DNA of 64,000 bases from Winogradskyella sp. GTDB lineage: Bacteria > Bacteroidota > Bacteroidia > Flavobacteriales > Flavobacteriaceae. The stretch is from the NCBI GenBank assembly GCA_004211785.1, contig SHBX01000013.1, forward strand, positions 1-64,000, in the 5' to 3' direction. How positions within the stretch are numbered: position 1 is the stretch's first letter; every line of letters begins with the position of its first letter. A program made the position numbers and the translations under genes. Shown here in pieces: positions 1 through 64,000 of the stretch. Below the pieces are notes generated by a model. The model saw only the letters and a list, made by a program, of their open reading frames with translations. It ran no database searches and was not told the origin of the DNA.

Positions 1-28
1 AAAAAAAGCACCATTTAGGTGCTTTTTT
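1..28. terminator. Bidirectional hairpin terminator
   Basis: An A-run, GCACC, a short ATTTA loop, GGTGC and a T-run form a compact intrinsic terminator that works on either strand. The stop codon of the minus-strand gene beginning at 281 lies inside the loop (15-17), so the last codons of that gene are part of the hairpin. The left flank is cut by the window edge, so the gene to the left that may share it is not visible. Confidence 0.75.
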
Positions 29-281
29 TGTTTAATATATACGTATAAAACCACATAACAGTAAAAGTAGGCACAACGTCACTAAACGGAAATGCTTCTT
101 CTAGAAAAGCAATAACTCCAGCAATACGCCCCGTTTTGCCTTTATAGAGTTTTGTCATTATAAACCCAGCTAAAGGTGCCCAGATAATATCTGAAAACTC
201 ACCAATTCCAGGTATTATAAAAGATATATAGCCCATTGCATCAAGAAAAAGGCTTAAAAGTAGTTTCGAGTATTTTTTCAT
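15..281 (-). CDS. Small multi-pass membrane protein, unknown function
   Basis: This 88-residue protein is mostly hydrophobic. A basic start (MKKYSK) is followed by likely membrane segments around residues 6-28, 30-45 and 70-85, with a charged loop KLYKGKTGR near 45-53. I do not recognise a named domain. The pattern, with a GIGEFSDIIWAPLAGFI stretch, looks like a short integral membrane protein that recurs in flavobacteria, but that is from memory. A Bacteroidetes -7-like element (TAAATTTG read on the minus strand, 327-334) lies about 45 bases before the start. Its stop codon sits inside the hairpin at 1-28. It stands alone, divergent from the DUF5916 gene at 500. Confidence 0.65.
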   Translation of the reverse strand: MKKYSKLLLSLFLDAMGYISFIIPGIGEFSDIIWAPLAGFIMTKLYKGKTGRIAGVIAFLEEAFPFSDVVPTFTVMWFYTYILNKKST

Positions 282-499
282 TAAAGTATTAAGTGTTAAC
301 TACTAGCTTTAGAACAATAAGTATTCCAAATTTATTATTGTCAGTCTTTTAAAATTTACATTAACAACTCTTAAATCTTTTTAACTTTTAATTAAGAGCG
401 TTGCATATCATGAGAGTGTAGATTTGTGCTGTTAAGGTGTAACAATCGCATAATAATTGCATCTTTTATACAATACTAACTATCATCAGTCAATCAATT

Positions 500-3082
500 A
501 TGAACTTTCGTTCTTTATCAATTCTATTCTTATTAGTCTTCTCATTAAATTTTGTACTAGCGCAAGAAATCAATATCAATCCTGAAGATAAAAAGGCTCT
601 AAACATTAAACGAACCGATATTGCACCAAAAATTGATGGCGTGCTTGATGATATTGCTTGGGGAAATGCTGAAGTTGCGACCAACTTCACTCAATTTAGA
701 CCGGAAATGGGTGTAAAACCATTAGACTATCAAAACACTGTGGTTAAAATGGCTTATGATGATGATGCCATTTATATTTCTGCATATCTGTATGACAAAC
801 CTGAAGAAATACAAAGGCAATTAACAAGTCGTGATAATTTTGGACAGTCAGACTTTTTCTTAGTTGTTCTCAATCCAAATAATGATGCACAAAACGATAC
901 TGAGTTTTTCGTTTTTAGTTCAGGAACACAAGCAGATGCAATTGCAAACCCAAATAATGGAGAAGATTTTGGATGGAGTGCCGTTTGGGATAGTGCAGTA
1001 AAAATAGTAGATGATGGCTGGATTGTAGAAATTAAAATACCGTATAGAACATTACGATTTTCAAAAGATGTTGAAACTTGGGGTATGCAATTTCACAGAC
1101 GTTTTCAAGTTAATAATACACAATATACATGGAATCCTTTAGATAGGACAAAAGGAAACATTGGCTTATATCATGGAGAACTTAAGGGCATCAAAGACAT
1201 TGAACCTCCTGTAAGACTTAACCTATATCCATTTACTTCTACCGTTTTTAACAACTTTGATAAACCCACGTTTAAACTTGGGATGGATGTAAAATATGGT
1301 ATTACAGAAAACATCACTTTAGATGCAACATTAATTCCAGACTTTAGTCAAGCAGCTTTTGATAATTTAACTCTCAACTTAGGTCCTTTTGAACAAACCT
1401 TCGGAGAACAAAGACAATTTTTTAAAGAAGGTGTTGATTTATTTAATAAAGGTAATCTATTCTTCTCAAGAAGAATTGGAGCATCGCCAAGAGGTAGTAT
1501 TGATATTACTAACGACGAAGAAGTTAGCAATATCCCGGACAATGTCAAAGTGCTTAATGCCCTGAAAATTTCTGGTAGAAGTGAAAAAGGATTAGGAATT
1601 GGTGTTTTTAATGCAATTACTGAAAAAACAGAGGCGGTAGTTACAAATACAATGACGAATGATAGTAGAAAAGAGATCATAGAACCACTCACTAATTATA
1701 ACATATTTGTAATTGACCAACAATTTAATGGTAATTCTTCAATAGGTATTGTAAACACTAGTGTTTGGCGTAATGGGTCAGAGTTTAGAGACGCATATAC
1801 AGGTGCTTTAGTTGCAAATATTAATAACAAACGTAACACCTACAATATTAGAACAGATTTAAAAGTAAGTCAGACAGAGTTTGATATAAATGGGGAATTT
1901 GGCTTTAATTCTTTTTTTAGAATTGGGAAATCTCATGGAAAATTCAGATATAGTATTGATCATAGTTTTTCAAATGATAAATTTGATATAAATGATATTG
2001 GCTTAAACTTCAGAAACAATTTCAATGATTTTGGTATAGATATTAATTACAGAATATTTGAACCAACAGAGAAATTAAATAGTTTCTTCGCTAATTTTTA
2101 CGTTAACTACAGACGTTTATATAAGCCAAGTGAGTTTTCTGGGACTAATTTTGGTTTCTTTGTAAATGCACAGACAAAGAAACTACTTAGATTAAGAGGA
2201 AGTATAAATTTTGAACCAGGTAAACAGTTTGATTTTTTTGAACCAAGAGATTTTGAGAATAAGCGCTTTTTTGTATTTGAAAATATAGGTTTCATTAGAG
2301 GAGATATTAATACAAATGAAAATAAATTATTTTCTATTGGTTTAGGTGCCAATATGTTTCATGCATTTGATAGTGAGAGAGACCTTTTTGGATATAGACT
2401 TAACATCTCTCCTGCTCTTCGCTTGAGTGATAAGTTTAGGTTAGGTTTTGACTACTCTTATCAAAATAATAAAGGCAGTAGAGGATTTGCTAATAATTCT
2501 AATAATATTGCTGATGAGATAGTATTTGGAGAAAGAGATATTTTAACTATCGAAAACTCCCTCTCCGGTAGTTACACATTTAATCCTTTTCATACCATTT
2601 CATTATCACTTAGAAACTTTTGGTCAACAGTAAATTATGATAGTAGACCCTATTTTTTACAAGAAGATGGCACCTTAGAAATACAAAATAATACATATGA
2701 AGAATTGGGTCTTGGTGATTCTAATGTAAATTTTAATACTTGGAATTTAGATTTAAACTATACTTGGCAAGTAGGTCCTGGAAGTTTTTTAACAGCATTA
2801 TATAGAAATCAGTTATTTAATTCTAGCACAAATTCTCAAGACAATTATTTTAAAAGTTTAGGGAATCTATTTGACCAAGATATTAACCATATACTATCTG
2901 TAAGGCTACAATATTTTATAGATTATAATAGTATCAAAGGGGTATTTAAGAAAAAAAATAAAACCACTAACACATCACTTAGCAATGCGCATAGAACTCA
3001 TTCAAGAATGAATAAACAAATGATGAGGCATAATTCAATTGCAGATAATTCTTATATTCACGATTATAATTCATATCAATAA
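500..3082 (+). CDS. DUF5916 outer-membrane protein with CBM9-like N-terminal domain
   Basis: This is an 860-residue exported protein with a signal peptide (residues 1-21, cut before Q22). Residues about 40-230 match the family 9 carbohydrate-binding-like fold, with the typical IDGVLDDIAWGNA opening and a VKMAYDDDAIYISAYLYD strand. The remainder, about 235-830, is rich in alternating aromatic and polar strands (YRLNISPALRLSDKFRLGFDYSY and the like), as expected for a beta-barrel in the outer membrane. This is the architecture of the DUF5916 family, common in Bacteroidota and of unknown function. The C-terminus is low-complexity, with His, Asn and Met. A TAGATTTG -7-like element at 419-426 could serve as promoter, leaving a leader of about 70 bases. 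The LolD-like gene follows after three bases. Confidence 0.85.
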   Translation: MNFRSLSILFLLVFSLNFVLAQEININPEDKKALNIKRTDIAPKIDGVLDDIAWGNAEVATNFTQFRPEMGVKPLDYQNTVVKMAYDDDAIYISAYLYDKPEEIQRQLTSRDNFGQSDFFLVVLNPNNDAQNDTEFFVFSSGTQADAIANPNNGEDFGWSAVWDSAVKIVDDGWIVEIKIPYRTLRFSKDVETWGMQFHRRFQVNNTQYTWNPLDRTKGNIGLYHGELKGIKDIEPPVRLNLYPFTSTVFNNFDKPTFKLGMDVKYGITENITLDATLIPDFSQAAFDNLTLNLGPFEQTFGEQRQFFKEGVDLFNKGNLFFSRRIGASPRGSIDITNDEEVSNIPDNVKVLNALKISGRSEKGLGIGVFNAITEKTEAVVTNTMTNDSRKEIIEPLTNYNIFVIDQQFNGNSSIGIVNTSVWRNGSEFRDAYTGALVANINNKRNTYNIRTDLKVSQTEFDINGEFGFNSFFRIGKSHGKFRYSIDHSFSNDKFDINDIGLNFRNNFNDFGIDINYRIFEPTEKLNSFFANFYVNYRRLYKPSEFSGTNFGFFVNAQTKKLLRLRGSINFEPGKQFDFFEPRDFENKRFFVFENIGFIRGDINTNENKLFSIGLGANMFHAFDSERDLFGYRLNISPALRLSDKFRLGFDYSYQNNKGSRGFANNSNNIADEIVFGERDILTIENSLSGSYTFNPFHTISLSLRNFWSTVNYDSRPYFLQEDGTLEIQNNTYEELGLGDSNVNFNTWNLDLNYTWQVGPGSFLTALYRNQLFNSSTNSQDNYFKSLGNLFDQDINHILSVRLQYFIDYNSIKGVFKKKNKTTNTSLSNAHRTHSRMNKQMMRHNSIADNSYIHDYNSYQ

Positions 3083-3085
3083 TTA

Positions 3086-3766
3086 GTGACGCCATTAAAA
3101 TCTATAATTTCAGCAAAACAAGTTTTTAAAGCATACAAAGATTTACAAGTCTTAAAAGGCGTTGATATTACTATAAAAGAAAGTGAAATAATATCTATTG
3201 TAGGTGCGTCAGGAGCAGGAAAAACAACACTGCTTCAAATATTGGGTACATTAGACAAGCCTGATTATAAAGATGATACACAGCTTATAATTAATGGTAC
3301 AACTATCAATCAACTAAATGATAAGGCTTTAGCAAAATTTAGAAATACTAATATTGGTTTTATCTTTCAGTTTCATCAGTTATTACCAGAGTTTACAGCT
3401 TTAGAGAACGTCTGTATTCCTGCGTTTATTAATAAAACGCCAAGAGCTGAAGCCGAAAAACGTGCTAAAGAACTACTCGCCTATTTAGGCATTGGTGAGC
3501 GTATGAATCATAAACCTAATGCCATGTCAGGCGGAGAGCAACAACGAGTCGCTGTTGCTCGCGCTTTAATAAATAACCCAAAAATTATCTTTGCAGACGA
3601 ACCTTCGGGGAATTTAGATAGTGAATCTGCAGAGCAGCTTCACAATTTATTCTTCAAACTTAGAAATGAGCTTAAACAAACCTTTGTTATTGTAACCCAC
3701 AATCAAGAATTGGCTGCTATGGCTGATAGAAAACTAACTATGGTAGATGGCAAAATTCTAGATTAG
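3086..3766 (+). CDS. ABC transporter ATP-binding protein, LolD-like
   Basis: This 226-residue ABC ATPase belongs to the MacB/LolD type. It shows Walker [10 protein letters not shown] (40-48), Q-loop Q95, the signature MSGGEQQR (147-154), Walker B IIFADE (167-172) and a switch His in VIVTHN. The [11 protein letters not shown] opening is typical of LolD, which powers release of lipoproteins from the inner membrane together with LolC/E. No membrane partner is encoded nearby, so its role in lipoprotein export is inferred from sequence type only. The start is GTG at 3086, three bases after the stop of the DUF5916 gene, so the two are probably co-transcribed. The 3' end overlaps the convergent hydrolase gene by four bases. 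Confidence 0.88.
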
Positions 3767-5568
3767 TTATCCTTGCGCTCAGCTTTAAACACACCATTAG
3801 GCTGAATAAACTTAACATTTGTAATCTTACCATCAGTTTCAATGAATTCAACCTTATAACCATCAAGAATCTTAAGATTAAACTTATGCTCTGCCGTTGG
3901 TACAAGTGCGTATTCTGGTTGTCCTTCTAAAAATGCGTAAAGCACATTCTCATCTTTAATGTATACTTTGATTTCTGTACCTGCCAAGTCGTATTTACCA
4001 ACATATTGTTGTAATGTTTCTGCATCTACTTTCAAAGTGTTTGGTGTTCTTTTGAATACTATAGGGTCCGTTTGTGGTTCAATTGATGTAGATACCGATT
4101 CTATATCACCAGCTTCATTAGTTTTAAAATTAACCTTTAAAGAACTTCCTATTTCTGTAGAATCTACTTTACCATCAGAATAATCTATCATTTCAAAGGT
4201 GTCGTAATGAAAATGATTAATATACTGACGTTTCTTATTAAGTATTGTTATTAAAGAATCATTCTCTACTGTAATTTCAAACTTACCATAGCCTTTGTTT
4301 TCATAAAAGCCCGTATAATCTAACTTTGCGTGAGATGGTTTTGTGTTTTTTACATTAGAAAGCTCTTTATCTTCCATTACTTTTTCTTGAGTTTCTAGAG
4401 CTTTTGCCATATCTTCTTTATGTTTTTTTGCCCACTCTGTCTTTTCAACTTTAAGCATATAATCTGCAACAGTGTTTCTAACTAATCTTGGAACAGCAGA
4501 ACCATTTTGATTAGCTAAAACAACGACACCTAATTTGTCTGAAGGATAGAAACCTACACTAGCCGAAAATCCATCAATGTTTCCGCCATGCTCTACCATA
4601 TAATGCCCCTTATAAGAATGCAAAAACCAGCCATAACCATAATTTGCAAAATGAGCGTTAGGTAATTCTTTACTTGGTATTGCACCTGCGACTACAGCTT
4701 GAGAACTCATTGCTTCTTTAATGTAGTTTTCGGGAATAACTTGTAAATCATTATATTTTCCATTATTAATCCAAGTGATTAACCATTGACTCATATCATT
4801 AACGCTACTATTAATACTACCTGCAGGGGACATACCTGCAATATCGTAGTAATCCATCTTTTCCATATTTCTGTCAGCGTCTAAAGTATAACCAAAAGCT
4901 GCATTAGGGCTTTCTTTCATGCCAGAAATCATTGTTCTAGAACGATTCATTCCTAGAGGTCTAAAAAACTTCTCTTCAATATTTTCTTCCCAAGATTTAC
5001 CTGTTATTTTTTCAGTAATAACACCTTGAAGTAAAAACCCGAAATTGTTGTAATACCATTTTTGTCTAACTCCTGTAAAAGGCTCATGATACTTTAATCT
5101 AGTCATTAAACTATCTTTATTATGGCTTGGAAAGAAGTACCAAGCGCCATCATGTCTTGGCAAACCTGTGGTGTGACGCATTAAATCTTTGATGATAATA
5201 CTATTATTCATTTCGTCATTAAAGAATTCTAACTCCGGCAAATATTTTCTTGGACTATCATTAAAAGAAAGCTCTTTGTCTTCACGTAATAATCCCAATA
5301 AAGAAGATGTAAATGCTTTTGTTGAAGAACCAATAGCATATAATGTATTAGCATCAGCTGGAATTTTGTTTTCGTAATCACTATAGCCAAAACCTTTGGC
5401 GTAAATTATTTTATCACCTTCTACAATAGCTACCGCAAATCCCGGTGCTTTTGTACTTTCGAGTATTGAATTAAACTGTTTTTCTATACCTTTTAAACGC
5501 TTATCGGTTTGTGCATACAAAACAGTGGTTATTAAAATTAGGACGACAGAAAGAAAACGGTTTTTCAT
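3763..5568 (-). CDS. Secreted class C beta-lactamase-fold serine hydrolase with C-terminal extension
   Basis: From the chosen start (ATG at 5568; an in-frame ATG lies 13 codons upstream but would bury the signal peptide) the protein has a clear signal sequence ending LYAQ near residue 20. The beta-lactamase / D-aminopeptidase fold shows the catalytic S81-S-T-K84 tetrad, Y172-Y-N174, and an HGG triad (in [10 protein letters not shown]) in place of KTG. The roughly 200 residues after the catalytic domain look like the DUF3471-type beta domain often fused to such enzymes. Substrate is unknown; relatives include esterases, penicillin-binding-like proteins and D-amino-acid peptidases. It is monocistronic, downstream of amt, and converges with the LolD-like gene. 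A candidate -7 element (TAAGTTTG on the minus strand) is at 5661-5668. Confidence 0.87.
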
Positions 5569-5681
5569 TTTGATTGGTTTTATGATGTATGACAAGTTAG
5601 TATACAAAAACCAAAATATGTTACTTGATTTTCAGAATTATGATGATGGTATTAATTTTTCAAACTTACATTCTAACAAAT

Positions 5682-6959
5682 TTACTCAATCTGTTCTCCA
5701 TGTTGACTAATATCAAGGCCTCGCTCCTCTTGATCTTCTCGAACTCGCATTTTTAGAAGTTTATCTACAATAAAAAACAGTAAATAACTACCACCAAAAG
5801 TAAATACAGCTGTTATTATAAGAGCGATAATATGATAATAAAACGTTTCAGTTTCTCCATAAACCAAACCAACATTAGCCGCAAATACAGCTGTTAAAAT
5901 CATTCCGACAACACCGCCGATTCCGTGTGAAGGAAAAACATCAAGTGTGTCATCAATTTCTGTTTTATTCTTAAGATGTATCATCCAATTAGAAATAATT
6001 GATGCTACAAAACCTATTAATATAGACTGCCCTATGTTTACAAAGCCAGCCGCTGGTGTAATAGCTACCAGACCAACTACTGCTCCTATACAAGCACCTA
6101 TAGCCGACATTTTTCGTCCCATGAAACGTTCATAAAATAACCAAGCTATCATAGCCGTAGCTGAAGCAACATTTGTATTTGCAAATGCTATTACGGCATC
6201 TCCATTGGCTCCTAAAGCCGAACCTGCATTAAAACCAAACCATCCAAACCATAATAATCCCGTTCCTAAAATAACATAAGGTACATTGGCATGACTTTCT
6301 ACTGCCTTTTTCCGTTTACCTAAATAAATAGCTCCAGCTAAAGCAGCAAAACCTGCAGACATGTGTACCACAGTACCTCCAGCAAAATCAAGAACTCCCC
6401 AGTTTCGTAGCAATCCATCAGGATGCCATGTCATATGTGCCAATGGACTGTAAATAAACAGGCTAAAGAGTACCATAAATAGAATATAACTTCTAAACCT
6501 AATACGCCCAGCAAAACTACCTGTTATTAATGCTGGGGTAATAATTGCAAACTTCAATTGAAATAGTGCATATAACAAGAAAGGAATCGTCCCAGAAAAA
6601 TCTGGATTGGGTTCAATACCAACATTTTTAAAATTAAGATAAGTTAAAGGATTTCCAATAATACCACCTATACTATCTCCAAATGCTAAGCTAAAACCTA
6701 CCAATACCCAAAGCACACTTATTACACCAAGAGCTACAAAGCTTTGCAACATGGTAGAGATAATATTCTTTTTGTTTATCATTCCACCATAAAAAAATGA
6801 TAATCCTGGCGTCATTAATAATACAAAAGCACTAGCTACAAGCATCCAAGCGGTATCGCCTTTATCTATAGTTGATGATAGTTCTTGATAACTGGTAGCT
6901 GTAAAAGCACAAAAAATAACAATAAGAGTTAGGACTATGAAGTTGATTTTTTTTCCCAT
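5682..6959 (-). CDS. amt: Ammonium transporter (Amt/MEP/Rh family)
   Basis: This 425-residue polytopic membrane protein conducts ammonium or ammonia across the inner membrane. It carries a cleavable-looking N-terminal segment, the DTAWMLVASAFVLLMTPGL family opening (residues 35-53), FNAGSALGANG near 243-253, and both pore histidines: H199 in VVHMSAGFAAL and H345 in FPSHGIGG. About eleven membrane segments can be traced. No P-II regulator gene (glnB/glnK) is adjacent, which is unusual compared with proteobacterial amt loci. The cytosolic tail is short, ending MRVREDQEERGLDISQHGEQIE. The start ATG has a clean gap of 210 bases to fumC on the other strand. Confidence 0.93.
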   Translation of the reverse strand: MGKKINFIVLTLIVIFCAFTATSYQELSSTIDKGDTAWMLVASAFVLLMTPGLSFFYGGMINKKNIISTMLQSFVALGVISVLWVLVGFSLAFGDSIGGIIGNPLTYLNFKNVGIEPNPDFSGTIPFLLYALFQLKFAIITPALITGSFAGRIRFRSYILFMVLFSLFIYSPLAHMTWHPDGLLRNWGVLDFAGGTVVHMSAGFAALAGAIYLGKRKKAVESHANVPYVILGTGLLWFGWFGFNAGSALGANGDAVIAFANTNVASATAMIAWLFYERFMGRKMSAIGACIGAVVGLVAITPAAGFVNIGQSILIGFVASIISNWMIHLKNKTEIDDTLDVFPSHGIGGVVGMILTAVFAANVGLVYGETETFYYHIIALIITAVFTFGGSYLLFFIVDKLLKMRVREDQEERGLDISQHGEQIE

Positions 6960-7134
6960 TTGAAACAGTAAAATAATTGGTTGGTGTAATGTTATATAAT
7001 CCTTAGCAAATTACTTTTTATGTATCTGAAAATCAATACAAATTTGATAAAAATAGTTTCGTTTTTTTCAGAAATCCATAATTCACAATTAAATTTTTCA
7101 ATATCAATACATAGTAAAAACATGCGATAAGTTG

Positions 7135-7142
7135 TACCTTTG
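7135..7142 (+). promoter_or_regulatory. Bacteroidetes -7 promoter element for fumC
   Basis: The octamer TACCTTTG fits the Bacteroidetes sigma -7 consensus TAnnTTTG and is preceded by GTTG. It lies 27 bases before the fumC ATG. The same TTG-TACCTTTG sequence occurs before uvrA at 61621. No convincing -33 TTG is seen at 19-20 bases upstream. Confidence 0.55.
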
Positions 7143-7169
7143 TATAAGTATAAATAATCAACATCTAAG

Positions 7170-8567
7170 ATGAGTTACAGAATAGAAAAAGACACAATGG
7201 GCGAAGTAAAAGTACCTACAGATAAACTTTGGGGTGCGCAGACAGAACGTTCAAGGAATAACTTTAAAATTGGCACTCCAGCTTCTATGCCTTTAGAGGT
7301 TGTTTATGGTTTTGCATATCTCAAAAAAGCTGCCGCCTATACCAATTGCGAGCTAGGTGTTTTAGCAGAAGAAAAACGTGATTTAATTGCCCAAGTATGT
7401 GATGAAATCCTAGAAGGTAAACATGATGACCAATTTCCTCTTGTAATCTGGCAAACGGGTTCTGGTACTCAAAGTAATATGAATGTTAATGAGGTTGTTG
7501 CTAACCGTGCGCATCAAATCGCTGGTAAAATGATAGGTGAAGGTGAAAAGACGATTCAACCCAATGATGATGTCAATAAATCACAATCATCTAACGACAC
7601 ATTTCCAACAGGAATGCATATTGCAGCTTATAAAAAAGTTGTTGAAACTACGATTCCTGGAATCATTCAGTTAAGAAATACACTGCACAATAAATCATTA
7701 GAATTTAAAGATTGTGTAAAGATTGGACGTACGCACCTCATGGACGCTACACCATTAACCTTAGGTCAAGAATTCTCTGGTTATGTATCGCAATTAGACC
7801 ATGGTATTATTGCACTAGAAAACACATTAAAACATTTAAGTGAACTCGCATTAGGTGGCACAGCTGTAGGTACCGGTCTTAATACTCCTGCAGGATATGA
7901 TGTTTTGGTAGCTAAGTATATTGCAGAGTTTACCAATTTACCATTTGTTACTGCTAAAAATAAGTTTGAAGCTTTAGCTGCTCACGATGCTATTGTAGAA
8001 ACGCATGGTGCTTTAAAGCAAGTGGCTGTTTCACTAAACAAAATTGCTAATGATGTAAGAATGATGGCTTCTGGACCACGTTCAGGTATTGGAGAAATCA
8101 TCATTCCTGCTAATGAACCAGGAAGTTCTATCATGCCTGGGAAGGTAAATCCAACACAATGCGAGGCTTTAACAATGGTATGTGCTCAAGTTATGGGTAA
8201 TGATGTTGCAGTAACTGTTGGTGGTACACAAGGACATTATGAGCTTAATGTCTTTAAACCTATGATGGCGGCTAATCTTTTACAATCTGCGCAACTCATC
8301 GGTGATGCTTGTGTAAGTTTTGATAAGCATTGTGCTTCGGGTATTGCACCAAATCATGCTGTAATCAAAGAATTATTAAATAACTCATTGATGCTTGTAA
8401 CGGCATTAAATACAAAAATTGGTTACTATAAAGCTGCAGAAATTGCTAATACTGCCCATAAAAATGGAACAACACTTAAAGAAGAAGCTATTAATTTAGG
8501 TTATGTTTCTGCCGAAGATTATGACCAATGGGTGAAACCTGAAGATATGGTTGGTAGTTTAAAATAA
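7170..8567 (+). CDS. fumC: Fumarate hydratase, class II
   Basis: This 465-residue enzyme interconverts fumarate and malate in the TCA cycle in the cytoplasm. The full family signature [11 protein letters not shown] is at 318-328, with the catalytic serine in that loop. [15 protein letters not shown] (95-109), [15 protein letters not shown] (136-150) and [10 protein letters not shown] (186-195, catalytic base His189) match the other active-site regions. Length equals the usual 460-467 residues. The start [16 protein letters not shown] is standard. It has its own -7 element at 7135 and is followed after 47 bases by an unrelated small secreted protein. Confidence 0.96.
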
Positions 8568-8614
8568 AATGGTATAGTATTTGATTCTCTAATCGAAATC
8601 AAAAACTTTTAACT

Positions 8615-9166
8615 ATGAAAAAATTACTGCCTCTTTTAACACTAATTATTGCAAATATTGGATTTGCACAAGACAATCCAGAAGAATTAAACGCTTTTGG
8701 AAGAGTAAACTTAGGTCTGCATGGCTTAGAACTAACATATGAATTACCTGTTGCAAATAGTTTTGTATGGGAGAATAGTATAGGCTTGGGAATGGGGTTT
8801 AGCTTGTATGATAACGATGTTAATTATACATTTATATTAGAAGATCCAGTTCCCTATTTTACATCTGAGTTAAAATATATGTACAATCGCAAAAAGCGAA
8901 TTAAAAAAGGACGAAGCACAATTAACAATTCCGGTAATTATATAGGTTTGCAAACTAAATATAGTTTTGGAGATAATAGATTTATTGATTTTAGCAAAAC
9001 CTTATTAACTGAATTTCATTGGGGTATTCAACGTCCTTTAGGAAAACGTTTCTTATTTGATATGCATTTGGGGTTAGGTTATATCCAGGACTTTGATTAT
9101 GACCGTGGAAAATTAACGCCAACGCTTGGTTTTCGACTCGGTTATATTTTATTTCGAAATAAATAA
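8615..9166 (+). CDS. Small secreted, probably outer-membrane protein, unknown function
   Basis: This is a 183-residue protein with a signal peptide (about 1-18, cut near GFA-QD). The mature part is a series of short amphipathic strands with aromatic ends (VNLGLHGLELTYELP, SIGLGMGFSLY, LHLGLGYIQD-type, TLGFRLGYILF), which suggests a small beta-barrel. A basic segment YNRKKRIKKGRS interrupts it near residues 89-100. I do not recognise a family. It follows fumC by 47 bases and is closed by the strong hairpin at 9178, so it may be read through from fumC or have its own weak promoter. Confidence 0.7.
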   Translation: MKKLLPLLTLIIANIGFAQDNPEELNAFGRVNLGLHGLELTYELPVANSFVWENSIGLGMGFSLYDNDVNYTFILEDPVPYFTSELKYMYNRKKRIKKGRSTINNSGNYIGLQTKYSFGDNRFIDFSKTLLTEFHWGIQRPLGKRFLFDMHLGLGYIQDFDYDRGKLTPTLGFRLGYILFRNK

Positions 9167-9177
9167 CAATTTCGCAA

Positions 9178-9211
9178 AACGCTTTCAAAATTTTGAAAGC
9201 GTTTTTTTTTG
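9178..9211 (+). terminator. Intrinsic terminator after the small secreted protein
   Basis: AACGCTTTCAAAA is followed at once by TTTTGAAAGCGTT and a long T-run: a perfect 13-bp inverted repeat with almost no loop. It separates the fumC region from hutI. Confidence 0.85.
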
Positions 9212-9248
9212 TTCAAAAAAATAACAATCTTTACAAAAATACAATCCA

Positions 9249-10484
9249 TTGTCTATACTCATCAAAAATATAAAGCAGCTTGTCCAGGTTCACGAAAATA
9301 GTGTAACTATAGTAAGAGGTGCAGATATGAAAAAGCTTCCTGTAATAGAGAATGCCTATTTATATATTCAAGATGATACCATTGTAGAATTTGGAACCAT
9401 GGATTTTTGTGAAGGTATTGATGCCGAAACAGTTATTGATGCTACTGGCAAAATTGTATTACCATCATGGTGTGATTCACACACCCATATTGTTTATGCT
9501 GGCAATCGTGTTCCAGAATTTGTAGATAGAATCAATGGGTTGAGTTATGCTGAAATCGCTAATCGCGGTGGCGGAATACTTAATTCTGCGAAACAACTTC
9601 AAAAAACTTCAGAAGACGACTTATACGAGCAATCTACAAAGCGTTTGGATGAAATGATTGCCATGGGCACAGGTGCTATAGAGATAAAGACAGGTTATGG
9701 ATTAACTGTAGAAGCTGAACTAAAAATGCTAAAAGTTATTAAGCGTATAAAGCAAGATAGTTTAGCAAAAATTGCGCCTACACTATTAGCAGCACACGCT
9801 ATTCCGATTGAGTATAAAGAAGATAAATCCGCTTACATCAATAAAATTATTAAGGAACTAATTCCTAAAGCTTCAGCACTACGTGTAGCAAGATATATAG
9901 ATGTATTTTGCGAAGAAGGCTATTTTTCTGTTGATGACACAGAAGCTATTCTTAAAGCTGGAAAAAAACATAACCTTATACCAAAAATACATGTTAACCA
10001 ATTCAATATTCTTGGTGGTGTTAAACTAGGCGTCGATAACAATGCTTTATCAGTTGACCACTTAGAAGAATTAAATCAGGAAGACATAGATGCTTTAAAA
10101 AATAGTAACACAATGCCAGTTGCTCTACCAGCTTGCTCCTACTTTTTAGGTATTCCTTATACACCAGCAAGAGCTATCATAGATGCTGGACTACCATTAG
10201 CCATAGCTACAGATTATAATCCAGGCTCAACACCAAGTGGTAATATGAATTTTGTAGTAAGTATGGCTTGCATAAAGTTGAAACTAACTCCAGAAGAAGC
10301 TATTAATGCAGCTACTATTAATGGTGCATATGCTATGGGTTTTAGTAATATGTATGGTAGTATTACACGTGGAAAAAAGGCAAACATCATTATCACAAAA
10401 CCTATGGACAGCTATGCTCAAATTCCATACGAGTTTGGTCATAATCCAATTGATACAGTAATTATTAATGGACAACGCCTTTAA
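9249..10484 (+). CDS. hutI: Imidazolonepropionase (histidine degradation)
   Basis: This 411-residue amidohydrolase opens the imidazolone ring to give N-formimidoyl-L-glutamate, the third step of histidine breakdown. It shows the metal-binding CDSHTHIVYAGNR (H78, H80), the KTGYGLTVEAELKMLKVI region, a further metal histidine in IHVNQFN, SVDHLEELN, and the catalytic aspartate in ATDYNPGSTPSGNMNF. The start is TTG at 9249, with SILIKNIKQL following as in other HutI proteins; no ATG or GTG lies upstream in frame close by. Its 3' end overlaps the next gene by 17 bases. Formimidoylglutamase, the next enzyme, is encoded 1.6 kb downstream, while hutH and hutU are not in the window. Confidence 0.94.
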   Translation: MSILIKNIKQLVQVHENSVTIVRGADMKKLPVIENAYLYIQDDTIVEFGTMDFCEGIDAETVIDATGKIVLPSWCDSHTHIVYAGNRVPEFVDRINGLSYAEIANRGGGILNSAKQLQKTSEDDLYEQSTKRLDEMIAMGTGAIEIKTGYGLTVEAELKMLKVIKRIKQDSLAKIAPTLLAAHAIPIEYKEDKSAYINKIIKELIPKASALRVARYIDVFCEEGYFSVDDTEAILKAGKKHNLIPKIHVNQFNILGGVKLGVDNNALSVDHLEELNQEDIDALKNSNTMPVALPACSYFLGIPYTPARAIIDAGLPLAIATDYNPGSTPSGNMNFVVSMACIKLKLTPEEAINAATINGAYAMGFSNMYGSITRGKKANIIITKPMDSYAQIPYEFGHNPIDTVIINGQRL

Positions 10485-11046
10485 TTTTCAACTTTCAGAA
10501 GATAAAATATTGTCTAAACTTGCCATTGACATAGGCATCACTTCATTTATTGGTTTGTACAACTATATTCATAAATTGCCATATGGGCGTAATTCTAATC
10601 GTTATGACTTAGAGCTTGTTATTAAAGAGAAAAAAGGCACATGTTCTTCTAAACATGCTTATTTGAAACAAGTTGCTATTGAAAATGGCCTTGAACAGCT
10701 ATCGCTTTGGATTGGCATTTATAAGATGAATACAAAAAACACGAAAAGCATTAATTCTGTGCTAGAGAAATATAAATTGGATTACATTCCTGAATCGCAT
10801 TGTTATCTAAAGCACAACAATAAACGTTATGACATTACTTTTCCTGAAAGTACAAGTTTAAAGTTTGAAGATTCGCTTTTAACTGAAGAAGAAATTATCC
10901 CAAAACAAGTAGGCACATATAAAGTAGCAATGCATCAAGAATATTTAAAGACGTGGATAGAAGCATCTAATATTCCTTATTCTTTTCAAGAAATTTGGAC
11001 CATTAGAGAAGATTGCATTTTGGCTTTACAAAACAAAAAAGCCTGA
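10468..11046 (+). CDS. Transglutaminase-like protein of unknown substrate
   Basis: I cannot name this 192-residue protein, but the layout of key residues fits the transglutaminase-like superfamily: C59 in KKGTCSSKHAYLKQVA, H111 in ESHCYLKHNNKRYDITFPES and D122 in the same strand. In such enzymes Cys-His-Asp form the catalytic triad. There is no signal peptide or membrane segment, so it is probably cytosolic. Its start lies inside the end of hutI (17-base overlap), so the two are translated from one message. That suggests a link to histidine or glutamate-type substrates, an inference from position only. The stop codon falls in the stem of the terminator at 11035. Confidence 0.7.
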   Translation: MDNAFNFQLSEDKILSKLAIDIGITSFIGLYNYIHKLPYGRNSNRYDLELVIKEKKGTCSSKHAYLKQVAIENGLEQLSLWIGIYKMNTKNTKSINSVLEKYKLDYIPESHCYLKHNNKRYDITFPESTSLKFEDSLLTEEEIIPKQVGTYKVAMHQEYLKTWIEASNIPYSFQEIWTIREDCILALQNKKA

Positions 11047-11071
11047 TGTGTTCATCTGCATCAGGCTTTTT
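11035..11071. terminator. Bidirectional terminator between convergent genes
   Basis: A-run, GCCTGATG (11041-11048), a ten-base loop, CATCAGGC (11059-11066) and T-run. It ends the hutI operon on the plus strand and the coiled-coil gene on the minus strand. Confidence 0.85.
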
Positions 11072-11100
11072 ATATAAACTAACCAACCAATTAATAATTT

Positions 11101-11985
11101 CTATCTCAGTGTAAACTCAGATGAAGAAATTAATTCACTTTCATTAAATACATTGACAACATAACGTCCTTTGCCGAATTTTTCATCACCAGTTGGTGCT
11201 ACAAACTCACATATATTTAAGTTTCTATTTTCGTAATTAAAACGACTAATTAAACTGTAGTTAAGAACTTGTTCTTCAAATTCTACTTGGTTATTAGCAC
11301 CTAAAACATTGTCTTGAGGATCAATTATTTGTACATACAATTCTTTATTTCCAGCATCAGACAAAGCATTTTTAGCAACGGTATAGCATACTCTAATTTT
11401 ATCACTACGTCTTGCGCGCTCAGTAGGAATTAGCTTTCCACTACTTCTTTCTATAACTCCAAAACCCTTAAGACCAATAGTCTGTAATGCTCCAGCATCT
11501 TTTACAACATCTGCCAATTCAGTGTTCTGAACTAAAAGAGAATCTGTAAATGCAGAACGCTCTGCTAATTGAATTTGCGTACTATCAAGCGTTGTCGCTA
11601 ATAATTCATTTTCAACTTTTAAACGGTCATTTTCTTCTAATAACACATCCATTTCTTCCTGTAAAGCCAAGTATTTTTTCTTATATCTCCATAAGCTTCC
11701 AACACTATTTTGAGATACTTTTAAAGAATCCATTAAACCTTGGATACGCTCTCTAGCTTCAACAAGTTTTCCATTTGCAATTTCATTCTCACCAATTGCA
11801 GAGTCATACTGCTTAGCCATGACATTTAAGTCATTCATTACTTGTTTTTTCTCCTTTACAAGAGTTGCTTCAGTTTCCTTTTTTTCACTATAAAGTTTAG
11901 AAGCATAAAATCCTGTTCCTAAAAATAAGGCGAGTAAAATCCCTAAACCTACCTTTAATCCTATGTTATTGTTTGTTCCGCTCAT
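11101..11985 (-). CDS. Membrane-anchored coiled-coil protein, unknown function
   Basis: This 294-residue protein has one membrane segment at the N-terminus (about 10-29, LKVGLGILLALFLGTGFYAS). A long heptad-rich coiled coil (about 32-165, with many Glu, Lys, Gln and Leu) is followed by a beta-rich C-terminal domain (about 170-294) containing KIRVCYTVAKNALSDAGNKELYVQIIDP. With no signal cleavage site, the bulk is probably exposed on one side of the inner membrane, most likely the periplasm. No catalytic motif is visible. The C-terminal domain resembles an immunoglobulin-like or adhesion-type fold but I cannot assign a family. It is alone on the minus strand between the two hut genes. Confidence 0.7.
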   Translation of the reverse strand: MSGTNNNIGLKVGLGILLALFLGTGFYASKLYSEKKETEATLVKEKKQVMNDLNVMAKQYDSAIGENEIANGKLVEARERIQGLMDSLKVSQNSVGSLWRYKKKYLALQEEMDVLLEENDRLKVENELLATTLDSTQIQLAERSAFTDSLLVQNTELADVVKDAGALQTIGLKGFGVIERSSGKLIPTERARRSDKIRVCYTVAKNALSDAGNKELYVQIIDPQDNVLGANNQVEFEEQVLNYSLISRFNYENRNLNICEFVAPTGDEKFGKGRYVVNVFNESELISSSEFTLR

Positions 11986-12084
11986 AATTCTAGTTTTTAA
12001 GTTATTTAAATTCTTGTTTTTTAATATTTAATTCAAGGTCTATAACAGATTAAACTGTAATTTTATTTAAATTTTTGAATCTAA

Positions 12085-13104
12085 ATGCAAAATCTAATTC
12101 AATTTAAGTCCAAAGACCATGATGAGTATGTCAAAACTCGCAAAGGCGAGACCAAATTTGGTGAACATGTTCAGTTGATTAACAATCTCACTAACATATA
12201 CGACGACATTTTAGCATTGGATGTTGACTATGTTATTTTTGGTGTTTCTGAAGATATCGGCGTGATTGCAAATTACGGTAAATCAGGAACATACAAAGCT
12301 TGGGATGTGTCAATAAAAATTTTGTTAAATACACAAAGTAATGCATTTATTGACCCCAAACGTGTCTTAGTTTTAGGTCATTTGGATTACACTGAGCAAC
12401 TAGAATTAGTAAAAGACAAGTCGTTATCTGATAAAAAAAGAATTACTCTAGCAAGAAAGCTAACAGAAACTGTAGACGCAGACGTATCGCATTTAATGTT
12501 CTCAATAATCAAAGCTGGGAAAACACCAATTATCATTGGTGGTGGTCACAACAATGCTTATGGTAATATAAAAGGTGCATCGTTAGCTTTAAACCAATCC
12601 ATGAATGTTGCTAATTTTGATGCGCATCATGATTTTAGACCAGAAGAAGGCAGACATAGTGGTAATGGTTTTAGCTATGCTTATAATGAAGGTTTTTTGA
12701 AGAACTATTTCATCTTTGGTTTGCATGAAAACTACATTTCTCAAAACAGTTTAGACACTTTGAATTCCACAAAAAATATTGCATATAATACGTTTGAAGA
12801 TATTGAAGTTAGAAAAACCCTGAAATTTAAATCAGAAATGCAACGTGCGTCATCCCATGTTTCTAAATCTAATTTTGGTATAGAAATAGATTGCGATGCG
12901 ATAAAGGATATGCCAAGTAGCGCCATGACACCAAGTGGGTTTAGTACTAATCAAGTGAGACGTTTTGTAAGTGAATTGGGGTCTTATAAAAATGCAACTT
13001 ACTTGCATATTTGCGAAGCTTCACCAACTAAAAAGACAGAAATCAAAGTTGGAAAACTTATCTCATACTTAATTACAGATTTTATAAAAGCCCATGGATA
13101 TTAG
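12085..13104 (+). CDS. hutG: Formimidoylglutamase (arginase / agmatinase superfamily)
   Basis: This 339-residue enzyme of the ureohydrolase fold carries the binuclear manganese ligands: H155 in IGGGHNNAYG, D179/H181/D183 in NFDAHHDFRP, and D269/D271 in GIEIDCDAI. The extended N-terminal half and the flavobacterial-type sequence fit formimidoylglutamase, which splits formimidoylglutamate into glutamate and formamide, the last step of histidine use. The location 1.6 kb from hutI supports this over arginase or agmatinase, though substrate is inferred. The 3' end overlaps the following acetyltransferase by 11 bases, so they are probably co-translated. No ATG-proximal Shine-Dalgarno is evident. 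Confidence 0.85.
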   Translation: MQNLIQFKSKDHDEYVKTRKGETKFGEHVQLINNLTNIYDDILALDVDYVIFGVSEDIGVIANYGKSGTYKAWDVSIKILLNTQSNAFIDPKRVLVLGHLDYTEQLELVKDKSLSDKKRITLARKLTETVDADVSHLMFSIIKAGKTPIIIGGGHNNAYGNIKGASLALNQSMNVANFDAHHDFRPEEGRHSGNGFSYAYNEGFLKNYFIFGLHENYISQNSLDTLNSTKNIAYNTFEDIEVRKTLKFKSEMQRASSHVSKSNFGIEIDCDAIKDMPSSAMTPSGFSTNQVRRFVSELGSYKNATYLHICEASPTKKTEIKVGKLISYLITDFIKAHGY

Positions 13105-13558
13105 TCTAATAGGATACGATTCTAAATACAAACAATACTTCTACGATTATAATATTGAGTGGTTAGAGACTTTCTTTTATGTAGAGCCATATGATAGAGA
13201 AGTTTTAAGTAAACCAGAGACTTATATTATAAATAAAGGCGGACATATTTTTTTCGCAAAGGGTAATGAGGTGATTCTGGGCACAGTGGCATTGATGCCA
13301 ACTGAAGACATAGGGGTTTTTGAACTTACAAAAATGGCTGTTTTACCTGAAGCTCGTGGACAAAGAATTGGACAAAAGCTATTGCAGCATTGTATAGATT
13401 TTGCAAAATCAGAGCAATTAAAAGGACTACTACTCTACTCTAACACTAAATTAGAAAACGCTATTTACTTATATCGTAAATATGGTTTTATAGAATTGGA
13501 ACTAGAGAAAGACAACCCTTATGAGCGAGCGGATATTAAGATGTTGTTGGAGTTATAG
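13094..13558 (+). CDS. GNAT-family N-acetyltransferase
   Basis: This 154-residue protein has the acetyl-CoA-binding core of GCN5-related acetyltransferases: beta4 VFELTKMAVLPEARGQRIGQKLLQHCIDFA (about 76-105), with the RGQRIG pyrophosphate loop, then LLLYSNTKLENAIYLYRKYGF, the usual beta5 and alpha4. The acceptor is unknown. The start overlaps the end of hutG by 11 bases, which suggests translational coupling. A role in modifying a metabolite of histidine or arginine-type breakdown is possible but only by association. It ends two bases before the convergent membrane-protein gene. Confidence 0.88.
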   Translation: MDISLIGYDSKYKQYFYDYNIEWLETFFYVEPYDREVLSKPETYIINKGGHIFFAKGNEVILGTVALMPTEDIGVFELTKMAVLPEARGQRIGQKLLQHCIDFAKSEQLKGLLLYSNTKLENAIYLYRKYGFIELELEKDNPYERADIKMLLEL

Positions 13559-13559
13559 C

Positions 13560-15254
13560 CTAATTCTCTAAAGCCTTTAAAGAATCTAATTTGCGCTGTA
13601 AAGCTTCGATTTGCTCAGAATTATCATTAATCTTAGGCGTAATCTTTAAAGAGTCAATCGCTTGTTGCAAATCTATATCTTGTTTTGGTTTCTCATTAAA
13701 ATAGTAACCAATACCTTCACTTGAGCGCCAAGCTTCATTAAGTTGACTATATACCATTTCGTCCCAAGTACTTGGATGTTTTACGTCTATCCAAATAACA
13801 TCTCTGTATTCACTATCAATTAATACCAAATCTGGAGTTGCAGAACCGTCAAATTGCTCGGCATTTGTATCACTAATCGATGATATAGTACCCAGAAAAA
13901 ACATACGCTTACGACCAGCTATTTCTTTTACATAAGGTCTAAATTCTACTGGTGTACTCGCTTTCCAATCGTATTCTTTCCGAGATTCTTTAACCTTTAA
14001 CGGCATTGCCGAAACACCTGCATAACCTTGTTTTTTACTGGCATGGTCAAAATAATAAAGTTTATCAGAACCATCTGCTGGTATAAACACACTGTAACTT
14101 AAGCTCGTACGCTCTATTCCTATTGGCTCTAAACCAAACCAATGGTATAATCCGCTATAAGCATTGGTGTTGCTATCCACAAAATCAAAATCTGTTACAT
14201 AAGGCTGTTGATTTTGGTCTTTTGGCATATCCGGAATTTTTACTGCTGTTTCCATATTCCATGGCAATGGGTCACTAAAACCTCCTAAAAACTTTAAGGA
14301 TTCTGCTTGTAATTGTGACACTTTTTCAGATAAGGTATTTTGCTTGTTTAAAAACGGGTAATTCTTTATTTCGTCTGGTTTTACAAATGTGCCTTTACCA
14401 ATAGTTATACGTTCTAAGTAATCATTAAAATCGTGTTCGCCATTGTCGACTATCATCACACCTCCAAATGTTGGATAAGGGAACAAAAAACCTTTCCACT
14501 TAATCAAACTTACCACTTGTACCCAATCGCCGTTGTCGTTCTTCATATAGAAAGTATCACTAGGCTCATAATTAAACAACATCCAAGGATTAAAACGCTG
14601 CACTACAGCATTATATGTGTTTCGGCTAAACTTTAAGGTCTCACCTATAGAAAATGTAACGGGAATTCTATTTTCGTTAGAAAATCGTGGAAATGGTGTT
14701 GTACTACTAACAGAAAATACTTCTTCAGTATTATCACTAATACGTTGCATGATATATTTTTCTGAAGGTTGTATGGCCATCGTCCATTTGTTCTCGTCAT
14801 CTACTCTAACCAAGTGAGGTAACGATACGTCTTTAGTTTCGCCAACACTTTCATTTGCCATTGAAAAGATATTACGCAGTGGTTGAATACGCTCATTTTG
14901 TGTGAGAGGCAGTTCGTGGATTTCTACTTTATTCAAATTATTAAATACATTATATGTTTTCATATAATCGTACATGCCATAATGCCATCCAAATGCATAT
15001 AAAATTCCGAAAAAGATAATAAGCAGTCCTAAAATACCTAAACGTCCGCCTGTGCTTGCTGTTTTACGAAATTTACGTAAGCCTAAAATCAATACCAGTA
15101 AACAAACAAAAATTACAAAAATGTACTTTCTTAAAAAAAGTAAAGCCGGTTGATAATCGTCTCTTAAAATGAAAAGCGCAATAAGTAATACTAAACTCAG
15201 TACTACAGTTATAATTTTTTGCTTTCGGCCTTTTCTCCAATATGATTTTATCAT
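13560..15254 (-). CDS. Large membrane protein with soluble C-terminal domain, unknown function
   Basis: This 564-residue protein starts with a basic cytosolic stretch (MIKSYWRKGRKQK), then three membrane segments at about 14-32, 40-58 and 72-92. A roughly 460-residue soluble part follows, with many Trp and Tyr (HWFGLEPIGIERTSLSYSVF, VLIDSEYRDVIWIDVKHP). The last 60 residues form a helical, coiled-coil-like tail. No enzyme motif is recognised. It lies ten bases downstream of the 181-residue membrane protein and is surely co-transcribed with it. The pair has the same strand and a similar unknown character to the AAA+ cluster at 18.8-24.6 kb, from which a plus-strand protease gene separates it. 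Confidence 0.7.
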   Translation of the reverse strand: MIKSYWRKGRKQKIITVVLSLVLLIALFILRDDYQPALLFLRKYIFVIFVCLLVLILGLRKFRKTASTGGRLGILGLLIIFFGILYAFGWHYGMYDYMKTYNVFNNLNKVEIHELPLTQNERIQPLRNIFSMANESVGETKDVSLPHLVRVDDENKWTMAIQPSEKYIMQRISDNTEEVFSVSSTTPFPRFSNENRIPVTFSIGETLKFSRNTYNAVVQRFNPWMLFNYEPSDTFYMKNDNGDWVQVVSLIKWKGFLFPYPTFGGVMIVDNGEHDFNDYLERITIGKGTFVKPDEIKNYPFLNKQNTLSEKVSQLQAESLKFLGGFSDPLPWNMETAVKIPDMPKDQNQQPYVTDFDFVDSNTNAYSGLYHWFGLEPIGIERTSLSYSVFIPADGSDKLYYFDHASKKQGYAGVSAMPLKVKESRKEYDWKASTPVEFRPYVKEIAGRKRMFFLGTISSISDTNAEQFDGSATPDLVLIDSEYRDVIWIDVKHPSTWDEMVYSQLNEAWRSSEGIGYYFNEKPKQDIDLQQAIDSLKITPKINDNSEQIEALQRKLDSLKALEN

Positions 15255-15264
15255 AAAACTCTTA

Positions 15265-15810
15265 TTACATTAAACCCTTATCCTTAAGGCGTTCACGAGC
15301 AGATTTTTGGTCAGCTTCTATATTATCTTTTGTTTCTTTAATTTCTTCAGTTACATCTTCTTCAACTTTAGAGTCCTTAGTTTTTAAATCTTCAATAAAA
15401 TCCTTTCCTTTTTCTACGGCATCTCCAACCATATCACTTATGGAATCACTTTTCTCTTCGATTACTTCAGTAGATTTTATTACAAAACTTGCCAAGTAAG
15501 TACCTATTAATGTGCCTACTGCAAACGATGCAAAGGCAGAAATACCATTATAACTTGAGAAAACAGCTAAAGGCGTTAAAAACTCTACAATTAAAGCGGC
15601 AATTAAGACTAAAGCAACAACAAAAATAATTCGTGGCAAGATATTTTGCTTGTAGACAAAACCTTTACGGTCATCTGCAGACATCTGCAATTCTTTACTA
15701 TTTACTATTCTATTTAATGCTCGATATACGCCATTGCCATTGGATTCTCTCCAGTATAGAAAAATACCAAAAAGGATAGCGACAATAAAAATTATAAGTT
15801 CTAGTCCCAT
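15265..15810 (-). CDS. Membrane protein with charged helical tail, unknown function
   Basis: This 181-residue protein has a membrane segment at the start (GLELIIFIVAILFGIFLYW), two or three more around 58-82 and 84-108, and a highly charged, helical C-terminal third (many Glu, Lys and Asp, about 115-181). The tail resembles those of YtxH-type or apolipophorin-like helical proteins, but no family is secure. It is the first gene of a two-gene unit with the 564-residue membrane protein. A TAAATTTG -7-like element on the minus strand (15861-15868) stands about 50 bases before the start. Confidence 0.68.
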   Translation of the reverse strand: MGLELIIFIVAILFGIFLYWRESNGNGVYRALNRIVNSKELQMSADDRKGFVYKQNILPRIIFVVALVLIAALIVEFLTPLAVFSSYNGISAFASFAVGTLIGTYLASFVIKSTEVIEEKSDSISDMVGDAVEKGKDFIEDLKTKDSKVEEDVTEEIKETKDNIEADQKSARERLKDKGLM

Positions 15811-15933
15811 TTTATCTTTTCTTATTAGACATCTAAATTAGAAGAATGTTACGCGTCTAACAAATTTAATTATTTTATGTTTTTATATTAGATTATATTA
15901 GCAAGAAATTATTTGAAAATAAATCAAAAAATT

Positions 15934-18747
15934 ATGAAGAGAAAATTACTTTTTTTAGCATTCATTTTTAGTTTTTTTATTAACGCCCAAGAAATATCAG
16001 CACCATTAAAAGTTGGTGATGAAATTGAAGTAGACCTTACATCTGGAGCAGATTACAATAACACAGATTCTGGGATTGTATATTCTAAAGAATTTAGGTC
16101 AACTGGCTCAGGATATGTAAAGGTATATTTTGAAAATTTTGACTTAAATGATAATGACTACTTAAGAATTTATGGTGCATCTAATAATCAAGAATTTATC
16201 TACACTGGTTCGGGAAAGGTTATAAATAATAATCTAGATACGATAAGTGACTTTTGGTCTACCACCATTTGGGATGATCATATAATTATAGAATTACATA
16301 GTCAAAATGGTAGTGGAAGTCATTATGGTTTTGACATTGCGCGTGTTGCATATGGATATCCAATAGATAAAATCACTGGAGCTTTTGAGAGTAATAGTCA
16401 GCAACTTGAAACTCTTTGCGGTGCAAATGACAGAGAACAAGCTGCTTGTTATGATGGTACCGAAATAGGTAGAAAATCTAATGCTATATGTAGGTTACTT
16501 ATTGGAGGTGGTAGTTTATGTACAGGTTGGCTACTTGGGTCAGAAGGGCATGTCATGACAAATAATCACTGTATAGGTAGTGCTGCTGAGGCATCTAATA
16601 CAGAGTTTTGGTTTAACTATCGTAATACAGATTGTACAGGGAATGTTCCAGACGCTACTGATATTGTAGCTACCTCTGCTACTTTTATTCAAACTAATGG
16701 TACTTATGACTATACATTAGTACAATTACCTGTTAACCCAACAGGTACTTATGGTTACTTAAGTTTAGCTTCGACTCCTGCAGTAGTTGGAGACCGTATC
16801 TATCATCCTCAACATCCTGGTGGGGTTAGAAATGAAATTGCCGTATTTACTGATGTTAATCCTGGGCCTGGTGGATATACTACGGTTACTAATGCTGGTG
16901 ATGGTGGTGCTAGAGTTGAATATTTTCATGATACTGCTGGTGGTAGTTCGGGATCACCTGTATTGAGATTTGATGATCATTTAGTAATTGGACTACATAA
17001 TACTGGTGGTTGTCCAAATGGCGCTGCAGGTCGATCTGATGAAATCATAAATGATTTAGGTACTGTTATTACGGTGATTGATGGGGCAATAGATGATCCA
17101 AATCCGGACTCGCCAAGAATTAGTTTTGGTAGTATTCCTGGAGAAACTTCAGAAAGTACTAGTTGTGATTATCAAGAACTTACGTTTGATTTAAGGATTG
17201 CAATGCCTCCGTCAGAAAATGCAGATATAACCATCAGCACAACTGGAACAGCAACTGAAGGCAATGATTTTGAGATAATAACGCCTAATCCGATTATATT
17301 TTTAGCTGGGGAATCTGAAAGCAAACAAATAACGCTTAGAATTTATAATGATGGTTTTATAGAAGGTAATGAAGAGTTTACACTCAATTTATCTTTAGAT
17401 GCCAACGATGGCGATGCTAGCCTTGCTGAAAATAGTAGTTTTACTCATATTATAATGGATGATGATTTTACTCCTGATGTTGGAAGCGAATCTACTGTAA
17501 TGTCTGATGACTTTGAAATAGGTTTAACTAACTGGGTTGTAACTGGAAATGGTGGAACTAATTTTGCAGTAGGTAATGAGGCAGATGCTTCATCTGCAAA
17601 CTGGAATGCAAATGGTAATAGTTCTAGCTTTATTTTTGTTAATGATGATGCTTGTAATTGTGATATGAGTGAAGAACGTGTCCAGTTTGCTACGTCTTTA
17701 GATTTTTCTAATACAAATAGTGCCTTTTTAAATTTTGATATAAAATATCTAGATTCTAACGATCAATACGCTTCTGATGCATTTGTACAAACATCCATCG
17801 ATAATGGTGCTACATGGCAAAATGCTGGCAATGAAATACCTTCCTTTAACAATTGGGGGAGCATGAGCGTTGATTTATCATCAGTTATTGGACAATCTAA
17901 TGTTCTTATCTCTTTTTTATATGACGACTTAGGTAATTGGGCATACGGAATGGCATTAGATGACATCTCTGTAACTGGTTTTGGCGAGGCACAAATACAG
18001 ACAAGTACCAATACAGATGATAATATTAATGAATTGCCTTTAAATGGTCTAGGAACTATGTATGCCTATGGTTCTACATCTGGAAATATCATGGCTAATC
18101 TCACAAATAATAATACTGAAGACTATGGTTGTACAACTATATTTGTTTCTAGAGAAGGAACTGGTGGGGAGCCGTATCTAGGTTCTACAGGAGCAGATTT
18201 GGCTATGGATAAACAATTTAATATTAGCTCAACTGAAGATGTTACTAATGGAAATGTTAGCATTACATTTTACTTTAGTGAAGCAGAAATTGCTGGATGG
18301 GAAAATGCTGTAAGTGCTGCTGGTGGGTCATACACAAGAAATGATTTATTCATTAACAGAAAGCCAAGAAATAGTAATGGAGAAATAACTGCCACTACAT
18401 TAGGGACATACAACAATGGTGTAACTTTAACTGGTGATTTCACTAAAGTAGATGGTGTATATACCTTTGCACCACAGCAAGTTTTAAGTGTTTCAGAAAA
18501 TGATTTAGTAAACTTTTCAGTATTTCCAAATCCAACAAAAGACATCATAAATATTGAATCTAAAGTTGATTTCAATAAAATTGAAGTATATAATATTACT
18601 GGCAAAAAAATAAATTCGATTAATCTGAATGAAAATAAACGTTCTACTCAAATTGATATGAAAAATTTGAATATTGGTCTTTACTTCATAAAGGTAATTC
18701 AATCAGATAATAATCAATCTTCTGTTTTAAAAGTAATGAAGAATTAG
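15934..18747 (+). CDS. T9SS-secreted trypsin-like serine protease, multidomain
   Basis: The start is set at the ATG at 15934, since a TTG seven codons earlier would precede the signal peptide (KRKLLFLAFIFSFFINAQ). The 937-residue protein reads: signal 1-19; CUB-like domain about 20-140; trypsin-fold protease about 150-400 with the triad H212 (NNHCIG), D259 (GTYDYTL) and S339 (GGSSGSP); Calx-beta-like domain about 402-520; a jelly-roll MAM-like domain about 525-685; a linker domain; and a T9SS type A sorting domain of about 75 residues at the end (FPNPTKDIIN ... GLYFIKV). It is therefore exported through the outer membrane and either released or attached. The first cysteine-rich part (CGANDREQAACYDGTE) resembles secreted lysyl endopeptidase-like enzymes; specificity is unproven. 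Confidence 0.9.
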   Translation: MKRKLLFLAFIFSFFINAQEISAPLKVGDEIEVDLTSGADYNNTDSGIVYSKEFRSTGSGYVKVYFENFDLNDNDYLRIYGASNNQEFIYTGSGKVINNNLDTISDFWSTTIWDDHIIIELHSQNGSGSHYGFDIARVAYGYPIDKITGAFESNSQQLETLCGANDREQAACYDGTEIGRKSNAICRLLIGGGSLCTGWLLGSEGHVMTNNHCIGSAAEASNTEFWFNYRNTDCTGNVPDATDIVATSATFIQTNGTYDYTLVQLPVNPTGTYGYLSLASTPAVVGDRIYHPQHPGGVRNEIAVFTDVNPGPGGYTTVTNAGDGGARVEYFHDTAGGSSGSPVLRFDDHLVIGLHNTGGCPNGAAGRSDEIINDLGTVITVIDGAIDDPNPDSPRISFGSIPGETSESTSCDYQELTFDLRIAMPPSENADITISTTGTATEGNDFEIITPNPIIFLAGESESKQITLRIYNDGFIEGNEEFTLNLSLDANDGDASLAENSSFTHIIMDDDFTPDVGSESTVMSDDFEIGLTNWVVTGNGGTNFAVGNEADASSANWNANGNSSSFIFVNDDACNCDMSEERVQFATSLDFSNTNSAFLNFDIKYLDSNDQYASDAFVQTSIDNGATWQNAGNEIPSFNNWGSMSVDLSSVIGQSNVLISFLYDDLGNWAYGMALDDISVTGFGEAQIQTSTNTDDNINELPLNGLGTMYAYGSTSGNIMANLTNNNTEDYGCTTIFVSREGTGGEPYLGSTGADLAMDKQFNISSTEDVTNGNVSITFYFSEAEIAGWENAVSAAGGSYTRNDLFINRKPRNSNGEITATTLGTYNNGVTLTGDFTKVDGVYTFAPQQVLSVSENDLVNFSVFPNPTKDIINIESKVDFNKIEVYNITGKKINSINLNENKRSTQIDMKNLNIGLYFIKVIQSDNNQSSVLKVMKN

Positions 18748-18765
18748 TACTAACAATTATTAACT

Positions 18766-18798
18766 AAAAAAGCCGCATATAAATTATGCGGCTTTTTT
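18766..18798. terminator. Bidirectional terminator between protease and AAA+ cluster
   Basis: A-run, AGCCGCATA (18771-18779), a five-base loop, TATGCGGCT (18785-18793) and T-run. It closes the protease gene on the plus strand and the four-gene cluster on the minus strand, whose last stop codon is at 18802. Confidence 0.88.
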
Positions 18799-18801
18799 GT
18801 A

Positions 18802-20037
18802 TTATATATTTGATGTTATTTCTTTTATAACCCAATCTCTAAAAGATTCGTCCCAAGTATCATAACTCTTATAAAACTGCTCTTTATCATACCAATACAA
18901 AAAGAGGACATCTTTTGGAGCTATGTTAACTAAGAGCTTCCATATTAAATCTTGATGCTGTACTGATAATGAAGAATGTGGTTGGTGCAAAGCAAAATAC
19001 ATATGTTTGTCAACCATGTCTTCAAGTTTATAAGCATTGCTACGTTCAAGCTTTTCAAGATACAACTCAACACTCATCACCTGCTTACGTGATTTTATAT
19101 CAATTTTATTGAGATAACTCTTAAATAGCATAGAATCTGATAAGATATCATTGACTGGATGTTGGGTATCTGTCAAAATTTGAGCAAACTCATACTTTTT
19201 AATTCTATTGTATTTGCTTGTGTTTACAATATCTTCTAGATTACATTCTATGATAATGTGATCTCTAAGTTTTTCAATAAGTTCAGAATGTGACACATGA
19301 TACATCAACACATCATGAACTGTGTCCTTTATGGCTTCTTTATAAGACTCCATATCTTCAAAAACAATAATAGTTTTTATAAAATCTCTCAAAACATAAA
19401 CACCTCCAAAAGCTTTAGTATAAAAGGAACCTGATTGAAATTTTAAATTTGGCAAATCTAAATTTCGCCCTCTTAAATCGCCATAAGTTTTAGCAGATTC
19501 TAAAATTTGAGCTTGTAACTCTTCATCAATAAAGTTATGGTTGTTTTTAAACTTTTCAATCAATTGAAACTGTTCTCTCTGTTGATGATACAAATTATCC
19601 ATTAAATGGAAATTAATCGTTATCTCATCATACTTAAGCACATCCAAGGGCTCGTAGAATGTATCTATTTTTTGATCAAAATCTATAATTATGGCAGAAT
19701 CTCGAGTGATGTCATTAATTTTTTTCGAATAATTCTTAAAAATCAATTGCATCATATCTCTATCAAAAGAATGATATGGTGAATAGACGGGTTTTCTGTT
19801 TTGCAATGGCGAAATAATTATACCATGCGGATTTGATGCACCGTTACATAAGTAGCTATCGTCTTTTTTCTCTTCGGCGACCTCTGGACTCCAACCTACA
19901 CCATCAATAGAAAACTTCTTAAGTTTAGTTGCGGTAAAGCCTAATTTGATTAAGCATTTGTTATAACGCTCAACCAACTTACCGCTTACGGGAATAAGTT
20001 CACTTCTATATAAATTTGCTTGTTTTAACTTGTTCAT
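18802..20037 (-). CDS. Last gene of AAA+ cluster, unknown function
   Basis: This 411-residue protein has no signal peptide or membrane segment. It appears alpha-helical, with a basic start (MNKLKQANLYRSELIPVSGKLVERYNKCL) and a long helical section from about 130 to the end. A segment SGSFYTKAFGGVYVLRDFIKTIIVF near 220 looks like a buried core. I recall a family of this length in flavobacteria named DUF6638 and this may belong to it, but I could not verify that. It is the terminal gene of the minus-strand cluster led from 24585, 84 bases after the AAA+ ATPase gene. Two small inverted repeats (CCGCT-AA-AGCGG at 20045-20056 and GAGG-TT-CCTC at 20071-20080) lie in that gap. Confidence 0.75.
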   Translation of the reverse strand: MNKLKQANLYRSELIPVSGKLVERYNKCLIKLGFTATKLKKFSIDGVGWSPEVAEEKKDDSYLCNGASNPHGIIISPLQNRKPVYSPYHSFDRDMMQLIFKNYSKKINDITRDSAIIIDFDQKIDTFYEPLDVLKYDEITINFHLMDNLYHQQREQFQLIEKFKNNHNFIDEELQAQILESAKTYGDLRGRNLDLPNLKFQSGSFYTKAFGGVYVLRDFIKTIIVFEDMESYKEAIKDTVHDVLMYHVSHSELIEKLRDHIIIECNLEDIVNTSKYNRIKKYEFAQILTDTQHPVNDILSDSMLFKSYLNKIDIKSRKQVMSVELYLEKLERSNAYKLEDMVDKHMYFALHQPHSSLSVQHQDLIWKLLVNIAPKDVLFLYWYDKEQFYKSYDTWDESFRDWVIKEITSNI

Positions 20038-20121
20038 TTTATTTCCGCTAAAGCGGTAAACTATTATTATGAGGTTCCTCGTCGTTCATTCTTCACTCAA
20101 TCAGAAAGACAAAATAATTGG

Positions 20122-22083
20122 TTAATCATCTTTCCCAAACTGCTCTCTAGCCTCAGTTTCAATGTTTAGTTGATTAACCCTAGCATCTACTTTACGTTTA
20201 AAGTCCGTGTCTGCAATAGTTGCTACGTTATCTAAATATCTAATTACTTCCTGACGACGAATATCTGAAAAATTTAATCCTTTCATATTTGCCTTCATTA
20301 ATTCTTGCAACATATTAAACTTGGTATCGTAATCCTTTTTGAAATATTTATCAGGATTCTCAAACCAATCTTGCTCTAAGTCAAAATCTGTTAAACGCAG
20401 AGATATTGCCGATTGAATATTCCTAACATCACGTGATGAAAAGAACGGAAATATCTTCTGAATTTCTTTGTACAAACTAGCATAAAACATATGTTCAGTT
20501 GACTGATGCAGCTTTTCGACCATATCAAAGGTCTCATGAACACGCTCTTCTGTTGGCTTATCAACAGCATTTAGAATTTCTCCCATACTTTTTGCTAAAC
20601 CTTGGTCAGCCAAATATTCATAATCTTCAGGGTTATTCATATTTACAAAATCTGGCATCGTATCTTTTAGTTTTCGCCACCATAAATGATCTTGGTCTAA
20701 GAAATCATGTTCCGTACGCGCACCATCAATCTTAAAACGGCCTTGCACACGAGAAATCACAGCTTTATCTAACATTTCAGGAAGGTTAGTAAATAAACCT
20801 ACCGAACTGTTACCATAATTTACAGCGTATGCGCCTTCTGTGTATCTCAAAAACACACCAATAACCTCTTTTACACCTGCGGAAACACCTTGAGCTGTTC
20901 GTTCTTGCAAATTGTTTTCGGCATCATCTATTGGCGCGAAAATCAATTTAGTTGGATCTTGTAACGGTTTCATCCATTCTACCATTTTTTCGGCAGAACC
21001 ACCTTGAAACGTACTAATTAACGTATCTGGCATTGGATGAAATAAAAACGGAATATCGAGATTATCGCAATGTTCTTTTAATCGTGTTGCTATTGCTGCG
21101 ATAAGCATACTTTTTCCTGTTCCAGGAATACCGTAACCCATAAAAACAGGCATAAATCCACCTAACTCTTGGAAAGGGTTCTTCTTGGCTTCAAAATCAT
21201 AGCTCAACATACGCTCCGTTAGACGACGTGCAAAATGCTTGGCATCTCGGTTACCAACAATCTGCTCGAATTGTATTTTATTGAACTCTATACTCTTTGC
21301 TGTACCTTCAAACGTATTGCTCCAACCATCAATTGCAAAATCGCTATTTTCCAACTTATAAGCTCTGTCTAAAATAGTTTCAGTGTATTCTAAAGTGCTC
21401 TTTCGCAGCTGAATTTCAGAAATTAATGCTTCGAAATAAACGACAGTAAAATCTATGACATCTTTATCAGTTTTTATTATTTCAGGATGTCCTAAATATT
21501 TATCGTAATAAAATAAACTACAAGAAATTCCTTTTAAAGGTGTTAATAATGACACCTCAGGAATACCTGCAAATTTCTGCTTCATGACACTTAAATCGTC
21601 TGAAGCTGTAGGTTTTAAATCATGAAGAATTTTGTAAGCCAAAGAAAACAACATAAAAGCTGTAGCGGTGTGCATTTTACTTTCGTACTCGCGTTTACCA
21701 TTAGAATCTAATGCAGACTTATTTTCTACTAAAGACGATAAACCTGATGCGTCGTAATAGCTATCACGAATCCATAAGCCTAAGCCAATTCCTTCTTGTA
21801 CAGCATACAGCGTACTATTAAGATGAACAGGAAGTGCAACAGACTCTGGCAACAAACGCTTTTTCAGTTCCAAAATGGTTTTTGATACCGACGTAATCTC
21901 TATACCACCATTCCCTTTTGCTCTAGATAAATACAACAAAATAGACTCATCTTTAGTGTCTTTATCTTTGTTGCGAGCACGCTCTCCTTGCTCCCATTGA
22001 ATACTTTTTATATAGGATGTTGCTTCATCACGAAGCATGTTTAATTCGGCTTGTTTTATAGGGAATGTTGAGTTGTGTTCCAT
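20122..22083 (-). CDS. AAA+ ATPase, core of an uncharacterised four-gene cluster
   Basis: This 653-residue cytosolic protein has a helical N-terminal half (1-300) of unknown type. The AAA+ module follows, with Walker A GYGIPGTGKS (316-325), Walker B KLIFAPIDDAEN (Asp386-Asp387, where most AAA+ proteins have Asp-Glu), sensor-1 region VGLFTNLPE (Asn433) and candidate arginine fingers R445 or R449 (ISRVQGRF). A helical C-terminal region (about 455-653) completes it. It probably forms hexamers that remodel proteins using ATP; nothing identifies the substrate. It sits between the 344- and 411-residue unknown genes, 22 bases after the former, so they are co-transcribed. No nuclease, toxin or phage-defence domain is visible. 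Confidence 0.85.
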   Translation of the reverse strand: MEHNSTFPIKQAELNMLRDEATSYIKSIQWEQGERARNKDKDTKDESILLYLSRAKGNGGIEITSVSKTILELKKRLLPESVALPVHLNSTLYAVQEGIGLGLWIRDSYYDASGLSSLVENKSALDSNGKREYESKMHTATAFMLFSLAYKILHDLKPTASDDLSVMKQKFAGIPEVSLLTPLKGISCSLFYYDKYLGHPEIIKTDKDVIDFTVVYFEALISEIQLRKSTLEYTETILDRAYKLENSDFAIDGWSNTFEGTAKSIEFNKIQFEQIVGNRDAKHFARRLTERMLSYDFEAKKNPFQELGGFMPVFMGYGIPGTGKSMLIAAIATRLKEHCDNLDIPFLFHPMPDTLISTFQGGSAEKMVEWMKPLQDPTKLIFAPIDDAENNLQERTAQGVSAGVKEVIGVFLRYTEGAYAVNYGNSSVGLFTNLPEMLDKAVISRVQGRFKIDGARTEHDFLDQDHLWWRKLKDTMPDFVNMNNPEDYEYLADQGLAKSMGEILNAVDKPTEERVHETFDMVEKLHQSTEHMFYASLYKEIQKIFPFFSSRDVRNIQSAISLRLTDFDLEQDWFENPDKYFKKDYDTKFNMLQELMKANMKGLNFSDIRRQEVIRYLDNVATIADTDFKRKVDARVNQLNIETEAREQFGKDD

Positions 22084-22105
22084 TTATTTGGCTTTTAGCG
22101 ATTGG

Positions 22106-23140
22106 CTATAAATCCGAAACTTGAATCGGCGGTTTTGCCAACTTATCAATAACTTCGGGTGTTTTGTTATATAATAATTGAATAATACGATGTGGCGCTA
22201 AAACATATTTTTGTTTTATCACGTCGCTCCAACGTTGAAAAGTTTGTTTGCTAAAAAAGCTTCCTTCTTTAAATTCAGACGTGGATTTAATTTCATCTAT
22301 TTTTAATGAAAAGGCATAACTCTCTAGAGGGATTTCTTTTTGGGAAATAGCACCTAGAATAGTATGTGTAATTTCATTTTCATCTTTTGCAAAGACATTA
22401 TGTAATGGACCTAAGTCAATACGTTTTAAATATTTTGGCTGTATTTCTGGTAATTTTCTGTCTATAGCATAAGCCATAGCATCTAAATTCATTTTACGAT
22501 CTGCAGATTGTTTTATCGCTTGATAGATTTCTGCTTTCTCTTTATTAGGATCTCTTCCATCATAATTAAAGTACATAAAACAGACAAAAGGTCTATTGTG
22601 GGATACATCATAAAAGCTCCAACTAGTCATATAATCTGCAATCTCTGGTTTTGGAGACTTTAGAATTTTGCCTTGTACAAAACGATTAAAAATAAATTGT
22701 TGCTTTACATTAGTGTAATAAACAATAGATGCCGCTTGAAATAAACGTGATTTTTTAATCGGTTCTTTCTTTCTCATCAAGGTGTCTAAAAACTCTTCCT
22801 GTAGAACATTAATATCTGTAAGTCTATTTAAGTATTCTTCTCGAAGTGCTAAATCATTAAACAAATAACGAAACTCTAAGTAATTTGGAAACCCAGAATC
22901 GGTTAAATCAATCTTCATGTTATCCTCATCGTCATACATGTATTTTACACGCATAGCTTCGATTGAATACAGCAACAAATCGCAATATTGCTTAAAAAAC
23001 ACCAATTCTTGCTCAGCACATAATTGCTGTTGCTGCATTTTCACAATAAGTTCTTTCACTGTAAAGTCTACCATACGATGGTAAAACTCATATTGTTGTT
23101 TAGAGTCTAATTGTGCTGAATCTAATGGGGTTACAATCAT
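22106..23140 (-). CDS. Second gene of AAA+ cluster, unknown function
   Basis: This 344-residue protein shows no signal peptide and no membrane helix. It is predicted to be mostly helical from its spacing of Leu, Phe and Tyr, with a long helix about 14-75. A middle part is rich in aromatics (SWSFYDVSHNRPFVCFMYFNYDGRD, about 172-196), and the C-terminal section ends in a proline-containing tail (KLAKPPIQVSDL). I recognise no domain. It lies 22 bases upstream of the AAA+ gene and 95 bases downstream of the coiled-coil gene, so it belongs to the same unit. It is probably a physical partner or adaptor of the ATPase, judging only by position. Confidence 0.75.
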   Translation of the reverse strand: MIVTPLDSAQLDSKQQYEFYHRMVDFTVKELIVKMQQQQLCAEQELVFFKQYCDLLLYSIEAMRVKYMYDDEDNMKIDLTDSGFPNYLEFRYLFNDLALREEYLNRLTDINVLQEEFLDTLMRKKEPIKKSRLFQAASIVYYTNVKQQFIFNRFVQGKILKSPKPEIADYMTSWSFYDVSHNRPFVCFMYFNYDGRDPNKEKAEIYQAIKQSADRKMNLDAMAYAIDRKLPEIQPKYLKRIDLGPLHNVFAKDENEITHTILGAISQKEIPLESYAFSLKIDEIKSTSEFKEGSFFSKQTFQRWSDVIKQKYVLAPHRIIQLLYNKTPEVIDKLAKPPIQVSDL

Positions 23141-23144
23141 TTTT

Positions 23145-23226
23145 TAGTTTTCAGTAGATAGTAAATAGTAAGCAGTCTAAAATATGTACTTATTACATAC
23201 TGTAAACTGCCGACTAATTACTGAGT
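23145..23226. repeat. Inverted array of degenerate heptanucleotide repeats
   Basis: In the 95-base gap between two cluster genes, the unit YAGTNNN repeats every seven bases from 23145 to 23179 (TAGTTTT, CAGTAGA, TAGTAAA, TAGTAAG, CAGTCTA). Its inverted counterpart NACTNNN follows, with ACT at 23199, 23206, 23213 and 23220, again with period seven. The two arms are therefore imperfectly complementary and could fold into a long hairpin in the transcript. Heptad repeats of this look occur in other Bacteroidota genomes, as far as I recall. Confidence 0.6.
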
Positions 23227-23235
23227 ACAAATTTA

Positions 23236-24585
23236 TTATCCTAATAAATCGTCTTCTGCTTCTGGTTTTGGCTCTGGGTTATCTCCGCCAGAGTCATTAC
23301 CTTCTGGATTTGGCACTGTATTTTCAGAGTTATAATACTCATCAAAGATTTCTTTCATGTCAATACCGTAGCGGTCTGCAAAATTCTTCTGTAACTCGAT
23401 ATCTTTGTTTCTTATTTCTTTTAATGCTTCAGCATAACTTCCATAAATACCTTGCATTACTTTTTCATGAACTGGGATATTATCCATCATATCCTGACGC
23501 GCTTTAGCACTAGCCGTATGCATTGCTGCAAGTGTTTCTCCAATATGCTCATCGGTTTTAACACCTAAATGCTCTAATATTGCTGCAAATTCCTGGTCTG
23601 TACGCGCTTTTAAAGCGACTACATAACCATCATAGTATTTTAATCTTTCGTCTGTATCACTCTTTAATTTGGCACGATGTGTTTGTAGATTACTACGCAA
23701 AGAGGTTAACACCTTTATTGTTAAGTTGTGTTTGTGTACAAAACTATCTTTAGACGCAGCTAAAGTGGTATAAGCATTTTTAAGACCTTCAAGTTCTTCA
23801 ACCGATTGCTCTAGTTTAGTCACTTTAGATAATGCTTCTGAATATTCTGTAGATTGTTTGTCAGCAACATCAGTCAGTGCTTGACGAGCTTGTTTTAACA
23901 ATGCGTATTCAGCTTCAAGTTTATCTTCTACTTCGGCTTTCTTTTCTAAAGCTTTAGTATGGTTTTTACTAGCTTCTACGATAGCATCTTGCAATTTGTC
24001 TTCTACTTCTTTGATTTCAACCTCACGGTCTTTAAGACGTTTAATTGCTGCTTGACTCTTAAATGATAACTCGTTTAATAAAGTCTGGACATCTGCCGTT
24101 TCAATTCGTTCTTGAAACATAGCTTTAGCTTTATTATCTGCAGCATCTCGCTCCTTTTGTGCAGAAGTCAGTTCACTTTCGGCATCTTTAATCTTTCCTT
24201 TGCGTCCCCAAAGGTTGTTCCACCATGTGTCTGGCTTATTCTTAGCATCTTCTAGCTCAACTTTTGCACGTTCTAAACGTTTTATAGCATCATCAATAAT
24301 TTTTTGCTCAGCTTTATTTAGTGCTGAAAAGCCTTCGAACATAATACCAACCTCATCTTGATAATCAGTTAAGTCTTTAATAGCATCAAGAAGAGTTGTT
24401 CTATCCTTTTCCGCCATATCAACGACATTATCTAATGTGGCATTCAGAATTTTTTGACGACTTTCTGGGTCATCTTCTTGAGCTAATTTAGATTTCATTT
24501 GGTCAATGGCTTTGCCCCAATTGACATCAACTTTTTCAGGCTTTTCTTGTGAATTGGTTTCTAGTAAGTCAAAATCATCAGACAT
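23236..24585 (-). CDS. First gene of AAA+ cluster: long coiled-coil protein
   Basis: This 449-residue, highly charged protein is almost wholly helical. Heptad-type stretches run from about 80 to 300, including VEDKLEAEYALLKQARQALTDV, and a Trp-rich interruption NKPDTWWNNLWGRKGK occurs near 115-130. The N-terminus has an acidic segment, and the C-terminus ends in a disordered, proline- and acid-rich tail (GNDSGGDNPEPKPEAEDDLLG), typical of a docking peptide. There is no membrane segment or signal. Some similarity in general style to TelA-type proteins exists, but no diagnostic motif, so I do not assign it. As promoter-proximal gene of the cluster it may be the scaffold or substrate handled by the AAA+ ATPase. 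Confidence 0.78.
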   Translation of the reverse strand: MSDDFDLLETNSQEKPEKVDVNWGKAIDQMKSKLAQEDDPESRQKILNATLDNVVDMAEKDRTTLLDAIKDLTDYQDEVGIMFEGFSALNKAEQKIIDDAIKRLERAKVELEDAKNKPDTWWNNLWGRKGKIKDAESELTSAQKERDAADNKAKAMFQERIETADVQTLLNELSFKSQAAIKRLKDREVEIKEVEDKLQDAIVEASKNHTKALEKKAEVEDKLEAEYALLKQARQALTDVADKQSTEYSEALSKVTKLEQSVEELEGLKNAYTTLAASKDSFVHKHNLTIKVLTSLRSNLQTHRAKLKSDTDERLKYYDGYVVALKARTDQEFAAILEHLGVKTDEHIGETLAAMHTASAKARQDMMDNIPVHEKVMQGIYGSYAEALKEIRNKDIELQKNFADRYGIDMKEIFDEYYNSENTVPNPEGNDSGGDNPEPKPEAEDDLLG

Positions 24586-24882
24586 ATTTTATAGTATGTT
24601 TTAAGGTTGTACAATTATGGTTAAGCAATTTCGTCATTTTTTATGATTATAAAAACTTTCCCAGCAAAATATAAGTATACCAAATATTAATAATGTTACA
24701 TCTATTTAATAGAGGTTAAATACAGGGCAAGTATTAAGTAAATACATGTTGTTTGTCCTATATAATTAACACTTAATCGTTAAAATGTTAACAAATATTT
24801 TGTAAAATATTTATTATGAATAAGTTATAAATTAGACTTTTTTACTATATTCGCACTATATCCAAATCTAAATTAATCAATA
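24586..24882. other. Long AT-rich divergent intergenic region
   Basis: These 297 bases separate the AAA+ cluster from a divergent small membrane protein gene and must hold promoters for both. The only clear element is TATATTCG (24848-24855), one base from the TAnnTTTG consensus, 28 bases before the plus-strand start. No convincing -7 element for the AAA+ cluster was found. No open reading frame, RNA gene or long repeat is seen. Confidence 0.5.
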
Positions 24883-25107
24883 ATGAAAGGAATTTTCCTA
24901 CTTAATTCTTCAGCAGTAAGCACTCATCAACTTACGCTTATTCTCTTAACAGTATGTTTTGTCTTTATTGTTTTGATTGCAATTGCTGTAATTAAGATGT
25001 ATAAACTAAAAGCTCAGAATAAGAAACTGATGGAAACAAATGCTTTTAAAGAAGTGGATGAATCCTATAAAGACTTTACAAGTGGTCATCTTTATGATGA
25101 TGTATAA
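24883..25107 (+). CDS. Small single-pass membrane protein
   Basis: This 74-residue protein has one strong membrane helix (about 17-40, QLTLILLTVCFVFIVLIAIAVI). A basic segment MYKLKAQNKKLM then marks the cytosolic side, and an acidic tail ends DFTSGHLYDDV. The topology is probably N-out, C-in. No function can be assigned. It has a -7-like element at 24848-24855 and its own terminator, so it is a stand-alone transcript of under 300 bases. A tiny conserved-looking membrane protein divergent from the AAA+ cluster is worth noting as a possible partner, though nothing proves this. Confidence 0.7.
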   Translation: MKGIFLLNSSAVSTHQLTLILLTVCFVFIVLIAIAVIKMYKLKAQNKKLMETNAFKEVDESYKDFTSGHLYDDV

Positions 25108-25122
25108 AAAATATTTTTCAAC

Positions 25123-25151
25123 AAAAAAACCAGCTCTAGAGCTGGTTTTTT
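25123..25151. terminator. Bidirectional terminator
   Basis: A-run, the 16-base perfect palindrome CCAGCTCTAGAGCTGG (25130-25145) and T-run. It separates the small membrane protein (plus) from ettA (minus), which converge here. Confidence 0.88.
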
Positions 25152-25171
25152 ATTTCTATACTTAATTGATT

Positions 25172-26863
25172 TTATCTTACAAGTTTTTTATACTTAATAC
25201 GTTTTGGCATTAAATCACCTCCTAAACGTTTTTTCTTATTTTCTTCATAATCTGAAAAACTACCTTCAAAGAAGTAGACCTGAGAATCTCCTTCAAAAGC
25301 TAATATATGAGTACAAATTCTATCTAAAAACCATCTGTCGTGACTAATAACAACTGCACAACCAGCAAAGTTTTCTAAACCTTCTTCCAACGCACGAAGC
25401 GTATTAACATCTAAATCGTTCGTAGGCTCATCCAATAATAGTACATTACCTTCTTCTTTTAGGGTCATTGCCAAATGCAAACGGTTACGCTCTCCGCCTG
25501 ATAAAAGACTTACTTTTTTATTCTGCTCGCTACCTGAAAAATTAAAACGACTTAAGTAAGCTCTAGAATTAACTTGTTTTCCGCCCATCATTACCAATTC
25601 TTGCTCATCACTAAAATTCTGCCAAATGGTTTTATTTTGGTCAATATTAGAATGTGCCTGATCTACATAAGCAATCTTTGCTGTTTCCCCTAAAGTAAAT
25701 TCACCTTTATCAGGCGTTTCTTCTCCCATTATCATCCTAAAAATTGTGGTTTTACCCGCACCATTTGGTCCAATAACACCAACAATACCAGCTTGAGGCA
25801 AATTAAAGTTTAAATCTTCATAAAGTAACTTATCATCATAACCTTTACTAACGCCTTTAGCTTCGATAACATTTGTGCCCAAACGCGGTCCGTTTGGTAT
25901 ATAGATTTCAAGTTTTTCGTCAAGTTGTTTTTGGTCTTGACTCATGAGCTTATCATAGTTCTTTAAACGTGCTTTTTGCTTGGTCTGGCGCCCTTTAGCG
26001 CCTTGTCTTACCCATTCTAACTCACGCTCTAATGTTTTTTGACGCTTAGATGCGGTTTTACTTTCTTGAGCCATACGCTTAGATTTTTGGTCTAACCAAG
26101 AAGAATAGTTCCCTTTCCATGGAATACCTTCTCCTCTATCGAGTTCTAAAATCCAACCAGCAACATTGTCTAAGAAGTATCGATCGTGAGTTACAGCAAT
26201 TACGGTTCCTTTATATTGTGCCAAATGATGCTCTAACCAATGTACAGACTCTGCATCCAAGTGGTTTGTTGGCTCATCTAATAATAATACGTCAGGTTCT
26301 TTTAATAGTAAACGGCAAAGCGCTACACGACGACGCTCACCACCAGAAAGCACACCAATTTTCTTATCTCCATCTGGAGTTCTTAAAGCATCCATAGCTA
26401 TTTCTAACTTGGTGTCTAATTCCCATGCATTAGAAGCATCAATTTGGTCTTGTAACTCCGCTTGACGGTTCATTAGTTTCTCCATTTTATCTGAATCGCT
26501 ATAAACCTCTTCTAAGCCAAATTGGTCATTAATTTTATTGTACTCTTCAAGGATGGCAACTGTTTCAGCTGCGCCTTCTTTTACAACTTCGAGTACTGTT
26601 TTTTCTTCATCTAATTGCGGCTCTTGTTCTAAGTAACCAACAGAATAGTCTTGAGAAAAGACAACATCACCTTGATAGTTTTTATCAACTCCAGCTATAA
26701 TTTTTAATAAGGTAGACTTACCAGAACCATTAAGACCAAGAATACCAATCTTGGCACCATAAAAAAAGCTTAAGTAAATATTTTTTAAAACTGGTGTGTT
26801 AGCAGATTGAAATGTCTTAGTCACACCAGACATTGAGAAAATTATCTTCTTATCGTCACTCAT
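25172..26863 (-). CDS. ettA: Energy-dependent translational throttle protein EttA (ABC-F)
   Basis: This 563-residue soluble ABC-F ATPase binds the ribosomal E site and gates the first elongation steps according to the ATP/ADP ratio. It has two ABC modules: Walker A GLNGSGKST (43-51) and signature LSGGERRR in the first, GPNGAGKTT and LSGGERNR in the second, each followed by LLLDEPTNHLD or LLLDEPTNDLD. The linker between them holds the charged ribosome-contacting segment (RELEWVRQGAKGRQTKQKARL). Length and sequence match EttA rather than Uup. Its ATG shares one base with the stop codon of the upstream CAL67264-type gene, so the two are translationally coupled. Confidence 0.95.
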   Translation of the reverse strand: MSDDKKIIFSMSGVTKTFQSANTPVLKNIYLSFFYGAKIGILGLNGSGKSTLLKIIAGVDKNYQGDVVFSQDYSVGYLEQEPQLDEEKTVLEVVKEGAAETVAILEEYNKINDQFGLEEVYSDSDKMEKLMNRQAELQDQIDASNAWELDTKLEIAMDALRTPDGDKKIGVLSGGERRRVALCRLLLKEPDVLLLDEPTNHLDAESVHWLEHHLAQYKGTVIAVTHDRYFLDNVAGWILELDRGEGIPWKGNYSSWLDQKSKRMAQESKTASKRQKTLERELEWVRQGAKGRQTKQKARLKNYDKLMSQDQKQLDEKLEIYIPNGPRLGTNVIEAKGVSKGYDDKLLYEDLNFNLPQAGIVGVIGPNGAGKTTIFRMIMGEETPDKGEFTLGETAKIAYVDQAHSNIDQNKTIWQNFSDEQELVMMGGKQVNSRAYLSRFNFSGSEQNKKVSLLSGGERNRLHLAMTLKEEGNVLLLDEPTNDLDVNTLRALEEGLENFAGCAVVISHDRWFLDRICTHILAFEGDSQVYFFEGSFSDYEENKKKRLGGDLMPKRIKYKKLVR

Positions 26864-27045
26864 TATACTCTACCTTTTAATGCATTAAAAACCCAAGCAA
26901 TGCAAAAGAATCCGCCACCAACTGCAGCAAATCCCCAGCCTGCGACATCATCATACCTAAATGCTCCTAATCCAATTAAACATAATCCAACTATTATCAT
27001 TATAACTGTGGCCCAAGCCAACACTGTATTTTTATTCATTGCCAT
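26863..27045 (-). CDS. CAL67264-family small membrane protein
   Basis: This 60-residue protein has two membrane segments (about 7-27 and 33-53) with the sequence FRYDDVAGWGFAAVGGGFFCIAWVFNALKGRV. That pattern is the one I know as the CAL67264 family, typically encoded directly upstream of ettA in flavobacteria. Its function is unknown. The stop and the ettA start overlap by one base (TAATG). An ATG two codons in is an alternative start. Nothing else is seen in the gap to the pirin gene except a terminator. Confidence 0.85.
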   Translation of the reverse strand: MAMNKNTVLAWATVIMIIVGLCLIGLGAFRYDDVAGWGFAAVGGGFFCIAWVFNALKGRV

Positions 27046-27089
27046 ATTTTAAAATTTTTAAGGGAAAGACAAATATCGCACTTTTAACC

Positions 27090-27120
27090 GAAAAAGCACT
27101 CTGAGATAGAGTGCTTTTAA
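27090..27120 (-). terminator. Terminator after the pirin gene
   Basis: AAAAGCACTCT (27092-27102), a five-base loop and AGAGTGCTTTT (27108-27118) form a perfect 11-bp stem. Read on the minus strand it ends in a T-run, and it lies about 50 bases past the stop of the pirin gene. Confidence 0.82.
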
Positions 27121-27166
27121 GTAAGGTTTCATATAATTTATATTTAAATCATTAGAAATTGAATAG

Positions 27167-28039
27167 TTAAGAAGCTGGAAGAAATCCCATTTTCCCCATT
27201 TGATAATCTCTTAAGGCTTCCATGATTTCGGTTTGAGTATTCATTACATAAGGTCCATAAGTTTTTACAGGTTCATTAAATGGCAATCCTGAAAGGAATA
27301 GCAATAGACTATCTTCTGATGCTTCTAAAGAAAATCCATCACCATCTTGATTAAATTGAATGAATTGATTCTCATTCAATTCTAAGGTATCAGTACTATT
27401 AACCCTTACTTTTCCTTTTAATAAATACAACAAGCCATGATGCTCATTTGAAAAATGAATAGTTTCATTTCCGCTTGACTTTGCGTCAATCATAAACGCA
27501 TTAACTGGAGTTTGCGTTGCAATCTCACCAAATTTGTTATTAAGCTTACCTGCAACAATTCTAGTTTCAACTTTTTTATCTTCAGAAATAATGACATTAA
27601 AATCTTCATGAACAACATGTTGATAATTTGGCTGTATCATTTTCTTTTCTGCTGGTAAATTCAACCATAGTTGAATACCTTCAATAGTTCCGCCTTTTCT
27701 AACAAAATCTTTTGTTGGTCCTTCTGCATGAATAATCCCTCGACCAGCAGTTGTCCATTGCACATCACCAGCTTTGACAATACTCTCATTGCCTAAAGAA
27801 TCACGATGTAGCTGTTCTCCTTGAATAAGAAATGTAACTGGCTCAAAACCGCGATGCGGATGTGGTCCTAAATCAAACGGATTACTACTTTCATTAATTT
27901 CGTAAGGACCATAATGATGCAATAGTATAAATGGGTCTACCATATCTATTTGTTGTGTTGGTAATGGTTGACGCAATCGTATTGGTCCCATATTAACCAT
28001 ATCGCTTCTCCCTAGTGTTTTTATTGTTTTATGCTTCAT
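27167..28039 (-). CDS. Pirin family protein (cupin; quercetinase-like)
   Basis: This 290-residue bicupin carries the pirin metal site H60, H62, H104 and E106 in GPHPHRGFEPVTF and GRGIIHAEGP. The first cupin domain is followed by a degenerate C-terminal cupin (HFSNEHHGLLYLLKGKVRVN region). Bacterial pirins bind iron and some act on quercetin; others regulate metabolism. It is the third gene in the series FMN reductase, MarR regulator, pirin on the minus strand. A perfect 20-bp palindrome (28054-28073) lies 15 bases before its start, which suggests direct control by the adjacent MarR protein, perhaps in response to electrophiles or oxidants. Confidence 0.9.
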   Translation of the reverse strand: MKHKTIKTLGRSDMVNMGPIRLRQPLPTQQIDMVDPFILLHHYGPYEINESSNPFDLGPHPHRGFEPVTFLIQGEQLHRDSLGNESIVKAGDVQWTTAGRGIIHAEGPTKDFVRKGGTIEGIQLWLNLPAEKKMIQPNYQHVVHEDFNVIISEDKKVETRIVAGKLNNKFGEIATQTPVNAFMIDAKSSGNETIHFSNEHHGLLYLLKGKVRVNSTDTLELNENQFIQFNQDGDGFSLEASEDSLLLFLSGLPFNEPVKTYGPYVMNTQTEIMEALRDYQMGKMGFLPAS

Positions 28040-28053
28040 TTTAATTTGATTTA

Positions 28054-28073
28054 ATATTTTCCATGGAAAATAT
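28054..28073. promoter_or_regulatory. Candidate MarR operator upstream of pirin
   Basis: A perfect inverted repeat with half-site ATATTTTCCA and its complement, centred on CCATGG, lies between the MarR and pirin genes. It shares the TTCC-NN-GGAA core with the two sites before the FMN reductase gene. Confidence 0.65.
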
Positions 28074-28089
28074 ATGATTAAAAAAATGC

Positions 28090-28527
28090 CTAACGCATCT
28101 TATCTAGCAGGTTGCTTAATTGCTCTGCTTCTTCTTCTGTGAGATTCTTTAACAAATCTCTATTTAAATGCTTAGGAATAGAATTTAGTAATTCTAATCC
28201 TTCACCTGTAATAATAATCTTTACTACACGTCTATCATGTTCTGATGGTAAACGCTCAATATATTCCTTTGCACATAACTTATCCATAAGACGTGTGGCA
28301 TTAGGTGAACGTTCTAACATTCTGTCTTTGATAGTTTGTACTTTCAAAGGTTCATTAGCGCCTCTTAGGATTCTAAGGATATTATACTGTTGTGGTGATA
28401 TACCAAAGGGCTTAAAAAACTCATTTTGACAACTCGATATCCAGTTTGCTGTATATATTATATTCAACAAAGCTTTAACTCTATTGCTTTCGAATTTAGA
28501 ATTTATATCTCTTGATAAATCTCCCAT
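28090..28527 (-). CDS. MarR family transcriptional regulator
   Basis: This 145-residue winged-helix regulator matches the MarR family in length and layout: dimer helices at both ends, a recognition helix around SPNATRLMDKLCAKEYIERL (about 75-94), and the wing RLPSEHDRRVVKIIITGEGLELL. A Cys near the N-terminus (SCQNEFF, Cys34) could be a redox sensor, as in OhrR-type proteins; that is inference. It lies ten bases downstream of the FMN reductase gene and 50 bases upstream of pirin. Three similar inverted repeats flank these genes and are its likely operators, so it probably represses its own operon. Confidence 0.9.
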   Translation of the reverse strand: MGDLSRDINSKFESNRVKALLNIIYTANWISSCQNEFFKPFGISPQQYNILRILRGANEPLKVQTIKDRMLERSPNATRLMDKLCAKEYIERLPSEHDRRVVKIIITGEGLELLNSIPKHLNRDLLKNLTEEEAEQLSNLLDKMR

Positions 28528-28537
28528 TGCACAGATA

Positions 28538-29068
28538 TTATAAACTATCTTTTAATTGTTTTACTTCTTCAAGTAATTCAGAGTTAAATGCTTCGTCAGT
28601 AATTTTCCCATCTGAAAAATTAGTACCAAATGAAGGTAAAGAAAATTTTCCTACTACATTTCCTCCCATATGTGGAAATGTACTTGTAGCAGTTTCTAAT
28701 ACTGACATGCCTCCACGACCTCCTGGCGATGTAGCCATAATTAGCATTGGCTTTTCTTGCCATAATTTCCCTTCTAATCGCGAGACCCAATCCATTATGT
28801 TTTTGAATGCTACTGCATAAGAGCCATTATGTTCTGCTAACGATAAAATTATTCCATCTGAACTTTTTAAAAGATTAGAAAATATATTTGCCTCATCTGG
28901 AATACCTCTTTCATTTTCCTCATCTATACCATACATCGGCATCACAAAATCATTTAAATCTAATATTTCAATCTCTACTCCATCAACTAAACTAGCTGCA
29001 TATGTAGCTAATTGTTTATTTATTGATGCTTTACTATTACTTCCCGCAAATGCTATTATTTTTTTCAT
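28538..29068 (-). CDS. NAD(P)H-dependent FMN reductase-like oxidoreductase
   Basis: This 176-residue flavodoxin-fold protein begins MKKIIAFAGSNSKASINKQL, the phosphate-binding loop for FMN, and contains SPGGRGGMSVLETA (about 112-125), the second flavin-contact motif, preceded by LEGKLWQEKPMLIMAT. Members of the family (ChrR, SsuE, azoreductase-like) reduce flavin, quinones or chromate. It is first gene of the MarR-controlled unit. The promoter elements TTG (29117-29119, reverse) and TAAATTTG (29089-29096) sit under an inverted repeat, which fits repression. A role in detoxifying electrophiles is likely but unproven. Confidence 0.88.
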   Translation of the reverse strand: MKKIIAFAGSNSKASINKQLATYAASLVDGVEIEILDLNDFVMPMYGIDEENERGIPDEANIFSNLLKSSDGIILSLAEHNGSYAVAFKNIMDWVSRLEGKLWQEKPMLIMATSPGGRGGMSVLETATSTFPHMGGNVVGKFSLPSFGTNFSDGKITDEAFNSELLEEVKQLKDSL

Positions 29069-29088
29069 GTCTTATTGTTTTGATAGTA

Positions 29089-29119
29089 CAAATTTATGAA
29101 AAAAATATCTATATTCCAA
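29089..29119 (-). promoter_or_regulatory. Promoter of the FMN reductase-MarR unit
   Basis: Read on the minus strand, TTG (29119-29117), a 20-base spacer and TAAATTTG (29096-29089) match the Bacteroidetes -33/-7 consensus. Transcription would begin near 29083, about 15 bases before the start codon. The -33 element falls within the inverted repeat at 29111-29126. Confidence 0.65.
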
Positions 29120-29126
29120 GGAATAT
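29111..29126. promoter_or_regulatory. Candidate MarR operator 1, overlapping the -33 element
   Basis: ATATTCC-AA-GGAATAT is a perfect inverted repeat with a two-base centre. It covers the -33 TTG of the FMN reductase promoter. Confidence 0.6.
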
Positions 29127-29140
29127 ATTTCCATGGATAT
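29125..29140. promoter_or_regulatory. Candidate MarR operator 2
   Basis: ATATTTCC-AT-GGATAT, an imperfect repeat with the same core as operator 1, is centred 15 bases from it, so the two sites are close to one and a half helical turns apart. It contains the CCATGG centre of the site before pirin. Confidence 0.55.
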
Positions 29141-29221
29141 TAAATTTAACAATTCATTTAGAATTTTGCTAAATACCTAAGCATTAAGTTTTGTAAATTC
29201 GTGCCAAACAAGAAAAGCTCG

Positions 29222-30865
29222 ATGGATATAAAATTCAATAAAAACGAAGACCATAATAAGCTTCTAGTCTCAGAACTTAAAAAGCGTTTTGCTAAAGTAA
29301 AACTTGGTGGTGGGCAAAAGAGTATTGAAAAGCACCATAGTAAAGGAAAACTTACCGCAAGAGAGCGTATAGACTACCTTTTGGATTCTAAAAAAGCATC
29401 TATTGAAATAGGTGCATTTGCAGGAGAAGACATGTATCCAGAATATGGTGGATGTCCGTCTGGTGGTGTTGTGGTTAAAATTGGGTTCGTCAAAGGAAAG
29501 CAATGTATTGTTGTTGCAAATGATGCTACTGTAAAAGCCGGAGCATGGTTTCCAATTACGGGTAAAAAGAACCTTAGAGCTCAAGAAATTGCTATAAAAA
29601 ACCGCTTGCCTATTATATATCTTGTTGATAGTGCTGGTGTGTTTTTGCCAATGCAAGATGAAATTTTTCCTGACAAAGAACACTTTGGGCGTATTTTCAG
29701 AAATAACGCTGTTATGAGCTCAATGGGAATCACCCAAATCGCAGCCGTTATGGGCAGTTGTGTTGCTGGTGGCGCCTACTTACCCATTATGAGTGATGAA
29801 GCACTTATTGTTGACAAAACAGGAAGTATTTTCTTAGCAGGAAGTTATTTGGTTAAAGCTGCTATTGGTGAAACTATAGATAATGAAACCCTTGGTGGCG
29901 CAACCACACATTGCGAAATCTCTGGCGTTACAGATTATAAGGCCGCTGACGATAAAGACGCACTTGATAAAATAAAAAATATAGTTGACAAAATTGGAGA
30001 TTTTGATAAGGCTGGTTTTAACCGCGCTGATTCAAAACAACCAAAAGAAAATCAAGAAGATATCTACGGTATTTTGCCTAAAAGCCGTTCTGACCAATAT
30101 GACATGAACGATATTATCAGTCGTTTGGTTGACAATTCTGAATTTGAAGAATATAAAAAAGGTTACGGACAGACTATAATCACAGGTTATGCACGCATTG
30201 ATGGTTGGGCTGTTGGTATTGTTGCCAATCAACGTCAACTGGTAAAGACAAAAGGTGCCAAAACTAAGTCCGCAGAAATGCAATTTGGTGGAGTCATTTA
30301 CAATGATTCGGCAGATAAAGCCACACGTTTTATCGCAAATTGCAATCAAAAGAAAATTCCATTGGTATTCTTACAAGATGTCACTGGTTTTATGGTTGGT
30401 AGTAAATCAGAACATGGCGGTATTATAAAAGATGGTGCTAAGATGGTAAATGCTGTTAGTAATTCTGTTGTACCAAAATTCACCATAGTTATAGGAAACA
30501 GTTATGGTGCAGGAAATTACGCCATGTGCGGAAAAGCTTATGACCCCAATCTTATTGTTGCATGGCCTAGTGCCGAACTCGCAGTAATGAGTGGAAAATC
30601 TGCTGCCAAAGTTTTACTTCAAATTGAAAAAGCATCACTTAAAAGGAAAGGTAAAACCATTACTAAAGAAAAAGAAGAAGAACTCTTTAATAAAATAAAA
30701 TCTAGATACGATAACCAAGTATCGCCATATTACGCAGCAGCCCGCTTATGGACAGATGGTATTATTGACCCATTAGATACCAGAACTTGGGTAAGTATGG
30801 GCATTGAAGCTGCAAACCACGCTCCTATCGAAAAACCTTTTAACTTAGGGGTTTTACAAGTGTAA
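29222..30865 (+). CDS. Acyl-CoA carboxylase carboxyltransferase (beta) subunit, MCC-like
   Basis: The start is taken as the ATG at 29222; a GTG at 29201 overlaps a -7-like TAAATTCG (29194-29201) and so is probably not transcribed. The 547-residue protein has both carboxyltransferase halves. The first carries GKLTARERIDYLLD, VDSAGVFLPMQDEIFPDKEHFGRIFRN and MGSCVAGGAYLPIMSDE; the second FLQDVTGFMVGSKSEHGGIIKDGAKM and NSYGAGNYAMCGKAYDP. The motifs are closest to methylcrotonyl-CoA carboxylase beta, part of leucine breakdown, but propionyl- or geranyl-CoA are possible. No biotin carboxylase subunit is adjacent; it must be encoded elsewhere. An MFS transporter follows by one base. Confidence 0.88.
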   Translation: MDIKFNKNEDHNKLLVSELKKRFAKVKLGGGQKSIEKHHSKGKLTARERIDYLLDSKKASIEIGAFAGEDMYPEYGGCPSGGVVVKIGFVKGKQCIVVANDATVKAGAWFPITGKKNLRAQEIAIKNRLPIIYLVDSAGVFLPMQDEIFPDKEHFGRIFRNNAVMSSMGITQIAAVMGSCVAGGAYLPIMSDEALIVDKTGSIFLAGSYLVKAAIGETIDNETLGGATTHCEISGVTDYKAADDKDALDKIKNIVDKIGDFDKAGFNRADSKQPKENQEDIYGILPKSRSDQYDMNDIISRLVDNSEFEEYKKGYGQTIITGYARIDGWAVGIVANQRQLVKTKGAKTKSAEMQFGGVIYNDSADKATRFIANCNQKKIPLVFLQDVTGFMVGSKSEHGGIIKDGAKMVNAVSNSVVPKFTIVIGNSYGAGNYAMCGKAYDPNLIVAWPSAELAVMSGKSAAKVLLQIEKASLKRKGKTITKEKEEELFNKIKSRYDNQVSPYYAAARLWTDGIIDPLDTRTWVSMGIEAANHAPIEKPFNLGVLQV

Positions 30866-30866
30866 T

Positions 30867-32144
30867 ATGAAAGATAATTCTAGTCAAAAACAACCTCTAT
30901 TCATCATCATTTTATTGATATTAGCCGCAGAGGCTGTTTTTTTGTTGCCTTTTGTATTACCACGGATTTTTAGAACTACATTTTTAGAATCTTTTGCTAT
31001 TACCCAACTTGAACTAGGTAGTTGTGGCTCTATTTACGGAATCGTTGCGCTATTTTCTTATTTATTTGGCGGTCCGTTAGCTGATAGATTTAAGCCAAAT
31101 CAATTAATGTCTGTTGCACTTGTTCTAACAGGTTTGGGAGGTCTATACTTGGCAACATATCCCAATCTTTTTAATCTTCATTTACTCTATGGTTTTTGGG
31201 GATTTACAACAATTTTCTTGTTTTGGGCTCCTATGATAAAAGCCACTCGTATTTGGGGCGGAACTAATAAACAAGGTATTGCATTTGGGTTTCTTGATGG
31301 TGGTCGAGGCTTAGTCGCTGCACTTTTTGGTTCAGTTGGAGTACTTATATTCTCTTTATTTATTACAAAAGATATTGAATTGACTTCAATTGAGGAACGC
31401 CGTATTGCTTTTAAAGAAGTAATTACATATACATCTTACGCTGTAATTTTAATAGGTGCTGCTGTTTACTTATTATTGAAACTAAACTCTGAAAAAACAG
31501 AAAAAACAGAAAATAACGCTAAGCTCATTACCATTGATAATTTTAAAATAGTCATGCAATATAAAGCCGTTTGGTTATTAATGATTATTATTCTCTGTGC
31601 TTACTATGGCTACAAAATGACAAATCTTTTTAGCCAATATGCAGAACAAGTGATGCATTACGATAAAATAGAAGCTGCAAAAGTTGGTACATATCTACTC
31701 TACATGCGACCAATAATAGGTGTTACCATTGGATTATTAGCAGATAGAACAAAAGCAAGTCTTTGGATAATTATTGGTTTCTTTTTAATGACAATAACAG
31801 GTTTAGTTTTTGCTACTGGAATTATAGATGATTCTAAAAATCTAATGTTTGTCTTATCTATTGGATTGATGGCAATTGGTGTTTATTCGGCTAGAGTCTT
31901 GTATTTTGCAACTTTGGAAGAAGCTAAAATCCCGCTTGCTGTAACTGGCACAGCTGTTGGTTTTATTTCGGTAATTGGTTATACACCAGATATTTTTACA
32001 GGGTTAATTAATGGCTACTTTTTAGATAAATATGATGAAATTGTTGGGCATCAAATTGTATTTGGGATTATGACTGTTTTTTCAATTATAGGATTTATAG
32101 CTTCTTATATGTTATACAAACATTCTAAGTCTACTCAAACTTAA
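30867..32144 (+). CDS. Major facilitator superfamily transporter
   Basis: This 425-residue protein has about twelve membrane segments with a central charged loop (KLNSEKTEKTENNAKL, near 208-223). The motif GGPLADRFKPNQLMSVAL (about 67-85) corresponds to the MFS loop 2-3 signature GxxxDRxGRR, and RPIIGVTIGLLADRTKASLW to its repeat in the second half. The substrate is unknown. It begins one base after the stop of the acyl-CoA carboxylase gene, so both are in one operon; transport of a carboxylic or branched-chain compound is a reasonable guess. It converges on the M24 peptidase gene with a four-base overlap. Confidence 0.88.
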   Translation: MKDNSSQKQPLFIIILLILAAEAVFLLPFVLPRIFRTTFLESFAITQLELGSCGSIYGIVALFSYLFGGPLADRFKPNQLMSVALVLTGLGGLYLATYPNLFNLHLLYGFWGFTTIFLFWAPMIKATRIWGGTNKQGIAFGFLDGGRGLVAALFGSVGVLIFSLFITKDIELTSIEERRIAFKEVITYTSYAVILIGAAVYLLLKLNSEKTEKTENNAKLITIDNFKIVMQYKAVWLLMIIILCAYYGYKMTNLFSQYAEQVMHYDKIEAAKVGTYLLYMRPIIGVTIGLLADRTKASLWIIIGFFLMTITGLVFATGIIDDSKNLMFVLSIGLMAIGVYSARVLYFATLEEAKIPLAVTGTAVGFISVIGYTPDIFTGLINGYFLDKYDEIVGHQIVFGIMTVFSIIGFIASYMLYKHSKSTQT

Positions 32145-33478
32145 TTCCCTTGATGGTCTTTAACTCTAGGAATTGTTAATAATTTTGTTTGACGACCATT
32201 AACATATCTAAATCCCGTTTCACCCCAAAATCCTGCTTCCTCAAGCATAATACGGATATCTCGTTTCCACTCTGGGATAGTCACTGTTGTATTTAATTCA
32301 ATCGCATAAACTGTATTCTCATGCAATGGATAATCACCATTTACTGGAACGCCTCCTTGAGAATCCCACATCCCTAAAGTTGTTCCTGATGAATGTCCAT
32401 ATGTTCCTAAAGGATGTGTGTAAATAGCAGGTCGCAAACCTTCAGACTTACCATGTTCTAAGGATTCTTTTAAAACTGTGTTTCCTGTTTTACCTGTTAC
32501 AAAATTACTTGTAAAAATATCTTGCACACGATTTCCCTTCTTTAAAGCTTCTTGTAAAAACTTAGGCGGCTCTGTTTCATTAGGTTTCAACACATAAGCT
32601 AATTCTTGGCAATCGGTATTTAATCTTAGATAGGTGATACCAAAATCACAATGCAATAAATCCCCAGGAAGAATAACCATATCTTCAGGACGATTAGAAA
32701 ACGCATATAAATGATTTCCTAGTTTTTCAGCTGTTCGTTGCACATCTACCGTAGGATGAAACCAAGTTTCTAAACCAAGTGCTGTTACTTTATCACGCAT
32801 CCACCACTCTACATCTGTTGTAGTCGTAATTCCAGGAGTAATTACTTTTTCAGAAAATGCCTCAGCAATAATATCGTGGGTGACATCTATCAATTGATTA
32901 TAGATAACCATTTCAGTATTTGTACGCGTTTCAATCCAGCTAATAGCTAACTGTTCAGCCGATTTTACTTTAGTCTTAAACTTGTTAGGAAGATTATTCA
33001 TAAAGGCTTCGTAGTCTGTTTTTACAATACCATCACAAATATTGAAATTGTCTGAATAGTTTAATCCAATGGATTCTGGATTTCGTTCTTCAATAATTTC
33101 AATTAAACGTTTCCATTGGTTAGGTTCCTTTTCTTTATCCCAATCCGAAATAATATTTTCGCCAAAGTTATACCGTGCTACAGCCAATTTTTCTATGGTA
33201 TTCTTTTCTTTGTTTCTATAAAAGATCAAAATAGTTCTTCGTCTTGCATTAAGCCATGTTGCGGGAAGCATCGTTTTCAAAACTGGGTCTTCATTATATT
33301 CACGTGAAATTAATATCCACATATCTAATCCTGAGTTATCCATTAATTTTGGCAAAAGATTATCAAATCTATCTTTGAGAATATTATCAACAACTTCTGC
33401 ACGTTGACGTTCTGGCAATATTTGCTGTGCATTTAGAGATAAAGTAAAAAGGAATAAAAGTATATAGCGAAATTTCAT
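32141..33478 (-). CDS. Secreted M24 family metallopeptidase (Xaa-Pro aminopeptidase-like)
   Basis: The start chosen is the ATG at 33478, which gives a good signal peptide (MKFRYILLFLFTLSLNAQ); an ATG two codons before is equivalent. The 445-residue protein has an N-terminal creatinase-like domain and a pita-bread catalytic domain. The five metal ligands are visible: two Asp in LHCDFGITYLRLNTDCQEL, His in THPLGTYGHSSG, Glu in VYAIELNTTV and the last Glu in IMLEEAGFW. It should remove N-terminal residues preceding proline in the periplasm. Neighbouring genes are unrelated, and it converges with the MFS gene. Confidence 0.9.
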   Translation of the reverse strand: MKFRYILLFLFTLSLNAQQILPERQRAEVVDNILKDRFDNLLPKLMDNSGLDMWILISREYNEDPVLKTMLPATWLNARRRTILIFYRNKEKNTIEKLAVARYNFGENIISDWDKEKEPNQWKRLIEIIEERNPESIGLNYSDNFNICDGIVKTDYEAFMNNLPNKFKTKVKSAEQLAISWIETRTNTEMVIYNQLIDVTHDIIAEAFSEKVITPGITTTTDVEWWMRDKVTALGLETWFHPTVDVQRTAEKLGNHLYAFSNRPEDMVILPGDLLHCDFGITYLRLNTDCQELAYVLKPNETEPPKFLQEALKKGNRVQDIFTSNFVTGKTGNTVLKESLEHGKSEGLRPAIYTHPLGTYGHSSGTTLGMWDSQGGVPVNGDYPLHENTVYAIELNTTVTIPEWKRDIRIMLEEAGFWGETGFRYVNGRQTKLLTIPRVKDHQGN

Positions 33479-33523
33479 AACCATAATTTGAGTGAATCAC
33501 GAATTTACTTAAATATTAGGCAT

Positions 33524-33557
33524 AAAAAAAGAGCTCCAAAATGGAACTCTTTTTTTA
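33524..33557 (-). terminator. Terminator after the 60-residue membrane protein gene
   Basis: AGAGCTCC, a five-base loop and GGAACTCT with one internal mismatch are flanked by an A-run and a T-run. It lies 18 bases beyond the stop of the minus-strand gene at 33575. Confidence 0.7.
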
Positions 33558-33574
33558 ATATATTTTAAAAGCAT

Positions 33575-33757
33575 TTAGTGAGTTGATGCTTCACGTTTTT
33601 CTTTTCTTTCTGCCATGATTTCTTTAAAACGCTCAATAGCCGAACCAAATACCCAGTAAGGGATTACAAAAGTTAAAAGGAATATCATTAACCAAAATCC
33701 TATGGTAAGAATGGTTAAGAATGCTAAAAATCCTAAATACTGGTCAAATTCGAACAT
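33575..33757 (-). CDS. Small membrane protein, unknown function
   Basis: This 60-residue protein has one long or two short membrane segments (about 8-37, LGFLAFLTILTIGFWLMIFLLTFVIPYWV) and a basic amphipathic tail (ERFKEIMAERKEKREASTH). No family is recognised. It lies 104 bases downstream of the N-acetylglucosamine kinase-like gene on the same strand and is followed by its own terminator. It could be the last gene of that unit or separate. An ATG start with a clear coding pattern and the terminator argue that it is real. Confidence 0.62.
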   Translation of the reverse strand: MFEFDQYLGFLAFLTILTIGFWLMIFLLTFVIPYWVFGSAIERFKEIMAERKEKREASTH

Positions 33758-33861
33758 AATTACGGTTTCTTTATTTTAAGATACGGCAAAGATAAAACCA
33801 AAATATAAGTTTTACAACAGTAAAACTTAGTTTTATTAACAGAATATTAAAAGAACTATAT

Positions 33862-34722
33862 TTATAGATTCTTTATATGATAATCTACCAAACCATCTAT
33901 TGGTCGTCTTACAAAATTACCCACTGTGTAACCATACTCTTTTGCGACTTCAATAATTTCATCTTTTGCAAAAAAGGCTATAGAACCTGCAAAATGCACA
34001 GGTACGGTTTTTATCTCATCTTTAAACTGAAGAATCATGTTTTCTGAAAATATACGAATACCGTTTTTAATAATGTTTACAATATATTCAGAATCTTTAT
34101 TTAAAAACATAAACTCAGCAAAGCTTGCTAAATAAGCACTTGGGTTTGCTTGTTTATATAAATTATACTTTATAAAATCAGCTTCAAGATTATGCTTATG
34201 CTCAAATGCTAATCTTATTGTATCTGGCATTTTATTAAAGTAATAATCCCGAATAAGTTGCTTACCGTAATAATTACCACTAGCATCATCCATAAGCATG
34301 TAACCCAAGCTATCAATTTTTTGATGTAATTGTCTACCATCAAAATAACTACAGTTAGATCCGGTTCCCAAAATACAGACTATAGCAGCTTCATCAACAG
34401 AATTAATAGAAGCTCTTACAGCAGCATAAGTATCTTCTCTAACTTCTACTAATGCATTTGGAAAGTTAATTTCTAAAACACCCTTAAGCAGTTGTCTAGG
34501 TTTTTCAGTACCGCATCCAGCGCCATAAAAGAAAATATGCGTGACTTCTGAAGCTATTTTCATCAAAGCCTTTTTCTTTTTTAAGGTTTTGTTGAGCTTC
34601 TTTTCTTCAATTATCGCAGGATTCAAACCCTTTGTTCTAATTTTTTCTGCAGCTTGTTGTCCATTATTATCAATTGCAATCCAGTCGCATTTAGTAGAGC
34701 CGCCATCTGTAATTAAAATCAT
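33862..34722 (-). CDS. N-acetylglucosamine kinase-like sugar kinase (BadF/BcrA ATPase fold)
   Basis: This 286-residue protein has the actin-like ATPase fold: phosphate loop MILITDGGSTKCDWIAID at the start, EDTYAAVRASI, the second phosphate motif ILGTGSNCSYFDG (about 125-137) and an adenosine motif VHFAGSIAFFAKD near 250. This matches bacterial relatives of human N-acetylglucosamine kinase, which phosphorylate amino sugars for recycling of peptidoglycan or chitin fragments. Position after pfkA and gap fits a link to sugar use. A 12-bp perfect inverted repeat in the gap to gap (34738-34782) probably lowers read-through. Confidence 0.85.
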   Translation of the reverse strand: MILITDGGSTKCDWIAIDNNGQQAAEKIRTKGLNPAIIEEKKLNKTLKKKKALMKIASEVTHIFFYGAGCGTEKPRQLLKGVLEINFPNALVEVREDTYAAVRASINSVDEAAIVCILGTGSNCSYFDGRQLHQKIDSLGYMLMDDASGNYYGKQLIRDYYFNKMPDTIRLAFEHKHNLEADFIKYNLYKQANPSAYLASFAEFMFLNKDSEYIVNIIKNGIRIFSENMILQFKDEIKTVPVHFAGSIAFFAKDEIIEVAKEYGYTVGNFVRRPIDGLVDYHIKNL

Positions 34723-34737
34723 AATTTATATTTTAAA

Positions 34738-34782
34738 ACAAAATTCCGTAGTTGTATAAAACACAAATCCACGGAATTTTGT
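34738..34782 (-). terminator. Hairpin between gap and the sugar kinase gene
   Basis: ACAAAATTCCGT (34738-34749) and ACGGAATTTTGT (34771-34782) form a perfect 12-bp inverted repeat with a 21-base loop. Minus-strand reading continues into TTTTAAAA, a weak T-rich tail. It sits 17 bases past the stop of gap and 16 before the kinase start, so it may be a leaky terminator. Confidence 0.62.
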
Positions 34783-34798
34783 ACTGGTATTACAAAAA

Positions 34799-35803
<1,005 letters not shown>

Positions 35804-35824
35804 CTATCTTCTTTGTTTATTGTA

Positions 35825-36811
35825 TTAAATTGTCATTATATCTGAAACTCTAATGAGTTCCATATTAATTTTTGATTTTCCTTTTACAGCTTTATCAAAT
35901 GGTGTTAAATCCATAATATCATTTTTAAGACCAACCATATAGTTACTTTTTCCTTCGAGTAAACTCTCAACAGCCTTAACTCCCATTCTACTTGCTAAAA
36001 CTCTATCAAAGCATGATGGACCGCCACCACGTTGCATGTGACCTAAAACGGAGACTCTAACTTCGTACTCAACCATGTTTTCTTCAACATAATCAGCTAA
36101 TTCAAAAACATTCTTGCCGATTTTATCACCTTCAGCAACGACAACGATACTAGACGATTTACCTGATTGCTTACTTCGTCGCAAAGACTCTAATAACCTG
36201 TCTAATCCCAAATCTTCCTCAGGAATTAAAATTTCTTCTGCACCAGCACCAACGCCCACATTTAGAGCAATATGACCAACATCACGTCCCATAACTTCTA
36301 TAAAAAATAATCGGTTATGTGAACTCGCCGTATCTCTAATCTTATCAATAGCTTCTACTGCAGTATTTAAGGCTGTATCGTAACCCAAAGTGTGTGTGGT
36401 ACCAAAAATATCGTTATCTATGGTTCCAGGGATTCCCATTACTGGGAAATTATATTCTTGATTAAAAATCATTGCTCCTGTAAAACTACCATCACCTCCA
36501 ATAACTACAAAGGCGTCAATTTCGGCTTTTCGAAGTTGCTCATGAGCTTTTGCTCTACCTTCTTTAGTTCTGAATTCTTTAGAACGAGCAGATTTTAAAA
36601 TTGTGCCACCTTTATTGATTATGCCTTTTACGCTACGAGCGTCCATTTTTACAAAATCGCCTTCAATCATTCCTTCGTAGCCTCTGTAAATTCCATAACA
36701 CTCTATGTCGTGAAACGCACATGTTCTAACTACAGAACGAATGGCAGCATTCATTCCTGGAGAGTCACCTCCAGATGTCATTACGCCTATTTTTTTTATT
36801 GAATTAAGCAT
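35825..36811 (-). CDS. pfkA: ATP-dependent 6-phosphofructokinase
   Basis: This 328-residue enzyme phosphorylates fructose 6-phosphate, the committed step of glycolysis. Seen motifs are GVMTSGGDSPGMNAAIR at the start, GGDGS (105-109), GIPGTIDNDI (126-135) with the catalytic Asp132, VEVMGR-like IEVMGRDVGHIAL, and LGHMQRGGGPS. A Gly at 108 and Gly at 129 (instead of the Asp and Lys seen in pyrophosphate enzymes) indicate ATP as donor. It leads a unit with gap. No clear -7 element was found in the 145 bases before it, where a terminator for tamB lies. Confidence 0.96.
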   Translation of the reverse strand: MLNSIKKIGVMTSGGDSPGMNAAIRSVVRTCAFHDIECYGIYRGYEGMIEGDFVKMDARSVKGIINKGGTILKSARSKEFRTKEGRAKAHEQLRKAEIDAFVVIGGDGSFTGAMIFNQEYNFPVMGIPGTIDNDIFGTTHTLGYDTALNTAVEAIDKIRDTASSHNRLFFIEVMGRDVGHIALNVGVGAGAEEILIPEEDLGLDRLLESLRRSKQSGKSSSIVVVAEGDKIGKNVFELADYVEENMVEYEVRVSVLGHMQRGGGPSCFDRVLASRMGVKAVESLLEGKSNYMVGLKNDIMDLTPFDKAVKGKSKINMELIRVSDIMTI

Positions 36812-36873
36812 TCACTTTTTTTATTTACAGTAAAATTAGGAAACAAAACACACAATATTATGACTTAAATCAT

Positions 36874-36897
36874 AAAAAAAAGATGCCTAAAGCATCT
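36874..36897 (-). terminator. Terminator after tamB
   Basis: AGATGC (36881-36886) and GCATCT (36892-36897) with a five-base loop; on the minus strand the stem is followed by a run of T. It lies about 60 bases past the tamB stop. Confidence 0.8.
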
Positions 36898-36956
36898 CAA
36901 ACGTTATAGTTAATAATTATTTTGGTGTTTTATTGTATATATAATAATTATGGATG

Positions 36957-39900
36957 CTAATTTTGCTTTTTCTTCACTGACATAAAATCTGGCATCACCT
37001 CTTCTTCACTCTTTTTAGCCTCTTCTTTTGCCTTGTTTTTATCTTTTTTATTCTTACCAGAAAATATTTTTTGCAATAGTTCTTTAAAGTTATCAAACTC
37101 TACATTATAAGAAATACCAAGTCCCTGAGTAAACCCTATTTCTTCTCCAAAGTTTCTAATAGAATTCTCCCTATTAAAAACTGTGGCTCTTAAGGTTCCA
37201 TCATCATTTAGTAACCAATCAATTTGTACATCACCAGCAATAGTGGTCTGTGTTGTGCTACCAAAAGGTACACCAACCTTACCATTTATTAATACTTTTT
37301 CTGATAGCTTGGTTTCAAGTGTAAGCCCTACTCTACTTTGGTTTTCAAATTCAGGGTTACTCTGCGCTAAATCTATATCTACACCTATTTTAAAATTATC
37401 ATTATCATCTCCAAAAACACTACCAATAATTCCATTTAGTCGTTCTGAAATTGTGCCTGTAAAATCTAAAGAGCCTCCAAAGAAACTACCTGATGTTAAT
37501 AAAAATATGGCCTGATTACTTCTTTGTTCTTTCGAAGATAAACGATAATCGAGCTCTGCTCTAATCGTAGATTCAACATTTGGAAAATCAAATGTAAAGT
37601 CTGGGTCTGGTTTCTCTAAACGTCCTGTTAAATTAATTTCAAGATTTACAGGTATTTCCCTGTTAATAGGCGCATCCAATAATGTTGAAGGGTTTGCAGT
37701 TGTGCTATATAATGCCTTAAGGTTTATTTCAGCATTTAAGGGGTCACCGTCCCAAGTAATATTTCCATCTGGTTCTACTGTAAATAACTTCTCTAAAATT
37801 GCACCATATTTAAATTTGTAAGTGCCTTCTGACACAACAAAATCTCCATACATTTCAAACTTCCCATTGGTATTAATAAAAATACCTAGATTCCCATTTC
37901 CTCTACCTTTTATGGTACTACCAGAATCTTTATCTATAACAATTTCTATTTCGGCATTAGGGTTTACATCCAGGTTAAACTCAAGATTTAATCCTTTAAT
38001 TTCTGTTTGAGTAATGGTTTGTCCTTTTGCTCTATCTACTTTTTCTTCTGGACTCAAAAACTTGATATATGAATTATCTCCAAAGCTCTCAGCATCATTT
38101 AATGGAATATTAAATACTGTGCCTTCTTCAGTTCTACCATCAACATATATGGTTAAATTATCAGTATAACCTTTAATATTAGCCTCTCCAGAGACAAATC
38201 CTATTCCGTAATAGAGTTCGTCTTCAGATTCTTCAGTATCTAAAACCAATAATCTGTCAGTGGTTAAATCCAATCCTAATTGCCAATCACTAAAATTATT
38301 ATGCTCAATAAATCCATTTAAAAAACCAGTGGAAAAATACCTAGAATCTGTAAGCGCGACATTATTAAAAATAAATTGCTGCTTTTTCAGTGTCACCCTA
38401 GAATCGAAATCGAAACTATAATCTACATTAAGGTAAGGGATACCAAGACCTGCTTTATCTAATAACAACTCACCATCTATATTCGGTTTCTTTAAACTTC
38501 CACTAACCTTTGCATTTCCAGAAACTAAACCTCTAATGTTACTAATTACGCCTTCTCCTAATGGATTAAGTGGGTCGATTAAGAAATCTTCGAAAGCTAC
38601 GTCTACATTAATATTTGGATTTCTTTTATTGACATCTACAAAACCTGTAGCATCTAATGTTTTTACATTTGTGTTTTGTAAACCAACATCAATATAGTAT
38701 TTGGTTAAAGAATTGTCTCCTTTTACAATAGCTTTTAGATTACCTAAGTTGTATTCGTTAACATTAAACTGCTCTATTTCTATATCTGATTTTGGTAGGT
38801 AAATGCCATTGTTTTGCAACAATGCTAAATTTCCATTTACGCGCCCCGCAAGTGCCAAACTATCTATCCTAGGCGTAATTTTTACAAGTTGTACATTCTT
38901 AAAGCCCAGTTTTAAATCTTTATAGGTAGAATCTCTTAAAACACCTGCCAGTAATATCTCTTCATCGACTTGATTAATTCTAATATCATCAATCTTAAAA
39001 TTATTAAAATCGCTATCGAAGGTTATTTTATTAAGATTGTCTTTATTAGAGTTTACAAACCAATCAAAGCCTTTGAACTTAAATTCTGATTTTTGAAACC
39101 CTACTACAGATTTATTCTCTTCTGAAATAGTGTAGAAAAGATTCATATCGTAATCATCAGCATTATTTTCACCGCCTTTAAATTCGGATTTTATAAAAAG
39201 AGTATCGCGCTTTGTAACATTAATAAGACTAAAATCTGAAATATTATAAACATCAGAATCTAAGTTTTTGACTTCTAAAAATGTATTATAAACGGGATTA
39301 CTATTATCAACCTCTAAGCTAACGCTTGTGGCAATGTAATCTTTAAATGATATTTTTGGCGAATTAAATTCGAGTTCAAAACCTTTTTCATCAGTTTCTA
39401 TGCGACCTTTAACTCTTGTATTTTGCCCTAAATTAAGATCTTTGTCAAATACCGCTGCAATTTGATTGTAAATCTTAAAATTAAAATCTAAGTATTGTCC
39501 TTCAGAAATATCATGCGGCTGATAATTTGTATAAATACTACCTAGAGCATTTTCGGCAAGCATAACAATTTCTTCAATATTAAACTTTCCTTTTGCTTGA
39601 CCACTGATAATATCTGGCGAATTTACTGCAATAGTTCTTATATCATTATCAAAACTTGAAACAATATCAAAATCCTTAAAACTATATCGGCTGTCTTGAT
39701 TTTTATAGGTCGTGTTCTTTATGTTTATTTTTCCTCGGAGATTATCATAAGTAGAACCCGTAACAGCCATATCTACAAAACCCCGAAATTCTGAAATACT
39801 GTCTCTAGTCACAAAATTTAAAGCTCTAAGGTTGGCGTAAGTTACATTAGCTTTAAAGTCAAATTTCCTAATCTCTTCAGACATATCAGCAAGACCATTA

Positions 39901-41342
39901 AAGTCCAATATGATATTAGGATCTTTGGTATTAAGCTTACCGTTAAAGATATTCTTCCCAACATCACCTGAAACATCTATACCAGAGTATCGGTAGTTAT
40001 TATAATCTAAATAAGAGACATTTCCTTTTATATTTGTCTCAATGTCTTCTAAAGCAAAATTTTTTCCTTCGACATCAAGATTTAAAGATGTATCACCAAC
40101 AAGTGGGTCATTAAGCATAGTGCCAATATCAAAATCTTCGAGTATTATATTACCGATGTAATTGGCATTATCAATATCATCAATATTAGTGAGTTTTAGA
40201 TTAGATTTTACAAAACCTAATTCTGTGGTAATATCTAAATCGGCATCAATCACTTCATTTGTAATTACAGATGTTCCTGTAAGTCTAAAGTTACCAACCT
40301 TAGTAAAAACGCTAGGAATAGACTTACCAAGCACATTTGGAAGTAGTGCCGTTAAATCTCTATAATTTGAAGATAAATTTCTATAACGCCCATCTAATAC
40401 AAAGCTATCTTCTGCACTATTAAACAAGTTTTTAAAGTTTATATCTCCGATTATTTTGGTATTCCTTGTTGTGCTAATGTTTAGATTCTTAGCATGCAAA
40501 TCATTTAAAGTACCTGATAAATCTACATTAAGGCTAGCTTTCTGGTTAGTACCAAATTCATTATAGAATGCATTAAGCTCACTCAATTGAACATGAGAAT
40601 CTTTGAAGCTAGCTGAGACTTTTACTTTGTTTGTAAACTCTTTAAAATCTTTGCGATCATAATCAAAACGAAGGTTACCAATTAAGTTTGAAGTCTTTGT
40701 TTTAATATTCAATTGCTCAAAACTCATATGGTCGAGCGTGTATTCAAAATTTGCCATTAGGTTATCTACTCTAACACCTCTAGCATCTAAAAAACTAAAT
40801 TTATTTATACGAGTCCTTACCTCTGGCCCATTAATTAAAAAATCTGTAGTATTTGCGTTAAGCTCAGTAAACTCTATAATTTCTGGAGCTTCTTTATTTT
40901 CATCTGTTAAGCGAAAAATTCCATTGTAAATAGAAATGTCACTAGACGATAACAAAAAACTACTTGGGCCTTGACGTGGATTATCATCTTCAAAACGCTC
41001 CACAAAAATATCTAAATTGGTATCTGTATCACCTTCGTATGTTTTAAGGTTGAATACTAAGTCTTCTATATCAACATCTCCAAAAGTTAGTTTGCCATTA
41101 TAAAGGTTGTTAACACTGATAATTGAAGTGTTCAATTCGCTAATAGCAAAAAGCGTGTCTAACTTATAATCTTTAATTAAAATTTCTTTGAGTTCTACAT
41201 CGCCATTAAACTGAAGTCCAACCTTACCAATGTTAATATTGGTTTTATATTCTTCGTTTACCTTTTTAGTAGCGTATTTACCAAGCTTAGTTTGTACTGC
41301 AGGAATAGATAGAATCAATACCAAAATAATAAAAAGCAGCAC
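36957..41342 (-). CDS. tamB: Translocation and assembly module protein TamB (DUF490)
   Basis: This giant protein (1461 residues from the GTG at 41342) spans the periplasm from an N-terminal inner-membrane helix to the outer membrane and carries lipid or assists outer-membrane protein assembly. It shows the helix LLFIILVLILSIPAVQTKLG, then repeated short beta strands typical of the beta-taco fold. The conserved C-terminal DUF490 block lies around residues 1080-1390, including LNLEFNLDVNPNAEIEIVID and GDVQIDWLLNDDGTLR. A basic, Glu-rich cytosol-like tail ends it. The start is uncertain: the frame stays open to a TAA about 80 bases upstream, with the sequence IKRVLKIIGKVAAII preceding the GTG, but no ATG, GTG or TTG is found there. 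Confidence 0.88.
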   Translation of the reverse strand: MLLFIILVLILSIPAVQTKLGKYATKKVNEEYKTNINIGKVGLQFNGDVELKEILIKDYKLDTLFAISELNTSIISVNNLYNGKLTFGDVDIEDLVFNLKTYEGDTDTNLDIFVERFEDDNPRQGPSSFLLSSSDISIYNGIFRLTDENKEAPEIIEFTELNANTTDFLINGPEVRTRINKFSFLDARGVRVDNLMANFEYTLDHMSFEQLNIKTKTSNLIGNLRFDYDRKDFKEFTNKVKVSASFKDSHVQLSELNAFYNEFGTNQKASLNVDLSGTLNDLHAKNLNISTTRNTKIIGDINFKNLFNSAEDSFVLDGRYRNLSSNYRDLTALLPNVLGKSIPSVFTKVGNFRLTGTSVITNEVIDADLDITTELGFVKSNLKLTNIDDIDNANYIGNIILEDFDIGTMLNDPLVGDTSLNLDVEGKNFALEDIETNIKGNVSYLDYNNYRYSGIDVSGDVGKNIFNGKLNTKDPNIILDFNGLADMSEEIRKFDFKANVTYANLRALNFVTRDSISEFRGFVDMAVTGSTYDNLRGKINIKNTTYKNQDSRYSFKDFDIVSSFDNDIRTIAVNSPDIISGQAKGKFNIEEIVMLAENALGSIYTNYQPHDISEGQYLDFNFKIYNQIAAVFDKDLNLGQNTRVKGRIETDEKGFELEFNSPKISFKDYIATSVSLEVDNSNPVYNTFLEVKNLDSDVYNISDFSLINVTKRDTLFIKSEFKGGENNADDYDMNLFYTISEENKSVVGFQKSEFKFKGFDWFVNSNKDNLNKITFDSDFNNFKIDDIRINQVDEEILLAGVLRDSTYKDLKLGFKNVQLVKITPRIDSLALAGRVNGNLALLQNNGIYLPKSDIEIEQFNVNEYNLGNLKAIVKGDNSLTKYYIDVGLQNTNVKTLDATGFVDVNKRNPNINVDVAFEDFLIDPLNPLGEGVISNIRGLVSGNAKVSGSLKKPNIDGELLLDKAGLGIPYLNVDYSFDFDSRVTLKKQQFIFNNVALTDSRYFSTGFLNGFIEHNNFSDWQLGLDLTTDRLLVLDTEESEDELYYGIGFVSGEANIKGYTDNLTIYVDGRTEEGTVFNIPLNDAESFGDNSYIKFLSPEEKVDRAKGQTITQTEIKGLNLEFNLDVNPNAEIEIVIDKDSGSTIKGRGNGNLGIFINTNGKFEMYGDFVVSEGTYKFKYGAILEKLFTVEPDGNITWDGDPLNAEINLKALYSTTANPSTLLDAPINREIPVNLEINLTGRLEKPDPDFTFDFPNVESTIRAELDYRLSSKEQRSNQAIFLLTSGSFFGGSLDFTGTISERLNGIIGSVFGDDNDNFKIGVDIDLAQSNPEFENQSRVGLTLETKLSEKVLINGKVGVPFGSTTQTTIAGDVQIDWLLNDDGTLRATVFNRENSIRNFGEEIGFTQGLGISYNVEFDNFKELLQKIFSGKNKKDKNKAKEEAKKSEEEVMPDFMSVKKKQN

Positions 41343-41421
41343 TATAATTGCTGCAACTTTTCCTATTATTTTTAAGACTCTTTTGATAGTTTCTCTTCTT
41401 AATTGATGTGTGTAAAACCTT

Positions 41422-41429
41422 TATATTTG
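41422..41429 (+). promoter_or_regulatory. -7 promoter element for tsaD
   Basis: TATATTTG matches TAnnTTTG and stands about 80 bases before tsaD. A TTG at 41403-41405 is 16 bases upstream, shorter than the usual spacer. The same TATATTTGC sequence occurs at 51188. Confidence 0.5.
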
Positions 41430-41507
41430 CAATTGATTATACGATTCTGTTTAAGGTTTTGGACTATGTATTTCAAAATTAACAATTATTGTGCCTAATC
41501 ATAATTA

Positions 41508-42530
41508 ATGAGTAAAGAAAATATATACATTTTAGGAATAGAATCTTCTTGTGACGACACATCTTCTGCTGTACTCTGTAACGATAAAATTTTGAGCAAT
41601 GTTGTTGCTAGCCAAAAGATTCATGCAGAATATGGTGGTGTTGTACCAGAATTAGCCTCTAGAGCGCACCAATCAAATATTGTCCCAGTAGTTGATCAAG
41701 CCTTAAAACAGGCTAATATTAACAAAGATCAATTACATGCCATTGCCTTTACACGTGGCCCAGGATTAATGGGTTCTTTATTGGTAGGTACTTCATTTGC
41801 AAAGTCGTTAGCTTATGGTTTAGACATTCCTTTAATTGATGTTAACCATATGCAAGGTCACATTCTGGCTCATTTTATTGAAGAAAATGCTTATACAAAA
41901 CCGCCTTTTCCGTTTTTGGCAATGACTATTTCTGGCGGACATACGCAAATTGTAAAAGTCAACAGTTATTTTGATATGGACGTTATTGGCGAAACTATTG
42001 ATGATGCAGTCGGCGAAGCATACGATAAAAGTGGAAAAATCCTTGGGCTTGGATATCCTGCTGGACCACAAATTGATAAGTTGGCACAAACTGGAAATCC
42101 TAAAGCATACCAATTTACCAAGCCAAAAGTTGATGGTTTAAACTTTAGCTTTTCAGGACTTAAAACAGGAATATTATACTTTATACAAAGAGAGACAAAA
42201 AACAATCCTGAGTTTGTAAAAGAGAACTTAGCAGATATATGTGCCTCCATACAATACACTATTATTGGGATACTTATGGATAAACTAAAATCGGCTGTAA
42301 AGCAAACTGGCATTACCCATATTGCTATTGGTGGCGGTGTTTCGGCTAATTCTGGTATTAGGGCTGCACTTAAAAACGCAGAACAAAAACACGGTTGGAC
42401 AACATATATCCCAAAATTTGAATATACTACTGACAATGCAGCAATGATTGCCATTGTTGGTTATTTAAAATATTTGGAAAAAGAATTTTCTGATTTTGAT
42501 ATTATGGCCACGGCTAGATTGAAAATTTAA
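41508..42530 (+). CDS. tsaD: tRNA N6-adenosine threonylcarbamoyltransferase TsaD
   Basis: This 340-residue enzyme transfers the threonylcarbamoyl group onto A37 of tRNAs reading ANN codons, acting with TsaB, TsaC and TsaE. It shows ILGIESSCDDTSSAV at the start, the metal ligands H114 and H118 in VNHMQGHILAHF, the FTRGPGLMGSLLVG nucleotide loop and a C-terminal TTDNAAMIA with the third metal Asp. Length is standard. It heads a plus-strand series: a membrane protein one base later, then a parvulin-like protein and rsmE. None of the partner tsa genes is in this window. Confidence 0.96.
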   Translation: MSKENIYILGIESSCDDTSSAVLCNDKILSNVVASQKIHAEYGGVVPELASRAHQSNIVPVVDQALKQANINKDQLHAIAFTRGPGLMGSLLVGTSFAKSLAYGLDIPLIDVNHMQGHILAHFIEENAYTKPPFPFLAMTISGGHTQIVKVNSYFDMDVIGETIDDAVGEAYDKSGKILGLGYPAGPQIDKLAQTGNPKAYQFTKPKVDGLNFSFSGLKTGILYFIQRETKNNPEFVKENLADICASIQYTIIGILMDKLKSAVKQTGITHIAIGGGVSANSGIRAALKNAEQKHGWTTYIPKFEYTTDNAAMIAIVGYLKYLEKEFSDFDIMATARLKI

Positions 42531-42531
42531 G

Positions 42532-42987
42532 ATGAAGAGTTTATATAAAAGACCATATTTTTATTTCTGGTTAGTAGCATTTTTTATATTCTGCATACGA
42601 TACTTAAGGTATTCAAAGTTAGTAAGCTCATCATTTGATATCAATATACATGATACTTATTTTGTTTCAGCACATAAAGATGTGACTGTAATTTTATGTG
42701 GCTTCTATGTATTAATCGGCATCCTATATTTACTTATAGATTTAGCAAAAGTTAAGCTTAACACAACTCTAGTAAGAGTGCATATGTTCCTTACCATAGG
42801 TGCAATATTTGTGTATTTTATAATAGAATTAATTCTGAAAAAAAACTTTCAACCCTATGAAAATTATAGTAAACTAAATAGTGCAATTGTTTTCTTAACT
42901 TCATTAGTCTTAATAGCGCAATTTCTATTTATATTTAATCTATTAATTGGTTCAATAAAGAATTTTAGAAAAAGACATGGAAATTGA
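42532..42987 (+). CDS. Four-helix membrane protein with a COX1-like HDTYFV-AH motif
   Basis: This 151-residue protein has four membrane segments (about 9-24, 49-70, 79-100 and 116-142). The loop and start of the second helix read FDINIHDTYFVSAHKDVTVILCGFYVL. It resembles the HDTYYVVAHFHYVLS segment of heme-copper oxidase subunit I, but the second histidine of the VAHFH pair is missing, so the heme ligands are not conserved as a set. I therefore treat it as a protein of unknown function that may derive from that fold. It follows tsaD by one base and precedes the parvulin-like gene by 18, so it shares their transcript. Confidence 0.65.
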   Translation: MKSLYKRPYFYFWLVAFFIFCIRYLRYSKLVSSSFDINIHDTYFVSAHKDVTVILCGFYVLIGILYLLIDLAKVKLNTTLVRVHMFLTIGAIFVYFIIELILKKNFQPYENYSKLNSAIVFLTSLVLIAQFLFIFNLLIGSIKNFRKRHGN

Positions 42988-43005
42988 ATTAAACCAAAAC
43001 TAAAC

Positions 43006-43635
43006 ATGAAATATTACTTTATCCTATTTCTATTTATTCCTTTTTTATGCTTTTCTCAAACAAAGCTTGAAGCTTCTATTGATAGTATTACTACAAAAGA
43101 AGAAGCAAAGACCTTTTTGAAATCTCATAAAAATGAAACTAAAGGAAAACTTATAACTTTCAATAAAGAAAAGCATAAAACAAAATTAGCAACAGAACTC
43201 TTTGAGTTATCAAAAGGTGGAAAAAAAGTCGTTAAATCTGAAAATGGAAAAACTATATACAAACTAATTAATAAAAAAACCTCTTCTCATTACAAAGCAA
43301 GTATTATGCTATTTGATAGTAATAAAACAACCATTGCTGAAATAAATTCTTTGCGCTCATTTATATTGAAAGGCATTCGGAATAAAGAACATAAATTCGA
43401 AAATCTAGCTCGTGTTTATTCTGCACACCCAACTGCAAAAACTGGCGGTGACTTAGGGTGGATAAAAAAAGGAACATTTTCTAAACGATTTGAAAAAGCT
43501 ATTGCTGATAAACGTGTTGGGCAAGTTTTTAGCTTTGATGAACACCGTGAGAAAAAACATTATGTTATAATGAAAACTCAAGACAATCAAAATATAGAAG
43601 AAATCACCGTACTTAAAATTACTGAACTTAAATAA
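43006..43635 (+). CDS. Secreted parvulin-type peptidyl-prolyl isomerase
   Basis: This 209-residue protein has a signal peptide (about 1-18, cut before QTKLEA). It has a basic N-terminal part and a C-terminal rotamase domain (about 97-205). The latter has FENLARVYSAHPTAKTGGDLGWIKKGTFSKRFEKAI, the parvulin hallmark in which the pattern xxYSxHPTAxxGGDLGW is characteristic, and a final VIMKTQD strand. It should act in the periplasm on folding of exported proteins, like SurA or PpiD domains. Its stop codon overlaps the rsmE start by one base. Confidence 0.87.
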   Translation: MKYYFILFLFIPFLCFSQTKLEASIDSITTKEEAKTFLKSHKNETKGKLITFNKEKHKTKLATELFELSKGGKKVVKSENGKTIYKLINKKTSSHYKASIMLFDSNKTTIAEINSLRSFILKGIRNKEHKFENLARVYSAHPTAKTGGDLGWIKKGTFSKRFEKAIADKRVGQVFSFDEHREKKHYVIMKTQDNQNIEEITVLKITELK

Positions 43636-44339
43636 TGCAGCTTTTCTATAATCCCAATGTATCCGAAAGTGATGACACCTTTAATTTTGATAAGGATGAA
43701 AGTCGACATATTATAAAAGCACTACGTAAAAAAATTGGAGATATATTACATATCACAAATGGAAAAGGATGGTTGTTTACTTCGGAATTGATTACTGCAG
43801 AACAAAAGCACTGCTCAGCCAAAATCATTTCAAAAAAACAATATAAAAAAAGAGACTATAAACTTCATATTGCAGTGGCACCAACTAAAATGAATGACCG
43901 TTTTGAATGGTTTTTAGAAAAAGCAACAGAAATAGGTATCGATAGTGTTACGCCAATTCTTTGCGACCACAGCGAACGTAAGGTTATAAAAGTGGAACGT
44001 TTTGAAAAAATTCTGCAATCTGCAATGAAACAATCCTTGCAGTTTCATCTACCAGAACTAAAACCTTTGACTACTTTCTCAGACTATATAAAACATGACA
44101 TTTCTGGACAGCGTTTTATCGCACATTGCGAAGAAACTGAGCGTAAATCTCTAAAGTCTGAGATTAAATCTAACTCTGATATTACAATACTTATAGGTCC
44201 AGAAGGTGATTTTAGCACAAAAGAAATTAAAAATGCAATAGCTGCTAGTTTTGTACCTGTTGCTTTGGGGGAAACACGTTTACGTACAGAAACCGCAGCT
44301 ATTGTGGCTTGTCATTCAGTGGCTTATGCAAATGAGTAA
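43635..44339 (+). CDS. rsmE: 16S rRNA (uracil1498-N3)-methyltransferase RsmE
   Basis: This 234-residue SPOUT methyltransferase begins MQLFYNPNVSESDDTFNFDKDESRHIIKALRKKIGD, with its PUA-like domain. The knot region follows, with the motifs TEIGIDSVTPILCDHSERK, LIGPEGDFSTKEI and LGETRLRTETAAIVA, which are diagnostic of RsmE. It methylates U1498 in the small-subunit RNA. Translation is coupled to the parvulin gene by a one-base TAATG overlap. It ends two bases before the convergent DUF1223 gene. Confidence 0.95.
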   Translation: MQLFYNPNVSESDDTFNFDKDESRHIIKALRKKIGDILHITNGKGWLFTSELITAEQKHCSAKIISKKQYKKRDYKLHIAVAPTKMNDRFEWFLEKATEIGIDSVTPILCDHSERKVIKVERFEKILQSAMKQSLQFHLPELKPLTTFSDYIKHDISGQRFIAHCEETERKSLKSEIKSNSDITILIGPEGDFSTKEIKNAIAASFVPVALGETRLRTETAAIVACHSVAYANE

Positions 44340-44340
44340 T

Positions 44341-45072
44341 CTATAAATTTACTTGTGTTGCAGCATTTATATCTAGTGCATCATTTTCTATAATAAGCAC
44401 TAAAGATAGGTTATCTTTTTCTTCAACTATTTCAGGAATTATTATTGACCCTTTTCCTATAGTCTTATCAATTTTAAATTTCTGTTCTGAGATAACAATA
44501 TTACTATTTACCAATTCTCTATTTCTATTTTCTCCACGTTTTACAGATGTTCTTCTTTCGTCAATTACCAATACAATTCGGAGATTGTCATCAGATTGTA
44601 AACCTTCAATCTTATAATCAAAATTTACAATGTCATCATCTTTAATTACCTTGGATAAGCTTATATTGCTTTTAGGTTTTTGCTTTGCGTATTGCGTAAT
44701 TTTTTGTTTTAATTTTTGTCTATTCGAGCCCACAAAGTGTTCTCTTCCATTCACTACCAACTGCGGCGTATATATGGTACTGCTATAAAATTTAGAGCCA
44801 TATTTTCTTTGTTTATTAGTAAATTCTTCTTTGCTAAAAGGGTCTTTCCATCCTATATAATTCCAATAATCTACATGATATGATAGTGCAATAATATTAT
44901 TGGACTTCACTTGTTTAAGCAGCTTATCCGCTGGCGGACAACTGGAGCATCCTTGAGAAGTAAAGAGTTCTAAAACTATTGGGTTATTCTCCAAAGTAGT
45001 TTCTTTTTCTGCATGAAATGTAGCTCCTAATAAAAATGGAATTATAAATAATGTTAAGACTGTAGATTTCAT
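44341..45072 (-). CDS. Secreted DUF1223 protein with thioredoxin-like CXXC
   Basis: The start is set at the ATG at 45072 (an ATG two codons upstream, 45078, is also possible); a longer frame exists but overlaps the divergent DUF4159 gene. The 243-residue protein has a signal peptide, then IVLELFTSQGCSSCPPADKLLKQ with Cys42 and Cys45, which marks the DUF1223 family of thioredoxin-like exported proteins. YHVDYWNYIGWKDPFSKEEFTNKQRKYG and the YTPQLVVNGREHFVGS loop are typical too. The function is unknown but redox chemistry is likely. Only 25 bases separate it from the divergent DUF4159 start. Confidence 0.88.
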   Translation of the reverse strand: MKSTVLTLFIIPFLLGATFHAEKETTLENNPIVLELFTSQGCSSCPPADKLLKQVKSNNIIALSYHVDYWNYIGWKDPFSKEEFTNKQRKYGSKFYSSTIYTPQLVVNGREHFVGSNRQKLKQKITQYAKQKPKSNISLSKVIKDDDIVNFDYKIEGLQSDDNLRIVLVIDERRTSVKRGENRNRELVNSNIVISEQKFKIDKTIGKGSIIIPEIVEEKDNLSLVLIIENDALDINAATQVNL

Positions 45073-45084
45073 AAACATTCTTTT

Positions 45085-45092
45085 TAAATTTG
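45085..45092 (+). promoter_or_regulatory. -7 element immediately before the DUF4159 gene
   Basis: TAAATTTG matches the consensus but lies only five bases before the first ATG (45098). Initiation would fall on or near that ATG, which would give a leaderless message or point to translation from the ATG at 45125. Confidence 0.5.
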
Positions 45093-45097
45093 AACAT

Positions 45098-45769
45098 ATG
45101 AGATTTAGTACGCTTAATAACAAAATGCTTACACTTTCTGCATCTATTATGATAGGTTTAACAGTAAGTGTTGCCAACGCACAAGATGTTGCTGTGTTGA
45201 AATATAGCGGTGGTGGTGATTGGTATGGTAACCCAACAGCATTACCAAATTTGGTAAAATTCTGCAACGATAATATTTCTACAAACATCAACGAGACTAT
45301 AGTTAATGTTGAAGTTGGTAGTATTGATATTTTTCAATACCCGTTTTTGCACATGACTGGTCATGGTAATGTTTTCTTTAGTGAAGATGACGCAGAAAAT
45401 CTGAGAAAGTATCTCTTGTCTGGCGGGTTTCTTCATATTGATGATAACTATGGTATGGAACCATACATCAAGAAAGAGCTTAAGAAAGTATTCCCCAACA
45501 AGGAGTTATTAGAAATTCCAAAAATGCATCCTGTCTTTAATTCGGCATATAGTTTCCCAAATGGATTGCCAAAAATCCACGAGCATGATGGCAAAGCACC
45601 ACAGGCTTTGGGTATTTTTCATGAAGATAGACTACTGTTACTTTTTACTTTTGAAAGTGATTTAGGCGACGGTTGGGAAGACCAAGAAGTCCACAACGAC
45701 CCAGAAGATGTTAGATTAAAAGCACTTAAAATGGGAGCTAATATTATGAAATACGTGTTTGTTAATTGA
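45098..45769 (+). CDS. DUF4159 family exported protein
   Basis: This 223-residue protein has a signal peptide, with ATG 45098 or 45125 as candidate starts; both give a hydrophobic segment ending VSVANAQ. The mature part reads DVAVLKYSGGGDWYGNPTALPNLVKFCND, HMTGHGNVFFSEDDAENLRKYLLSGGFLHIDDNYGMEPYIKKELKKVFP and FTFESDLGDGWEDQEVHNDPEDVR, which I recognise as the DUF4159 pattern common in flavobacteria. The His and Asp residues near GHGN and HIDDNYG might bind metal or form part of an active site. No function is known to me. It diverges from the DUF1223 gene and starts a plus-strand run. Confidence 0.88.
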   Translation: MRFSTLNNKMLTLSASIMIGLTVSVANAQDVAVLKYSGGGDWYGNPTALPNLVKFCNDNISTNINETIVNVEVGSIDIFQYPFLHMTGHGNVFFSEDDAENLRKYLLSGGFLHIDDNYGMEPYIKKELKKVFPNKELLEIPKMHPVFNSAYSFPNGLPKIHEHDGKAPQALGIFHEDRLLLLFTFESDLGDGWEDQEVHNDPEDVRLKALKMGANIMKYVFVN

Positions 45770-45784
45770 GAAATAGAATTGGGA

Positions 45785-45994
45785 ATGAGAGAAGAAACAA
45801 AATCAAGGAAATATTCATTACGGTTTAAAATAATAGCATTTATTCTTGCATTTGCTTTTGTTTTTCAATCTCTAGATACAATAAACTACCACACATATAG
45901 TGTAAAGGGCGTTAGTATTCATAGACATAATTGTTCAACTCCTATTCATCTTACTTATTATTGTGAAGAAATAGAAGCTACTATTTTTTGGTAA
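45785..45994 (+). CDS. Possible small membrane protein
   Basis: This is a 69-residue reading frame from ATG 45785 (a TTG two codons upstream also opens the frame). It has a basic start MREETKSRKYSLRFK, a hydrophobic segment about 17-34 (IIAFILAFAFVFQS) and a short polar part with a pair of Cys (HNCSTPIHLTYYCEEIE). It could be real but has no recognisable family. It lies 15 bases after the DUF4159 stop and before another tiny membrane protein at 46004, which supports an intact small gene. The Cys pair could form a disulfide or bind a metal. Confidence 0.45.
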   Translation: MREETKSRKYSLRFKIIAFILAFAFVFQSLDTINYHTYSVKGVSIHRHNCSTPIHLTYYCEEIEATIFW

Positions 45995-46003
45995 TTTATT
46001 TTA

Positions 46004-46171
46004 ATGAGAGAAATTATAGAATTAATATATTCAAGTTTGGCATACTTTTTTGATTTTGATTCAACCTATAAAACAAAAACTCAAAAGTTACTAAGCGCTT
46101 TTATTGGATTAATAATTTTCTTTTTATGTATTTGTGCTTTGATATTAGGTATTATTGCAATGAACAAATAA
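46004..46171 (+). CDS. Tiny single-pass membrane protein
   Basis: This 55-residue reading frame begins MREIIELIYSSLAYFFDFDS and has a membrane helix at about 31-53 (SAFIGLIIFFLCICALILGI), ending IAMNK. It is nine bases after the previous small gene and 25 bases before the SpoU methyltransferase start. No homologue is known to me, so it may be a real microprotein or an accidental frame. Confidence 0.45.
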   Translation: MREIIELIYSSLAYFFDFDSTYKTKTQKLLSAFIGLIIFFLCICALILGIIAMNK

Positions 46172-46196
46172 TAATTTAAATCTTTAATAACTAAAC

Positions 46197-46709
46197 TTGC
46201 AACTCAATCATTATAATTCAACTTTTAAAAAACAAAAATTCCCTATTACATTAATTTGTGATAGTGTTACCAATGCGCCTAATATTGGAAGTTTACTTCG
46301 TATTTCGGATGCTTTAGGTATCGAAGAACTTATTTTTTGTGGTGATAATGTTCAGCTTGGCAAACGCATGAAAAAGACATCACGGTCTACAGAAAAGTAT
46401 GTGCTCCATAAAGTTGCATCTGATATTCTGCAAACTGTCTCTGACTTAAAAGCCAAAAACTATTTTGTAATAGCATTAGAGATTACTGACAATAGTATTC
46501 CTCTAGATGATTTTAGACTAAATACAAATCAACCAATTGCACTTATAATAGGTAATGAGAGTTTTGGTATTTCTGAAGAGATTTTAAAACTTACAGACGC
46601 AACTCTACATATAAATATGTTTGGCGAAAACACGAGCATGAATGTTGTACAAGCCACTTCTATAACCTTATATGAGTTAACAAAACAACTCAAAAAGAAT
46701 GATGATTAA
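46197..46709 (+). CDS. SpoU/TrmH-family RNA 2'-O-methyltransferase
   Basis: This 170-residue SPOUT enzyme has the start TTG at 46197, then a compact catalytic domain. The three family motifs are visible: SVTNAPNIGSLLRISDALGIEEL (motif 1), IALIIGNESFGISEEIL (motif 2) and LHINMFGENTSMNVVQATSITLYEL (motif 3). It methylates ribose 2'-OH in tRNA or rRNA; the target is not clear from sequence, since there is no N-terminal RNA-binding domain, as in short TrmH and TrmL proteins. A gap of 55 bases leads to the AI-2E family gene. Confidence 0.9.
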   Translation: MQLNHYNSTFKKQKFPITLICDSVTNAPNIGSLLRISDALGIEELIFCGDNVQLGKRMKKTSRSTEKYVLHKVASDILQTVSDLKAKNYFVIALEITDNSIPLDDFRLNTNQPIALIIGNESFGISEEILKLTDATLHINMFGENTSMNVVQATSITLYELTKQLKKNDD

Positions 46710-46764
46710 GCTAAGCTATTTGTCTTGTTTAATTTATTTCAGCATCTTTGAATAAAATCAATCA

Positions 46765-47853
46765 ATGAATTCAAAAACTATAGCCAACGGTATTTTAAGA
46801 GCAATCGGTATTTTACTCGCAGTAGCCTTAGTTTTATACTTTTTATACAAAATACAATCTGTAATTATATATATCGCTGTAGCGGCTGTTATATCACTTA
46901 TCGGAAGGCCTCTTGTCCTTTTTCTAAGACGAAAACTTAAATTTAATAACACCCTTGCTGTTATAACTACCATGGTTTTATTTATTGCGTTATTACTGGG
47001 GTTGGTTGGTTTATTTATTCCTTTAATTACAGAGCAAGGCGAAAAATTAGCACTTTTAAATACCAAAGATTTAGAAGATAATGTTCAAGATTTGTACAAC
47101 CAAATTGTCACGTATTTCGAGTTTAATAACATAGACGTAGAACAATCTATAAAGGACTCTGGTTTATTATCCAAAATAGATTTCGCACTTATTCCCGATT
47201 ACCTGAATAATATTGTAACTGGACTTGGAAGCTTCAGTATAGGTTTGGTTTCTGTTTTATTTATAATGTTTTTCTTTTTAAAGGATAGTAAATTATTTGA
47301 AGACGGCATCATGACATTTGTACCTAACGGTAATGAAATACGAACCAAACGTTCTTTAAATAAAATAAAGGACTTACTGTCAAGGTATTTTGTAGGCTTA
47401 GTTTTTCAGATATTAATCTTATTTGTAATCTATACCATTGTACTCCTCATTTTTGGTATTGATAACGCCGTTGTGATTGCTTTTTTATGTGCATTGCTTA
47501 ATCTTATTCCTTATGTTGGACCTCTAGTAAGTTGTTTTCTAATGATTTTGTTAAGCATGTCTAGTAATTTGGGTCAAAGTTTTAGCGAAGTGATATTACC
47601 AAAAACGACCTATGTCATGATAGGTTTTGTAATTGCACAGTTGATAGATAACTTTTTAAGTCAGCCTATTATTTTTTCAAAAAGTGTAAAATCTCATCCT
47701 TTAGAAATCTTCTTGATTATTATTATCGCAGGAATTCTTTTTGGCATAATTGGTATGATTATCGCAGTGCCAACTTATACAGCTATAAAGGTGATTCTAA
47801 AAGAGTTTTTGTCAGAATATAAAGTGGTCAAAAAACTCACAAAAGACCTTTAG
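46765..47853 (+). CDS. AI-2E family transporter / permease
   Basis: This 362-residue polytopic membrane protein has seven or eight segments: two close together at about 10-40, another at 60-86, and the rest after a central soluble loop from about 90 to 140. The region VIAFLCALLNLIPYVGPLVSCFLMILL is the AI-2E family hallmark, whose members export autoinducer-2, or antiport Na+/H+ in some cases. The substrate is unknown here. It ends nine bases before the THUMP-like methyltransferase, so the two are one transcript. Confidence 0.87.
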   Translation: MNSKTIANGILRAIGILLAVALVLYFLYKIQSVIIYIAVAAVISLIGRPLVLFLRRKLKFNNTLAVITTMVLFIALLLGLVGLFIPLITEQGEKLALLNTKDLEDNVQDLYNQIVTYFEFNNIDVEQSIKDSGLLSKIDFALIPDYLNNIVTGLGSFSIGLVSVLFIMFFFLKDSKLFEDGIMTFVPNGNEIRTKRSLNKIKDLLSRYFVGLVFQILILFVIYTIVLLIFGIDNAVVIAFLCALLNLIPYVGPLVSCFLMILLSMSSNLGQSFSEVILPKTTYVMIGFVIAQLIDNFLSQPIIFSKSVKSHPLEIFLIIIIAGILFGIIGMIIAVPTYTAIKVILKEFLSEYKVVKKLTKDL

Positions 47854-47861
47854 AAAACCTT

Positions 47862-49034
47862 TTGGATTCTTCAATTTTAAATATCGAAGTTCAAGATTAT
47901 ATCAATAATAATCTTAATGAAGACATTTCAAGATTACTCTTAAAAGGGATTTCTTTTCCTGATGTAGAATCTAAGGCTATCATAGAACAAATTGAAGCCA
48001 AAAAGCGCTGCGAAAAAAAATTACCAACTTGGTATAATACTGATGGCATTTACTTCCCAAATAAGTTGAATATTGAGCAAACATCTTCTGAAAAAGCAGC
48101 AGCGTACAAATCTAATTTAGTTTTTGGAAAATTGCTTATTGATTTAACTGGTGGTTTTGGAGTTGACAGTTATTACTTTTCAAAAAAAATAAATAATGTT
48201 ACTCATTGCGAAATCAATCAAAACCTGTCTGAGATTGTAAAGCATAACTATGATGTCTTAAATACAAAAAACGTCACATGTCTTCATGAAAGCGGCATTG
48301 ATGCTTTAAAGCGTATAGGTAAACCTTACGATTGGATATATATTGACCCATCACGTCGTGACAATATAAAGAATAAGGTGTTTCTACTTTCGGACTGCAC
48401 TCCAAATGTAAAGACGTTTCAAAGTTTGCTTTTAGAATATGCCAAGTATGTAATGATAAAAACATCGCCATTACTTGATATTACTGCTACGCTTAATCAA
48501 CTAGAACATGTAAAAACAATTCATATTGTTGCGATAAATAACGAGGTTAAAGAACTCCTTTGGGTTTTAGAAAAGGATCATCAAAGCTCGGTGGAAATAA
48601 AAGCGGTAAACCTTCAAAAAAATAATCCACAAACTTTTGACTTTAAGTATAGTAAAGAATCTAATGCAGATGTGGTTTACAATAGTCCACTAGCCTATTT
48701 ATACGAACCAAATGCTGCAGTTTTAAAAGCTGGTGCATTTAATTCAATTTGCAGCTTAGGAGTCAGAAAACTTCACAAACACTCTCATTTATATACTTCT
48801 AATGAGCTTATTGATTTTCCAGGAAGGCGATTTAAGATTGAAAAAGTAATCCCATTTAACAAAAAAGCTTTTTCAAAAGAAAAAATCGCAAAGGCAAATA
48901 TAACGACTCGTAATTTCCCTTTATCTGTAGGAGATATTCGTAAAAAACTTAAAATAAAGGACGGAGGAAATGTATACTTGTTCTTTACCACTAACCTAGA
49001 TGAAGAGAAAGTGATTTTGGTTTGTATTAAATAA
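47862..49034 (+). CDS. Class I SAM-dependent methyltransferase with THUMP-like domain
   Basis: This 390-residue protein starts with TTG at 47862. It has an N-terminal helical part, then a Rossmann methyltransferase with LLIDLTGGFGVDSYYFSKK (SAM loop, about 91-109), HCEINQNLSEIVKHNYDVL (acidic loop), and YDWIYIDPSRRD (motif IV). The C-terminal part, PGRRFKIEKVIPFNKKAFSK onward to FPLSVGDIRKKLKIKDGGNVYLFFTT, is a THUMP-like fold. Such proteins in Bacteroidota are presumed RNA methyltransferases, with the target unknown. A hairpin follows at 49035. Confidence 0.85.
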   Translation: MDSSILNIEVQDYINNNLNEDISRLLLKGISFPDVESKAIIEQIEAKKRCEKKLPTWYNTDGIYFPNKLNIEQTSSEKAAAYKSNLVFGKLLIDLTGGFGVDSYYFSKKINNVTHCEINQNLSEIVKHNYDVLNTKNVTCLHESGIDALKRIGKPYDWIYIDPSRRDNIKNKVFLLSDCTPNVKTFQSLLLEYAKYVMIKTSPLLDITATLNQLEHVKTIHIVAINNEVKELLWVLEKDHQSSVEIKAVNLQKNNPQTFDFKYSKESNADVVYNSPLAYLYEPNAAVLKAGAFNSICSLGVRKLHKHSHLYTSNELIDFPGRRFKIEKVIPFNKKAFSKEKIAKANITTRNFPLSVGDIRKKLKIKDGGNVYLFFTTNLDEEKVILVCIK

Positions 49035-49076
49035 AAAGTCTGTCAAACTTAATTAGCAGCTTGACAGGCTTTATAT
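49035..49076. terminator. Weak bidirectional hairpin
   Basis: AAGTCTGTCAA (49036-49046) pairs with TTGACAGGCTT (49061-49071) with one G-T pair. It lies just after the methyltransferase stop and 20 bases before the stop of the convergent gene. T-tails are short. Confidence 0.6.
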
Positions 49077-49092
49077 TTTAATATTGTATGTA

Positions 49093-49872
49093 TTATTTGT
49101 TATCTAAAATTGCTACATCATAATTCATACTCTTCTTTTTTGACTCTAAAGCATAAATATAATCGCTTAACTCCATTAAATTTTCTTTCTTCTTTAAGTT
49201 AATTTTATTCTTCTTAATAAAGGTTTCTATATCCTTTGCTAAAGTTGGGAAGTTTTTTGCGATTTCCTTTTTACGTTTGTCGAGTTTAATTAATTGCTGG
49301 TTAAAATTTCTGTAATAATAACTAGTCGTTTCTATATATTTTGCAGGAGAATCAGAACTATAACTATTATTTGATCTTTTTGCAGCAACATACTTATAAT
49401 CGGACTTTTGAAAAAGATTTCCGTTATTCTGATTACTAAAGTATGCTAAACTTACATCCCCAGATTTATTTGCGTAAGGCAATATCTGATATACATTTCC
49501 AGAGCCAGAAAAATCCACAACTAAATCATTTACTTTTTTTAAATAGACAATATTATTCTTACTATCTTTTACTTCAATCTCATTTATATACGGATTGAAA
49601 CGGGCCAAATATGTTATAGACTCACTACCGCTAATAGAAATTTTTGCATTTTGAAATGCTACATTGCTTAACTTATTTCTAGACATATCCACATTGTCTC
49701 TCTGAGCTGCAGCTGCAGCACGAAAGTAATTATTACCGTCATTTAATTGAGGTCCTTGTATTATACCTGAAGGAATTTCACAACCGGTATGAACTTGCCC
49801 AAAACTATCATAATCCTGTCCGTAACTCAATAAACAAAAAGAAAAAGCCAAAAACGTAAATACATACTTCAT
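49093..49872 (-). CDS. Secreted protein of unknown function
   Basis: The start is set at the ATG at 49872, which gives a signal peptide (MKYVFTFLAFSFCLLSYGQ); the frame extends 12 codons upstream without a better start. The 259-residue protein has a beta-rich part (about 40-170) and a basic helical tail (about 190-255) rich in Lys. A stretch AAAAAQRDNVDMSRNKLSNV follows the N-terminal Cys-containing segment HTGCEIPSGI. No family was recognised. It is alone on the minus strand, between the methyltransferase and the tRNA operon. Confidence 0.6.
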   Translation of the reverse strand: MKYVFTFLAFSFCLLSYGQDYDSFGQVHTGCEIPSGIIQGPQLNDGNNYFRAAAAAQRDNVDMSRNKLSNVAFQNAKISISGSESITYLARFNPYINEIEVKDSKNNIVYLKKVNDLVVDFSGSGNVYQILPYANKSGDVSLAYFSNQNNGNLFQKSDYKYVAAKRSNNSYSSDSPAKYIETTSYYYRNFNQQLIKLDKRKKEIAKNFPTLAKDIETFIKKNKINLKKKENLMELSDYIYALESKKKSMNYDVAILDNK

Positions 49873-50050
49873 AATTTCTAAAATTTTAAGATTCATATAA
49901 ATATACAATGAATCCTTTCAAAACTTATAGATAAATAGGTGTTTAACATAAAAAATAAATAATTCTATAAATATTTAACAATATTTATGGAATTATTAAA
50001 AAAAGGAATCAATTATACTCATTCGTTAATTAAAGTTATGGTTATAAAAC

Positions 50051-50083
50051 AAAAAAGCCCTACTATTTCTAGTAAGACTTTTT
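50051..50083 (-). terminator. Terminator of the tRNA operon
   Basis: On the minus strand AAAAAGTCTTACTA, a four-base loop GAAA and TAGTAGGGCTTTTTT form a stem with two G-U pairs followed by T, directly after tRNA-Arg. Confidence 0.75.
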
Positions 50084-50084
50084 G

Positions 50085-50158
50085 TGAGCCCGATAGGATT
50101 CGAACCTATGACCGCCTCCTTAGAAGGGAGGTGCTCTATCCAGCTGAGCTACGAGCCC
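50085..50158 (-). tRNA. tRNA-Arg (anticodon UCU)
   Basis: The cloverleaf is complete on the minus strand: acceptor GGGCTCG pairs with CGGGCTC (two G-U), D arm GCTCAGCTGGATAGAGC, anticodon stem CCTCC/GGAGG with the seven-base loop CTTCTAA (anticodon TCT) and T arm with GGTTCGAATCC. The CCA end is not encoded. It reads AGA codons. It is the third gene of the tRNA operon, 16 bases from tRNA-Pro. Confidence 0.95.
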
Positions 50159-50173
50159 GTAACTCTAAATTTG

Positions 50174-50248
50174 TCGGGGTGGCAGGATTCGAACCTGCGG
50201 CCTCCACGTCCCAAACGTGGCGCGATAACCGGGCTACGCTACACCCCG
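50174..50248 (-). tRNA. tRNA-Pro (anticodon UGG)
   Basis: The minus strand folds into acceptor CGGGGTG/CACCCCG, D arm with AGCCCGGTTATCGCGC, anticodon stem CCACG/CGTGG with loop TTTGGGA (anticodon TGG) and T arm GCAGG/CCTGC with TTCGAAT. The discriminator is A and no CCA is encoded. It is the middle gene of the operon. Confidence 0.95.
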
Positions 50249-50296
50249 AATAGTTATCTAAATATTCACAAAAGCAATAAACTCAAGTAAAATTTG

Positions 50297-50385
50297 CGGA
50301 GAGACAGGGATTCGAACCCTGGGTACCTATTTCTAGGTACGACGATTTAGCAAACCGCTCCTTTCGGCCACTCAGGCACCTCTCC
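50297..50385 (-). tRNA. tRNA-Ser (anticodon GCU)
   Basis: This class II tRNA is 89 bases long. The acceptor GGAGAGG pairs with TCTCTCC, the anticodon loop is TTGCTAA (anticodon GCT) and a long variable arm (GTACCTAGAAATAGGTAC) is present, as in serine tRNAs. The discriminator is G. It is first in the tRNA operon, near the promoter at 50423-50453. Confidence 0.95.
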
Positions 50386-50422
50386 GGTAATCAATGAACT
50401 GCGTTAGTTAAAAACGCGGATG

Positions 50423-50453
50423 CAAATGTAGTTTATAGTATTAAAGAACGCAA
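50423..50453 (-). promoter_or_regulatory. Promoter of the tRNA operon
   Basis: On the minus strand TTG (50453-50451), a 20-base spacer and TACATTTG (50430-50423) fit the Bacteroidetes sigma consensus exactly. Transcription would start about 30 bases before tRNA-Ser. Same spacing as the FMN reductase promoter. Confidence 0.68.
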
Positions 50454-50504
50454 CAATTTTTTTTAGTTTTTTATAATAAATTTCAACTTTCTGAAAACGA
50501 GAAT

Positions 50505-51158
50505 TTAAGAGAGTTTACCTGTCTTATACATTACAAAAAGTATAATTATAGGTACAGATAAAAGTGCAACATAACCCAAATCAGTTTCTAATAATGATGG
50601 TTTAAGAAGTAACGTAATAAAATAGCCTCCAATAGCACCACCAAAATGGGCATCGTGACCAATATTACCAATTCTTTTTTTCATCCCGTAAATAGAATAT
50701 AATAAGTAGCCAATACCAAAGACATAACCAGGAATTGGAATTGGAACAAAAAACATATACAGACTCATATCCGGGTCTAAAAGAATTGCCGAATACAATA
50801 TCCCAGTAACTGCACCACTTGCTCCTATGGCACTATACCAATACTCATCTTTATGAAAATAGAGAGACAACAAACTCCCAAAGAGTAAACTAGCCACATA
50901 GATGATCATAAAATTAATATTACTCAATCCATTGATAACCGCATCAGCAAAAAAATAAAGAGTGAACATATTCATAAACAAATGTGTAGTATCTGCATGT
51001 AAAAATCCAGAACTAAACATTCTTATCTGCTCGCCTCTTCTAACACTACCAACATTGAACTTATAACGCTCAAAAAAAGAACGATCTTCAAAGCCTTTAA
51101 ACGAAATAATTACGTTTGCAGCAATAATTATAATAGTAACTAAACTTAAATTGAGCAT
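50505..51158 (-). CDS. Rhomboid-family intramembrane serine protease
   Basis: This 217-residue inner-membrane protease has six membrane segments. The rhomboid motifs are visible: SGFLHADTTHLFMNMFTL (H59 as part of the HxxxN-type region), the catalytic Ser114 in YSAIGASGAVTGI, and the base His171 in GHDAHFGGAIGGYF. It cleaves substrates within or near membrane helices. The natural substrate is unknown. It is separate from the acyltransferase gene at 51215, with which it diverges by 56 bases. Confidence 0.92.
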   Translation of the reverse strand: MLNLSLVTIIIIAANVIISFKGFEDRSFFERYKFNVGSVRRGEQIRMFSSGFLHADTTHLFMNMFTLYFFADAVINGLSNINFMIIYVASLLFGSLLSLYFHKDEYWYSAIGASGAVTGILYSAILLDPDMSLYMFFVPIPIPGYVFGIGYLLYSIYGMKKRIGNIGHDAHFGGAIGGYFITLLLKPSLLETDLGYVALLSVPIIILFVMYKTGKLS

Positions 51159-51187
51159 ATATGTTCCTGTTAAACTTCAAATATAAA

Positions 51188-51195
51188 TATATTTG
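51188..51195 (+). promoter_or_regulatory. -7 element for the acyltransferase gene
   Basis: TATATTTG, followed by C, matches TAnnTTTG and lies 20 bases before the ATG at 51215. No -33 element is apparent. The same octamer stands before tsaD. Confidence 0.52.
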
Positions 51196-51214
51196 CACTT
51201 TAAAACCGAAGTAA

Positions 51215-52105
51215 ATGCAACTACTCGCCTACATTATAATATATCCATTACTATGGCTGATTTCAATTTTGCCTTTTCGATTACTTTATGGACTATCAGA
51301 TGTGGTTTATTTTTTTATGTATAGAATTTTCAAATACAGAAAGAAAATAGTGAAGTCAAATTTGAGGCTTGTTTTTCCTAAAAAGAAGCCTGAAGAAATT
51401 GAAGAAATTTGTTCAAAATTTTATCACCATTTATGCGACATGATACTTGAGGCTATAAAATCTATGACGATTTCTGAAGCTTCGATGAGAAAGCGCTACA
51501 CGTTTACAAATGTTGACTTAATTCATGACTTAGAAGAAAAACAAAAAAGCATCATGCTTATGTGTGCCCATTATGGCAGTTGGGAGTGGATTTTTATTTT
51601 GCAAACGTATGTAAAACATAAAGGCTTTGCTGTATATAAAAGACTCGCCAATAAATATTTTGACAGATTGGTAAAGCGAATTAGAGCCAAATACAACTCG
51701 CACCTAATAACTACAAAAGAAACATTCAATATCTTAAGTGATGCACAAAAAAAAGGAGAACTTACCATAAATGGTTTTGTCTCTGATCAATCTCCAAAAG
51801 CATATAAAGCATTGCATTGGAACGAGTTTATGGGAGTCAAAGTACCTATGTATACTGGTGCGGAAACCATCGCCAAAAAATTTGACATGGCAGTGGTGTT
51901 TTTTAGTGTAGATCGTATAAAACGTGGTTATTATGAAACTACTTTTCATACAATCACTGAAGCACCTAACGATTTCAAAGATTTTGAAATCACTGATAAT
52001 TTCTTCAAACTTGTTGAAAAACAAATATATGAAGCTCCACAGTACTACTTATGGACACATAAGCGTTGGAAACACAGGGATAAAGTTCCGGCTGAATTTC
52101 AATAA
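51215..52105 (+). CDS. Lipid A biosynthesis (LpxL/HtrB-like) acyltransferase
   Basis: This 296-residue protein starts with a membrane segment (about 4-35). The catalytic motif H119-Y-G-S-W-E124 in CAHYGSWEWIF is the HX4E form typical of late acyltransferases of lipid A. SDQSPKAYKALHWNEFMGVKVPMYTGAETIAKKF (about 190-223) is the substrate-contact region, and it ends with YLWTHKRWKHRDK, the usual closing motif. It probably adds a secondary acyl chain to lipid A in the inner membrane. It overlaps nothing; the class V aminotransferase gene converges three bases away. Confidence 0.9.
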   Translation: MQLLAYIIIYPLLWLISILPFRLLYGLSDVVYFFMYRIFKYRKKIVKSNLRLVFPKKKPEEIEEICSKFYHHLCDMILEAIKSMTISEASMRKRYTFTNVDLIHDLEEKQKSIMLMCAHYGSWEWIFILQTYVKHKGFAVYKRLANKYFDRLVKRIRAKYNSHLITTKETFNILSDAQKKGELTINGFVSDQSPKAYKALHWNEFMGVKVPMYTGAETIAKKFDMAVVFFSVDRIKRGYYETTFHTITEAPNDFKDFEITDNFFKLVEKQIYEAPQYYLWTHKRWKHRDKVPAEFQ

Positions 52106-52108
52106 AAG

Positions 52109-53623
52109 TTAATCTAAATCAAACCAAGCATCTACAGAAGTTGCATTGCAAGGCTTGTTTACTAGAGATTTGTGAACAAACTCATTATTACAACTTGAAT
52201 ATTCATAATCCAAAGCCCATTCTTTATGGTTTTTAGCTAATTGAATAATACTATTACAAACAAATTCGATTTCTTCGTTTGTTGTTGTTGGGTGAATTGA
52301 CATACGCAACCAACCTGGTTTACGCACCAAGTCACCTATGGTAATTTCATCAGTTAATTCTTTTGATGTTTTTTGGTCTACATGCAATAAGAAATGCCCA
52401 TAAGTACCAGCACAACTGCATCCACCACGAGTTTGTATTCCAAATTTATCATTTAACAATTTAACACCTAAATTGTAGTGTAAATCATCTATATAGAACG
52501 AAATAACACCTAGCCTATCTTTATGCTGTCCTGCAAGAATATTTATATTCTTTATAGGCTCAAGACGGCTAAAAATAATATCAACCAATTCATGTTCACG
52601 TTTTAAGATATTTTCAACACCCATTTGTTCTTTCAATTTTATAGAAAGTGCTGTTTTTATCGTTTGAAGAAATCCTGGTGTGCCACCATCTTCGCGTTCT
52701 TCGATATTGTCAATATATTTATGTTCTCCCCAAGGATTTGTCCAACTTACTGTACCGCCTCCTGGACAATCTGGCACCATGTTTTTATATAATTTTTTAC
52801 TAAAAACCAAAACACCCGAAGTTCCTGGGCCTCCAAGAAATTTGTGCGGTGAAAAGAAAATAGCGTCTAGACTTTCTTCTTTATTTTTTGGATGCATATT
52901 AATATCTACATAAGGTCCTGAACAGGCAAAATCTACAAAACACACGCCTCCGTTTTTATGCATCAATTTTGCTATATCATGATAAGGTGTTTGAATACCT
53001 GTAACATTAGAGCCCGCTATTACAGATGCTATTTTTATGGTACAATCCTTATACTCTAAGAGTAGTTTTTCTAAATTTTCTAAACTAAAAAGCCCATCAT
53101 TTCCTGGAGGAATTACCTCTACCTTAGCCATGGTTTCTAACCAAGATGTATGGTTAGAATGGTGTTCCATATGAGATACAAATACCACAGGGCGCATCTG
53201 GTCAGGAATAGTAGTGTAATCTCTTAAATTCTCTGGAACTTTTAATCCTAATATTCTCTGAAATTTATTAACAACGCCTGTCATACCATTACCAGAAACA
53301 ATAAGTACATCATCTTCATTACAGTTAACATGCTCCTTTATAATATGCTTAGCTTTATGATACGCTTTTGTCATTGCGGTCCCAGACACCGTAGTTTCAG
53401 TATGAGTATTGGCAACAAATGGCCCAAAGTCATTCAACAATTTCTCTTCTATAGGTCTGTATAAACGTCCAGAGGCTGTCCAATCCGTATATATGATTTT
53501 TTGTTCTCCATAAGGTGAAACAAAAGTCTGGTCATAACCAATAATATGCTTACGGAATTTATTGAAGTACGCTTCTAATTCCGTTATAGGCTCTTGTTGA
53601 ATTGAAGTTGAAGTGATTGACAT
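52109..53623 (-). CDS. Class V aminotransferase / cysteine desulfurase-like PLP enzyme
   Basis: This 504-residue PLP enzyme of fold type I shows Asp231 in VCFVDFACSGPYVD, which binds the pyridine nitrogen, and the Schiff-base Lys261 in FFSPHKFLGGPGTSG. The MEHHSNHTSW loop with His-154-type residues and a Cys-rich segment GGCSCAGTYGHFL near 405-417 are also seen. The Cys region resembles, but is not at the same place as, the active-site loop of cysteine desulfurases. No partner for iron-sulfur assembly is close by, and the length (504) exceeds NifS/SufS (about 400). I therefore give only the class. The substrate is unknown. Confidence 0.85.
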   Translation of the reverse strand: MSITSTSIQQEPITELEAYFNKFRKHIIGYDQTFVSPYGEQKIIYTDWTASGRLYRPIEEKLLNDFGPFVANTHTETTVSGTAMTKAYHKAKHIIKEHVNCNEDDVLIVSGNGMTGVVNKFQRILGLKVPENLRDYTTIPDQMRPVVFVSHMEHHSNHTSWLETMAKVEVIPPGNDGLFSLENLEKLLLEYKDCTIKIASVIAGSNVTGIQTPYHDIAKLMHKNGGVCFVDFACSGPYVDINMHPKNKEESLDAIFFSPHKFLGGPGTSGVLVFSKKLYKNMVPDCPGGGTVSWTNPWGEHKYIDNIEEREDGGTPGFLQTIKTALSIKLKEQMGVENILKREHELVDIIFSRLEPIKNINILAGQHKDRLGVISFYIDDLHYNLGVKLLNDKFGIQTRGGCSCAGTYGHFLLHVDQKTSKELTDEITIGDLVRKPGWLRMSIHPTTTNEEIEFVCNSIIQLAKNHKEWALDYEYSSCNNEFVHKSLVNKPCNATSVDAWFDLD

Positions 53624-53651
53624 AGTTGATTATTAATCTGTTGCTAAGATA

Positions 53652-55040
53652 CTAAATGTTAGCTATAGCTTTAATTTCAGCAATAAATCTATCTGCTAAA
53701 GTATCCGCTTCATTTTGTAAAGGTGCTTCAGTATAAATCCTAATTATTGGCTCTGTATTGCTCTTGCGCAAATGCACCCAAGAGTCTGCAAAATCTATTT
53801 TTACACCATCAATCGTTGTTAAATTTTCGTGACTATAATTTGCTTCCATTGTTTTTAAAATACCATCAACATCTAGTTCTGGGGTTAATTGTATTTTCTT
53901 TTTACTCATAAAATAGTTTGGATAGCTTGCTCTTAAGTCACTAACTGCTATTTTCTTTTCAGCTAATAGACTTAAAAATAAAGCTACTCCTACCAAGGCG
54001 TCACGACCGTAATGAGATTCTGGATATATAATTCCGCCATTACCTTCACCGCCAATTATAGCATTATTCTTTTTCATCAAATCAACAACATTTACTTCTC
54101 CAACGGCACTAGCTTCGTAATTACCTCCATGTTTTTTAGTAACATCATTTAAAGCTCTTGTAGAACTCATATTACTAACTGTATTACCTGGCGTTTTGCT
54201 TAGCACATAATCTGCACAAGCGACTAAAGTATACTCCTCTCCAAACATCTCCCCTTTTTCATCCATAAATGCCAAACGGTCAACATCTGGGTCAACTACA
54301 ATTCCAAAATCTGCATGCTCTTTTACAACAGCACTAGCCAAATCTCCTAAATGCTCTTTTAAAGGTTCTGGATTGTGTGGAAAATGCCCTGTTGGATCAC
54401 AGTATAATTTAACAGGCTCAACACCTAAACGTTCTAAAAGTAAAGGAATAGCAATACCTCCAGTAGAATTCACACCATCTACAACAACTTTAAAATTAGC
54501 TGCTTCTATAGCCTCTTTATCTACTAATGGTAAATTTAAAACCTCATCGATATGCAAATCTATATAAGCTTCATTTTTAGTTATTTTTCCTAAATCATCA
54601 ACCTCAGCAAAAGTCATATTTGATGATTCTGCAATATCTAGAATTTTCTTTCCCTCAATACCATTCAAAAATTCGCCTTTTTCATTTAATAACTTTAAAG
54701 CGTTCCATTGTTTCGGATTATGACTTGCTGTTAAAATAATACCTCCATCTGCATGTTCCATTGGTACCGCAACTTCAACTGTTGGTGTTGTCGATAGGCC
54801 TAAATCAATAACATGGATTCCCATACCAACTAAGGTGTTCATTACTAAACTCTGTATCATTTCTCCAGAAATTCTAGCATCTCTCCCTACAACCACACGA
54901 TAATTATCTTTATTACGTTGTTGCTTTAGCCATGTGCCATATGCTGCAGCAAATTTTACTGCATCTATTGGGGTTAAATTGTCTTCAACTTTACCGCCAA
55001 TTGTACCTCGAATTCCTGATATAGATTTTATTAATGTCAT
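53652..55040 (-). CDS. glmM: Phosphoglucosamine mutase (phosphomannomutase family)
   Basis: This 462-residue alpha-D-phosphohexomutase converts glucosamine 6-phosphate into glucosamine 1-phosphate for UDP-GlcNAc synthesis. It has the phosphoserine Ser106 in ILTASHNPKQWN, the metal-binding DPDVDRLAF (about 252-260), the substrate loop GEGNGGIIYPESHYGRD and the C-terminal RKSNTEPIIRIYTEA. The start SISGIRGTIGG is canonical. A phosphomannomutase or phosphoglucomutase role cannot be excluded from sequence alone, since Bacteroidota often carry several paralogues. No operon partner is evident. Confidence 0.88.
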   Translation of the reverse strand: MTLIKSISGIRGTIGGKVEDNLTPIDAVKFAAAYGTWLKQQRNKDNYRVVVGRDARISGEMIQSLVMNTLVGMGIHVIDLGLSTTPTVEVAVPMEHADGGIILTASHNPKQWNALKLLNEKGEFLNGIEGKKILDIAESSNMTFAEVDDLGKITKNEAYIDLHIDEVLNLPLVDKEAIEAANFKVVVDGVNSTGGIAIPLLLERLGVEPVKLYCDPTGHFPHNPEPLKEHLGDLASAVVKEHADFGIVVDPDVDRLAFMDEKGEMFGEEYTLVACADYVLSKTPGNTVSNMSSTRALNDVTKKHGGNYEASAVGEVNVVDLMKKNNAIIGGEGNGGIIYPESHYGRDALVGVALFLSLLAEKKIAVSDLRASYPNYFMSKKKIQLTPELDVDGILKTMEANYSHENLTTIDGVKIDFADSWVHLRKSNTEPIIRIYTEAPLQNEADTLADRFIAEIKAIANI

Positions 55041-55098
55041 GTATTTTCTGTTTTAGGCAAATATAATTAGTTAATAGGATTTTATGATTATGAATTTG

Positions 55099-55106
55099 TA
55101 AATTCG
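55099..55106 (+). promoter_or_regulatory. Near-start -7-like element before the ACP phosphodiesterase gene
   Basis: TAAATTCG differs by one base from TAnnTTTG. It lies only four bases before the ATG at 55111, so transcription would begin at or next to the start codon. The same octamer occurs at 29194-29201. Confidence 0.4.
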
Positions 55107-55110
55107 AGCA

Positions 55111-55713
55111 ATGAATTTTTTGGCCCATATATACCTTTCTGGCGATAATAAATTACTTACCATTGGAAACTTTGCTGCTGACGGTATTAGAGGAAAAAAG
55201 TTTACCAAATTTCCAAAGGCCATGCAAGCAGGGATTATTTTGCATCGTTTTATAGATTCATACACAGATAATCATAAAACATTTAGACAAAGTACAAAAC
55301 GTCTTCATAAAGCCTATGGTCATTACAGTGGTGTCATTGTAGATATTTTCTATGATCATTTTTTAGCAAAAAATTGGAAAGACTATTCTGATGAACCCAT
55401 AGAAGATTATATCCAAGATTTTTATAAGAGTTTAAATGAGAATTTTGAAATTCTTCCGGAGCGTTTTCAAAGATTATCTCCATACATGATTGAAGATAAT
55501 TGGCTTTTAAGTTATGCATCTGTTGAAGGTATTCAGAAGGTCTTAGACGGAATGAATCGTCGTACAAAAGGCCGTTCTAAAATGAATGAAGCCACAAAAG
55601 AGCTTAGAGATTTTTATGAAGAATTTGAAAATGACTTTACTCAATTTTTTAAAGATTTAATAAAAGTAACTGAAGCAAAGCGAATTGCTTTAGAAAAAGA
55701 ATACAACCTATGA
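55111..55713 (+). CDS. acpH: ACP phosphodiesterase (AcpH, DUF479)
   Basis: This 200-residue hydrolase removes the 4'-phosphopantetheine arm from acyl carrier protein. It begins MNFLAHIYLSGDNKLLTIGNFAADGIRGKKF, with HRFIDSYTDNHKTFRQS and SGVIVDIFYDHFLAKNWKDYS, the conserved His and Asp clusters of the family. Length agrees. The stop codon overlaps the start of the gamma-glutamyltransferase gene by four bases (ATGA), so the two are co-translated, an unusual pairing. Confidence 0.9.
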   Translation: MNFLAHIYLSGDNKLLTIGNFAADGIRGKKFTKFPKAMQAGIILHRFIDSYTDNHKTFRQSTKRLHKAYGHYSGVIVDIFYDHFLAKNWKDYSDEPIEDYIQDFYKSLNENFEILPERFQRLSPYMIEDNWLLSYASVEGIQKVLDGMNRRTKGRSKMNEATKELRDFYEEFENDFTQFFKDLIKVTEAKRIALEKEYNL

Positions 55714-57410
55714 GAAATCTGTTTTTTTTAACCTTTATACTATTATTATTTAACTGTAAAGAAGCTTCTAAAAAGACTAAAAAAATTACTAAAAATCGTG
55801 GTCTTGTCACCGATAAAGCTATGGTAGTAAGTGCCCGTGAAGAAGCTTCAAAAATTGGAATACAAATTTTAAAACTTGGTGGTAATGCTTTTGATGCTAT
55901 GATGGCTACTGAAATGGCGCTTGCAGTTGCTTATCCCTATGCTGGAAATTTAGGTGGCGGCGGATTCTTAATCTATCGATTATCGGACGGAGAAATTGGT
56001 GCATTAGATTACCGTGAAAAGGCACCGTTAGCAGCTACAAAAGATATGTATCTTGATGAAGATGGCAATGTTATCAGCGGAAAAAGTACAGTCGGACCTT
56101 TTGCAATTGGGGTTCCCGGAACAATCGCAGGCATTTTTAAAGCTCAAGAACGCTTTGGTAAGCTAGATGTAAAAACAATATTACAACCTGTTATAAATTT
56201 AGCAGATACAGGTTTTACTATTACCGACAATCAAGAACGACGTTTCCGAAATTATGATAGTATTTTTACAGTAGTAAATCGAAAACAAATCCCGTTCAAT
56301 AAAACTGTAAAATCTGGAACTAACTTTACAAACACATATCTAGCAAAGACTTTAGAGCGTATTGCTAATAATGGCAGGGATGAATTCTACAAAGGTGAAA
56401 CAGCTAAATTATTAGTAGATTTTCTTCAAGCTAAAGGTGCCATCATTACTCTAGAAGATTTAGCAAAATACGAAGCAAAATGGCGCAAACCGATACAATT
56501 TCAGTATGATGATTTAACCATAACTTCAATGTCACCGCCATCTTCTGGTGGTGTTTGCTTAAACCAAATTATGATTATGGTCGAAGATTTTGATTTGAGT
56601 GATTATGGACATAATTCTTTAAAAACCATTCAAGTATTAGTCGAAGCAGAAAAACGAGCATACGCTGACCGCAGTTATTACCTTGGTGATCCAGATTTTG
56701 TAACAATTCCTCAGGAAACATTGACTAGTAATGTGTATTTAGAAAACAGGATGAAAGATTTTTCATTTGAAGCTGCAACTGCAGTAGATTCGATTTCTCA
56801 TGGAAAAATTTTAGGCTATGAAAGTGAAGAAACCACGCACTACTCTATCGTTGACCAATTTGGCAATGCTATTGCGGTAACTACAACCTTAAATGGTGGT
56901 TATGGTTCAAAAGTATATGCAGAAGAACTTGGGTTTTTCTTGAATAATGAGATGGATGATTTTAGTAGTAAACCTGGAGAACCAAATTATTATGGGCTTA
57001 TCGGTGCAGAAGCTAATAGCATAGTTCCGGAAAAGCGTATGCTAAGCTCAATGACACCTACTATTGTTGAAAAAGATGGCGAGTTATTGATGACCCTTGG
57101 CACACCTGGTGGTTCAACCATTATCACTTCGGTATTACAAACCATTTTAAATGTACATGAATTTGATATGACCATGCAAGAAGCAGTTAATGCACCAAGA
57201 TTTCATAACCAATGGTTACCAGACGAAATACGAATGGAGGCAAATTCTTTCGATAAAGGTATTATAAATCAACTTGAAGCTAAAGGTTATACGATAAATG
57301 AATCTCGCTCGCCAATTATTGGTATTGTTGATGGTATCTTGGTTTTAGATAATGGAAAATTAGAAGGTGGTGCAGATAAACGTGGAGATGATACAGCAGT
57401 TGGTTTTTAA
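55710..57410 (+). CDS. ggt: Gamma-glutamyltransferase, probable lipoprotein
   Basis: This 566-residue Ntn-hydrolase transfers or hydrolyses gamma-glutamyl groups of glutathione. The precursor is cut before the catalytic Thr in EETTHYSIVDQFGNAIAVTTTLNGGYGSK (near 371). The small subunit has EANSIVPEKRMLSSMTPTIVE and LGTPGGSTIITSV; the large subunit has GGNAFDAMMATEMALAVAYPYAGNLGGGGF. The N-terminus (MRNLFFLTFILLLFNCKEAS) ends in a likely lipobox cysteine at residue 16, so the enzyme should be anchored as a lipoprotein at the periplasmic face or the cell surface. It starts within the end of acpH. Confidence 0.93.
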   Translation: MRNLFFLTFILLLFNCKEASKKTKKITKNRGLVTDKAMVVSAREEASKIGIQILKLGGNAFDAMMATEMALAVAYPYAGNLGGGGFLIYRLSDGEIGALDYREKAPLAATKDMYLDEDGNVISGKSTVGPFAIGVPGTIAGIFKAQERFGKLDVKTILQPVINLADTGFTITDNQERRFRNYDSIFTVVNRKQIPFNKTVKSGTNFTNTYLAKTLERIANNGRDEFYKGETAKLLVDFLQAKGAIITLEDLAKYEAKWRKPIQFQYDDLTITSMSPPSSGGVCLNQIMIMVEDFDLSDYGHNSLKTIQVLVEAEKRAYADRSYYLGDPDFVTIPQETLTSNVYLENRMKDFSFEAATAVDSISHGKILGYESEETTHYSIVDQFGNAIAVTTTLNGGYGSKVYAEELGFFLNNEMDDFSSKPGEPNYYGLIGAEANSIVPEKRMLSSMTPTIVEKDGELLMTLGTPGGSTIITSVLQTILNVHEFDMTMQEAVNAPRFHNQWLPDEIRMEANSFDKGIINQLEAKGYTINESRSPIIGIVDGILVLDNGKLEGGADKRGDDTAVGF

Positions 57411-57427
57411 TAAAAAGTAAATATTAT

Positions 57428-58153
57428 ATGCGAAAAACTTCAAAAACTAAACGTATACTTAAAATTCTTATGGGTATCGTGATATTTATCACTTTACCTT
57501 CATTCCTTTTCTTTGGATATATCTATATAAAATATGATGAGGAATTACCTACTGGAGAAGTTAGCATTAAAGCAGATAAACTTGCAGAGAAGATGTTAGA
57601 TGCTCTCGATTATCAAGCTTATAAAAACACAGACTATTTGGAGTGGACTTTCAAAGGGCGTAATTGTTATAAATGGTATAAAGCAGATGATAGTTGTGAA
57701 GTAAAATGGAAAGACTTTAAAGTTATGCTCAATTTCCAAAAACCTAATCTATCAAAAGTATTTGTTCTTAATCAAGAGTATAATGGTATAGAAAAACAAA
57801 AGTATATCAATAAAGCAACATCGTATTTTAATAACGACTCGTTTTGGCTAGTGGCACCATACAAAGTTTTTGATAAAGGTGTAGAACGAAAATTAGTAAA
57901 GACTAAAGAGCAAAAAGATGCGCTATTAGTCACATACACTTCTGGAGGAACAACACCTGGCGATTCCTATTTATGGCATTTTGATGACAATGGAAAACCG
58001 ACTAGTTATAAAATGTGGGTTGATATCCTTCCCATAAGAGGACTTGAAGCTTCATGGAATGATTGGAAAACTACTAAGAGTGGAGCGCAATTACCTACTT
58101 TTCATAAACTCTTGTTTTTAGGATTAGAACTAACAGATATTAAAACTTTATAA
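57428..58153 (+). CDS. Membrane-anchored protein of unknown function
   Basis: This 241-residue protein has a basic cytosolic start (MRKTSKTKRILK) and one membrane segment (about 12-34). A periplasmic domain (about 40-240) is rich in Trp and Tyr (NTDYLEWTFKGRNCYKWYKADD, DSYLWHFDDNGKPTSYKMWVDILP). The repeated strand pattern suggests a beta-sheet fold similar to LolA-like or outer-membrane-lipid-binding proteins, but this is a guess. It lies 17 bases after ggt and shares its transcript. Confidence 0.65.
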   Translation: MRKTSKTKRILKILMGIVIFITLPSFLFFGYIYIKYDEELPTGEVSIKADKLAEKMLDALDYQAYKNTDYLEWTFKGRNCYKWYKADDSCEVKWKDFKVMLNFQKPNLSKVFVLNQEYNGIEKQKYINKATSYFNNDSFWLVAPYKVFDKGVERKLVKTKEQKDALLVTYTSGGTTPGDSYLWHFDDNGKPTSYKMWVDILPIRGLEASWNDWKTTKSGAQLPTFHKLLFLGLELTDIKTL

Positions 58154-58222
58154 CTTACATTGTTATTTATTAAGTAATTATCCTAAGATCTTGTAAATTT
58201 ATATCTCTAAAATTTAATTCTC

Positions 58223-60940
58223 ATGAAAAAGATCTACTTATTACTTTTAATTCTACCATTAATAGGCTTTTCACAAGAAAAATCGTTTTGGTCAAAAACC
58301 AATACGAATAGAATTCAGCAAAGCCAATTACTTAAAAGAAATTCGACACCATCAAAATTTGATGTATACAACCTTCAGATTGAAAACTTAAAAAACACAC
58401 TTAATAATGCTGTAAGTCGTACTTCTGGAGAATCTTCTGAAACATTTGTTGCATTCCCTAATGCTGACGGCGAAATGGAACGTTATGAGATTTATGAAGC
58501 CTCAATAATGGAGCCTAGTTTCGCATCTAAGCACCCAGAAATTCAATCTTATGTTGGTATTAATATAGATAACCCTGGAACCACAATGCGTTTTAGTACA
58601 ACCGTTTTCGGATTTCATGCAGCGATTTATACCATTGGTAAAACATATTATATCGACCCTTATACTGAAGACTTAAATACCTATGTTTTGTATGCTAAAG
58701 AAAATCTATATTCTGATATAGATCGAATTAGTTGTCAATTAACTGACGATATGGTTTCTAACAGCCCATATCAAAGAGATTCTAATACACAAAGAAATGC
58801 AAATGATGGTTTATTGAGAACTTTTCGTTTATCCTTATCTTCTACTCAAGAATATTCAAATTTTCATATAGATGCTTCTCCTCAAACAGAAACAACTGAT
58901 GCTGAAAGAAGAGCAACTGTATTGGCGGCAATGAATGTAACCATGACAAGAGTTAATGGTCTTTTTGAACGTGATTTATCTTTGACCATGGAGTTAATAG
59001 AAATTATCAACCCACCTTTTTCAGGGACTAGTACAATATCCCTTGTAGAACCTGATGGATTTACAGATGATGATGCTGGAGCCCTTCTAGGTCAAAATCA
59101 AACAATAACTGATACTAGAATAGGTACTGCAAATTATGACGTTGGTCATGTATTTACTACTGGTGGTGGTGGTGTAGCAATTTTAGGAGGTATTTGCTTT
59201 AGTAATACCAAAGCTAGAGCGGTTACAGGTTTACCTAGTCCAATTGGTGACCCTTATGATGTTGATTTTGTAGCACATGAAATGGGACATCATTTTGGAG
59301 CTAATCATATTTTTAATGGTAGCCAAGGAAACTGTTCAGGAGCAAATAGAAATGCCTCTACTTCTGTAGAACCAGGAAGTGGGACAAGTATAATGGGTTA
59401 TGCCGGTATTTGTGCTGGTGATAATATTCAACCTAATAGTGATGATCACTTTAATGCGATTAGTATTGATGAAATGTATGCAAGAATAACATCTTCACCA
59501 ACTTGCTCTGTAAATACTATGAATAATAATATAGCACCTATTGCTGATGCAGGTGATGACTACACTATTCCTTTCGGTACCGCTTTTACTTTGTCTGGCA
59601 CTGGTAATGATAATGTTGGTACAGTTTCTTATAATTGGGAGCAAGTAGACCCAGGCACTGTTGCTGGACAACCATCACCTACAGATACTAATGGACCTAT
59701 GTTTAGATCAAGACCTTCTCTACCAAACAGCGATAGAACTTTCCCCCCTTTAAATGCTATCCTAAATGATCACTTGACGCCAGAATGGGAGGTAATGCCA
59801 AGTATTGCTAGAGATATGGACTTTTCATTAACCGTTAGAGACAATCAATCTCCTAATGGAGGACAAACAAATAGAGATGATATGAGAGTTACACTTGCTA
59901 ATACTGGACCATTTAGAGTTACTGCACCAGATATCACAAATGCTTCTTTTCCTTCTGGATCTGCTACAACTATAACATGGGACGTTGCTGGTACAACAGC
60001 TAATGGAATTAACACTAGTAATGTTAATATTTTATTATCAACAGATGGTGGTCAAACATTTAGTACAACTCTGGCAAGTAATACAAATAATGATGGTACG
60101 GAAAGTGTGACTTTTCCTTCTGTAAATGAACCGTTTTGTAGAATTAAAATTGAAGCTGTAGGTAATATTTACTTTGCAATTTCTAAGTCTTTCTCAATTG
60201 GAGCCACCACTACTACTGTATGTAATACATATACAACAGGATCTATATCAATAGCTATTCCTGATAGTGGAGGACAAAACGTACAAGGAACTCCTGTCTT
60301 TATTCCTGTAACTGTTACTGAAAGTGCTCCTATCATGGATATTAGAGTAAATGTAGACGTTACACACTCTTATATAGGAGATTTACTTATGCAATTGCAG
60401 GCTCCTAATGGAGGTGGCTTCACAAATATATGGTCTAGAAATTGTAATGATGCTCCTTTTGGAAATTTCAACTTAACATTTAAAGATGAACAATCGGCTA
60501 TTTTTTGTGGCTCTCCAACTACAGGATTAGTAAATCCTGCAAACCCATTGAATGGGTTCAATGGAAATGACCCTTCTGGACAATGGAATTTAGTCTTTGT
60601 TGACTTTTTCAACGGAGACACAGGAACAGTTAATGAATGGTCTATAGATATTTGTAGCACAACTTTTGTACTTAGTAATGACAGTTTTGAACTTAATGAC
60701 TTTGCCCTATTTCCAAATCCTAATAAAGGAGATTTTACGTTACAGTTTAACTCTAATTCTGGAAAAGGAATTAATGTAGGTGTATATGATATATCAGGAA
60801 AATTAGTCTTTAATAGTAATTATAATACTACTCCAAGATTCGATAAACAAATATCATTGAATAATGTAAGTGCTGGAATATATATTATGAAAGTAAATGA
60901 TGGAGATAAAACTGTTACTAGAAAACTTATTGTAGAATAA
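58223..60940 (+). CDS. T9SS-secreted metzincin metalloprotease with P domain
   Basis: This 905-residue exported protease has a signal peptide (about 1-18). Its propeptide region covers about 20-195. The catalytic domain (about 198-430) holds the zinc motif HEMGHHFGANH with H352, E353, H356 and H362, and a Met-turn SIMGYAG, as in reprolysin-type (M12B-like) metzincins. A PKD-like domain then lies at about 437-570 (IAPIADAGDDYTIPFG), a further beta-domain at 575-665, a proprotein convertase P domain at about 667-815 and a T9SS type A sorting domain at the end (FALFPNPNKGDFTLQF ... AGIYIMKV). A -7-like TAAATTTA is at 58194-58201. Confidence 0.9.
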   Translation: MKKIYLLLLILPLIGFSQEKSFWSKTNTNRIQQSQLLKRNSTPSKFDVYNLQIENLKNTLNNAVSRTSGESSETFVAFPNADGEMERYEIYEASIMEPSFASKHPEIQSYVGINIDNPGTTMRFSTTVFGFHAAIYTIGKTYYIDPYTEDLNTYVLYAKENLYSDIDRISCQLTDDMVSNSPYQRDSNTQRNANDGLLRTFRLSLSSTQEYSNFHIDASPQTETTDAERRATVLAAMNVTMTRVNGLFERDLSLTMELIEIINPPFSGTSTISLVEPDGFTDDDAGALLGQNQTITDTRIGTANYDVGHVFTTGGGGVAILGGICFSNTKARAVTGLPSPIGDPYDVDFVAHEMGHHFGANHIFNGSQGNCSGANRNASTSVEPGSGTSIMGYAGICAGDNIQPNSDDHFNAISIDEMYARITSSPTCSVNTMNNNIAPIADAGDDYTIPFGTAFTLSGTGNDNVGTVSYNWEQVDPGTVAGQPSPTDTNGPMFRSRPSLPNSDRTFPPLNAILNDHLTPEWEVMPSIARDMDFSLTVRDNQSPNGGQTNRDDMRVTLANTGPFRVTAPDITNASFPSGSATTITWDVAGTTANGINTSNVNILLSTDGGQTFSTTLASNTNNDGTESVTFPSVNEPFCRIKIEAVGNIYFAISKSFSIGATTTTVCNTYTTGSISIAIPDSGGQNVQGTPVFIPVTVTESAPIMDIRVNVDVTHSYIGDLLMQLQAPNGGGFTNIWSRNCNDAPFGNFNLTFKDEQSAIFCGSPTTGLVNPANPLNGFNGNDPSGQWNLVFVDFFNGDTGTVNEWSIDICSTTFVLSNDSFELNDFALFPNPNKGDFTLQFNSNSGKGINVGVYDISGKLVFNSNYNTTPRFDKQISLNNVSAGIYIMKVNDGDKTVTRKLIVE

Positions 60941-60966
60941 ATTTTAAATACTAAAGAATAACTAAA

Positions 60967-60993
60967 AACGCCGAAGCAGTTTGCTTCGGCGTT
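60967..60993. terminator. Intrinsic terminator after the metzincin gene
   Basis: AACGCCGAAGCA (60967-60978), a three-base loop and TGCTTCGGCGTT (60982-60993): a perfect 12-bp stem. The T-tail is short on the plus strand, while the minus-strand side has a run of T after the stem, so it can end both the protease transcript and the convergent gene at 61016. Confidence 0.82.
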
Positions 60994-61015
60994 TACATTT
61001 TTAAAAGAATTTCAA

Positions 61016-61543
61016 TTATTTTGAAGACTGTCCTTTAAACTGCTGGCTTTTCAGTTTAAACAATACATTAAAACTTGTTAAGCTACCATAACTTCGTGTT
61101 ATATACTGTTGCAAATCAATCTTTTCTTGCTCATCTAAATTTTTGCTTGAATTAATTTTCTGTTCCATAACACGTAATCTGTCTCTAACCATAGTTATCT
61201 TATGAAAGAATTTATCGATGGGTAATTCACTAGACTTCAAGTTCTCATCACCTGGCTGCATGATTAGCTTTCCACCCTTCCATTTATCAGCTATAGAAAT
61301 AACCTCAGAAGCATCAGACCATTTTTTCAAAATGCTACGCAAACTCTTTTCTACTTCGTAAAAACTCACCGTATCTACATCATCTTCTGTGGCTTCAATA
61401 ATTTCAAATTCAGTATCTAAATCAAGAGTCTCTAAACCATTTTCAATAAAAGTCACCCAATAATGTTGTGAGGTAACATTGGTCACAACGCCTTTACCGT
61501 ATTCAGTATGATTTATTCTTGAGCCTATTCCTAATAATTTCAT
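61016..61543 (-). CDS. Small protein with UvrD/CarD-like N-terminal fold
   Basis: This 175-residue protein opens with GIGSRINHTEYGKGVVTNVTSQHYWVTFIENGLETLD (about 5-42). That SH3/Tudor-like pattern resembles the C-terminal domain of UvrD/PcrA helicases and the CarD N-terminus, both of which contact RNA polymerase. The rest (about 55-175) is helical and charged. There is no enzyme motif. It diverges from uvrA, so a role in transcription-coupled repair or a related process is a natural guess, but only by neighbourhood and fold. The two genes share a 121-base intergenic region. Confidence 0.65.
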   Translation of the reverse strand: MKLLGIGSRINHTEYGKGVVTNVTSQHYWVTFIENGLETLDLDTEFEIIEATEDDVDTVSFYEVEKSLRSILKKWSDASEVISIADKWKGGKLIMQPGDENLKSSELPIDKFFHKITMVRDRLRVMEQKINSSKNLDEQEKIDLQQYITRSYGSLTSFNVLFKLKSQQFKGQSSK

Positions 61544-61620
61544 AGTATTTGTTTAAATTTCTATCACAATTATAATAATTCTCAAGCAAACCTTAGTGCA
61601 AAATTAACAACTAAAAATTG

Positions 61621-61628
61621 TACCTTTG
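61621..61628 (+). promoter_or_regulatory. -7 promoter element for uvrA
   Basis: TACCTTTG, preceded by TTG, fits TAnnTTTG and is identical with the fumC element at 7135. It lies 37 bases before the uvrA ATG. No SOS box of a known type was recognised. Confidence 0.55.
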
Positions 61629-61664
61629 CAACTTTGCCAGTTTACGATTCAGATTAACTAATTT

Positions 61665-64000
61665 ATGACAACATTTGACGATTCTATTGAAGTAAAAGGT
61701 GCTCGAGTTCACAACCTAAAAAATATTGATGTTACAATTCCTAGAGAAAAATTAGTCGTAATTACTGGTCTTTCAGGTAGTGGTAAATCGTCTTTAGCTT
61801 TCGATACTATTTATGCTGAAGGCCAACGTCGCTATATCGAAACATTTTCTGCTTATGCACGTCAATTTTTAGGTAGTTTGGAGCGCCCAGATGTCGATAA
61901 AATCGATGGGCTTTCACCAGTTATTGCCATAGAGCAAAAAACTACAAGTAAATCTCCACGCTCTACCGTTGGCACTATAACTGAGATATACGATTTCCTT
62001 CGCCTCCTTTTTGCTAGAGCAGCTGATGCTTATAGTTACGAAACTGGTGACAAAATGGTCAGCTATTCCGATGAGCAAATCAAAGATTTAATTTTAGAAT
62101 CTTACAAAGGTAAGCGTATTAATATACTAGCACCAGTAATTAGGTCTAGAAAAGGACATTATCGCGAATTGTTTGAGCAAATTGCCAAACAAGGTTTTGT
62201 AAAAGTACGTACGGATGGAGACATTGTTGACCTTGAAAAAGGCATGAAGCTAGACCGTTATAAAACTCATGACATTGAAATAGTCATCGACAGATTAAAG
62301 ATAGATGACAATCAAGATAATGAAAAGCGTCTGATGGAATCCATCAATACAGCAATGTATCACGGTAATGATGTTCTCATGGTTATTGACCAAGAGACAA
62401 ATGCACCTCGATTTTTTAGTCGTAACTTAATGTGCCCATCATCAGGAATATCATATCCTAATCCTGAGCCTAATAACTTTTCTTTTAACTCTCCAAAAGG
62501 AGCTTGCCAAAAATGCAATGGTATTGGAGAATTGTATGTAGTTAATGATAAGAAATTGGTACCTGATGAGTCATTATCCATTAAAAATGGTGCTTTAGCA
62601 CCTCATGGACCTCAGAAAAAAAGTTGGATTTTTAAACAGTTTGATACTATTGCGCAACGCTATGATTTTTCTTTGAGTGATTCATGGAAAGACATTCCTG
62701 AAGAAGCTAGACAAGTTATTTTACATGGCGGAAAAGATAAATTTACAGTAGAGAGCAAATTACTTGGTGTAGCAAGAGATTATAACATCGATTTTGAGGG
62801 TGTTGCTAACTTCATCGAAAGTCAGTATAAGTCAAACTCTACATCTTTAGTCCGTTGGGCTAAAGAATATATGGATAAAGTAGAATGTCCTACTTGTAAT
62901 GGCTCTAGGCTAAGAAAAGAATCACTTTACTTCAAAGTTGACCAAAAGAGTATCGCCGATTTGGTGAAAATGGATATCATTGAACTTGGCGAATGGATGG
63001 AGAATCTTATCGAGAGATTGTCTAGTAAGCAACAAAAAATTTCTGGTGAAATCGTCAAGGAAATAAAGAGTCGCGTACAATTTTTATTAGATGTAGGCTT
63101 AACCTATTTGTCACTTAACAGAAGTTCTAAGTCATTATCTGGCGGAGAAGCACAGCGTATTCGTTTAGCAACACAAATTGGCTCACAACTGGTAGGCGTA
63201 CTTTATATTCTTGATGAACCAAGTATTGGTTTACATCAACGTGATAACGAAAAACTAATAAATTCTTTAGTATCACTACGCGATGTTGGTAACTCGGTCA
63301 TTGTTGTAGAGCATGATAAAGACATGATTGAGCGTGCTGATCATGTTATTGACATTGGTCCTTATGCAGGAAAACATGGTGGCGAAATAATTAGCGAAGG
63401 TACACCTAAAGAATTATTAGAGCATCACACGCTTACGGCAGATTATCTTAATGGGCAAAAAGAAATTGCCATACCAAAAAAGCGTCGTAAAGGAAATGGC
63501 AAAAAGCTAGTACTTAAAGGTTGTACTGGTAATAACCTTAAAAATGTAGATGTAGAATTCCCCTTAGGCAAAATGATTGGCGTTACTGGTGTTTCTGGAA
63601 GTGGAAAGTCTACGTTAATTAACGAGACACTCTACCCTATTCTTAATGCGTATTATTTTAATGGCGTAAAAAAACCTATGCCTTATAAAAGTATAAAAGG
63701 TTTAGAAAACATCGATAAAGTTATAGACATTAACCAATCGCCTATAGGTAGAACACCTCGAAGTAATCCTGCAACATATACTGGTGTTTTTAGTGAAATT
63801 AGAAGTCTATTTTCAAAAATACCTGAAGCCATGATACGTGGTTATAAACCTGGACGTTTTAGCTTTAATGTTGCTGGTGGACGTTGCGAAACCTGTCAAG
63901 GCGGTGGTCTTAAAATAATAGAAATGAACTTTCTACCAGATGTTTATGTCGAGTGCGAAACTTGCCAAGGCAAACGTTTCAATCGTGAAACATTAGAAAT
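61665..64000 (+). CDS. uvrA: Excinuclease ABC subunit UvrA (partial, cut by window end)
   Basis: About 778 of an expected 930-950 residues are present; the rest lies beyond the right edge. The damage-sensing ATPase of nucleotide excision repair begins [20 protein letters not shown], with Walker [10 protein letters not shown] (35-43), [17 protein letters not shown], and the first zinc-binding module (CPSSGISYP ... CQKCNG). The first ABC signature [17 protein letters not shown] and the second Walker [18 protein letters not shown] follow. The second zinc finger, with the pairs CETC and CETC in [11 protein letters not shown] and [12 protein letters not shown], is at the end of the window. The open frame has no stop within the window. 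Confidence 0.97.

Follow-up and report, generated by a model that had tools for sequence, protein, structure and literature searches.

A MarR-type repressor that regulates its own operon is an ordinary, well-known kind of switch; in the case described here the comparative evidence is unusually good. The partner genes of Escherichia coli MarR are other than those of the present locus, and the role of bacterial pirin, which is encoded here, is poorly settled. MhqR of Staphylococcus aureus and Bacillus subtilis is a quinone-sensing MarR repressor controlling quinone reductases and dioxygenases, and its binding to DNA requires the loop residues that precede its recognition helix (PMC12893000, excerpt). 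In E. coli MarR, Cys80 senses copper and sulfane sulfur (PMC8614764, excerpt). Literature searches on the regulator, the operon and the chemistry, covering mainly open-access journal papers, yielded no description of the system considered below.

The window, that is, the entire 64,000-nucleotide stretch of Winogradskyella sp. analysed, belongs to a 2.9-Mb assembly. Of 199 genomes of the same family (Flavobacteriaceae) that were searched, 80 have a MarR orthologue at 52% identity or more. The cut-off was set where identities drop from 52% to 46%, and 84 other genomes with weaker matches were scored as lacking the orthologue. The 94 loci compared consist of the window, 79 orthologues from the family and 14 from the genus. 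A second copy at 46% identity (L211) was excluded from every count.

Structure of the locus and candidate operators

The locus is transcribed from the minus strand in the order FMN reductase-like gene, marR, pirin (Table 1). The product of marR contains a winged-helix MarR domain (PF01047, 43.7 bits at a cut-off of 24.6), and its AlphaFold2 monomer model (pLDDT 87.1) has the MarR fold, with the recognition helix at residues 77-86, residue 73 in the loop before it and C85 in its last turn. All ten named NCBIfam families tried (HpaR, MarR, SlyA, OhrR etc.) scored below their cut-offs, the best being HpaR with 44.3 against 121.2.

Table 1. Candidate regulatory sites and genes of the locus (coordinates of the window)
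Feature	Coordinates	Strand	Comment
Pirin gene, 290 aa, probable second transcription unit	27167..28039	-	Pirin PF02678 3.5e-29, Pirin_C PF05726 6.3e-22
Site B, perfect 20-bp palindrome ATATTTTCCATGGAAAATAT, candidate pirin operator	28054..28073		14 bp 5' of pirin ATG
Terminator-like hairpin and T-run at the marR 3' end	28080..28101	-	-6.9 kcal/mol, z -1.28, weak in the window
MarR-family regulator of 145 aa with C33, C85 and, ahead of the recognition helix, R73	28090..28527	-	Pfam MarR PF01047 2.5e-11
FMN reductase-like gene, NADPH-dependent, 176 aa, the operon's first gene	28538..29068	-	Pfam FMN_red PF03358 4.1e-34
Operon promoter, -7 element TAAATTTG	29089..29096	-	20 bp from TTG
Site A, near-perfect palindrome, minus strand ATATATTCCTTGGAATATAG, candidate main operator overlapping -33	29109..29128		conserved position
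-33 TTG within the centre of site A	29117..29119	-	TTG-to-TAAATTTG spacing 20 bp
Site A'', weaker palindrome, minus strand TTAATATCCATGGAAATATA, overlaps A, 15 bp upstream	29124..29143		core compared with TTACATGGAA

Three related TTCC-NN-GGAA inverted repeats, including a perfect 20-bp palindrome before pirin, had been predicted as operators of the local MarR protein. All three are present at the predicted places. The core is exact in two of them, A and B, whereas A'' has ATCC..GGAA and extends three bases past position 29140. Judging by sequence comparison, namely the sites themselves, their conservation, their tie to marR and pirin and the joint change of residue 73 and the operator, the repeats are very probably operators of the MarR protein of the locus, which thus probably controls its own operon and pirin, a detoxification-type gene beside it.

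In flavobacterial promoters the -33 element is TTG. The -7 consensus is TAnnTTTG (PMC9723704, excerpt). The minus-strand sequence upstream of the flavin reductase gene is TTAATATCCATGGAAATATATTCCTTGGAATATAG, followed 12 bases on by TAAATTTG. The placement of one repeat on the -33 TTG of the operon promoter, a part of the original prediction, is correct: the TTG is supplied by the centre of site A. The position of this candidate operator suggests autorepression. The central dinucleotide of site A is TT in 61 of 89 loci, and in 54 of these TAnnTTT(G/A) follows at the same 20-bp spacing. The other centres are AT (11/89) and TA (17/89), and thus the central TTG is not universal. In five loci a further copy of the operator lies 33 bp downstream of A, across the -7 element. 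A generic scan for sigma-70 promoters was uninformative here, with nine found and 8.0 in shuffled sequences.

Conservation in orthologous loci

In 89 of the 94 orthologous loci, the operon is preceded by a site A with at most two mismatches in 20 positions; the consensus of the site is WTAnwTTCCWWGGAAwnTAW. The remaining five loci are contig ends (L165, L217) or have variant sites (L163, L194, L222). This conservation of position places the sites beyond chance. An overlapping set of 80 loci, not independent of the main genome set, contains site A with at most one mismatch in 76 cases and the exact site in 66. Of the four loci missed in this set, three are close to the beginning of a contig, and one has its exact site at -1983.

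In 64 of 89 loci, a core similar to TTACATGGAA (at least 8 of 10 letters) is situated upstream of A at a distance of exactly 15 bp; at 55 other offsets, the mean number of such loci is 0.04. Thus A'' is a real second element.

Among 13 distant members of the class (42-51% identity, L233-L245), T(T/A)CCNNGG(T/A)A with A+T-rich arms directly precedes marR in only two (L234, L235), so that the operator is not shown beyond the family. L232 is from the same family as the window.

Operon partners and the candidate signal

The flavin reductase gene is present at all 94 loci. Frequent neighbours are pirin (84 loci), DoxX-like (32) and small GNAT enzyme (31) genes, followed by Fe-S/CDGSH genes (7), whereas an azoreductase-like flavoprotein (two loci) and an OsmC-like protein (one locus) are rare. 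Apart from pirin, these neighbours are additions to the operon found in different relatives. The short pirin has a C-terminal domain of the quercetinase type. By gene association, these contents of the operon suggest electrophile or quinone stress, and we lean slightly towards an electrophile as the signal. An electrophile or oxidant had been proposed originally; the agreement lies in the gene content (flavin reductase, pirins, DoxX, azoreductase, OsmC) and in nothing else.

The N-terminal cysteine, C33, had been pointed out originally. A sensor role for it is not supported by the alignment, where C33 is present in just 14 of 94 orthologues. C85 is found in 71 of 94, and C95 in 61 of 94, the latter position being a serine in the MarR protein of the window. 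Should sensing involve a thiol, C85 and C95 are better candidates than C33.

It is quite conceivable, if less probable, that the palindromes are operators of MarR but the signal is of another kind, copper, sulfane sulfur and a carboxylate ligand being examples. Judging by the titles of the structures, MarR proteins with similar folds respond to a variety of ligands, and C85, present in most orthologues, is shifted by one residue relative to the copper- and sulfane-sulfur-sensing Cys80 (PMC8614764, excerpt). However, the flavin reductase, the pirins and the few azoreductase and OsmC genes fit quinone or thiol stress better, the argument being one of association only.

Sites and marR across genomes

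Among the family genomes, the exact 20-bp pattern was found in 58 of the 80 that have the MarR orthologue and in four of the 119 that lack it (Fisher p 9e-27; here, as in the association tests for pirin and residue 73, Fisher p-values ignore relatedness). Of the 75 exact sites listed, 67 lie within 2.5 kb of marR and eight are off-locus; sites in three genomes (G006, G038, G133) were counted by genome and stand outside the 75. The eight off-locus sites compare with six matches of the reversed control pattern in the 199 genomes. All four sites in genomes without the orthologue (G016, G032, G056, G136) are inside coding frames, and thus look like chance hits. In genomes with the orthologue, three off-locus sites are located 27-69 bp before other genes, and one (G040) is where a coding frame begins.

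The base preceding the CC of the operator is variable. TACC replaces TTCC in both halves in eight of 85 loci, nine of the 94 having been left out of this test as they lack the T(T/A)CCNNGG(T/A)A core. Lysine at position 73 of MarR occurs in six of these eight loci and in one of the other 77, the strongest association among the 145 MarR columns. The combination of K73 with TACC is seen in three places of the tree: in a five-locus group, one member of which (L210) has R73, in L194 and in L197. The sisters of L194 (L185, L225) have R73 with TTCC. The sister of L197 (L165) has R73, and its promoter is beyond the contig end. The exceptions are two loci with R73 and double TACC (L163, L210) and one with K73 and a single TACC half (L208). 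A Pagel-type test, fitted with a capped optimiser on a midpoint-rooted FastTree tree built with residue 73 masked, favoured dependent evolution (LR 16.3, p = 0.0027). This coupled change of TTCC to TACC and of R73 to lysine points to the MarR protein at the locus as the binder. The original assignment of the repeats to the local marR is thus upheld by the conserved position of site A, by the distribution of exact sites and by the dependent evolution.

One could suppose that the palindromes are bound by another regulator, MarR being merely a passenger. Under this supposition one would note the eight listed exact sites away from marR, three of the four in orthologue-containing genomes preceding genes. 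We consider it very unlikely: the site follows the orthologue, the off-locus number is near that of the control, the off-locus sites of G131 and G171 described below are not kept in homologous loci, and a base of the operator changes together with a MarR residue beside the recognition helix.

Several off-locus copies may be listed separately. In G131, an exact copy (L331:4001-4020) lies 69 bp before a YceI gene, and in G171 (L330:4001-4020) one lies 27 bp before an operon including a YceI-like gene, as judged by eye; both are far from marR. These two sites are private, each being present in one of 30 homologous loci (the best 30 of 195 and the best 30 of 84 genomes, respectively), and their candidacy as a conserved part of the regulon was rejected. 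The sequence TTATTTTCCTAGGAAA(A/C)TAA occurs 30 bp before a gene that by eye is RadC/JAB-like in two genomes, G153 (L226:4001) and G215 (L230:4001), both with a marR orthologue, G215 being a member of the genus. If MarR binds at the three off-locus sites before unrelated genes, it may do more than is described here. Among five sites with one mismatch (G227, G211, G214, G157, G201), three are in coding frames and two are intergenic, and no relatable gene was seen beside any of the five. In L144 (G061), there are two operator-like sites 36 bp apart; counted downstream from the start of marR, they are at 2574 and 2610 bases. Finally, there is a second, commoner MarR group (about 40-47% identity), which in some family genomes (for example G012:C24, G083:C19, G157:C1, G179:C1, G198:C1) is beside YceI, adjacency being judged by coordinates.

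Pirin and site B

A long pirin gene of the kind found in the window is present in 40 of the 94 loci. Site B accompanies it in 23 of these 40 and occurs in none of the 54 others, in agreement with the predicted control of pirin. Of the 17 loci with the long pirin and without site B, ten have a gap of at most 28 bp between marR and pirin, and there transcription from site A may run on into pirin. In the remaining seven, the absence of the site is not explained by a short gap.

The 3' end of marR may contain a terminator. Besides the hairpin of the window, a 101-base stretch of a relative (L133) has a fold z of -3.84. A T6 run no more than 45 nt from the stop codon of marR is present in 13 of the 23 loci with site B, in two of the 17 with pirin and without B, and in one of the 54 without this pirin. 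The hairpin of the window was absent from the output of a generic terminator scan. No -33/-7 pair could be placed for pirin.

Site B might alternatively be an RNA hairpin over the pirin start, controlling translation, rather than a DNA operator. It is only 14 bp from the start codon, the hairpin can form (-4.0 kcal/mol), and the arms of the site agree at positions 4-5 in 18 of 23 loci, 9.2 being expected. However, the fold is at the level of shuffled sequences (z -0.32). Moreover, the same motif occurs as site A on the -33 element, where it precedes the transcript and where the arms agree too (48/89 against 26.8), and several loci with pirin close behind marR have no site B. Translational control of this type thus has a slim chance of being correct, and site B is treated as a candidate DNA operator.

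The central ATG of site B opens a frame of seven codons (28041-28064, minus strand), the stop of which is separated from the pirin ATG by a single base. As a start of pirin itself this ATG was rejected, being in frame in seven of 23 loci, about the one third expected by chance.

Motif counts in the window and in its genome

The window contains three copies of TTCCNNGGAA; the mean in shuffled sequences is 0.82, and three or more copies were obtained in five of 100 shuffles. It also contains three perfect 20-bp palindromes against 0.25 expected under a first-order Markov model. By themselves, these window statistics are only suggestive. The palindrome at 25128-25147, AACCAGCTCTAGAGCTGGTT, lies between two convergent reading frames and is perhaps a two-way terminator. 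A further perfect 20-bp palindrome, GCTTTCAAAATTTTGAAAGC, is at 9181-9200.

Genome-wide counts were obtained by pattern searches, with the reversed pattern as a control. The 20-bp pattern with at most one mismatch has three matches in the genome of the window: A, B and a site in a coding frame (C23:82793). Thus the full motif is not frequent outside the predicted targets. The ten-letter core TTCCNNGGAA is not enriched in this genome (21 matches against 18 for the reversed pattern), nor is the 20-bp pattern with three mismatches separated from its control (186 against 176). As the looser patterns are at the control level, no wider regulon can be claimed for this genome. The view that the palindromes arose by chance in A+T-rich DNA, to which this lack of enrichment would be congenial, is refuted by the conserved position of A and the exact spacing of A'' and has next to no probability.

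Proposed regulation and comparison with known systems

We infer the following scheme, including in it the repression, the number of dimers, the inducer and a promoter of pirin. MarR would be a local autoregulatory repressor, a dimer of which would bind the palindrome with the TTCC-WW-GGAA centre. Bound at A, probably with a second dimer at A'', it would cover the -33 element, and the promoter of the flavin reductase-marR operon would be shut off. At site B, it would control pirin as a second unit after the terminator-like element. MarR would be released by an inducer, for which an electrophile, for instance a quinone, is the likeliest candidate, so that the flavin reductase and pirin would be made.

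On a larger scale, one may tentatively envisage a MarR electrophile regulon throughout the Flavobacteriaceae (80 of 199 genomes), with the operator coinciding with the -33 element, two dimers on an overlapping array, TTmC-GGAA-TTCC-GGAA, with 15-bp spacing, and R73 or K73 setting TTCC or TACC; we would not yet wager on this picture as a whole. If it is true, the family is a natural experiment on the joint change of a repressor and its operator. For a MarR regulator of Bacteroidota, the analysis yields an operator consensus, defined targets and a residue that is a candidate for setting specificity, and the operon ties pirin to stress genes of the flavin reductase kind. The circuit is small, and one protein and three DNA probes are enough for testing it.

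The closest match by sequence among solved structures is PDB 3u2r ("Regulatory protein MarR", E 3.8e-16), which we take to be a planctomycete protein; to our knowledge, no operator is known for it. By fold, PecS comes first (8ylh_A, Z 16.0, rmsd 2.1, 143 aligned), entries within 1 being tied. The one-cysteine sensors OhrR and SarZ have the same fold (1z91, Z 13.8, rmsd 2.7, 130 aligned; 4gxo_B of the SarZ/OhrR type, Z 14.5, rmsd 2.8, 133 aligned), but the conserved N-terminal redox cysteine of the OhrR type has no counterpart here, given the rarity of C33.

E. coli MarR also shares the fold (5h3r_B, Z 14.7, rmsd 2.6, 134 aligned) and likewise has a cysteine where the recognition helix ends. 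However, the column of its Cys80 is occupied by A86, and C85 is one residue earlier. C85 could still function similarly despite this offset.

MhqR differs from the regulator described here in phylum and in operator: that of MhqR-type repressors is TATCTCGAA-ATCGAAATA (PMC12893000, excerpt), whereas the present one is TTCC-WW-GGAA. On the other hand, MhqR, whose type is characterised by a quinone pocket of F11, F39, E43 and H111, has the same MarR fold (9qdr_A, Z 15.0, rmsd 3.8, 135 aligned, 20% identity) and matches the MarR protein of the window in sequence (E 2.3e-05). In both systems a palindromic operator, here a very probable one, precedes the regulator's own operon, and the reductases and dioxygenases controlled by MhqR may be compared with the flavin reductase and the pirins of this locus.
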